This document shows positions 1 through 36,605 of a DNA stretch of 36,605 nucleotides, piece by piece. The position numbers and the translations under genes were made by a program. The DNA is taken from contig NZ_JAHWCI010000010.1 in the NCBI RefSeq assembly GCF_019550915.1, forward strand, positions 1 to 36,605, given 5' to 3'. Every line of letters starts with the position of its first letter. The stretch's first letter is position 1. This DNA comes from Mumia sp. zg.B17 (GTDB taxonomy: Bacteria; Actinomycetota; Actinomycetes; Propionibacteriales; Nocardioidaceae). A model generated the notes under the pieces. The model saw only the letters and a program-made list of their open reading frames with translations, was not told the DNA's origin and searched no databases.

Positions 1-3000
1 ACATCACCAGGATCGACCGTGGAACCCGACGGCGGATCACTCGTCTTCAGCACCGTCCACGTGCTCGCCGGCGGCACAGCATTGTCGTCGTTGGTGATCG
101 TGCACGTCACGTCCGCGCCGTTGGGGACGGCGAGACTGCCGTCGTCGTCGACGGGCAACTGCGTGTTCGCGGCGACGCACTCCCACGGCGACGCGGTGTA
201 ACCCGAAGGCCCGAACTCCTCGAGCTGGTAGGTGCCGGCGTTCACCGTCACACCGGTCACCGCCTCAGACCCGGTGACGCCCGACAGTGGCGTCGGACCG
301 TCAGCGGCCACCGTCCAGTCGGTCGGCTCCGCCGTACCACCGTCGTCGTTGACGACCTCCTTGACCAGCGTGAGCGTGGCCGGCTGGTCGTCGTTGACGA
401 TCGTGCAGGTGGCCGCCTCACCGTTGGCCAAGGTGATCCTCGCACCGTCGATGACACCGCCCCCGCCGCAGATCCAGTCGCTCGCGTCATAACCGGCAGG
501 CCCAGACTCCGACAGGTCGTACGCGCCAGCAGAAACCTCCGCGTCGGTCACGGCCGCCTCACCAGTCACGCCGGAGATCGTCGTCGGCCCCGTCGCGGTC
601 AACGTCCAGTCACCGATCACCGCCGTCCCGCCGTTGTCGTTGAAGACCGCCTTCACCAACGTCAACCTCGCCGGCTCGTCGTTGTTGGTGATCGTGCAGG
701 TCACGTCCCCACCGTTGGCGACCGAGACGGTCGCACCCTCGATCGTCGCGCCGGTGCAGGTCCAGTCCGACGCTGCGTAACCGGCCGGCCCGTCAACCTC
801 CGACAGGTCGTACTCACCCGCCTCCACCGTCGCACCAGTCACCGCGTCACTGCCAGTAACACCGCTGATCGGCGTCGGCCCATCAGCAGACAGAGTCCAC
901 TCCGTCGCCTCCGCCGACCCACCGTTGTCGTTCACCACGTCCTTCACCAACGTCAACGTGCCCGGCGCATCGTCATTCGTGATCGTGCACGTCACGTCAG
1001 CACCGAGGCCGACGGACACGGATCCTGCGACCACGGGTAGCGAAGTCCCGTCCGTGACGCACACCCACTGCGAGGCCCCGTACCCCGCCGGTCCCCCAGA
1101 CTCGGCCAAGGCGTAGGAGCCGACCGCCACGTCCCTGTTCGTCACCGGCGCAGACCCCGTCACCCCCGAGATGCCCCCGGTCGGCCCCGTCGCCGACAAC
1201 GTCCAGTCCGTCGGCGCCGCAGTGCCGCCGGCGTCGTTGACGACCTCCTTCACCAGCGTCAACGACGATGGCCGAGCAGTGTTGGTGATCGTGCAGGTCA
1301 CGCTGGCGCCGTTGGCGAGCGTGACGGCAGAGCCCTCGAGCGTCCCGCCGGTCCCCTCACAGGTCCAGTCGCTCGCGTCATACCCTTCCGGGCCGGCCTC
1401 GCTCAGGTCATAGGTCCCGGCGATCACGTTCACGTCAGTGACACCGTCGGCGCCGTCGCCGCTGACCGGGTCCTGGTCTGGGATGTCCTGCGGCGTCGCC
1501 GTCAGCGTCCAGTCCGCCGGTGTCTGCGTCGCCCCGGTCGAGCCGGCGTCGACGAGCTTGCGCAGCGTCAGCTGCGCGGGGTCGTCCGTGTTGGTGAAGA
1601 CGCACACGACGTTCTCGCCGGCGCGCACGACGACCTCAGTTGCTGGCTGCGGCGTCCCGTCGACGAAGCACAGCAGCTCGGTGAGCTCGTAACCCTCCAC
1701 CCCTGACTCACTCAGCGTGTACGGATGGTTCGGACGGACCTCGACCGACTGGGCCTCACCGCGGGCTTCACCGATCACCGCGACGTCGGCGAGTCCCGGC
1801 ACCGCCGGCACCGGGCTCGGCTCAGCACGCAGCGTGAAGTCTGCGGCGACGGCCGTACCGCCGGAGTTGTTGACGACATCCTTCGCGAGCGTGAGGAGTC
1901 CAGTCTGGTTGGTCGCGGTGCAGCTGATGCGTTCCGCGATCGGGACGGTGACGCCGCCGTTGAGGCCGTCGTTGAAGCCGGGGATCTGGCCGCCGTCGGC
2001 GTCGATGCGGATACACGTCCACGAGCCCGTGGAGAGCGGATAGGTCTGCAGGTTCGTCCGGTTGTCGACCTGGAGGTACGTCGGAGGGCCGCCGGACTCG
2101 GCGAGCTGGTACGGGATGCCCGCGGTGACGATCTGGTCGGTGACCGCGGCGCTTCCGGCCTGTCCGCTCGGGCCGGGCAGCTGCCCCGCCGGTGTGCCGG
2201 GAGCGGGAAGGGCGGCCAGGTCCCACAGGGTCGGGGCGGCGCTTCCCTCGACGTCCTTGGCGAGCGTGAGGCGCGACTCGCAGTCGACCGTGTTGCGGAC
2301 GGTGTAGCTGTTGGCGCCCTCGACCAGATCAGCCGCGTACCCGGTGTCGGCCAGGGGGATCGGCGTCACCGGTTCACCGCCGATCTCCACGATCTCGCCC
2401 GGAGAGACCTCGCAAAGGTCAGGATCGATAGCAGGCGCCTCCAGCGTCACCTCCTCGTCGATCACGACCTGTTCACCCGCCACGTATCCCGTCCGGGTGA
2501 CCCCCCACCCCTGGTCGGTCGCCGGGTCGTCGCCTGGACCGGTGAGCGTCAGCTGAGCAGTGAACCCCGAGGGCTGATTGCCCTCCGGCACGGGGTCGGC
2601 GCCGTTGATCACCCACTCTTTGTCCACCGTCACCGACGCCGGTGCCGCCGCCTGGTTGTAGACCGTGCAGCTCACCGCGGCCGTGCTCGACACGTCCACC
2701 GTGAAGCCCGCCGCCCCGGCGTTGACGACGGGCACGCTCGCGCCCGTGTCGAGGTTCGTACAGACGGCGTTCGCTCCGCCCACCGGGAAGAGCGCGGTCC
2801 CCGGCTGAGTCTGCTCCTGCACCTCGATCGCGCCGGAGGTCACGCCGCCGCTGAAGGTGATGGGATAGTTCACCGCGCTGGAGGAGTCCGTCGTCGCGCT
2901 CGTCGTCGGCAGTGTCACACCGGTCGACGCGGTCGAGGCATCGAAGGTCCATCCGGCGCCGCCGGGCGTGGCGTTGGCGATGTCGCCGTCGGCGCCGACG

Positions 3001-4280
3001 ATCTGCTTGACCACCGACAAGGAGCCGGCACAGTCTCCGAGCGCCAGCTCGCGCAGCGCGTCACCCACAACCCCGTAGTTGGAGACCTGGTAGTAGTCGG
3101 CGGTCGACGCGTTCGTCCCGTCGTACCGGGTCGGGCCCGAGATCGCCGACAGGTTGAGTCGAGTGGCCGGGTCGCTCACCCCCGCGCCGACGCCGACGGC
3201 GATCGTCCGCGTGCCCTTCGCCTTGAGGGCGTTGGCCGAGAAGATCCCGTTCTCCGTCTCGCGAAGTCGGTTGAAGTTGCCGGGGCCCTCTGCAGGCTGG
3301 GAGTAGTACGTCGGGTCACCATCGGTGATGACGACCGCGATGTCGTACGTCGGTGACGATTGCGCTGCGACCGCCAGCCCGCGGTCCCAGTTCGTGCCGC
3401 CACTGGCGGTCCAGCTGGTGTACCGCGACTTGAAGTCGTCCGCGCCGTTCTGTGTGGAGACGGGCACGAGGCCTGGATAGTTCTGAGTCGCCCCGAGCGC
3501 AGGTGAGGTCGTCGAGAACGAGAAGAGCGCCATCTGCGACGGCGTCCCGACGAGCGAGTCGGTGAAGGTGTCTGCTGCGGCCTTGAGATTCGCGAGCTGA
3601 GGAGCAGTAACCGATCCCGACAGATCCAGGATCAGCGCGACGTCGAGCCCGCACTGCTGCACGGGCGCTGGGTTGACCCGGGACTGCTGCCAGACGCCGC
3701 TGGACGCCACACGGTTCGTGTTTCCCGAACCGATCATGAAGTCGGCGGCCGAGGTGTAGGTGTTGCCGGCGCGCAGGGTCGTGCCCGTCCGGAACCGGTA
3801 CGGCGTCTCCTGCGACCCGCTCCCATCACCGTTGCCCGTACGGAGGGTCGGGTTCTCGGTGAAGCCGGAGGGCGCGTCGGTCTGGACGATCCAGAACCTC
3901 CGGTCGCAGTTGACCCCTGCGCCACCCAGGCATCCGGCCGCCCCGGTCTGGGTGTTGGGGACGACGAAGCTGCAGTCCCCGTCGGCGTCCGAGACACACG
4001 TGGCCCAGCTGTCGGCGACCGGGGTCGTCGGCGCGGTGGTGCCGTTGTACAGCTGCAGCGTGGTGCCGGCCAGGTTGGTGACGCCGGTCGTGCCGACACG
4101 ATCGGCGCCCACCTTGACCGTGATGACGGCGTTGGTGCCTGTCGCCGGCGGGACGTCCGCAGGCGCAACGGCCGGCACCGCACCCGTAGGCGGCGCGCCG
4201 AGGAGACCCATCAGCAACAACACCGCGGCCGACGCCACGAAGCGACCCGACCGCTTGTTCCAGAATTCCTTGCCGCCCAT
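1..4280 (-). CDS. Secreted vWA adhesin with SpaA-like repeats (3' partial)
   Basis: An uninterrupted frame runs from ATG at 4280 off the left edge (1426 codons here), with GGGGGAT as ribosome site. Residues 1 to about 36 form a signal peptide. A von Willebrand A domain lies at about 205-415, with the MIDAS motif DLSGS at 219-223, then SGGTN and VVITDGD. About nine prealbumin/SpaA-like units follow, most 97-106 residues long. The last four to six share LTLVK-x-VVND-x-GG near the start, LSE-x-GPAGY in the middle and VTCTITNDD at the end. The Lys, Glu and Asn are placed as in CnaB domains that form Lys-Asn isopeptide bonds, and two Cys per unit could form a disulfide. The visible end (TWTVLKTSDPP, then VDPGD) starts a DUF11/DUF7927-like domain. 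This architecture suits a wall-anchored adhesin or pilus-tip protein. A sortase signal would lie outside the window, so anchoring is unproven. Confidence 0.88.
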   Translation of the reverse strand, partial: MGGKEFWNKRSGRFVASAAVLLLMGLLGAPPTGAVPAVAPADVPPATGTNAVITVKVGADRVGTTGVTNLAGTTLQLYNGTTAPTTPVADSWATCVSDADGDCSFVVPNTQTGAAGCLGGAGVNCDRRFWIVQTDAPSGFTENPTLRTGNGDGSGSQETPYRFRTGTTLRAGNTYTSAADFMIGSGNTNRVASSGVWQQSRVNPAPVQQCGLDVALILDLSGSVTAPQLANLKAAADTFTDSLVGTPSQMALFSFSTTSPALGATQNYPGLVPVSTQNGADDFKSRYTSWTASGGTNWDRGLAVAAQSSPTYDIAVVITDGDPTYYSQPAEGPGNFNRLRETENGIFSANALKAKGTRTIAVGVGAGVSDPATRLNLSAISGPTRYDGTNASTADYYQVSNYGVVGDALRELALGDCAGSLSVVKQIVGADGDIANATPGGAGWTFDASTASTGVTLPTTSATTDSSSAVNYPITFSGGVTSGAIEVQEQTQPGTALFPVGGANAVCTNLDTGASVPVVNAGAAGFTVDVSSTAAVSCTVYNQAAAPASVTVDKEWVINGADPVPEGNQPSGFTAQLTLTGPGDDPATDQGWGVTRTGYVAGEQVVIDEEVTLEAPAIDPDLCEVSPGEIVEIGGEPVTPIPLADTGYAADLVEGANSYTVRNTVDCESRLTLAKDVEGSAAPTLWDLAALPAPGTPAGQLPGPSGQAGSAAVTDQIVTAGIPYQLAESGGPPTYLQVDNRTNLQTYPLSTGSWTCIRIDADGGQIPGFNDGLNGGVTVPIAERISCTATNQTGLLTLAKDVVNNSGGTAVAADFTLRAEPSPVPAVPGLADVAVIGEARGEAQSVEVRPNHPYTLSESGVEGYELTELLCFVDGTPQPATEVVVRAGENVVCVFTNTDDPAQLTLRKLVDAGSTGATQTPADWTLTATPQDIPDQDPVSGDGADGVTDVNVIAGTYDLSEAGPEGYDASDWTCEGTGGTLEGSAVTLANGASVTCTITNTARPSSLTLVKEVVNDAGGTAAPTDWTLSATGPTGGISGVTGSAPVTNRDVAVGSYALAESGGPAGYGASQWVCVTDGTSLPVVAGSVSVGLGADVTCTITNDDAPGTLTLVKDVVNDNGGSAEATEWTLSADGPTPISGVTGSDAVTGATVEAGEYDLSEVDGPAGYAASDWTCTGATIEGATVSVANGGDVTCTITNNDEPARLTLVKAVFNDNGGTAVIGDWTLTATGPTTISGVTGEAAVTDAEVSAGAYDLSESGPAGYDASDWICGGGGVIDGARITLANGEAATCTIVNDDQPATLTLVKEVVNDDGGTAEPTDWTVAADGPTPLSGVTGSEAVTGVTVNAGTYQLEEFGPSGYTASPWECVAANTQLPVDDDGSLAVPNGADVTCTITNDDNAVPPASTWTVLKTSDPPSGSTVDPGD

Positions 4281-4300
4281 GGATCCCCCAACCCGGCCCA

Positions 4301-4319
4301 TGCGTGACGCACTCACGCA
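4301..4319. promoter_or_regulatory. Perfect inverted repeat upstream of the adhesin
   Basis: TGCGTGA-CGCAC-TCACGCA is a perfect 7-bp inverted repeat with a 5-nt spacer. It lies 20 nt upstream of the adhesin start codon, in the 115-nt gap after cbs. Its place suggests a repressor operator or a leader hairpin near the ribosome site. No clear -35/-10 pair was found beside it. Confidence 0.5.
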
Positions 4320-4395
4320 CCCATAACGGGCATCCTGCCCCAGATGGGACGAACCGGCACACGGGAGCCGGGTCGGGGGCCAGAGGGCTGGAGGG

Positions 4396-5769
4396 TCAGA
4401 GCGTGGCGACGTACCCGAGGAGGTCCTGACGGGTCAGCACGCCGACCGGATCCCCGTCCTCGTGGACGACGACCGCATCGGCGTTCTCGAGCTCGCCGAC
4501 GGCCTCCTCGACCGGCTCACCGGCTCCCACGCTGGGCAGCGGCGGCGCCATGTGCTCCTCGACCATGTCGGAGAGCGACGCGACTCCGTGGAACAGCTTG
4601 TCGAGCAGGTCGCGCTCACTGACCGCTCCCGCGACCTCTGCGGCACGGATCGGCGGCTCGGCCAGCAGGACCGGCATCTGCGAGACGCCGTACTCCCTGA
4701 GGATCTTGACCGCCTCGGCGACCGACTCGTGCGGGTGCGTGTGCACGAGGTCGGGGAGGCGCCCGTCCTTGTCGCGAAGCAGGTCACCGACCGTCCGCTC
4801 ACCCCGGGGCGGGGTGAGGAAGCCGTAGCGGGAGAGCCACTCGTCGTCGAAGACCTTGGTCAGGTAGCCCCGGCCGCCGTCGGGCAGCAGCACCACGATC
4901 ACTGCCTCAGGATCGTTCAGCTCCTTCGCAAGGCGCACGGCCGCGGCGGCCGCCATGCCCGACGAGCCGCCGACCAGCATGGCCTCCTCGCGGGCGAGAC
5001 GTCGCGTCGTCGCGAACGAGTCGGCGTCGCTCACCTCGATGATGCGGTCGCAGATGTCACGGTCGTACGTGTCAGGCCAGAAGTCCTCACCGACGCCCTC
5101 GACGAGGTACGGGCGACCGGTCCCGCCGGAGTAGACCGACCCGTGCGGATCGGCGCCGACGATCTGGACCCGCCCGTCGCTGACCTCCTTGAGGTAGCGG
5201 CCCGTGCCCGAGATCGTCCCACCCGTCCCGATGCCGGCGACGAAGTGCGTGATGCGGCCCTCGGTCTGTGCCCACACCTCAGGCCCGGTCGTCTCGTAGT
5301 GCGTGCGGGGGTTGTTCTCGTTCGCGTACTGGTTGGGCTTCCACGCGCCGTCGATCTCGCGGACCAGGCGGTCCGAGACGGAGTAGTAGGAGCTCGGGTG
5401 CTCCGGCGGCACCGCCGTCGGGCACACGACGACCTCGGCGCCGTACGCCGTAAGGACGTTGCGCTTGTCCTCGCTCACCTTGTCGGGGCACACGAAGACG
5501 CAGTGGTAGCCCTTCTCCTGGGCGACCATCGCGAGGCCCACCCCGGTGTTGCCGCTGGTCGGCTCGACGATCGTGCCGCCCGGCTTGAGCTCGCCGGACT
5601 CCTCGGCGGCCTCGACCATCCGGGGGGCGATGCGGTCCTTCACGCTCCCGCCCGGGTTGAAGTACTCGACCTTGGCCAGCACGAGGCCGGGTGCGTCGTC
5701 GGTCACTCTCCTGAGCTTGACCAGCGGTGTGTCACCGACGAGGTCAAGCAGCGCGTTAGCGTAGTCCAC
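4396..5769 (-). CDS. cbs: Cystathionine beta-synthase
   Basis: A PLP enzyme that joins serine and homocysteine into cystathionine, the first step of transsulfuration. The 457-residue protein has the full two-part layout. The fold-II PLP domain has GGSVKDR with the Schiff-base lysine at K44, SGNTG at 72-76, GTGGT at 181-185 and GGSSG at 267-271. A pair of CBS regulatory domains spans about 326-457. The CBS pair separates it from plain cysteine synthase (about 310 residues). The GTG start at 5769 has no Shine-Dalgarno but lies 6 nt after a TAGACT -10 box, so the mRNA is probably leaderless. No cystathionine gamma-lyase gene is adjacent in the window. Members of this family can also use O-acetylserine, so substrate preference is not certain. 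Confidence 0.95.
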   Translation of the reverse strand: MDYANALLDLVGDTPLVKLRRVTDDAPGLVLAKVEYFNPGGSVKDRIAPRMVEAAEESGELKPGGTIVEPTSGNTGVGLAMVAQEKGYHCVFVCPDKVSEDKRNVLTAYGAEVVVCPTAVPPEHPSSYYSVSDRLVREIDGAWKPNQYANENNPRTHYETTGPEVWAQTEGRITHFVAGIGTGGTISGTGRYLKEVSDGRVQIVGADPHGSVYSGGTGRPYLVEGVGEDFWPDTYDRDICDRIIEVSDADSFATTRRLAREEAMLVGGSSGMAAAAAVRLAKELNDPEAVIVVLLPDGGRGYLTKVFDDEWLSRYGFLTPPRGERTVGDLLRDKDGRLPDLVHTHPHESVAEAVKILREYGVSQMPVLLAEPPIRAAEVAGAVSERDLLDKLFHGVASLSDMVEEHMAPPLPSVGAGEPVEEAVGELENADAVVVHEDGDPVGVLTRQDLLGYVATL

Positions 5770-5775
5770 ACCCTC

Positions 5776-5781
5776 AGTCTA
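5776..5781 (-). promoter_or_regulatory. -10 box of a leaderless cbs promoter
   Basis: TAGACT (TANNNT) is followed by 6 nt and then the GTG start of cbs, so transcription should begin at or next to the start codon. There is no Shine-Dalgarno and no good -35 hexamer. Confidence 0.55.
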
Positions 5782-5831
5782 GGGAACCCTCGCGAAGGCG
5801 AGCACAGCGAAGGGGATGATGGTGTGAGTCG

Positions 5832-6806
5832 ATGACCCGGGCACGAGCAGCGCGCAGGCTGGCCGCCGCCGCCATCGTCGGAGGCGGCGGTGTCGGGGTG
5901 CTGGGGGGCAGCGCCGTCGGGCTCCTCAAGATGCAGGCCGGACTCGCACGCCGTGCGATCGGGGTCAGCGACGAACGCCCTCCCTCCCCCGACGGTGTCT
6001 ACGGTGCCGATCTGCCCGGAGACCCGCTGCGGTTCGTCATGCTCGGCGACTCCACGGGCGTCGGCTACGGGATGACGCGGGCCGAGGACACTCCTCCTTC
6101 CCTCATCGGTGCCGGGCTGTCCCAGATTGCCGGGCGTCCGGTCGAGGTGACCAGCCAGGCCGTGGTCGGCGCTGTCTCGGCCGATCTCGCGGAGCAGGTC
6201 GAGCTCGCCCTGCCGACGAGGCCCCACGTCGCGGCGATCGTCATCGGCGCCAACGACGTCACCCACGTGAGCAACGTCAACGCGATCTCCGGCGCGGTCG
6301 CCGCGCTGGGTGAAGCGGTGCGGGCCCTGCGCCAGCACGGGTGCGAGGTCGTCGTCGGGACGTGCCCCGATCTCGGCTCCGTCCGCCCCCTGCCGCAGCC
6401 GCTGCGCTTGATCGCCCGCCAGTTCAGCCGGAGGCTGGCCGCCGCCCAGGTCATCACGGTGGTCGAGGCCGGAGGGCGCGCGGTGTCGCTGAGCGACCTG
6501 CTGCAACGCGACTTCTGGAGCGCGCCGACCGAGATGTTCGGTGACGACCGCTTCCACCCGTCGGCGACCGGCTATGCCAGCATGGTCGCCGCGATGCTGC
6601 CGTCCGTCGCGGTGGCCGCAGGCGTGTGGGACGAGGACGAGGAGTCCGCCGCCTTCCCTGAGGGCGTCGTGCTGCCCATATCGTTCGCCGCTGCCGAGGC
6701 GGCCGACACCGCCGGCACCGAGGTCTCCCGTACGCAGGTCGGCGGCGCCGAACGCGGCCCGCGGGGGCGTTGGGCCGCACTGCGGGTCGTACGCCGATCG
6801 CCCTGA
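5832..6806 (+). CDS. SGNH/GDSL-family hydrolase
   Basis: A 324-residue esterase/lipase-type hydrolase. Residues 8-32 form a hydrophobic, Ala/Gly-rich N-terminal segment after several Arg, read as an uncleaved signal anchor or signal peptide, so the enzyme probably acts outside the membrane. SGNH blocks are clear: GDST with nucleophile S74 (block I), GAND at 139-142 (block III) and DDRFHPS at 238-244 with the catalytic Asp/His pair (block V). The substrate cannot be told; relatives act on acyl or acetyl esters of lipids and wall glycans. The Shine-Dalgarno is weak, and the gene diverges from cbs with a gap of 62 nt. The C-terminal 60 residues are Ala- and Arg-rich and probably disordered. Confidence 0.85.
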   Translation: MTRARAARRLAAAAIVGGGGVGVLGGSAVGLLKMQAGLARRAIGVSDERPPSPDGVYGADLPGDPLRFVMLGDSTGVGYGMTRAEDTPPSLIGAGLSQIAGRPVEVTSQAVVGAVSADLAEQVELALPTRPHVAAIVIGANDVTHVSNVNAISGAVAALGEAVRALRQHGCEVVVGTCPDLGSVRPLPQPLRLIARQFSRRLAAAQVITVVEAGGRAVSLSDLLQRDFWSAPTEMFGDDRFHPSATGYASMVAAMLPSVAVAAGVWDEDEESAAFPEGVVLPISFAAAEAADTAGTEVSRTQVGGAERGPRGRWAALRVVRRSP

Positions 6807-6816
6807 TCGTCGATCG

Positions 6817-6879
6817 CCAGGGAGTGACCCGCGAGGGCCGGAGAGTGACCCGCGAGCGCCAGAGAGTGACCCGCGAGGG
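6817..6879. repeat. Three 21-bp tandem repeats
   Basis: Three head-to-tail 21-bp units at 6817-6837, 6838-6858 and 6859-6879 share the core GAGTGACCCGCGAG with one to three changes per unit. They fill the gap between the SGNH hydrolase stop and the terminator hairpin and are not part of either gene. Confidence 0.85.
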
Positions 6880-6888
6880 GAAAGGGGA

Positions 6889-6920
6889 GCGCCCCGCCCC
6901 TCTGACGAGGGACGGGGCGC
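6889..6920. terminator. Bidirectional terminator hairpin
   Basis: A 14-bp inverted repeat with a single C-A mismatch (arms 6889-6902 and 6907-6920, loop TGAC) lies between the convergent SGNH hydrolase and Bax inhibitor-1 genes. It is very GC-rich and lacks a clean U-tract, which is common for actinobacterial terminators. Confidence 0.75.
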
Positions 6921-6935
6921 CGGAGGTCCGACCTG

Positions 6936-7796
6936 CTAGTTGTCTCCGCGCAGGATCGCGAGGATGCGCAGGATCTCGATGTAGAGCCAGATCAGCGTGA
7001 CCGTCAGTCCGAACGCGGCGCGCCAGGACTCGCGCTCCGGGAGACCGGCCTTGATGCCGTTCTCGACGAAGTCGAAGTCGAGGATCAGGCACAGCACACC
7101 GAGGACGACGGCGATGCAGCTGACGATCAGGCCGAGCATCGAGAAGTCGCGGATGCCGAAGTCGGCGCCGAAGAAGCTCAGCACGAAGTTGAGCAGGATG
7201 ACGGCCATGAAGCCGAACAGCGCGGCGGTCACGCCTCGGCGGAACTTGTCCGTGACCTTGATGTTGAAGAAGCGGTAGACGAACAGCGTGCCGGCGAATG
7301 CGGCGATCGTGCCGAGGACGGCCTGCGCGACGATGCCGGGGTCACCGACGTAGGAGGAGACGACCTTCGAGAGGGCACCGACGAAGACGCCCTCGACGAC
7401 CGCATACGCGAGGACGAGCGGCGGGCTGATGACCTTCTTGAAGGAGTTCACCATTGCCAGGACGAAGCCGATGATCGCGCCGCCCGTGGCGAGCGCGAAG
7501 GCGGTCGCGAGCTTGCTCTGGTCGGCCGAGATGTCGCCGATCATGAACCACACGACGGCGGCGCTGAGCGCGGTCAGGCCGATCGTCAGAGCGGTCTTCT
7601 GGACGACCGAGTCGATCGTCATGCGATCGGCGACGGCGGTGCTGTGCGGCCCCTGACCAGAGCCGCCGTCGTAGCCATCGGACTGACCGATCTGCCACGT
7701 GCTGGGGTCCGTGTATCCGGTAGGCGCGGTGCCGGGCCGGGCGGCGCGACCGTTGAACTCGTCGCTGCGGGCAAAGACGGGGTTGTTGCTCTTCAT
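6936..7796 (-). CDS. Bax inhibitor-1/YccA family membrane protein
   Basis: A 286-residue protein with a hydrophilic Gly/Asp-rich N-terminus of about 60 residues followed by seven hydrophobic segments, as in bacterial Bax inhibitor-1 (TMBIM) proteins. Characterised bacterial relatives are pH-sensitive calcium leak channels; the role here is not known. The C-terminal part carries acidic residues near ILDFDFVE, which in the family form the pH-sensing region. The frame is open upstream to 7844, but the start at 7796 is chosen because CGGAGGATTG directly precedes this ATG and the protein then begins MKSNNPVFARSDEFNG. It is monocistronic and convergent with the SGNH hydrolase. Confidence 0.9.
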   Translation of the reverse strand: MKSNNPVFARSDEFNGRAARPGTAPTGYTDPSTWQIGQSDGYDGGSGQGPHSTAVADRMTIDSVVQKTALTIGLTALSAAVVWFMIGDISADQSKLATAFALATGGAIIGFVLAMVNSFKKVISPPLVLAYAVVEGVFVGALSKVVSSYVGDPGIVAQAVLGTIAAFAGTLFVYRFFNIKVTDKFRRGVTAALFGFMAVILLNFVLSFFGADFGIRDFSMLGLIVSCIAVVLGVLCLILDFDFVENGIKAGLPERESWRAAFGLTVTLIWLYIEILRILAILRGDN

Positions 7797-7966
7797 CAAT
7801 CCTCCGTACGGGGGCGGGCTCGGACAGGAGTCCGTCCTGGTCAACCCTACCGGAGCAGCGGTATTCCCTTCAGGACGTTCACCGCGAGCCCCTGCGGGGC
7901 GACAGGCGGCGCGGCAACAGCACCGGAGGGAACGCTCTTACGTATGGTTTCCTGGAAGTCTTCCCC

Positions 7967-7985
7967 CAGAATCACCATGATTCTG
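7967..7985. promoter_or_regulatory. 19-bp perfect palindrome, candidate operator
   Basis: CAGAATCA-CCA-TGATTCTG is a perfect 8-bp inverted repeat with a 3-nt centre. It is A/T-rich against a very GC-rich background and sits 45 nt upstream of the importer's predicted -35 box, which suits a transcription factor site. Confidence 0.5.
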
Positions 7986-8030
7986 AACGATCTCGGATCG
8001 GTATCCGGTTCGTAACCTCCTCGGACACCC

Positions 8031-8059
8031 TGGTCACAGATTCGTCACGGCTGTATCGT
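8031..8059 (+). promoter_or_regulatory. Predicted promoter of the peptide importer operon
   Basis: TGGTCA (8031-8036), a 17-bp spacer and TATCGT (8054-8059) make a plausible SigA-type promoter. Transcription would start near 8066, leaving a leader of about 64 nt before the GTG at 8130. Confidence 0.45.
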
Positions 8060-8129
8060 CTCGCCGGTCGCGTGCGGCAGGATCGACCCAGCCGCCTTGG
8101 CCGAGGGGGCGCACTCTGGGAGGCACACA

Positions 8130-9725
8130 GTGAAGATGGCTCGACTGGCCGCGGGGCTGACAGCCCTGGCCTTGGTGGTGACCGGCTGCGGAGGCGGCGA
8201 CGACGACGAGGGAGACGGTGGCGCGACGATCCGCCTGCCGCTGAGTCAGGACGTCGAGACGCTCCTGCCGATGGACTCCAACGTCGGCGACAACATCAGC
8301 GTGCTCGACGTGGTCTACGACGGTCTCGTGCGCTACGACCCCCAGACGACGAAGCCCTATAACTACGTCGCCGAGGACGTCAGCACCACCGACAACAGGG
8401 TGTGGACGATCAAGATCAAGGACGGCTTCGAGTTCCAGAACGGCGAACCGGTCGACGCGGAGGCGTTCGCCCGGGCGTGGAACTACGCCGCGTACGGCCC
8501 GAACGCGATGGGCAACTACTACTTCTTCGAGCGCTTCGCCGGCTACGACGCGATGCAGGGCGAAGAGCCGACCGCCAAGGAGCTCTCGGGCATCAAGGTC
8601 GTGGACCCGGGCACCCTCGAGGTCACCCTCAAAGCCCCGTTCGCCGGCTTCTCGACCATGCTCGGCTACACCGGGTTCTTCCCCGTCGCCCAGGAGTGCC
8701 TCGACGACGTCGACGCCTGCGCGACCAAGCCCATCGGCAACGGCCCCTTCGAGATCGAGGAGTGGGACCAGGGCCAGAGCCTGACTGCCGTCAGGTGGGC
8801 CGACTACAGCGGTGAGGAGACCCCTGACTACGACAGGATCGAGTGGAGGGAGTACTCCGGCGACTCCGACTGGGCCGACTTCGAGGCCGGCGATCTTGAC
8901 GCCACCTTCCCGCCCCCGGCGGAGTGGGACCGCGCCGCGAACGACCCCGCGCTCTCCTCCCGCATGGTCGAGGGTCCGGGCGCGGCGCTGAGCTACGTCG
9001 GGTTCCCGATGTACCTCGGCAAGCCGTTCGACGACATCGAGTTCCGCAAGGCCATCTCGATGGCGATCGACCGTGACTCCATCATCGAGAAGGTCGCCCC
9101 CGGCCGCTTCGTCGCCGCCGACAGCTGGGTCGTCCCGGACGGCGTTCCCGGCGGCGTCGCCGGGACCTGCGAGTTCTGCACCTTCGACCCGGCCGCAGCG
9201 AAGGCCGCGCTCAAGAAGGCCGGCGGTTGGCCCAAGGGCAAGAAGCTCACGATCCACCTCGGCGAAGACCCCGAGAGCGAGGCGATCTTCAAGGCCGTCG
9301 GAGACTCGATCCAGCTCAACCTGGGCATCCCCTACCAGCTCGACCCGACACCGGACTACTTCGACCGCCGCACGGCGCGTGACTTCACCGGCATCATGCG
9401 GGCGAACTGGTTCGCGGACTACCCGCTCAACGAGAACTACCTCGCCCCGGTCTACGGCAGCGGCGACCCCAAGAAGGGCAACGAGAACTTCGGCTACTAC
9501 AACGCCGAGTTCGAGAAGCTGATCAAGGAGGGCGACGCGGCTCCGGACCTCGAGGCGGCCGTCACGAAGTATCAGGAGGCGGAGAAGGTCATCGCCTCCG
9601 ACATGGCCTCCGCTCCGGTCGCGTTCGGCAACAACGTCATGTTCTACAGCGACCGTCTCGACGACGTGGTCCTCGACCCGTTCAGCGGCGAGGTCGAGCT
9701 CAGGCTGGTGAAGGTCACCGACTGA
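8130..9725 (+). CDS. Peptide ABC transporter substrate-binding lipoprotein
   Basis: Family 5 (DppA/OppA-type) extracellular solute-binding protein, 531 residues, the ligand receptor of the importer encoded downstream. The first 20 residues form a lipoprotein signal with lipobox VTGC and lipidated C20, followed by a Gly/Asp-rich linker. The mature protein begins with the family pattern of a short strand then DVETLLPMDSN and VYDGLVRYD, and has the later FRKAISMAIDR segment. The start is GTG at 8130, because GGGAGG lies 6 nt upstream and the lipoprotein signal begins there; the open frame to 8097 is an extension. Ligand class (oligopeptide, dipeptide or another small molecule) cannot be read from the sequence. 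Confidence 0.92.
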   Translation: MKMARLAAGLTALALVVTGCGGGDDDEGDGGATIRLPLSQDVETLLPMDSNVGDNISVLDVVYDGLVRYDPQTTKPYNYVAEDVSTTDNRVWTIKIKDGFEFQNGEPVDAEAFARAWNYAAYGPNAMGNYYFFERFAGYDAMQGEEPTAKELSGIKVVDPGTLEVTLKAPFAGFSTMLGYTGFFPVAQECLDDVDACATKPIGNGPFEIEEWDQGQSLTAVRWADYSGEETPDYDRIEWREYSGDSDWADFEAGDLDATFPPPAEWDRAANDPALSSRMVEGPGAALSYVGFPMYLGKPFDDIEFRKAISMAIDRDSIIEKVAPGRFVAADSWVVPDGVPGGVAGTCEFCTFDPAAAKAALKKAGGWPKGKKLTIHLGEDPESEAIFKAVGDSIQLNLGIPYQLDPTPDYFDRRTARDFTGIMRANWFADYPLNENYLAPVYGSGDPKKGNENFGYYNAEFEKLIKEGDAAPDLEAAVTKYQEAEKVIASDMASAPVAFGNNVMFYSDRLDDVVLDPFSGEVELRLVKVTD

Positions 9726-9741
9726 CGGTGACCGAGTCCTG

Positions 9742-9774
9742 GGGTGGCCGGCGTCGACACGGCGCCGGCCACCC
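9742..9774 (+). terminator. Strong hairpin between binding protein and permease genes
   Basis: A perfect 12-bp stem (9742-9753 with 9763-9774) and 9-nt loop lies 16 nt after the binding-protein stop and 46 nt before the permease start. It has no U-tract. It probably attenuates transcription or protects the 3' end, giving more binding protein than membrane parts. Confidence 0.65.
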
Positions 9775-9820
9775 GACACGTGCCGCGACGCGGCGATCAT
9801 GACGAGGAGCTGAGGACGGC

Positions 9821-10825
9821 GTGGGTCGATACATCGTGCGGCGCGTGCTGCAGGGCTTCCTGACCCTCGTCCTCGTGGTCTTCCTGCTCCACGTCCTGAC
9901 GACGCTCGCCATCCAGCTCAACGGCAACCCTGCCCTGGCCTTCTTCGGCGAGCGCACGCCGAGCCCGACACAGCTGGCGGCGGTGGAGAAGCGGTACGGG
10001 CTCGACGACCCGTGCTACGACCAGACCGGCAACCCTTGCCTCGGACCGTTCGTCGACCGCCTGGGCTCCTACGCGCAGGGGGACCTCGGAGAGAACCTGC
10101 GCGGCCGACCCGTGAGCGACATCGTCGGCACCGCCGCCCCCAACACGCTCAAGCTGTTCGCGGTGGTCACCGTGACATGGGCCGTGATCGGGATGACGCT
10201 CGGCTCGATCGCCGCCCGCCGTCGTGGCCGCCTGAGCGACCACGGCATCCGCGGCCTGTCGATCCTCATCGACGCCCTGCCCGTGTTCGTGATGCTGCTG
10301 ATCTATCGCTACGTGTTCGCCGTGCCGCTGAGCAACTGGGCCAAGGACACGTTCGGTCCCGACAGCCTGCCCGCCCTCCTCTTCAAGCCGTCATTCTCCC
10401 CCGAGAACCCGTGGGCGACGATCATCGTCCCGGGGATCCTGCTCGGCCTCGCGGGCTCGGCCGCGTTCATCCGTGTGGTCCGCGCCGCACAGCTCGAGAA
10501 CTATCAGGCCGAGCACGTCCGCACGGCACGGTCCAAGGGCCTGACGGAGCGCCACGTGACCCTGCACCACGTCGTCCGCAACTCCTCGATCCCGGTGGCG
10601 ACCGCGGTCGGCATCGTCTTCACCGAAGCCCTCGCGGGCGTGGTCATCACCGAGGGCATGATGAACATCTACGGGATGGGCGGTGTCCTCTGGAGGGCCG
10701 TGCAGGACAGCGATGTCGCCGTCGTGATCGGCATCGTCACCCTCCTGGCCGTGGTCACGATCGTGGTGATGATCGTCGTCGACATCGTCTACGCCGCACT
10801 CGACCCGAGGATCCGCTATGAGTGA
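9821..10825 (+). CDS. Peptide ABC transporter permease, DppB/OppB type
   Basis: 334-residue inner-membrane permease. The N-terminus MGRYIVRRVLQ followed by a first membrane helix is typical of DppB-like subunits, then a soluble loop of about 85 residues outside and five further helices. The EAA-type coupling region reads RTARSKGLTERHVTLHH (about residues 231-247) and contacts the ATPases. The GTG start at 9821 follows GAGGAC. It overlaps the next permease gene by 8 nt, so the two subunits are probably translationally coupled. Confidence 0.92.
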   Translation: MGRYIVRRVLQGFLTLVLVVFLLHVLTTLAIQLNGNPALAFFGERTPSPTQLAAVEKRYGLDDPCYDQTGNPCLGPFVDRLGSYAQGDLGENLRGRPVSDIVGTAAPNTLKLFAVVTVTWAVIGMTLGSIAARRRGRLSDHGIRGLSILIDALPVFVMLLIYRYVFAVPLSNWAKDTFGPDSLPALLFKPSFSPENPWATIIVPGILLGLAGSAAFIRVVRAAQLENYQAEHVRTARSKGLTERHVTLHHVVRNSSIPVATAVGIVFTEALAGVVITEGMMNIYGMGGVLWRAVQDSDVAVVIGIVTLLAVVTIVVMIVVDIVYAALDPRIRYE

Positions 10826-11753
10826 CCCCAGCGTCTCCGCCCTGATCGCGGAGGAGACCGACACGGGCCTCCCGCCCCGCTCGCTGTGGGCGGAGGCATT
10901 CCGCAGCCTCCGCCGGCGCCCCGACGTGATCCTCGCGACCGTCGTCGCCGCCTTCTTCCTGCTGGTCGCTCTCTTCCCGTTCCTCTTCACGCGCAAGGAC
11001 CCGCAGCGCTGCGACATCGCCGACGCGCGCATCCCTCCGCAGTGGTTCGGGGGCGCCCACCCGTTCGGCACCAACGCGTACGGGTGCGACGTGCTGGCAC
11101 AGCTGGTCCACGCCACGCGACCGTCCTTGCTGCTGGCGGTCATCGTCGTCAGCGTCTCCGTGCTGATCGGCGTCACCCTCGGCACGGTCTCGGGCTACTA
11201 CCTCGGCTGGGTCGACGCCGTCATCTCACGCGTCGTCGAGGTGTTCCTCGTGATCCCGCTCCTGCTGGCGGCCATCCTGCTGCTGTCGCTCTTCCGCAAC
11301 GTCGACCTCGGCAGCAGCCAGCTCGCGACGATCGCACAGCCGGCGATCGTGCTCACGATGTTCGCGTGGATGGGCTACACGCGCTACGTCCGGGCGAGCG
11401 TCCTCGAGGCCAAGAACCTCGACTACGTGACGGCGGCACGCGTCCTCGGCGCCTCCGACCTCCGGATCATGGTCAGACACGTGCTGCCCAACGCGATCGG
11501 CACCGTGACGGCCCTCATCCCCACCGCGATCGCCGCGGTGATCAGCTATGAGGCGGTGCTCGCCTTCCTCGGCATCGGTGTGCGCCCGCCGGCGGTCAGC
11601 TGGGGAATCATGATCGAGGAAGGCGCGCAGTGGTTCACCGGCGGATCCCGCTATCTGCTGTATTTCCCCCTCGGCTGTCTGATGGCCACCGTTCTCTCCT
11701 TCGTCGTGATCGGCGACAACCTCCGCGACGCGCTCGATCCCAAGCTGAAGTGA
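10818..11753 (+). CDS. Peptide ABC transporter permease, DppC/OppC type
   Basis: Second permease of the importer, 311 residues, with a cytoplasmic N-terminus of about 30 residues, a first helix at about 36-56, an extracytoplasmic segment containing the family phrase HPFGTNAYGCDVLAQL, and five more helices. The EAA-type coupling region is near AARVLGASDLRIMVRHVLPN. The start overlaps the 3' end of the previous gene. It should pair with the 9821-10825 product as a heterodimer. Confidence 0.92.
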   Translation: MSDPSVSALIAEETDTGLPPRSLWAEAFRSLRRRPDVILATVVAAFFLLVALFPFLFTRKDPQRCDIADARIPPQWFGGAHPFGTNAYGCDVLAQLVHATRPSLLLAVIVVSVSVLIGVTLGTVSGYYLGWVDAVISRVVEVFLVIPLLLAAILLLSLFRNVDLGSSQLATIAQPAIVLTMFAWMGYTRYVRASVLEAKNLDYVTAARVLGASDLRIMVRHVLPNAIGTVTALIPTAIAAVISYEAVLAFLGIGVRPPAVSWGIMIEEGAQWFTGGSRYLLYFPLGCLMATVLSFVVIGDNLRDALDPKLK

Positions 11754-11761
11754 GGGCTGAC

Positions 11762-12778
11762 GTGACCGATCAGGTTCCCGCGACGACGACTCCCCTCCTC
11801 GAGGTCGAGGACCTGGCCGTCGAGTTCACGACCCCCGACGGCGTCGTCCGCGCTGTCGACGGCCTCTCCTACTCGGTCACCCCGGGACGGACGATGGCGA
11901 TCGTCGGTGAGTCCGGAAGCGGCAAGAGCGTCAGCTCTCTGGCCGTGATGGGCCTGCTCCAGATGCCTCCGGCGCGGATCGTCCGCGGGTTGATCCGGTT
12001 CAAGGGCGAGGATCTGCTCGGCCTCGGGCCGGCGAGGCATCGGGCCGTGTGCGGCGAGCACGTCGCCATGGTGTTCCAGGACGCGCTGGCCTCGCTCAAC
12101 CCGGTCCACACCGTCGGCTGGCAGCTCACCGAGGCGCTCCGAGCGCGCCGCGGGCTGTCGCGTCGTGATGCCGGCAAGCAGGCCGTCGAGCTGCTCGACC
12201 TGGTCCAGGTCCCGCACGCGACGCAGCGGGTGAAGGAGTACCCGCACCAGTTCTCCGGCGGCATGCGCCAGCGGGTGATGATCGCGATGGCCCTCGCGCT
12301 CGATCCGGAGGTGCTGATCGCCGACGAGCCGACGACCGCGCTCGACGTCACCGTCCAGGCGCAGATCATGCGGCTGCTCGGCGAGATCCAGGCAGAGCGG
12401 CAGATGGGCCTGGTCCTGATCACCCACGACATGGGCGTCGTGGCCAACGTCGCCGACGACGTCACGGTGATGTACGCCGGTCGCGCCGTCGAGCAGGCGT
12501 CGGTCTTCGACGTGTACGCCGCACCCGCGCACCCCTACACCCGCGCTCTGTTGCGTTCGATCCCCCGTCTGGACCAGAAGGGTGCCGGGCTCGCCGTCAT
12601 CCCCGGGCGCCCGCCCGACCCCACGAGCGTGCCGGACGGCTGCCCGTTCCACCCGCGCTGCGAGCGCGCCGAGGACATCTGCCGGGTGGACCCGCCACCC
12701 CCGTCGATCCCGCTCCCCTACGACAGGACCGCCGCCTGCCACTTCGCCGAGGAGGTGATGAACGATGCCCGAGGCTGA
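11762..12778 (+). CDS. Peptide ABC transporter ATPase, DppD/OppD type
   Basis: 338-residue ABC ATPase with Walker A GESGSGKS at 49-56, signature FSGGMRQRV at about 162-170, Walker B VLIADEP at about 184-190 and the H-loop ITHD. The C-terminal oligopeptide/dipeptide extension has the conserved Cys pattern CPFHPRC...C...C, which in relatives binds an iron-sulfur cluster. The GTG at 11762 is chosen because it lies 8 nt after the permease stop next to GAGGG and starts just before the domain; the frame is open to 11630 only as an overlap. It drives import together with the following ATPase. Confidence 0.92.
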   Translation: MTDQVPATTTPLLEVEDLAVEFTTPDGVVRAVDGLSYSVTPGRTMAIVGESGSGKSVSSLAVMGLLQMPPARIVRGLIRFKGEDLLGLGPARHRAVCGEHVAMVFQDALASLNPVHTVGWQLTEALRARRGLSRRDAGKQAVELLDLVQVPHATQRVKEYPHQFSGGMRQRVMIAMALALDPEVLIADEPTTALDVTVQAQIMRLLGEIQAERQMGLVLITHDMGVVANVADDVTVMYAGRAVEQASVFDVYAAPAHPYTRALLRSIPRLDQKGAGLAVIPGRPPDPTSVPDGCPFHPRCERAEDICRVDPPPPSIPLPYDRTAACHFAEEVMNDARG

Positions 12779-13820
12779 CGTGGTGCTGGAGGTCCGCGAC
12801 CTCGCCAAGCACTACCCGGTGCGTCGCGGCGTCGTGCTCAAGCGGCAGATCGGTGAGGTGAAGGCCGTCGACGGCGTCTCGTTGACGCTGCGCAAGGGAC
12901 GCACGCTCGGCCTGGTGGGCGAGTCGGGGTCAGGCAAGTCGACGCTCGCCAAGGTTCTGGTCGGCGTCGAGAAGCCGACCCGCGGGCAGATCCTCGTGGA
13001 CGGTCGTGACGTCACCGACGTCGGACGCGCCGAACGCCGCGCGCTGCGCCGCACCATCCAGATGGTGTTCCAGGACCCCTACACGTCGCTGAACCCGCGC
13101 ATGTCGATCGGCGAGATCGTCGGCGAGGCGTTCGCCATCCATCCCGACATGGCTCCGGCGGGTGACCGGGGGAAGGCGGTGCGCGAGCTCCTCGACCGCG
13201 TCGGGCTCAATCCCGACCATGTCCACCGCTACCCGCACCAGTTCTCGGGCGGGCAGCGTCAGCGGATCGGGATCGCGCGCGCCCTCGCCGTACGCCCTCG
13301 GATCCTGCTGTGCGACGAGCCGGTGTCGGCTCTGGACGTCTCCATCCAGGGGCAGGTCATCAACCTGCTCGAGGAGCTCCAGGACGACCTCGGCCTCTCG
13401 TACCTCTTCATCGCCCACGACCTCTCGGTCGTGCGTCACATCGCCGACGAGGTCGCGGTGATGTATCTCGGGCGGGTGGTCGAGAGCGGGACCGACGACG
13501 AGGTCTACGAGCGCCCTCACCACCCCTACACCCGGGCTCTCATGTCGGCGGTGCCGGTTCCGGACCCGACCCGCCGAGACGACGGCCTCGAGATCATGCT
13601 CGAGGGCGACGTCCCCTCTCCGCTCGATCCGCCGACCGGCTGCCACTTCCACACCCGTTGCTGGCTGGCCCCGCTGATCGAGGGCAGCGTCGACGCCGAA
13701 CGCCCCGACGGGCGACCGGTCCCCGCCGTCTGCCGCAACGACCGGCCGAAGCTCGCCCCCCAGGAGTCCCCCGATCATCACGCCGCCTGCCACTTCGCCG
13801 CCGATGTCGCCCGCCGTTGA
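12765..13820 (+). CDS. Peptide ABC transporter ATPase, DppF/OppF type
   Basis: 351-residue second ATPase, with Walker A GESGSGKS at 52-59, signature FSGGQRQRI at about 159-167, Walker B ILLCDEP at about 180-186 and H-loop IAHD. The N-terminal KHYPVRRGVVLKRQ is typical of the F subunit. The C-terminal extension keeps the Cys-rich oligopeptide-transporter pattern (CHFHTRC and a late CHFA). It starts 14 nt inside the preceding ATPase gene with GAGGAGGTGA as ribosome site. The amidotransferase gene starts 17 nt before its end. Confidence 0.92.
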   Translation: MPEADVVLEVRDLAKHYPVRRGVVLKRQIGEVKAVDGVSLTLRKGRTLGLVGESGSGKSTLAKVLVGVEKPTRGQILVDGRDVTDVGRAERRALRRTIQMVFQDPYTSLNPRMSIGEIVGEAFAIHPDMAPAGDRGKAVRELLDRVGLNPDHVHRYPHQFSGGQRQRIGIARALAVRPRILLCDEPVSALDVSIQGQVINLLEELQDDLGLSYLFIAHDLSVVRHIADEVAVMYLGRVVESGTDDEVYERPHHPYTRALMSAVPVPDPTRRDDGLEIMLEGDVPSPLDPPTGCHFHTRCWLAPLIEGSVDAERPDGRPVPAVCRNDRPKLAPQESPDHHAACHFAADVARR

Positions 13821-14556
13821 GCTGCCCGACGCCGAGGGTCCGAGGGTCCTCGTCGTCCAGAACTCGCCGACCAGCCACGCCGGCCGCCTCCTCGACTGGT
13901 TCAAGGAGGCGGGAGTCGTCCCCGTCGTCCTCGCCGGGAGCGAGCTGCCGGCGACGCTCGACGGGTACGGCGGCCTCGTCACGCTCGGCGGCGGGTTCAT
14001 GCCCGACGCCGACGACCATGCGCCCTGGCTCCCGCACGAACGCAGGCTGACGGTGCAGTCGCTGCAGCGAGAGGTGCCGTTGCTGGGCATCTGCCTCGGT
14101 GCCCAGCTCCTCGCCCTCTGCGCGGGTGGCGAGGTGACTGAGCGCTCCGGTGAGACCGAGCGCGGATCCTGCTCGGTCGACCTGCTGCCCGTCGCGGCGG
14201 ACGACCCGGTGTTCGGCGGGTTCGCCGATGAAGGCCGGCTGCTCATGATCCAGAACCACAGCGACAGCATCACCGCGCTCCCCGCGGGCGCCGACCTTCT
14301 GGCCACCAGCGAGGTCTGCCGCGTGCAGGCCTTCCGCGTCGGCGTGTGCGCCTGGGGGGTGCAGTTCCATCCCGAGGTCGGCCCTGAGCGGCTCGCCCAG
14401 TGGGACGAGGCGGCTCTCGCGGCCGACGGCTACGACCGCGTGGCGCTGATGGAGTCTGCGGAGGCCGACGCCGACGACAACGAGCGTCAGTCACGCGGGC
14501 TGGTCACGGCCTTCGCCGACGTCGTCCGGGCGGCGGCACTGCGGACGGAGGTCTGA
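13804..14556 (+). CDS. Class I glutamine amidotransferase, stand-alone
   Basis: 250-residue class I glutaminase domain. The nucleophile elbow GICLGAQ holds C97, and WGVQFHPEV holds H189 and E191, so the triad is complete. It resembles the glutaminase half of GMP synthase and other unassigned amidotransferases, but there is no synthetase domain here or next door, so the acceptor of the ammonia is unknown. It might instead hydrolyse gamma-glutamyl bonds, as the PuuD-type hydrolases of this fold do. It begins inside the end of the preceding ATPase gene with no Shine-Dalgarno, so it probably depends on coupled translation and belongs to the importer operon. Confidence 0.8.
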   Translation: MSPAVELPDAEGPRVLVVQNSPTSHAGRLLDWFKEAGVVPVVLAGSELPATLDGYGGLVTLGGGFMPDADDHAPWLPHERRLTVQSLQREVPLLGICLGAQLLALCAGGEVTERSGETERGSCSVDLLPVAADDPVFGGFADEGRLLMIQNHSDSITALPAGADLLATSEVCRVQAFRVGVCAWGVQFHPEVGPERLAQWDEAALAADGYDRVALMESAEADADDNERQSRGLVTAFADVVRAAALRTEV

Positions 14557-14557
14557 G

Positions 14558-15361
14558 ATGTCGCTGCGAGCCACCTACAGCGACGGCACACCGGTGATCG
14601 CGTACCGACTGGCCACGGCCTCCGGGGAGGTGCTCGCCGAACGCCGTCCCACGGAGCGGTTCTATGCCGCGAGCACGATCAAGCTGGCACCGCTGGTCGC
14701 CGCCGTCCGCCTCGTCGAGTCCGGGGACCTCGCCCTCGACGACACGCTGATCAGCCGAGACACGTTCAGCAGCCAGGTGCCCGAGGCCCCCGACTACCGG
14801 TTGGTCCCCGACGACGTCGACCACGGGATGGCCCCGCCCGGAGACCCGATGCCGCTGCGCGACGTCCTCGAGCGGATGATCGTGGTCTCCTCCAACGAGG
14901 CGACCAACATGGTCGTCGAGCGGGTCGGGCTGGAGGCGATCGCGAAGGTCCTCGCCGATGCCGGCGCCCACGAGAGTCTGATGGCGCGGCAGTTCGGAGA
15001 CCAGGTCGCCGCACGGGAGCACGGGGCGAGCAACGTCGTCACGCCGGCCGACCTCGCCACGCTGATGGCGGCGATCGTGTCGGGTCGTCTCGCCGGCCCG
15101 GAGGGAACCCGCCTGATGACCGAGATGCTCGCACGCCAGCAGGATCCGCAGATCGCCGCCGGTGCACCCGCCGGGCTGCCATGGGGCAGCAAGTCAGGAT
15201 CGGTGGACGCGATCCGGCACGACGTCGCCTACCTCGGAGAACCCGGCCCGGGCGCTCTGGTGCTGGCCGTCTGCACACGGGGCTACGCCTATGACGATGC
15301 GGACGAGGCGATCCAGGCGATCGGCCAGATGGCGATCGAGCTCACCGGCGTCGACCGCTGA
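14558..15361 (+). CDS. Class A beta-lactamase-fold serine hydrolase, cytoplasmic
   Basis: 267-residue penicillin-recognising-fold enzyme. The three active-site elements are present and well spaced: S39-T-I-K42 (SxxK), S111-S112-N113 (SxN) and K212-S-G214 (KTG-type). No signal peptide or membrane segment precedes the fold, unlike true secreted beta-lactamases, so it should act in the cytoplasm. Resistance to beta-lactams is therefore unlikely; cleavage of an imported peptide or amide is more consistent with the operon. GGAGG lies 6 nt before the ATG, one base after the amidotransferase stop. It is the last gene of the operon. The true substrate is unknown. Confidence 0.82.
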   Translation: MSLRATYSDGTPVIAYRLATASGEVLAERRPTERFYAASTIKLAPLVAAVRLVESGDLALDDTLISRDTFSSQVPEAPDYRLVPDDVDHGMAPPGDPMPLRDVLERMIVVSSNEATNMVVERVGLEAIAKVLADAGAHESLMARQFGDQVAAREHGASNVVTPADLATLMAAIVSGRLAGPEGTRLMTEMLARQQDPQIAAGAPAGLPWGSKSGSVDAIRHDVAYLGEPGPGALVLAVCTRGYAYDDADEAIQAIGQMAIELTGVDR

Positions 15362-15424
15362 GCGTCACTCCCTCCAGGCGCCAGGTCCATGAGTCGATCC
15401 TGACCTTTTCGACCGACAAATCTC

Positions 15425-15475
15425 ACACACTGTGTCGCTGTGTCGTCGTACTGGTGAGAGACACGTTCGGGAACG
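15425..15475 (+). promoter_or_regulatory. Palindromes upstream of the FAD oxidoreductase
   Basis: The 132-nt gap before the oxidoreductase holds ACACA-C-TGTGT (15425-15435), a second TGTGTCG copy just after it, and CGTTC-GG-GAACG (15464-15475) directly before the ribosome site. They may be operator sites of a local regulator, but no regulator gene is adjacent and no clear -35/-10 pair could be assigned. Confidence 0.35.
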
Positions 15476-15493
15476 ACGAAGGAGCACGACCTC

Positions 15494-16840
15494 ATGACCG
15501 ACTACTCGACACTGGCGGACCGCCTGACCGGGACGCTGACCACTCGGGACGAGCCAGACCACACCGCCGGCGCGACCGCGTTCAACCTGACCGTCCAGCA
15601 CGACCCCGACGCGGTGGTCCACGCGGCGACCGAGGAGGACGTGCTGCAGACCGTCCGCTTCGCCGCCGCGGAGGGAGTCCCGATCCACCTCCACACGACC
15701 GGGCACGGTGCGCACGCCGCGTACGAGACCGGCATCCTCCTTGTCCTCGGCGGGCTCTCGTCGGTCGCGATCGACCCCGCCGCGCGGATCGCGAAGGTGG
15801 GGGGCGGCACGCGCTGGGCCGATGTCGTCGCCGCGGCGGCCGAGCACGGTCTGGCACCGGTCACGGGGTCCTCGACCAACGTCGGCGTGGTCGGCTTTCT
15901 CGTCGGCGGGGGCCTCGGCCCGCTGGCACGCAGCCACGGCTTCGGGTCGGACCACGTGGTCTCGGCGCGGGTCGTCACAGGCAACGGGGAGGTGGTCGAC
16001 GCGTCGTCGTACGGCGACACCGAGCTCTACTGGGCCCTGCGCGGCGGTAAGACCGGACTCGGAGTGGTCACCGAGATCACGCTCGCGCTGGCGGAGGTGC
16101 CGTCGCTCTACGCGGGCACCCTCTTCTTCGACCTCGAGGAGAGCACCGAGCCGTACGCGCGCTGGCTCGACTGGACGACCACGGCACCGACCGACGTCAC
16201 GACGAGCGGGCTCATCGTCCGCTTCCCCGACCTCGAGGTCGTCCCGTCGCCGATGCGGGGCAAGCACCTGTTCGCGCTCCACGTGGCGTATCCCGGTCCC
16301 GAGGACGACGGAGCGGCCCTGAGCGAGCCGCTGCGCGAGCTGGGGTCGGTCTATCTCGACGACCTTGGACCGCTCCCGCTGGCCGACGTCGCACGGATCA
16401 CGAACGATCCCACCCAGCCCGGCCCGTCCTTCCTCCGCGGAGCGACGCTGACGCACGTCGACCGCGACTTCGCCGAGGCCGTGCTCGCGCTGGCTGGCCC
16501 GGGCAGCGACCTGCCGATCATGGGGCTGGAGATCCGCCACGTGGGCGCCGCGACGGCGGTGGAGACCTCCGGGACCGATGCCGTCGGGTTCCGAGACTTC
16601 GACTACACGCTGACGATGCTGGGAGCTCCTGACCCGGCCCTCTTCGGAGAGGTCCTGCCGAGCGTGTTCGCCCGGGTGGAGGAGACGGTGGCGCCGTGGC
16701 GTTCTCCGCACCTGACGCCCAACTGGATGGCCGACCCACGCGATCCCGACGAGGAGGCACGGACCTGGCCGGCAGGCGTGCGCGCACGGCTCGCCGCCGT
16801 CCGCGCCGCGTACGATCCCGCGCACGTGTTCCAAGCCTGA
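15494..16840 (+). CDS. FAD-binding oxidoreductase (BBE/VAO type)
   Basis: 448-residue flavoprotein of the vanillyl-alcohol oxidase/berberine-bridge superfamily. The PCMH-type FAD domain covers about residues 25-205. The segment TTGHGAH includes H71 at the place where these enzymes attach FAD through histidine, and GSSTNVGVVGFLVGGGLG is the following FAD-binding loop. The Cys used for a second covalent link in bicovalent relatives was not seen. The end (YDPAHVFQA) resembles the BBE C-terminal tail, usually YDPxxxF. Relatives oxidise sugars, alcohols or alkaloids with oxygen as acceptor; the substrate here is not known. GAAGGAG lies about 9 nt before the ATG. Confidence 0.85.
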   Translation: MTDYSTLADRLTGTLTTRDEPDHTAGATAFNLTVQHDPDAVVHAATEEDVLQTVRFAAAEGVPIHLHTTGHGAHAAYETGILLVLGGLSSVAIDPAARIAKVGGGTRWADVVAAAAEHGLAPVTGSSTNVGVVGFLVGGGLGPLARSHGFGSDHVVSARVVTGNGEVVDASSYGDTELYWALRGGKTGLGVVTEITLALAEVPSLYAGTLFFDLEESTEPYARWLDWTTTAPTDVTTSGLIVRFPDLEVVPSPMRGKHLFALHVAYPGPEDDGAALSEPLRELGSVYLDDLGPLPLADVARITNDPTQPGPSFLRGATLTHVDRDFAEAVLALAGPGSDLPIMGLEIRHVGAATAVETSGTDAVGFRDFDYTLTMLGAPDPALFGEVLPSVFARVEETVAPWRSPHLTPNWMADPRDPDEEARTWPAGVRARLAAVRAAYDPAHVFQA

Positions 16841-16948
16841 GCCGGGCAGCCGGGCCTCACGCCCGTCGCGCTGGCTCCCTGCCCAGGCGCTCCGGCGCAG
16901 CGTCACGCGCGCGTGAGAACGGGTCGTCGACGAAACCGACGCCTCGGC

Positions 16949-16982
16949 GATCCGGCCGATCCGGCCGAACCGGCCGAACCGC
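16949..16982. repeat. 9-bp tandem repeat (about 3.8 copies)
   Basis: GATCCGGCC occurs twice, followed by GAACCGGCC and a partial fourth copy. It lies in non-coding DNA between the FAD oxidoreductase and the transporter remnant. Confidence 0.7.
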
Positions 16983-17113
16983 TCCAGCATCCGCGCCGGT
17001 CACCGCGGTCTGGGGCGCGGCGGTGTTCGGCGAGCCCTGCACGTGGGCCACGGCCACGGGACTTGCCGTCGCGCTGGTCGCGACCTGGGTGGTCTCGGGC
17101 GAGCGACGACCGC
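16981..17113 (+). pseudogene. Remnant of an EamA/DMT-family transporter (C-terminal part)
   Basis: About 44 codons encode a segment like the last two helices of an EamA drug/metabolite transporter: PVTAVWGAAVFGEPCTW, then a hydrophobic GLAVALVATWVV. The family pattern here is a Pro-led helix, GE-x-LT, then G-x-x-L-x-x-x-G-x-x-x. No start codon, ribosome site or upstream helices belong to it; the preceding 140 nt is GC-rich low-complexity sequence. The frame stops at 17158-17160, inside the tRNA gene on the other strand. It is therefore read as a decayed 3' fragment, not a small gene. Confidence 0.55.
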
Positions 17114-17130
17114 GGGCAGCGGCCGGCACG

Positions 17131-17203
17131 TGCTCCCGGCGGGATTCGAACCCACACTGAGACGGGTTTAAGCCGTCTGCCTCTGCCGTTGGGCTACAGG
17201 AGC
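17131..17203 (-). tRNA. Class I tRNA, anticodon UAA (Leu by codon; short variable loop)
   Basis: A complete 73-nt cloverleaf on minus. The acceptor arms GCTCCTG and CGGGAGC pair over 7 bp with one U-G. T8 and A14 are in place, the D stem is GCC/GGC, the anticodon stem is GACGG/CCGTC with loop CTTAAAC, the variable loop is TCAGT, the T stem is GTGGG/CCCGC with loop TTCGAAT, and the discriminator is A73. Positions 34-36 read TAA, the anticodon for UUA. Normal bacterial tRNA-Leu has a long variable arm; this one has only 5 nt there. CCA is not encoded. It lies 39 nt after the CFA-like gene on the same strand. Confidence 0.85.
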
Positions 17204-17242
17204 GTGGGGCTATTGTCGCTCAGGCGACGGCACCGGCGACGA

Positions 17243-18034
17243 CTATGCCGGGGCTCCGCTGATCGCGTAGGCCCGCACCGCGCGTCGCTCGAGGTTGTCG
17301 CGCACGAGCACGAGCGACACTCGCCACATCCGCGTGTGCTGCACGCCGACGGCGTCCACGACGGCGTCCCAGTGCTCCATCAGCCGTCCCCCGATCTGGC
17401 GCAGACGCTCGCGCTCGTCGGCGACGGCGTCCTGGACGGCGTCGACGACGAGGCCCTCGCTCTCCCAGCGGGCGATGGCGGCACTGAGTGGCTCGGGCAC
17501 GGTGTAGACGATCTCGGTCCGTGCGTCTGCCTCCTCGGCGCCGCTGCCGAGGATCGCGTCGGCGAGCCCCGCGGGAAGCTCGGCGCGGATCTGGCCCGGG
17601 ACGTCGAGGTGTCCGGTGACCGCGTCGACCGGTTCCGAGGGTCCCCGGGGCGCAGGCCCCACCGCTCCGAGCTGGACGGTCAGGCGCAGGACCTCACGCC
17701 GGTCGGCGGGCTCCAGGGCGCGCTTGGCGGAGGCCTGCTCGACGTAGTCGCGCATCAGGCGGACCGCGGTCTCGAGGTCCCCGTCGACCGTGAGCTCGCC
17801 GGCGATGTAGGCCTTGGCGATGCCCTCCTGCCCCGGCGACCACATCAGCCGGCGGACCGTCCGGCGCGACTCGAAGTGCGCCTCGATGTCGGCGTCACCC
17901 GACTCGGGTTCGACGCGGGAGCCGTCCCAGGCGGTGAAGGTGACTGGCGGTGCTTCGCCGTAGACCTGCACGAGCAGGTCGACCAGTCGGCCGGCCACTC
18001 CGGTGGCATGCGTCTCGATGGTGCCCTCAGTCAT
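17243..18034 (-). CDS. CFA-synthase-like protein lacking the methyltransferase core
   Basis: 263 residues. The first 100 or so match the N-terminal lipid-binding part of cyclopropane-fatty-acyl-phospholipid synthases: [32 protein letters not shown], then [10 protein letters not shown]. The last 90 match the C-terminal end of the same enzymes: [15 protein letters not shown], then [11 protein letters not shown] and MWRVSLVLV. The SAM-binding core of about 200 residues between these parts, with its GCGWG-type motif, is absent, yet the frame is intact. Methyltransferase activity is therefore not expected. The start is ATG at 18034, 6 nt after AAGGAGG; the frame opens at a TTG at 18040. It overlaps the DNA glycosylase gene by 8 nt, indicating co-transcription. 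Confidence 0.8.
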
Positions 18035-18872
18035 CTCCAACCTCCTTGGCGCGGATCATGACGGCGTCGAGCATGGGCTCGGTGAGCCGTCCTGTGAACG
18101 TGTTCTGCTGGCTGGGGTGGAAACAGCCCAGAAGCTGGACCGTACCCCCCGACGGTTTCGGGAGGGTGACCTCGACACCATGACCGAACTTCGGCCGCGG
18201 TCGCGGGACCACCGCACCGAGTGCACCCAGGGTCCGCAGCGCCGCGTCCCAGCCGTAGCCGCCCAGGGCGACGATCGCGCGCACCGAGGGCAGGACCTCA
18301 CGGAGCTCCTCCTCCAACCAGGGTGCGCAGGTGTCGCGTTCATCGTTGGTCGGTTTGTTCGCCGGAGGCGCGCAGCGCACGGCGGCGACCATGCGGGCTC
18401 GGAGCAGTCGCTGGCCGTCGCCGGCGTGGGTGCTGGTCGCCTTCGCGGCCAGGCCGACACGGTGCAGCGACGCGAACAACCAGTCGCCGGAGCGGTCACC
18501 GGTGAAGATCCGGCCCGTCCGGTTGCCCCCGTGCGCGGCCGGCGCGAGGCCGACGATCAGGACCTTCGGCTCGGGGTCGCCCCACCCGGGGATCGGCCGC
18601 CCCCAGTACGGCTCGTCGGCGAACGCCCGCCGTTTGGTGACCGCGACCTCCTCACGCCACGCGACGAGGCGCGGGCACGCGCGACAGACCGAGACCCGTG
18701 CGTCGAGGTCGTGGAGAGAGTCGGCCCGGGCGGCCAGCGCGCGGACGTCGGCGGCGCCCTCGGCCATCGGCGTCGACGCAGTCGCGGGATCGTCGGGCCA
18801 GCCCGTGCCGGGCAGGACCGGCGAGGTGAACGCCGACGAGGTCAGCGGGTCACCGTCGACTCTGCCAGACAC
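18027..18872 (-). CDS. udgB: Uracil-DNA glycosylase, family 5 (UdgB type)
   Basis: 281-residue base-excision enzyme that removes uracil and other deaminated bases from DNA. Motif A reads [14 protein letters not shown] (109-122), lacking the catalytic polar residue of family 4 as expected for family 5, and motif B is [11 protein letters not shown] (252-262). Four Cys (C63, C66, C167, C182) match the 4Fe-4S cluster ligands. The GTG at 18872 is supported by TAGGGT ending 6 nt upstream, giving a leaderless message. The N-terminal 50 residues are low in conservation features, and an ATG at 18767 is a possible alternative start. It is the first gene of a unit with the CFA-like gene and perhaps the tRNA. 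Confidence 0.9.
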
Positions 18873-18878
18873 CCTCCC

Positions 18879-18884
18879 ACCCTA
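18879..18884 (-). promoter_or_regulatory. -10 box of a leaderless udgB promoter
   Basis: TAGGGT on minus is separated by 6 nt from the GTG at 18872. The same GGGAGG that fills the spacer abuts the start codon and is too close to act as a Shine-Dalgarno, so a leaderless transcript is more likely. Confidence 0.5.
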
Positions 18885-19005
18885 GTCCGGACGCCGACCG
18901 ACAACCTTCACCTCCACGAAATCCGCTCGACACGTGCCGTACGTAGCGTCCACGCACGAGCTCGAGCCGGTGCACGCACCGGGTGTGCGACGAGGGGAGG
19001 ATCCG

Positions 19006-21249
19006 ATGGTCGTCGACCCCTTCATCGGCACGTCCGCGACCGACCTGCCTCCCGCGACCGGTCTCGCCGCGACCTGGTGGTCGCCCAAGCCCCAGGTCGG
19101 CAACACCCACCCAGGCGCCTGCCACCCGCTCGGGATGGTCTCCGCGTGCTCCTACTCGGGCGCGTACCCGACCGGCTACGGACGCTACGACCTCAGCACC
19201 GAGGGCGTCCCGACCGCCATCTTCGACGAGCCGGTCGCCTCCGGGTTCACCCACTTCCAGCAGTCGGGCACGGGCGCGATCCGCAAGTACTACAACTACT
19301 TCCGGGTCACTCCGATGCTCGAGCCCCTCGACGCCCTCGGGCGTACGTGGGGACTGCACGAGGAGGAGGCAGGTCCGGGCTGGTACGCCGCCACCCTCGA
19401 CTCCGGGGTGCGGTGCGAGATCACGGTCGGCCCCAAGAGCGCCGTGCACCGCTACACGTTCCCAGCGCACCACGACGCGCGGCTGGTGGTCGACCTCTCC
19501 CTCGGCGGGCTCGCCATCCCGTACGGCGCCACCGTCCCTCTGCGCTCGCACCTGGAGTCCGTCGCCCCCGGTGTCGCGCGCGGCGAGATCGTCGTCGAGG
19601 GTGCACCGCTGGCGGTCCACCTGGAGTGCGACGCCGACCGGTGGCGGCAGATGCTCTGGTACGACCGGCGGCTGATGGCCGGCGGGAGCCGGCTCGACTT
19701 CAGCGACATCCGGACCACGACGCTGCGCCCGTTCGGCGTGATGTGGGCGGGTCCGACGACCGCCGGTCAGGTCGTCGAGCTGCGGCTGGGGTTCTCGCTG
19801 CGGGGGACGGCCCAGGCACACACCAACCTCGTCACGGACTGCGGGCAGCAGAGGACGAGCTTCACGACGCGGCGTGCCGCGACCACGCGAGCGTGGGACC
19901 AGCACCTCGGCCTGATCGAGGTCGACTGCCCCGACCCGAAGCGCCGTACGGTCTTCGAGACCGCGCTCTACCACTCCCTCGTGAAGCCGTGCCTCGCACC
20001 GGACGAGAGCCCGTTCTGGCCCGCGGACGGGCCCTTCGCCTTCGACATCAGCACGATGTGGGACATCTACCGCACCCAGCTCCCCCTGCTCACGGCGCTG
20101 GTCCCAGAACGCGCCGTGGAGCTCGCCAATGCCCTGCTGCACGTGTGCGAGGAGGAGGGCAACCTCCCGATCGGCTACCGGATGGCGCGAGGCGCCGACG
20201 TGTTCTCCCGCCAGGCGAGCGCTCTCGTGCAGACGTTCCTCGCCGGCCTCTGCGGGCTCGGTCTGGCCGGCGTCGACTGGGACTGGGCGCTCGTCCACAT
20301 GCACAACGACCTCCGTCGGGGCTACGGCGAGGACTACCTCCTGCGTGGGGTCGCCCATCCGATCAGCCACACCCTCGACCTTGCCTTCGGCTACTGGTGC
20401 ACCCAGCGGGTCGCCGAGCACGTCGGCGACAAGGCGCTGGCGGCCGAGCTCGCTCCGTACGCCGCCGGGTGGAGCAACGCATTCGACCCTGCCACCGGGC
20501 TGCTGCTGGACTCGACGTTCTACGAGGGCGGCCGTTGGAACTACTCGTTCCGGCTGCTTCACGACATGGCGGGACGGATCACGCTCGCGGGAGGACCCGA
20601 GGCGTTCATCGCGATGCTCGACCGCTTCTTCGGCTACGACGCCGAAGAGGTCACGCAGCCGGGCGAACGCCCCAGCGTCCAGGAGATGGCACGCGGCTAC
20701 GCGCTGGACCGGTTCGAGGGCCTCAACAACGAGCCCGACATGGAGGCACCCTGGGCGTACCACTACGCCGGGCGACCGGACCGTACGGCCGAGATCGTGC
20801 ACGCCGCCCTCCATCAGCGCTTCGGCACCGGGCCTGGCGGCCTGCCCGGGAACGACGACTCCGGGGGTCTGAGCTCCTGGTACGTCTGGGCGTCGCTCGG
20901 CCTCTTCCCCGTGGCCGGACAGAACGTGTTCCTCCTCAACGCACCCTCCTTCGCCGGCGCGGTGATGCGGCTGGGCGAGGCCACGCTCGAGCTGGAGACC
21001 ACCGGATTCGTTGAGCCCGGCCCGGACACGCCGCCGCAATACGTCCAGTCCGCATGGCTCGACGGCCGCCCGCTGCACCGCACCTGGCTCGACGGCGCCG
21101 AGCTGCACCGGGGTGGGCGCCTGCTCGTCGAGCTCGGAGCCCAGCCCAGCCCGTGGGGGCGCGACCCGTCGTCGTTCCCGCCGTCCTTCCCCGCCGGCTC
21201 CAGCCGTACGGGTGTCGTCACCGTCCCTCCACCGAATGGGGTGTCATGA
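19006..21249 (+). CDS. GH92 family glycoside hydrolase (alpha-mannosidase-like)
   Basis: 747 residues. GH92 enzymes are calcium-dependent exo-alpha-mannosidases. The start VDPFIGT, then VGNTHPGACHPLGMV, SGFTHFQQSGTGA, DISTMWDIYRTQLPLL and PGNDDSGGLSSWYVWASLG follow the family's ordered motifs. The normal SHTHLSGTG is changed to THFQQSGTG, so it is a divergent member. No signal peptide is present, so it should be cytoplasmic, unlike most GH92 enzymes. ATG at 19006 is chosen because GGGGAGGA precedes it by 5 nt; the open frame to 18934 is rejected. Its stop overlaps the next gene's ATG (ATGA). Substrate is inferred from the family only. Confidence 0.88.
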   Translation: MVVDPFIGTSATDLPPATGLAATWWSPKPQVGNTHPGACHPLGMVSACSYSGAYPTGYGRYDLSTEGVPTAIFDEPVASGFTHFQQSGTGAIRKYYNYFRVTPMLEPLDALGRTWGLHEEEAGPGWYAATLDSGVRCEITVGPKSAVHRYTFPAHHDARLVVDLSLGGLAIPYGATVPLRSHLESVAPGVARGEIVVEGAPLAVHLECDADRWRQMLWYDRRLMAGGSRLDFSDIRTTTLRPFGVMWAGPTTAGQVVELRLGFSLRGTAQAHTNLVTDCGQQRTSFTTRRAATTRAWDQHLGLIEVDCPDPKRRTVFETALYHSLVKPCLAPDESPFWPADGPFAFDISTMWDIYRTQLPLLTALVPERAVELANALLHVCEEEGNLPIGYRMARGADVFSRQASALVQTFLAGLCGLGLAGVDWDWALVHMHNDLRRGYGEDYLLRGVAHPISHTLDLAFGYWCTQRVAEHVGDKALAAELAPYAAGWSNAFDPATGLLLDSTFYEGGRWNYSFRLLHDMAGRITLAGGPEAFIAMLDRFFGYDAEEVTQPGERPSVQEMARGYALDRFEGLNNEPDMEAPWAYHYAGRPDRTAEIVHAALHQRFGTGPGGLPGNDDSGGLSSWYVWASLGLFPVAGQNVFLLNAPSFAGAVMRLGEATLELETTGFVEPGPDTPPQYVQSAWLDGRPLHRTWLDGAELHRGGRLLVELGAQPSPWGRDPSSFPPSFPAGSSRTGVVTVPPPNGVS

Positions 21250-22556
21250 CCATGCAACCGCCGTACCGTCTCGTCATCGTGGTCCGGGCCGACCCCGTCA
21301 TCTGCGGGCACTCCGGCGAGGCACGCAACCTCGCCGAGGCCGCGCTCTCCCGCGGGTTCACCGACGTCCGCATCGTCACCTGGCCGATCGACCGCCTCGA
21401 GGAGGCAGGGCTTCCGCTGAAGCCCCTCGACTCGGTCCTCCCCTACTCTCCGGGCATCACCGTCGAGCGCCCTGCGCCCGTCGGCGACTACAAGGTGCCA
21501 GACGGCCGCTATCTCGCCGGGCTCACCGGCCGGCTCGTGGAGCTGTTCACCGACGGAGTGCCGACGGTGGCCCTGTCGCTCTACCTGAGCCCGCACGCGA
21601 TGGCCGTCGCCGACGCCGTCCGCGTGGCACGGGCCACCGGGCTTCCGGTGGACGTCACCACGGTCGCCGAAGCCGTCGGGTCCGACGTGACCAACGTGGT
21701 GCGGTCGTGCCTCGACGAGGACCGGTTCGGGGCCGCGGCCCACGTCTTGACGACCTACCTGAGCAACGACGTCTGCCTCGCGGTCTCCCGCTACACCCGC
21801 GACCTGGTCGTCGCGTGCGCGCGCGAGATCGACGCACGCCACGGCACCCGGTTCGCCGTCGCCTGCGAGGAGCGCATCGGCATCTCGTACCCGGCGATCG
21901 ACACCCGCGCCTACACCGCCCTCGACGAGACGGCGATCGACGACGCGCTGGCGGCTCGAGGGCTGGAGCGCGACCACTACGTCCTCTTCCTCTCCCGGCT
22001 CGCGGCGGCCAAGGGCGTCGACGACCTCATCGACGGGTTCGCCCGCAGCGCGGCGGCACGCCGGACGACGTTGGTCATCGCCGGCCGGGGACCGGAGGCG
22101 CAGGAGCTGCGGGACCACGCCGCCTCCTGTCCGGTCGCTGACCGCATCCTCTTCCTCGACGACGTCGACGACGCGGAAAAGCCGCTCCTGATGGCCGGGT
22201 GCGCTGCCTTCGTCCTCCCGAGCAAGCCGCGGCCTGAGTTCGTGGAGACGTTCGGGATCGCGCTCGTCGAGAAGATGCTGGCCGGCGGCGGTCCCGTCGT
22301 CACGACGGAGACCGGCGGGATCGGCGAGGCGGTCGGGGACCACGCCACGATCGTGGGGACCGAGGACCCGGCGGGCATCGCTGCGGCGATCGACGAGGCG
22401 GTCCTGCGCACCAGCGCGTCCGACCGGCTCCGCAAGGCGGAAGCCGCGCGCGCTCACGCCCTTCAGTTCGACCGTGCGAACGTGCTCGACGGGATCCTGC
22501 GTCAGCTCTGGGCCGCTCGGAGCGCCTCCACGCTGGAGACCGCCATCGGGGCGTGA
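21246..22556 (+). CDS. Glycosyltransferase, family 4 (GT-B fold)
   Basis: 436-residue retaining-type glycosyltransferase. The C-terminal nucleotide-sugar domain carries VLFLSRLAAAKGVDDLI, AGRGPEAQEL and the E-x7-E motif ETFGIALVE, as in GT4 enzymes. The N-terminal half binds the acceptor; its HSGEARNLAEAA motif suits a GT-B first helix. Donor and acceptor cannot be told. The ATG at 21246 overlaps the GH92 stop by 3 nt, so the two are translated together, suggesting a sugar-exchange or glycan-recycling step. Its stop lies inside a hairpin shared with the convergent ppx gene. Confidence 0.87.
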   Translation: MTMQPPYRLVIVVRADPVICGHSGEARNLAEAALSRGFTDVRIVTWPIDRLEEAGLPLKPLDSVLPYSPGITVERPAPVGDYKVPDGRYLAGLTGRLVELFTDGVPTVALSLYLSPHAMAVADAVRVARATGLPVDVTTVAEAVGSDVTNVVRSCLDEDRFGAAAHVLTTYLSNDVCLAVSRYTRDLVVACAREIDARHGTRFAVACEERIGISYPAIDTRAYTALDETAIDDALAARGLERDHYVLFLSRLAAAKGVDDLIDGFARSAAARRTTLVIAGRGPEAQELRDHAASCPVADRILFLDDVDDAEKPLLMAGCAAFVLPSKPRPEFVETFGIALVEKMLAGGGPVVTTETGGIGEAVGDHATIVGTEDPAGIAAAIDEAVLRTSASDRLRKAEAARAHALQFDRANVLDGILRQLWAARSASTLETAIGA

Positions 22557-22573
22557 GCGCCGGGAGCGCTCAC
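22553..22573. terminator. Hairpin overlapping both convergent stop codons
   Basis: GTGAGCGC-CGGGA-GCGCTCAC is a perfect 8-bp stem with a 5-nt loop. It contains the stop of the glycosyltransferase gene (22554-22556) and of ppx (22570-22572), which are only 13 nt apart. Probably a bidirectional terminator. Confidence 0.6.
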
Positions 22574-23490
22574 ACCAGCGACCAGGCGACCCCGTCGAGG
22601 ATGTCGTGCTCGGAGATCACCAGAGTGTCCGTGGCCGCACGTCGCAGGAGGCAGACGACGATCAGTGCGCCTCCCCCGATGACGTCGGCTCGACCCGGGT
22701 GCATGAACGGCCACGAGCGCCGCTCCGCGTGCGACGCCGCGACGATGGCGGCGCACGAGCTGAGCACGTCGGAGACGGCCAGCCGCGCGTGGTGGATACG
22801 GGCGGAGTCGTACCGGTCCAGTCCGAGGACGTGCGCTGCCACGGTCGTGAGCGTGCCGGCGACACCGACGACGGTACGCGCGTCGGTGAGGTCGACCGTC
22901 GCCCCGTCGAGCACCGCGTCGACGTCGGCCACGCAGGCGGCGATCTCCTCGGGCGTCGGCGGATCGCTGTGCAGGTGGCGCTCGGTCATCCGCACCGACC
23001 CGATGTCGAGCGACTGCTCGGTCTCGGCAGCACCGTCCCGGCCCAGGATGAGCTCGGTCGAGCCGCCGCCGATGTCCACGACCAGCAGCGGCTGGTCGAC
23101 GCCGGGGAGGTCGCGGGTCGCGCCGGCGAACGACAGCGCGGCCTCCTCGGCTCCGGAGACGACGTCGGGCACGACACCCAGGCGCTCGCGCACACCGGCC
23201 GCGAAGAGGTCGGCGTTGTCGGCGTCGCGCGTCGCCGACGTCGCCACGAAGCGCAGGCGCTCGGCGCCGCACTCGGCGATCACCTGCGCATAGTCCTCGC
23301 ACGCCGCGAAGGTCCGCTCCAGGGCACGCTCGTCGAGCCTCCCCGTCCGGTCGACGCCGTGCCCGAGCCTGACAATCTCCATCCGTCGGACGAGATCGGT
23401 CGCCGTCGCCGCCTCACGGTCCAGATCGGCGACCAGCAGCCTGATGGAGTTGGTGCCGCAGTCGATCGCGGCGACCCGGCTCACGCTCAC
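22570..23490 (-). CDS. ppx: Exopolyphosphatase Ppx/GppA family, short form
   Basis: 306 residues. The ASKHA-fold motifs are clear: AAIDCGTNSIRLLV near the start (phosphate 1), VVDIGGGSTELILG in the middle (phosphate 2) and GVAGTLTTVAA later. The enzyme removes terminal phosphate from polyphosphate or hydrolyses pppGpp. The short form lacks the HD-type C-terminal domain of E. coli Ppx, as in the two short mycobacterial paralogues. GTG at 23490 is chosen because it overlaps the DUF501 stop (GTGA) after GGGAGG. It is the last gene of the enolase block. Confidence 0.9.
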   Translation of the reverse strand: MSVSRVAAIDCGTNSIRLLVADLDREAATATDLVRRMEIVRLGHGVDRTGRLDERALERTFAACEDYAQVIAECGAERLRFVATSATRDADNADLFAAGVRERLGVVPDVVSGAEEAALSFAGATRDLPGVDQPLLVVDIGGGSTELILGRDGAAETEQSLDIGSVRMTERHLHSDPPTPEEIAACVADVDAVLDGATVDLTDARTVVGVAGTLTTVAAHVLGLDRYDSARIHHARLAVSDVLSSCAAIVAASHAERRSWPFMHPGRADVIGGGALIVVCLLRRAATDTLVISEHDILDGVAWSLV

Positions 23491-24026
23491 GGGACCTCCC
23501 GAGCGCCGGCGAGCTGAGCGGGCGGCTCTCCGGGTCCGTCGCAGGTCGTCCCCGTCCACCAGTCGCCGAGCAGCACGACGGCTTCGTCGCCGAGCGGGTT
23601 GACGCCGGGTCCCTTGGCGAGCGCGTGGCCGACGAGGACGTGGAGACACTTGACCCGGGTCGGCATCCCGCCTGCGGAGACGTCGTGGATCTCGGGCACC
23701 TCGGCGAGAGCCTCGCGCTCCTCGAGGTAGGAGGCGTGGGCGCGGGCGTAGGCCGCGGCGAGCTCGTCGTCCTCGGTGAGGCGCTCGCTCATCTCCCGCA
23801 TCAGCCCCGACGCCTCGAGGGTGCCGATCATCGCGTTGAGGCGGGTGCAGGTGACGTAGAACAACGTCGGGAACGGCGTGCCGTCGGGCAGTCTCGGCTC
23901 GGTCTTGACGACGTTCGGATGACCGGACGGGCATCGGCTCACCACCGCGACCACGCCTCGCGGTGGTCGGCCGAGCTGGGCCTGGATCGCGTCGAGGTCA
24001 GCCTGGCTGGGAGGTCGGTCGATCAC
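23487..24026 (-). CDS. DUF501 family protein
   Basis: 179 residues. It begins RPPSQADLDAIQAQLGRPPRG and has SRCPSGHPNVVKTEPRLPDG, PFPTLFYVTC and CLHVLVGHALAKGPGVNPLGD, which characterise the actinobacterial DUF501 family. The several Cys and His (RCPSGHP, CLHVLVGHA) could bind metal, but no function is established to my knowledge. The GTG start overlaps the upstream ftsB stop by 4 nt (GTGA), and its own stop overlaps ppx in the same way. The order ftsB - DUF501 - ppx is conserved in mycobacteria (Rv1024-Rv1026), which supports a functional link but does not define it. Confidence 0.88.
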   Translation of the reverse strand: MIDRPPSQADLDAIQAQLGRPPRGVVAVVSRCPSGHPNVVKTEPRLPDGTPFPTLFYVTCTRLNAMIGTLEASGLMREMSERLTEDDELAAAYARAHASYLEEREALAEVPEIHDVSAGGMPTRVKCLHVLVGHALAKGPGVNPLGDEAVVLLGDWWTGTTCDGPGEPPAQLAGAREVP

Positions 24027-24586
24027 TGGCCTTCGTCCTGAATCTTGGGGGTCACGACCTCGTCGCTCGGGGTCGGAGTGGTCTTGTCGGGCACTCCGCC
24101 GGCGACCTCGACCGAGCCCCACAGCGTCTCGTGCCACTGCGGGCCCGGACTGGCCGCGGGCGGGGCGTCGGGAAGCTCGGGTCCCTTGCCGACGGGTTTT
24201 CCGTCGGGGCCGAGGACGGTGAACCCGATCTCTCCGGGCATCACCCACCCGAAGCGCGAGCGCGCCTGCTGCTCGACGTACTCCGGGTCGTCGAAGCGGA
24301 GCTTCTGCTTCTCCAGCCGCTCGATCGCGGCGCTGGACTCCGAGATCTGGGCCCGCGTCGTCGCCAGTGCGTCACGTTGCTGGAGGAACGCCTTCAGGCT
24401 CGAGGCGTAGGAGATCGCGAGCACGAGAAGCACCAGGAGCAGCACCGCCATCCGGCGGGTGATCCGCGGGGAGCCGTACGTGGTGACGGCCTCGGCCGCC
24501 GCCGGCGTCGCGGCGCGTCCTCGGCGGGCGGCACCGGGCCGGCGGCCCGGATGCCTCGAGGACGGGCGGCGCGACGTCGGCGGCAC
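24023..24586 (-). CDS. ftsB: FtsB/DivIC-like septum formation initiator
   Basis: 187-residue bitopic division protein. The first 45 residues are basic and cytoplasmic, residues 46-62 form the single membrane helix, 66-97 a coiled coil, and DPEYVEQQARSRFGWVMPGE (100-119) is the conserved DivIC/FtsB motif. The remaining tail is Pro-rich and extracytoplasmic. In the divisome it bridges FtsL and FtsQ to activate septal wall synthesis. GTG at 24586 lies 4 nt after the enolase stop, with only a weak AAGG upstream, so reinitiation after enolase is likely. Confidence 0.88.
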   Translation of the reverse strand: MPPTSRRPSSRHPGRRPGAARRGRAATPAAAEAVTTYGSPRITRRMAVLLLVLLVLAISYASSLKAFLQQRDALATTRAQISESSAAIERLEKQKLRFDDPEYVEQQARSRFGWVMPGEIGFTVLGPDGKPVGKGPELPDAPPAASPGPQWHETLWGSVEVAGGVPDKTTPTPSDEVVTPKIQDEGQ

Positions 24587-24590
24587 CGCG

Positions 24591-26000
<1,410 letters not shown>

Positions 26001-26933
26001 TCACTCGACGAGCGCGTTGACCGTACGGCGCAGCGCCGCCTCGGGATCCTCGCCCGCAGCGCGTGCCGCCAGCACGAGCGCGAGCAGGCGGTCTCCCACC
26101 GCGTCACCGGTGGCCTCGACGAGCGTGCCCTCACGCTCCAGACGTCCCACGACCTTGTCGGCGTAGGCGAGGGCGGGCAGCGTCGGCGGCACTCCGTCGA
26201 GCACGGAGCTGCGCTGCTTCTCGGTGGCCTTGAGCCGCTGCCACGCCGCATCGACCTCCTCGGGCGTCGCCGCGTCACCGTCGGCGAAGACGTGCGGGTT
26301 GCGCCGTACCAGCTTTTCGACGATCCCCGCGGCGACGTCGTCGATGTCCCAGCCGTCGGGGCCGCTGGACGAGTCCGAGGCGTCACCCGGTCGAGCGGCG
26401 ACGGCAGCGTGGAAGACGACCTGCATGAGGAGGTCGCCCAGCTCCTCCCGGAGCTCGTCGGTGTCGCCCCGGTCGAGGGCGTCGAGCACCTCGTACGCCT
26501 CCTCGAGGAGGTACTGCTGGAGAGAGGCGTGGGTCTGCTCGCGCGTCCACGGGCACTCGACGCGGAGCTGGTCCATGACCGCGACCAGGTCGAGCAGGCG
26601 GGCACCCGGCAGGTCGTACGACCCGAAGACCACCTCGACCTCGCCCGGGGCGTCCACCCCTCCGCCCGCCGCGGAGACGAGCGAGTCGGCGAGGCGGCGG
26701 GCCCAGTCGACGTCGCCGATGGGTGCGATCCAGAGCGTCGAGCCCTGCTCGGCGGAGGTGTCGACAGGACCGGGCGGCGCCGGCTCGACGGTGAAGCCCG
26801 CGTGTCGGATCGCCTCGACCGTCGGGTCGTCGGTGTCCGCGGCGATCACCCGACCGGCCTCGCGCACGGCGTCCCACGCCGCCAGCGTCATCAGTCCGGG
26901 AGCGACGCGGGGGCTGGTGACGAGGATCCTCAC
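26001..26933 (-). CDS. mazG: MazG family NTP pyrophosphohydrolase
   Basis: 310 residues. The MazG domain starts near 118 with CPWTREQTHASLQQYLLEEA and has the metal-binding EEAYE (144-148) and EELGD (163-167). It cleaves NTPs to NMP and pyrophosphate, which cleans nucleotide pools. The first 110 residues resemble a degenerate tetrapyrrole-methylase-like domain, as in the YabN-type fusions, with SAM-binding features eroded. The GTG at 26933 overlaps the preceding lipoprotein stop (GTGA), and the gene is followed by enolase after a 132-nt gap. The position beside mfd and eno matches the mycobacterial mazG locus. Confidence 0.92.
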   Translation of the reverse strand: MRILVTSPRVAPGLMTLAAWDAVREAGRVIAADTDDPTVEAIRHAGFTVEPAPPGPVDTSAEQGSTLWIAPIGDVDWARRLADSLVSAAGGGVDAPGEVEVVFGSYDLPGARLLDLVAVMDQLRVECPWTREQTHASLQQYLLEEAYEVLDALDRGDTDELREELGDLLMQVVFHAAVAARPGDASDSSSGPDGWDIDDVAAGIVEKLVRRNPHVFADGDAATPEEVDAAWQRLKATEKQRSSVLDGVPPTLPALAYADKVVGRLEREGTLVEATGDAVGDRLLALVLAARAAGEDPEAALRRTVNALVE

Positions 26934-27598
26934 TCGCTCGACTCTACGCCGCGGCAGCGCTGGTTGGCGGGCACCGTGGCGGGGTCCTCCTGGGCGAGCT
27001 GCTCGCGCGACGCCGACAGGCTGAGGCCGGGGTCCGGCTGCCCCTCGGCGTCGAGGCCGAACCGCGGGTCGACGGTCGCGTCGACCCGCCGCAGCTCCTC
27101 GACGACGGCCTCGGTCCCGCTCTGCAGCAGCTGCTCGGTGTTCTCCTGGGTCACTGCCGTGCCAGTGACGTCGGCGCCGATCGCCGTACGCAGGGCCTGG
27201 CTCTCGAAGTCACGCTCGAGGATCTCCTGGACGTCGTCGGCGCGGCCCCGGAACATCGTCTCGAGCTGCTCGAGATCCTCCGCGCCGAGCGCCCACCGTG
27301 ACCGCGGGACGTCGAGGTCGAGCTCCTCGCTCAGGAGACGCGACCCGGCGAGCTGAAGCTCCTGCGTGACGAGGATCTGCCGGACGGCTCCCTGGCTGGG
27401 CGCCTCCGAACCCTGGGACGCGGCCGCCGTCGCGAGGTAGGCGCAGCCCGCGTCGGCCAGCGCGTCGAGCTTGCTCATCGAGAGCCGTTCGTCGCCGACG
27501 ACCACGGCGTCACCCGGATGGACGCCGCCGCACCCGGCGAGCACGAACGCGCCGGCGACGGCGGCGAGGAGCGGGCGGGACGAAAGGCGACGGAGCAT
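26930..27598 (-). CDS. SurA_N-like lipoprotein
   Basis: 222-residue exported lipoprotein. The signal is MLRRLSSRPLLAAVAGAFVL with the lipobox LAGC and lipidated C23. The mature part begins with GDAVVVGDERLSMSKLDAL, as in SurA N-terminal (trigger-factor-like chaperone) domains, then helical sequence without a PpiC isomerase domain, so no isomerase activity is expected. It is probably a wall-associated chaperone. GAGAGGA lies about 10 nt before the ATG at 27598; the frame opens at 27631. The same position beside mazG is held in mycobacteria by another lipoprotein, LpqU, which is a different family as far as I recall. Confidence 0.78.
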   Translation of the reverse strand: MLRRLSSRPLLAAVAGAFVLAGCGGVHPGDAVVVGDERLSMSKLDALADAGCAYLATAAASQGSEAPSQGAVRQILVTQELQLAGSRLLSEELDLDVPRSRWALGAEDLEQLETMFRGRADDVQEILERDFESQALRTAIGADVTGTAVTQENTEQLLQSGTEAVVEELRRVDATVDPRFGLDAEGQPDPGLSLSASREQLAQEDPATVPANQRCRGVESSE

Positions 27599-27659
27599 GC
27601 GGGGACGTTCCTCTCGGGCGGCGGCAGCCACGTGACACGGAACACACGCGGCAGACGAC

Positions 27660-27665
27660 AGCCTA
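27660..27665 (-). promoter_or_regulatory. Possible -10 box upstream of the lipoprotein gene
   Basis: TAGGCT on minus, about 60 nt before the lipoprotein start, in the 105-nt gap after the fur-type gene. The -35 region is weak. Confidence 0.3.
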
Positions 27666-27703
27666 GAGCGCGCCGATCTGCCGCTGCACGGCGGTCTGGG
27701 GCC

Positions 27704-28147
27704 TCACTGGGGCGAGGCCGCCGCCGTCGCGCAGTCGGGGCAGGTCCCCCAGAACACGACCTCGGCCGCGGAGACGGCAAAGCCCTGAGCGTCGTCGGGG
27801 ATGAGGCACGGCGCCTCGCCGGACACGCAGTCGACGTCGGCGATCTTCGCGCAGGACACGCACACGAGGTGGTGGTGGTTGTCCTGCGTGCGGGCCTCGA
27901 AGAGCGCCGGAGAGCCCGCAGGCTGGATCCGACGGACGAGCCCATGCTCCGCGCAGGCAGCCAGGACGTCGTACACGGCCTGGACCGACACCGATCCGAG
28001 CGCTTCTCGGGTCACGGTGGTGAGCGTGTCGGCACTGGCGTGCGGGCGGTCTCGAAGGGCATCGAGGACGGCGAGCCGCTGGCGCGTCACCCTCAGTCCA
28101 ACCTTCCTGAGGGCAGCCGCGGCGTCCCAGACCTGGGTCGATGGCAT
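27704..28147 (-). CDS. Fur-family transcriptional regulator (FurA-like)
   Basis: 147-residue metal-dependent repressor. The winged helix occupies about 10-80 (LRVTRQRLAVLDAL, then SVQAVYDVL). The metal/redox part has HHH at 91-93, C96-V-S-C99 and C136-P-D-C139, so two structural zinc Cys pairs. Sequence around HHHLVCVSCAKIADVDC resembles actinobacterial FurA, which represses a catalase-peroxidase gene and itself. No catalase gene is adjacent, so the target is not visible. ATG at 28147 starts just before the wing; the frame opens to 28276. Its Shine-Dalgarno is only 2 nt from the ATG, which leaves the start slightly uncertain. Confidence 0.88.
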   Translation of the reverse strand: MPSTQVWDAAAALRKVGLRVTRQRLAVLDALRDRPHASADTLTTVTREALGSVSVQAVYDVLAACAEHGLVRRIQPAGSPALFEARTQDNHHHLVCVSCAKIADVDCVSGEAPCLIPDDAQGFAVSAAEVVFWGTCPDCATAAASPQ

Positions 28148-28189
28148 CTCTCCACGGTCGTCCCATGTCCGAGATCGTGCAACCGGGGC

Positions 28190-28216
28190 GAGATGACCGA
28201 GATGACCGAGATGTTG
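28190..28216. repeat. Three 9-bp direct repeats upstream of the fur-type gene
   Basis: GAGATGACC at 28190-28198 and 28199-28207, then GAGATGTTG at 28208-28216. It lies in the 77-nt gap between the mfd stop (28225) and the fur-type start, so it may overlap the regulator's promoter. Confidence 0.7.
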
Positions 28217-28224
28217 GCCGTCGG

Positions 28225-31200
28225 TCAGGCCGCTGCCGGCGCCGGAGCGATGACCGTGTCGATCAGCGTGCGGCACCAGTCCATGAGCTCGGCGTCGCGC
28301 AGCGGCTGGCCTCCGACCGGCTTCGTCTTGGGGCGCGGCACCAGCAGGAGCTGCGCCGTGGCCTTGACGACGGAGCCCGGATAGACCCGCTTGAGGCGCA
28401 TCTGCCGCGACTCGGGGAGCTCCACCCCCGCGATGCGGATGTTGTTGCCGGCCACGGTGAGCTCGGAGATCCCGGCGTCGCGGGCCCGCACCCGCAGCCT
28501 GGCCACACCGAGCAACGCGTCGACGGCGGCCGGCGGCTCGCCGTACCGGTCGACCAGCTCGTCGCGGACCTCGGCCACCTCGGCGGCGGAGCGCACGTCG
28601 GCGAGCCGCTTGTACATCTCCAGCCGCAGCCGCTCGCTCTGGACGTAGTCGTGCGGCAGGTGGGCGTCGACGGGAAGCTCGAGCTTGACCTCGCGCACGT
28701 CCTCGCCCTGGTCGCCGCGGAACTCCGCGACGGCCTCGCCGACCAGCCGCACGTAGAGGTCGAACCCGACGTCGGCGATGTGCCCGGACTGCTCGCCGCC
28801 GAGCAGGTTGCCCGCGCCGCGGATCTCGAGGTCCTTCATCGCGATCGCCATGCCGCCACCGAGCTCGGAGTGCTGAGCGATGGTGGACAGGCGCTCGTGC
28901 GCGGTCTCGGTGAGCGGCTTCTCCGCCGGATAGAGGAAGTATGCGTACGCCCGCTCGCGCGACCGCCCGACGCGCCCTCGGAGCTGGTGCAGCTGCGAGA
29001 GTCCGAGCATGTCGGCCCGCTCCACGATCATGGTGTTGGCGTTGGACACGTCGAGCCCCGACTCGACGATCGTCGAGCAGACCAGCACGTCATACTTCTT
29101 CTCCCAGAAGTCGACCATGATCTGCTCGAGCTGGTGCTCGCCCATCTGACCGTGCGCCATCGCGATGCGGGCCTCGGGCACCAGGTCCTTCAACCGCTTG
29201 ACGGCCTTGTCCATCGAGTTGACGCGGTTGTGGATGTAGAACGCCTGTCCGTCGCGCAGCAGCTCGCGCCGGATCGCGGCGACGACCTGCCGGTCCTCGT
29301 AAGGCCCGACGAAGCTGAGCACCGGGTGCCGCTCCTCGGGCGGGGTCTGGATCGTCGACATCTCACGGATGCCCGTCACCGCCATCTCCAGCGTGCGCGG
29401 GATCGGGGTCGCCGACATCGCCAGCACGTCGACGGCGGCCCGCAGCGTCTTGAGCGCCTCCTTGTGCTCGACGCCGAACCGCTGCTCCTCGTCGACGACG
29501 ACGAGGCCGAGCTTGGGGATCTTCACGCCCTTCTGCAGCAGCCGGTGGGTGCCGATCACGATGTCGACCGAGCCGTCGGCGAGTCCGTCGAGGACCTCCT
29601 TGGACTCCTTCTCGGTCTGGAAGCGCGACAGCGCCTTGAGGGTCACGGGGAACTGGGCGTAGCGCTCGGCGAACGTCGCGAAGTGCTGCTGGACGAGCAG
29701 CGTCGTCGGGACGAGGACGATCACCTGCATGCCGTCCTGGATCGCCTTGAACGCCGCACGCACCGCGATCTCGGTCTTGCCGTACCCCACGTCGCCACAG
29801 ACGAGCCGGTCCATGGGCACGGGACGCTCCATGTCGCGCTTGACCTCGTCGATCGTCGCGAGCTGGTCGGGTGTCTCGTGGTACGGGAAGGCGTCCTCGA
29901 GCTCCCGCTGCCACGGCGTGTCCTTGGTGAAGGCGTGGCCCTGCGTCGCCTGCCGCGCGGCGTACAGCTTGATGAGCTCGCCGGCGATCTGCTTGACCGC
30001 CTTGCGGGCGCGCGACTTGCGCTTGTTCCAGTCCGCGCCGCCGAGCCGGTCGAGCGACGGCTGCTCGCCGCCGACGTAGCGCGTCACCTGGTCGAGCTGG
30101 TCGGTCGGCACGAAGAGACGGTCCGGCGGCTGCCCGCGCTTGGAAGCGGCGTACTCGATGACGAGGTACTCGCGGACCGCTCCCTGGACGGTGCGCTGCA
30201 TCATCTCGACGTACTTGCCGACACCGTGCTGCTCGTGGACCACGTAGTCGCCGGGCGTGAGCTCGAGCGGGTCGATCTGCTTCTTGCGGCGCGAGGGCAT
30301 CTTGCGGTCGTCGCGCGGAGCCGCGGCGGTCTGGCCGACGATGTCGTCCTGCGTGAGGACGACCAGGCCGATGCCCTCCGCGACGAGCCCGTGGTCGATG
30401 TCACCGCACATGACGTGGACGACGTGCGGCGTGAGGTCGTCGACCGTGACCGTCGGGTGGAAGCGTGCGGGGATGTCGTGCTCGCCGAGCACCTCCACGC
30501 TGCGCGCCGCCTGCCCCTCGCCGGGGGTCACCAGCGCGACGCGCGTGCCGTCCGACAGCCAGCCCTTGAGATCGACGAGGGAGCGTTCGACCTCGCCGCG
30601 ATAGGACGGAGTCGCCACGAACGGCAGGTTGACGCCGTCGACGTCGATCCGTGCGAACTCGTCGGGCACGCCCGTCTCAGCAGTCGGGCGATCGTCGTCG
30701 AGCAGGAACGGCGAGGTGGACCACCACGCCCGTCCGGACCCCAGCGTGTGCTGGCGGACGTCGGCAAGAGACCAGAACGCGGCGGCGCCGAGGTCGACGG
30801 GAGCCTTGCCACCACCGGCCGCGGCCGCCCACGAGGCTGCGAGGAACTCCTCGCTCGTCGCGACCAGGTCGTGGGCGCGGGTACGGACCCGCTCGGGGTC
30901 GCAGACCAGGACCGTCGCGTCCTGGGGAAGCAGGTCGACCAGCAGCTCCATCCCGTCGACGAGAGCAGGCGCCAGCGACTCCATGCCCTCGACCGCCTGC
31001 CCCTCGGCAAGCTTCTCGAGCATCTCGCCCAGCTCCGGGTGCGCAGCGGCGAGCTCGCGTGCGCGGGCACGGACGTCGTCGGTCAGCAGCAGCTCGCGGC
31101 ACGGCGGCGCCCAGACGTGCTCGACCGGGTCGGTCGAACGCTGGTCGGCGACCGAGAAGTGCCGGATCTCGTCCACCTCGTCGCCGAAGAACTCGACGCG

Positions 31201-31794
31201 GAGCGGGTGGTCCTCGGTCGGGGGGAAGACGTCGATGATGCCGCCGCGGACGGCGAACTCACCGCGCTTGGTCACCAGGTCGACACGGGTGTAGGCGGCG
31301 TCGGCGAGTCGGCGGACGACGTCGTCGAGCTCGGCCTCCTCGCCGCGTCCCAGCTCGACCGGCTCCAGGTCGGCCAGACCTCTGACCTGGGGCTGGAGCA
31401 CCGATCGGATGGGAGCAACGACGACCTCGAGGGCGCCGGCGTCGGGTGTCGTCCCTGGGTGCACGAGGCGCCGCAGGACCGCGAGCCGGCGACCGACCGT
31501 GTCGGAGCGGGGCGAGAGCCGCTCGTGCGGGAGCGTCTCCCACGCAGGGAAGTCGGTGACCTTCTCGGGACCGATCAGCGAGCCGATCTCCTCGGTGAGG
31601 GTCTCGGCGTCCCGGGCGGTCGCCGTCACGACGAGCACGCAGGAGCTCACCGGCACCAGGGCGGCGGCGAGGAAGGGTCGGAGGGACGGCGGGGCAGAGA
31701 GGTCGAGCGCGGTCACGCCTGCACGACGGTCGGTGACCGTACGGGCGAGGATGGGATCGGCGGCGACGGCCTGGGCCAAGGCGTGCAGGGGCAT
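28225..31794 (-). CDS. mfd: Transcription-repair coupling factor
   Basis: 1189-residue DNA translocase that removes RNA polymerase stalled at lesions and recruits UvrA. The N-terminal UvrB-like part (1 to about 500) has FPAWETLPHERLSPR and GGIIDVFPP. The CarD-like RNA-polymerase-interaction module near 515-590 starts with LTPGDYVVHEQHGVGKY. The RecG-type helicase part has Walker A GDVGYGKTE near 667, DEEQRFG near 766, SATPIPRT and the motor end QLRGRVGRS. The C-terminal part has the UvrA-regulating TRCF domain (VELPVDAHLPHDYV). It is full length and undamaged. The ATG lies 9 nt after a TATCCT -10 box, so the leader is extremely short. Confidence 0.97.
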   Translation of the reverse strand: MPLHALAQAVAADPILARTVTDRRAGVTALDLSAPPSLRPFLAAALVPVSSCVLVVTATARDAETLTEEIGSLIGPEKVTDFPAWETLPHERLSPRSDTVGRRLAVLRRLVHPGTTPDAGALEVVVAPIRSVLQPQVRGLADLEPVELGRGEEAELDDVVRRLADAAYTRVDLVTKRGEFAVRGGIIDVFPPTEDHPLRVEFFGDEVDEIRHFSVADQRSTDPVEHVWAPPCRELLLTDDVRARARELAAAHPELGEMLEKLAEGQAVEGMESLAPALVDGMELLVDLLPQDATVLVCDPERVRTRAHDLVATSEEFLAASWAAAAGGGKAPVDLGAAAFWSLADVRQHTLGSGRAWWSTSPFLLDDDRPTAETGVPDEFARIDVDGVNLPFVATPSYRGEVERSLVDLKGWLSDGTRVALVTPGEGQAARSVEVLGEHDIPARFHPTVTVDDLTPHVVHVMCGDIDHGLVAEGIGLVVLTQDDIVGQTAAAPRDDRKMPSRRKKQIDPLELTPGDYVVHEQHGVGKYVEMMQRTVQGAVREYLVIEYAASKRGQPPDRLFVPTDQLDQVTRYVGGEQPSLDRLGGADWNKRKSRARKAVKQIAGELIKLYAARQATQGHAFTKDTPWQRELEDAFPYHETPDQLATIDEVKRDMERPVPMDRLVCGDVGYGKTEIAVRAAFKAIQDGMQVIVLVPTTLLVQQHFATFAERYAQFPVTLKALSRFQTEKESKEVLDGLADGSVDIVIGTHRLLQKGVKIPKLGLVVVDEEQRFGVEHKEALKTLRAAVDVLAMSATPIPRTLEMAVTGIREMSTIQTPPEERHPVLSFVGPYEDRQVVAAIRRELLRDGQAFYIHNRVNSMDKAVKRLKDLVPEARIAMAHGQMGEHQLEQIMVDFWEKKYDVLVCSTIVESGLDVSNANTMIVERADMLGLSQLHQLRGRVGRSRERAYAYFLYPAEKPLTETAHERLSTIAQHSELGGGMAIAMKDLEIRGAGNLLGGEQSGHIADVGFDLYVRLVGEAVAEFRGDQGEDVREVKLELPVDAHLPHDYVQSERLRLEMYKRLADVRSAAEVAEVRDELVDRYGEPPAAVDALLGVARLRVRARDAGISELTVAGNNIRIAGVELPESRQMRLKRVYPGSVVKATAQLLLVPRPKTKPVGGQPLRDAELMDWCRTLIDTVIAPAPAAA

Positions 31795-31803
31795 AGGTGG
31801 TCA

Positions 31804-31809
31804 AGGATA
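31804..31809 (-). promoter_or_regulatory. -10 box of an almost leaderless mfd promoter
   Basis: TATCCT on minus ends 9 nt before the mfd ATG. The predicted start of transcription is 2-3 nt before the start codon. The -35 region would fall inside the 3' end of the tail-tube gene. Confidence 0.45.
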
Positions 31810-31820
31810 GTCCGCTCGCC

Positions 31821-32264
31821 CTAGGTGGTGACCGGCTCCATCGCGTCGTAGACCAGGGTGATGTGCTCAAGGGGCCCCTCGACGTTGCCGGCGACGAGAC
31901 CGACGACCGCCAGCGCTCGCGGCCAGACGTTGACGAGCCGATAACGCTTCACGGGGACGAGGTCGGCGTCATAGAGGACCACGACGCCGTTGCGCCGGGC
32001 CCCGTCGGCATCGGCGCGGACCTGGGCGAGCCAAGCATCAATGTCGCCGCTCGCCGTCACGCGTCTCGTCACGGTGCACTCTCCGCCGCGCGGGCGGCCA
32101 GGCCGCTGCCGGACCACGACTCGCCCGTCGGCGGTCGACTCCGTGAGCCGGACGACGTCCTGCTCGGTCCTCAGGCCGATGATCTCCACGATCGAGAAGG
32201 ACGGGAACCCGTCGATCTCGAGCGCGAACGCCATGCCCGACGGTGGCATCTCCGGTAGTGGCAC
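31821..32264 (-). CDS. Orphan contractile-tail tube protein (T4 gp19 family)
   Basis: 147 residues, the usual size of tube proteins of phage tails and extracellular contractile injection systems. Signatures are FALEIDGFPSFSIVEIIGL at the start, the DVVRLTES turn, PGRPRGGECTVTRRVTASGDIDAW (within about 55-78) and the C-terminal RYRLVNVWPRALAVVGLVAG with PLEHITLVYD. No sheath, baseplate, spike or AAA+ partner is visible, so it is an orphan. The start is GTG at 32264, following GGAAGGGAG at 4 nt; the frame opens at 32516. It lies between mfd and the ScyD-like gene, both on minus. Confidence 0.78.
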   Translation of the reverse strand: MPLPEMPPSGMAFALEIDGFPSFSIVEIIGLRTEQDVVRLTESTADGRVVVRQRPGRPRGGECTVTRRVTASGDIDAWLAQVRADADGARRNGVVVLYDADLVPVKRYRLVNVWPRALAVVGLVAGNVEGPLEHITLVYDAMEPVTT

Positions 32265-32283
32265 AATGCTCCCTTCCGCGGCC

Positions 32284-32327
32284 GAGGCGGAGCGAGCACC
32301 GCCCCGCCCCGCACCTCGCCTCGCCTC
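32284..32327 (-). terminator. Imperfect hairpin at the ScyD-like gene 3' end
   Basis: Arms at 32284-32296 and 32315-32327 pair over 13 bp with two mismatches, with an 18-nt GC-rich loop. It overlaps the ScyD-like stop codon and lies before the tail-tube gene, so it may end or weaken that transcript. Confidence 0.5.
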
Positions 32328-33489
32328 AGCGGTGGTTGTGTCCGTACCCCCAAGGGAGTGGGTACTTGACCAGCATGCCGCCTGGCGGGTCGCTCGGCGG
32401 CTCAGGACCCTGCGGCGCGCCGACCAAGGCACTGGTCGTCGCGTACAGGCCGCGCGGCCCGACCTCGACCGCTGCCGGCAGGTTCGCCTCGGCGAAAGTG
32501 GTGATCGTCCGCGCACCCCTCTTCAGGAGCGCGATCCGGCCGGCGTACAGCTCGGTCACGTAGATGTCACCCTTCGGCGTGAGAGCCAGGTTGGTCGCGG
32601 CGCTGAAGCCCGCGGAGACCTTCTTGAACCGACCACTCCCGGGGTGGACCTTGTAGACCGCGGCGGTGCCGGGTGCCTCCAGCCCACCAGGCAGCAGGGT
32701 CAGGTAGATCCATCCGTCGGGTCCCCACTCCAGGTCCGTCGGCACCGGGTCGCCCCAGTAGGTCAGCCCGACGATGCAGTCGGGGAGGCCGAACTGCTCG
32801 GCGTTCTCCGCCGTGATCGTCGCCGGGACCGGCGGCAGGATCGCGAGCGTCGTGACCCTCCCGCGTCGGTCGATGCGCTGGATGCTGTTGGCACCCGCAT
32901 CGGCGACGTAGACCGTGCCGCGCGGGCCCGGGAGCGTCGCGTACGGGTGGGGGTTGATGTCACCGGTGTAGATCATCGGCGGATACTCGGGTCCGGTCGG
33001 CACCTGAGCCAGGCACTCGTCGCTGATGTCGCGAGCGCCGTACTCGACGTCGCCGTCGGGGTTGTTCCTCTCCTCGTACGTCCCGGTGTCGGCGACCACG
33101 CGGACGTTGCCGCGGGCATCGATCGCCTTGATGCCGGTGAAGCCGCTGGGCACCTCGGGGTCCATCGAGAACCCCGTCTCAGCGAAGTAGACGGTCCGGC
33201 CCGACACCGAGACGCCGCCGACCTCGGGCCCCCCGGACGAGTAGATCTCTCGCGGAGCGCCTCCGCGCCTCGAGACCCGCGACAGGGTGCCGGCGAAGTT
33301 CTGGGTGACGTACGTCGTGCCGTCCTGCGCCACGGCCAGGCTGAGCGGAGTCAGGAGGCCCTCGGCCAGGGAGGTCGGTGCGGGCGGCGGGGCAGGTCTG
33401 TGGCCGCCGTGGGCCTGTGCCGGTGCGAGCGTCAGCGCCAGGCCGAGTGCGGCGGCGGCGCCGAGGACGACTGCGGGTAGGCGTCTCAT
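32326..33489 (-). CDS. ScyD/ScyE-family secreted beta-propeller protein
   Basis: 387 residues with a cleavable signal (MRRLPAVVLGAAAALG; predicted cut after AQA at 26). The mature part repeats NHL/propeller-like blocks: LSLAVAQDGTTYVTQNFAG, GTVYVADAGANSIQRID, TDLEWGPDGWIYLTLLP and NLALTPKGDIYVTELYAG. This is the ScyD/ScyE family, named after scytonemin-cluster proteins; in most bacteria the function is unknown. It ends Gly/His-rich (GYGHNHR), and His also follow the signal, a possible metal-binding feature. GGGGGAA precedes the ATG. A 121-nt gap without clear promoter boxes separates it from the LCP gene. Confidence 0.83.
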   Translation of the reverse strand: MRRLPAVVLGAAAALGLALTLAPAQAHGGHRPAPPPAPTSLAEGLLTPLSLAVAQDGTTYVTQNFAGTLSRVSRRGGAPREIYSSGGPEVGGVSVSGRTVYFAETGFSMDPEVPSGFTGIKAIDARGNVRVVADTGTYEERNNPDGDVEYGARDISDECLAQVPTGPEYPPMIYTGDINPHPYATLPGPRGTVYVADAGANSIQRIDRRGRVTTLAILPPVPATITAENAEQFGLPDCIVGLTYWGDPVPTDLEWGPDGWIYLTLLPGGLEAPGTAAVYKVHPGSGRFKKVSAGFSAATNLALTPKGDIYVTELYAGRIALLKRGARTITTFAEANLPAAVEVGPRGLYATTSALVGAPQGPEPPSDPPGGMLVKYPLPWGYGHNHR

Positions 33490-33610
33490 GGTGGTTCCCC
33501 CGATGCAGTGTGGGGCCGCCGAGATCGACCGATGGACAACGGAGTCAGGCTGACACCGCGCTACGGACCCGATCAGGACATTTCACGAAGAACCCGACAA
33601 GGCGGTGCCT

Positions 33611-34729
33611 TCAGCTCACCGTCGCCGGGAGTGCTGCTCCGGGGTTCGCGTCGACCCACTCCCGCGCCCGGTCCTCGGAGACGGCGCCCCACAGCTCACG
33701 ACCCTTGTCGCGGTCGAGCCGGACCACGCTCTGCTTGCCCTCGCGACCCGTGCCCTTCACCGGGACCGTCGTGAACGTGACGTCACCGGCTCTGAGGTTG
33801 CGCATCGACAGCACGAGTCCTCGCATGTCACCGGTGCTCCACTCCGAGTCGACCGTCAGGTGCTTCGTGACAGCGCTCAGCACGCCGTACGCCTTCGTCG
33901 GGCTGCTCAGGGTGTCACCCGAAAGGGTCTGGCCCATGAGCGCCCGGATCACGTTCTGCTGACGCTTGATCCGGTCGAAGTCCCCGCCGGGCAGTCCGTA
34001 CCGCTGTCGGACATAGAGGAGCGCCTCCTCGCCGTCCATCCGGCGCTCACCGGCCTCCCACGTCTTGTCGCGGGCCGAGTCGTAGACGTCCTCCGGCACC
34101 GTGACGGTGACGCCCCCCAGCTCGTCGGTCAGCTCACGGAACCCGTCCCAGTCGATGATGGCGATGTGGTCCATCCGCAGGTTGGTCAGCTGCTCGACCG
34201 TCTCCACCGCGAGCGACGGGCCGGCGAACGAGAACGCGGCATTGATCTTGTTGGCCCCGTGCCCCGGGATGGTGACCCACGAGTCTCGCGGGATGGAGAC
34301 GACCGAGGCGCCCTCACGGTCACCGTCGATGTGAAGAACCATCAGCGAGTCCGTACGCTGCTCACCCGGGAGCCAGGTCGGCGCCGCCGCGTCATTGCCG
34401 GTCGTCGGCTCGTCCGAGCGCCGGTCGGTGCCCATCAAGAGGATGTTGACGCCGTCACCTGTCGCCGGGGCGGGCCGGTCCGTCAACCCGGCGAACGCGT
34501 CGTCGACCCGGTCGACCTGGTCGACGAGACGGTCCTGGAGATACCAGGCCCCACCAGCGAGGGCGAGCGCGAGCACCAGGAAGCAGGCGACCAGGCCGAT
34601 CAGCACACGACGCAGCGTCCGGTGCCCCCGTGGCCGAGTCGTCGTCGACGGCTCCCCACCGGCGCGGTCGTCGCCGCTCGTGCGACCGTCGTCAGTGGTC
34701 GACGTGGGCTCGTCGGGGCTCTGGCTCAT
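33611..34729 (-). CDS. LytR-CpsA-Psr family cell-wall ligase
   Basis: 372 residues with a disordered cytoplasmic N-terminus (Thr/Asp/Gly-rich, 1-35), one membrane helix at about 40-62 and an extracytoplasmic LCP domain. LCP enzymes join glycopolymers such as arabinogalactan or teichoic acids to peptidoglycan. Motifs are NILLMGTDRR, RTDSLMVLHID, SIPRDSWVTIPGHGANKINAAF, and YVRQRYGLPGGDFDRIKRQQ with the conserved Arg residues that bind polyprenyl diphosphate. ATG at 34729 is chosen because it lies 7 nt after a TAGGCT -10 box with no Shine-Dalgarno; the longer frame to 34867 is an overlap with cysQ. Confidence 0.92.
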   Translation of the reverse strand: MSQSPDEPTSTTDDGRTSGDDRAGGEPSTTTRPRGHRTLRRVLIGLVACFLVLALALAGGAWYLQDRLVDQVDRVDDAFAGLTDRPAPATGDGVNILLMGTDRRSDEPTTGNDAAAPTWLPGEQRTDSLMVLHIDGDREGASVVSIPRDSWVTIPGHGANKINAAFSFAGPSLAVETVEQLTNLRMDHIAIIDWDGFRELTDELGGVTVTVPEDVYDSARDKTWEAGERRMDGEEALLYVRQRYGLPGGDFDRIKRQQNVIRALMGQTLSGDTLSSPTKAYGVLSAVTKHLTVDSEWSTGDMRGLVLSMRNLRAGDVTFTTVPVKGTGREGKQSVVRLDRDKGRELWGAVSEDRAREWVDANPGAALPATVS

Positions 34730-34736
34730 TGCGGAA

Positions 34737-34742
34737 AGCCTA
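34737..34742 (-). promoter_or_regulatory. -10 box of a leaderless LCP-gene promoter
   Basis: TAGGCT on minus, 7 nt before the ATG at 34729. With no Shine-Dalgarno, transcription most likely starts at the start codon. Confidence 0.55.
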
Positions 34743-34772
34743 CGTGGCCGGGCGGTCTCGGCGGCGAGAACG

Positions 34773-35525
34773 TCAGGAATCGTCGCCGTGATCGCGCACG
34801 AACGCCGCGACCTCGTCGGCGAACTCGTGCCGGCAGACCAGCAGGTCGGGCAACCAGGGGCTGTCACGGTTGTACTCGAGAGCCCTGCCGTCGGCGCGAC
34901 TCGTGAAGAGGCCCGCTACGCGCGCCACGACGACCGGCGCCGCCGAGTCCCACTCGTACTGACCGCCCGCGTGGACGTAGACGTCGGCGAGATCCCGGAC
35001 CACCGACATGACCTTGACGCCCGCCGACCCCATGGGCACCAGCTGGGCACCGGTCTTCGCAGCCAGCGCGTCGACGAAGGCGGGCGGGCGGCTGCGGCTG
35101 ACCGCGATGCGCATCGGGCCGTCGGTACGCGGCGGGACCGTCGCGGGACGAGCGGTGCTGAAGGTCTCGCCGAGCGCGGGCTGCGCGACCGCTCCCGCGA
35201 CCAGGTCACCGTCCTCCCACAGCGCGACGTGGACGGCCCAGTCGTCGCGCGGCGGCTCGGAGAACTCTCGGGTGCCGTCGAGCGGGTCGATGATCCACAC
35301 CCGGCGCGCCGACCGGCGAGCCGAGTCGTCGGCCGCCTCCTCGCTCAGCACGGCATCCTCGGGGCGGTGCTCGGCGAGGAGCCGCGCCAGCACGGCCTGG
35401 CTCGCCGCGTCACCGGCATCCTTGAGCGCCTTGCCCTCCAGCCCGGTTCGGCGAACCTCCAGGAGCTCGGCGCCGGCCTGCTCGGCCAGCCAGACTGCGA
35501 GGTCGTGGTCGTTCATCGACGTCAT
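34773..35525 (-). CDS. cysQ: 3'(2'),5'-bisphosphate nucleotidase
   Basis: 250 residues of the lithium-sensitive inositol monophosphatase-fold family. Metal motifs are SEE (61-63), DPLDGTREF (80-88) with D80 and D83, DDW (94-96) and EWDSAAP (191-197). The GQYEWDSAAP form and the N-terminal DAGDAASQ identify it as CysQ (removal of PAP/PAPS) and not as an inositol phosphatase. In mycobacteria CysQ controls sulfate assimilation, consistent with the sulfur gene cbs elsewhere in the window but not linked to it. The start at 35525 has CACAAT 6 nt upstream and no Shine-Dalgarno; the long frame to 36407 is an antisense extension. ATG at 35516 is an alternative. Confidence 0.92.
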   Translation of the reverse strand: MTSMNDHDLAVWLAEQAGAELLEVRRTGLEGKALKDAGDAASQAVLARLLAEHRPEDAVLSEEAADDSARRSARRVWIIDPLDGTREFSEPPRDDWAVHVALWEDGDLVAGAVAQPALGETFSTARPATVPPRTDGPMRIAVSRSRPPAFVDALAAKTGAQLVPMGSAGVKVMSVVRDLADVYVHAGGQYEWDSAAPVVVARVAGLFTSRADGRALEYNRDSPWLPDLLVCRHEFADEVAAFVRDHGDDS

Positions 35526-35531
35526 GTCGTC

Positions 35532-35537
35532 ATTGTG
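35532..35537 (-). promoter_or_regulatory. Possible -10 box of a leaderless cysQ promoter
   Basis: CACAAT on minus (four of six matches to TATAAT), 6 nt before the cysQ ATG. Same geometry as the other leaderless starts in the window. Confidence 0.35.
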
Positions 35538-35579
35538 GCCGATGATCCGGAACGACCTCGCGCGGCCACCGCCCTTCGA

Positions 35580-35585
35580 TAACCT
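35580..35585 (+). promoter_or_regulatory. -10 box of a leaderless methyltransferase-gene promoter
   Basis: TAACCT, 6 nt before the ATG at 35592. No ribosome site is present. It faces away from cysQ across a 66-nt divergent region. Confidence 0.5.
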
Positions 35586-35591
35586 GCTCCC

Positions 35592-36464
35592 ATGCGTGCA
35601 CCTGTACGCCCGATCAGAGGGCGGTGGCCTCGACCGCTCGAGGCGAGACTGGGCAGGGCGTTCCGGGTCGACCCCCTCACGATCCTCGACGACGACGCCG
35701 ACCCGAGCACGTTCCGCGAAGCGATGTCCAGCACCTACGTCGGCGACACGATCAAGATCACCGGAAGCGGCCGCCATGCCGGTGCCGACGATCTGCTGAT
35801 CGGCGCACTCGACCTTCGTCAGGCTGCCATCGTCGACGTCGGCGCCTCGGACGGCTCGACATCGGTCGACCTCGTCGAGCGACTCGGGGAGTTCCGGAGC
35901 TTCACGATCGCCGACCTCTATCTCACGCTTCGTGCAGTCGACGTGTTGGGTCACACGGCCTTCTTCGACGGTCAGGGCCGGTGCACGCTGGTGGCCGGAC
36001 GAAGGCTGGCGGCCTGGCCCGGGCTCTCCCGGCCGGTGGCCCTCCTCTACTCGCCGCTGATCTCCGCCGCTCGTCGCCGTCAGGCGCGTGCGCGGGAGGT
36101 TCTTCTCCTCAACCCCTCGGCGAGGCGACTGATCGCGAGCGACCCCCGCGTGGGATACGCGGTCCACGATGTCTTCACGCCCTGGACCGGTCAGCGTCCG
36201 GACGTCATCAAGGTCGCCAACCTGCTCCGCCGTCTCTACTTCAGTGACCAGGACCTGCTCCGTGCCCTGCGCGCCCTGCACTCGAGCCTCCCCGAGGGCG
36301 GCCATCTTCTCCTCGTCGACAACCCCCGCCGCAAGAACACGCCTCCCGGGGTCGGGCTCTATCGCCGGGAAGGCGACCATTTCACGGAGGTCGCTCGCTC
36401 CGGTCACCCCGAGATCGCCGACCTCGTCACGCTGGTCGGCACGGGCGAACCGTCCTTGAACTGA
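35592..36464 (+). CDS. Class I SAM-dependent methyltransferase-like protein
   Basis: 290 residues. Motif I is IVDVGASDGSTSVDLVERLG (80-99), which fits the Asp/Gly-rich SAM loop. A later DVIKVANLLRRLYFSDQDLL and a terminal LPEGGHLLLVDN resemble the post-motif helices of Rossmann methyltransferases such as CheR. The region 115-180 holds a hydrophobic insert (PVALLYSPLISAARRRQ) that is not typical. The substrate is unknown; it may be a membrane-associated enzyme. It stands alone, divergent from cysQ, with a leaderless start at 35592. Confidence 0.65.
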   Translation: MRAPVRPIRGRWPRPLEARLGRAFRVDPLTILDDDADPSTFREAMSSTYVGDTIKITGSGRHAGADDLLIGALDLRQAAIVDVGASDGSTSVDLVERLGEFRSFTIADLYLTLRAVDVLGHTAFFDGQGRCTLVAGRRLAAWPGLSRPVALLYSPLISAARRRQARAREVLLLNPSARRLIASDPRVGYAVHDVFTPWTGQRPDVIKVANLLRRLYFSDQDLLRALRALHSSLPEGGHLLLVDNPRRKNTPPGVGLYRREGDHFTEVARSGHPEIADLVTLVGTGEPSLN

Positions 36465-36467
36465 CGA

Positions 36468-36492
36468 CGGACGGCACGGCCTGAGCCGTCCG
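36468..36492. terminator. Bidirectional terminator hairpin
   Basis: CGGACGGC (36468-36475) pairs perfectly with GCCGTCCG (36485-36492), with a 9-nt loop. It lies between the methyltransferase-like stop and the stop of the convergent partial gene at the right edge. Confidence 0.6.
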
Positions 36493-36497
36493 GTTCC

Positions 36498-36605
36498 TCA
36501 GGAGCCTCGTCGGATGGTGATGGGGGTGTTGGTGGTGTCCCAGAGGTTGTTGGTGATGGTGGCGATCTGGGTGGTGGTGGGTGGGGCGATGATGGGGCAG
36601 TTGGT
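36498..36605 (-). CDS. C-terminal end of an unidentified minus-strand gene (5' partial)
   Basis: An open frame enters from the right edge and ends at TGA (36498-36500). The last 35 residues read TNCPIIAPPTTTQIATITN then NLWDTTNTPITIRRGS. They are Thr/Ile-rich with one Cys. The DNA is unusually G/T-repetitive on plus (runs of GGTG and GTTG). I do not recognise the family. The Thr-rich beta-type ending suits a secreted protein, but this is a guess. Confidence 0.6.
   Translation of the reverse strand, partial: TNCPIIAPPTTTQIATITNNLWDTTNTPITIRRGS

Follow-up and report, generated by a model that had tools for sequence, protein, structure and literature searches.

Bacterial leucine tRNAs are treated as class II tRNAs with a long variable arm. 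Among described systems, the closest in codon assignment is the Streptomyces bldA-type class II tRNA-Leu(UAA), whose role is treated in PMC4932002, and one tRNA-seq pipeline assumes that in bacteria the variable regions of Ser, Leu and Tyr tRNAs measure 13-22 nt (PMC6297222). Shorter forms have nevertheless been mentioned, since one surveyed set is reported to include several short-armed tRNAs for Sec, Ser, Tyr and Leu (PMC2474678), and a mycobacterial tRNA cluster is described as carrying a tRNA-Leu(TAG) with a short loop (PMC6582537). For M. tuberculosis, some tRNAs, especially tRNALeu-2, 3 and 5, are described as long-looped, which fits short forms for the other tRNALeu of that species, the paper itself being silent on these in its accessible portion (PMC11541572). 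In E. coli, according to PMC9976931, leucylation needs A73, A15-U48, G18G19 and A20a, while the long variable arm is dispensable. Among the papers listed in searches of the open-access PMC literature, we found passing mentions only, and none that explicitly describes a short tRNA-Leu(UAA) decoding UUA in actinobacteria.

The locus studied here lies on a stretch of 36,605 nucleotides of Mumia sp. zg.B17 (contig NZ_JAHWCI010000010.1, positions 1 to 36,605), hereafter the window. Its relevant features are as follows.

17131..17203, minus strand: class I tRNA-Leu(UAA) gene, 73 nt, without encoded CCA (ARAGORN; RF00005, 54.7 bits)
17168..17170, minus strand: anticodon UAA (positions 34-36) in the loop CUUAAAC (sequence reading, ARAGORN, RF00005)
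17156..17160, minus strand: short variable region UCAGU (44-48), with U48 kept as the partner of A15 (sequence, RF00005; U48 in 311/313 relatives, see below)
17179..17194, minus strand: leucine-type D arm (10-25), with a 3-bp stem, C13 and A22 unpaired, and A14, A15, G18, G19, A20a and G21 (sequence, RF00005)
17131..17131, minus strand: discriminator A73 (sequence; A73 in 312/313 relatives, see below)
15494..16840, plus strand: neighbouring gene for an FAD-binding protein (PF01565; flank matched in 3/5 congeners by blastn)
17243..18040, minus strand: neighbouring ORF that matches no Pfam family (blastn finds this flank in 5/5 congeners)

ARAGORN placed a tRNA-Leu(taa) at 17130-17203 on the minus strand as the sole tRNA gene of the window, and the Rfam match at 17131-17203 (E 2.9e-9) covers positions 1-71 of the 71 in the model. 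Read from the sequence, the acceptor stem is GCUCCUG/CGGGAGC, the D stem GCC/GGC, the anticodon stem GACGG/CCGUC and the T stem GUGGG/CCCGC; the one non-standard pair in the RF00005 match is 13-22 (C.A), a position that is also unpaired, by inspection as G.A, in the class II leucine tRNAs of the same genome. A covariance model of the short family (R1) scored the gene at 96.5 bits, the window sequence itself being among the 28 from which the model was made. A scan for sigma-70 promoters and terminators around the gene, insensitive in GC-rich DNA, found none. The class I scaffold with a UAA anticodon, a 5-nt variable region and A73, as described in the initial annotation, is thus borne out by the sequence, ARAGORN and RF00005, and we regard the gene as confirmed to be real and intact rather than an artefact. 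With the bldA-type tRNA it shares the UAA anticodon, A73 and the reading of a rare codon; in contrast to that tRNA, with its long variable arm (at least 10 nt) and GGAA in the D arm, it has 5 nt and CCAA. It displays every feature of the short actinobacterial and phage tRNA-Leu, namely a class I body, a leucine D arm, C13 and a leucine anticodon.

The short tRNA-Leu(UAA) is the only UUA decoder detected in its own genome, a 3.86 Mb assembly in 18 contigs that is 99.97% complete. RF00005 identified 46 tRNAs, and ARAGORN read anticodons at all 46 loci; the leucine set comprises class II tRNAs of 84-87 nt for CAA, UAG, CAG and GAG, with UAA represented at 17131-17203 only. A pattern for class II tRNA-Leu(UAA) had no match in this genome, while the same pattern, as a control, found the class II UAA gene in 8/8 genomes of another family (f3) and in 0/36 of the own family (f1); a general class II leucine pattern returned exactly CAG, CAA, GAG and UAG in 6/6 genomes of the genus. 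The earlier proposal of a second, unconventional UUA decoder working beside a class II tRNA-Leu(UAA) is therefore rejected, the latter having been sought genome-wide and not found. As a separate observation, the sole tRNA-Gln(UUG) called in this genome (L073, G000:C12:22550-22629, minus strand) is odd: it measures 81 nt by ARAGORN, has a long variable region by inspection and, at 39.4 bits in RF00005, scores lowest of the 46.

The gene is also conserved well beyond this assembly. Relatives were gathered by DNA search and covariance model, with anticodons taken from ARAGORN, which called a short tRNA-Leu(taa) in 33/36 genomes of the family, including 5/5 of the same genus, and in 5/5 genomes of a second family (f2). 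The three family members without such a call were G011, where only short CAA and UAG genes were seen, G022, which is 62% complete and in which none was seen, and G023, where ARAGORN assigned no amino acid. Family f3 carries the class II UAA form instead, and in family f4 (8/8 genomes) the UAA form is by inspection intermediate, with C20a and a variable region of 7-10 nt. Short CAA and UAG tRNAs occur among genomes of f1, f3 and f4, and one f4 genome (G049) additionally has short GAG and CAG genes. Two side observations concern f4: at L151-L156, L158 and L160 the tRNA-Leu(UAA) stands between class I and class II, and at L159 (G049:C1:4522700-4523100) one stretch of 401 bases holds two short leucine tRNAs, one with a GAG and one with a CAG anticodon.

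This conservation bears on the possibility that the gene is a chromosomal remnant of a phage or plasmid. Relatives do occur in phages, with at least 120 viral stretches matching and a best match that is 85.9% identical across 80% of the query, as well as in a plasmid tRNA array. Within the genus, however, the congeners carry chromosomal copies of the gene that are 97% identical, and blastn matched both flanks in three of them (L033, L034, L038) and the right flank only in the other two (L032, L044). The gene is a lone tRNA in the window, and the location does not resemble a tRNA array or a mobile element; Pfam found no phage, integrase or mobile-element domain in the eight neighbouring ORFs, three of which matched no family. 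A lone tRNA within 1 kb is moreover what was seen at 100/101 listed actinobacterial loci, and no class II UAA gene was found that the short one could duplicate. We thus consider a phage or plasmid remnant very improbable, and the recent phage relic that had been put forward among the first readings is rejected, even though phages do carry relatives. An ancient mobile origin of the short tRNA family as a whole may nonetheless apply.

The short tRNA-Leu(UAA) is a wide family in many Actinomycetota and is present in phages too. A pattern scan of named genomes gave at least 118 stretches, and ARAGORN called tRNA-Leu(taa) in all 118 listed, which by record title comprise 101 from Actinomycetota (mycobacteria, nocardiae, corynebacteria and arthrobacters among them), 16 from other phyla and 1 unassigned. 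The viral scan likewise had all 120 of its listed stretches called as tRNA-Leu(taa). Since the counts from both scans are of matches listed, they are not rates: five or more tRNAs within 1 kb were found at 1/101 listed actinobacterial loci and 6/16 listed from other phyla, a lone tRNA at 6/16 of the latter, and among the 120 viral stretches listed 40 had a lone tRNA and 18 had five or more. Carriers of the short UAA tRNA include an annotated phage and a Mycolicibacterium plasmid, the latter in a stretch with 18 tRNAs, and in several genomes, e.g., Mycolicibacter (G239) and Gordonia (G207), a short CAA gene occurs alongside the short UAA gene. Two oddities were met along the way. In Gordonia spumicola (G236), contigs C3, C6 and C9 hold three near-identical short UAA matches, one of which has a base missing near the T arm. 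A tRNA array on a plasmid of Kovacikia minuta (L167) includes short leucine tRNAs reading CAA, UAG, CAG and GAG, and those for CAG and GAG lack the long arm although their D arms resemble class II.

In many Actinomycetota the short form appears, from pattern matches, to stand in place of the class II (bldA-type) tRNA-Leu(UAA). Among 149 sampled genomes of the phylum, the short UAA pattern matched 31 (none when reversed, as a control) and the long one 71 (its reversed control matched once in each of three genomes). The two never overlapped, against an expected 14.8 genomes (hypergeometric probability 5e-11, ignoring relatedness), and both types occur, in different genomes, within families f10, f17, f19 and f48. 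A few extra long-pattern matches in G061, G125, G155, G158 and G170 were by inspection not tRNAs, a tRNA match being present in each of these genomes as well. Given that 47/149 genomes matched neither pattern, the patterns must miss some forms. The long pattern was likewise absent (0/42) from named genomes picked among the at least 118 with a short UAA gene. In a survey of 27 genomes, the UAA gene was short in 25, 19 of which had been chosen for it, and long in two controls (G080, G038).

What amino acid such a tRNA would carry can be approached through its identity elements. The initial annotation had raised charging with another amino acid, and a class I body is indeed unusual for leucine; yet the window tRNA holds the full leucine identity set (A73, U8:A14, A15:U48, G18G19 and A20a). 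In a free-anticodon scan of the collected sequences for class I tRNAs with A14A15...A20aG21A22, all 313 distinct sequences bore leucine anticodons (UAA 258, CAA 27, UAG 22, GAG 3, CAG 3), compared with 9/161 class I tRNAs that have A14A15 but differ at 20a-22. Within the 313, U8 was present in all, A73 in 312 and U48 in 311; U8 and U48 discriminate little, both being common in the comparison set (154/161 and 137/161), where A73 was found in 77/161. The pattern used to retrieve most UAA members requires A14, A15 and A20a-A22, so these positions are not independent tests, and the 55 non-UAA members form the freer one. A20a itself is not universal, since the f4 UAA tRNAs carry C20a.

The codon can also be followed in a low-GC relative, IMCC26103, in which we found two short UAA genes and no long UAA pattern match. 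From 400 kb of this genome we took 308 TTA sites in 44 open frames, masked TTA on both sides and aligned each frame to up to five subjects, so that residues are not independent. TTA aligned to leucine at 318/533 residues, about as often as the leucine controls CTT (362/579) and TTG (200/335). Among other controls, ATT aligned most often to isoleucine (227/660) and GTA/GTT to valine (491/984), while masked ATG, which gave leucine first (107/304), carries no information, methionine's one codon having been masked on both sides. These alignments fit a reading of UUA as leucine in this genome. A similar test based on LeuRS was set aside, as it yielded only 2 usable TTA sites, the choice of the longest open frame being wrong in several GC-rich loci. 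With the identity set intact, a D arm found with leucine anticodons in 313/313 cases and UUA aligning to leucine in a relative, we reject non-leucine charging, and a tRNA inserting another amino acid at UUA is the least credible of the readings considered, with next to no chance of being right.

UUA is nearly unused in the own genome, as had been noted initially: TTA makes up 9 of 123,938 codons in 352 ORFs, picked by length and GC3 from 20 stretches of 20 kb plus the window. The single TTA in the window is codon 276 of the ORF at 34776-36407 (minus strand) and precedes the inositol-phosphatase domain of that ORF (residues 328-508); the earlier remark that the scanned window genes hold no in-frame TTA is thus not contradicted. 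Such rarity, together with the retention of the gene in 33/36 family genomes, could point to a bldA-like regulatory tRNA that decodes UUA as leucine with the main role of gating a few UUA-containing genes. A Pfam scan of 8 of the 9 TTA-bearing ORFs, however, gave six with a domain, which share no common theme and have their TTA outside the domain in 6/6 cases; in five it lies upstream, so that the ORF may start too early there. Furthermore, in the low-GC genome with a similar tRNA, UUA occurs at hundreds of aligned positions, which argues against a short tRNA family specialised for regulation. While a mainly regulatory role is less far-fetched than a mobile remnant, we therefore think it unlikely.

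Taken together, it is highly probable that the gene specifies a normal, LeuRS-charged UUA decoder that replaces the bldA-type class II tRNA. The leucine tRNA encoded at 17131-17203, which lacks the long variable arm, would be the only one detected that reads UUA, and a single LeuRS would charge it by way of A73 and the core formed by the D and T loops (A14, A15:U48, G18, G19, A20a). Charging without the variable arm should be possible, as the same elements suffice in E. coli. In many Actinomycetota the short tRNA would thus take the place of the class II UAA form, with the other leucine tRNAs retaining the long arm. One LeuRS in the own genome exceeds the family cut-off, at 949.7 bits together with its neighbours, the next hit falling below it at 71.8 bits, so the same enzyme would need to act on class I and class II tRNAs alike. 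A LeuRS above the cut-off was found in 28/30 genomes, the two without one (G067, G074) being 2 of 20 short-UAA genomes and perhaps broken assemblies. We infer that the replacement ran from long to short, and likewise that the tRNA is expressed and charged by LeuRS in its own organism. Of the outcomes which, according to the initial annotation, would make this a normal decoder, the lack of a class II tRNA-Leu(UAA) and the conserved short family were both found, and ordinary charging by LeuRS stays a prediction. A more speculative extension, to which we give a small but real chance, is that short tRNA-Leu genes spread via phages and plasmid arrays, perhaps because without the long arm they escape class II-specific toxins or nucleases, and repeatedly displaced class II UUA decoders (elsewhere those for CAA, UAG, CAG and GAG), with one LeuRS serving two classes.

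A short, UUA-decoding tRNA-Leu breaks the textbook rule that leucine tRNAs are class II. If this holds for large bacterial groups, models of leucine identity, tRNA-seq pipelines and bldA-based thinking on UUA regulation will need an exception, and related genomes, some with the short and some with the long form, offer a natural experiment on what LeuRS requires of its tRNA. Several known tRNAs resemble the one described here. A Streptomyces phage (Karimacvirus, PV165877) has the 85.9% identical tRNA-Leu(taa), 75 nt by ARAGORN, with a short variable region and a leucine D arm, but it is phage-borne and sits amid other phage tRNA genes. The mycobacterial cluster tRNA-Leu(TAG) likewise has a short variable loop, although it is reported as an extra gene beside a normal long isoacceptor (PMC6582537), whereas ours is the only UAA gene found. 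Human mitochondrial tRNA-Leu(UUR) similarly does without the long variable arm, with A73 and A14 specifying leucine identity, but is organellar and has its own LeuRS (PMC9976931). Finally, the same paper describes armless E. coli tRNA-Leu variants charged via A73 and the D/T-loop core; while those were engineered, the tRNA of the window is a natural counterpart, with charging predicted from its sequence.
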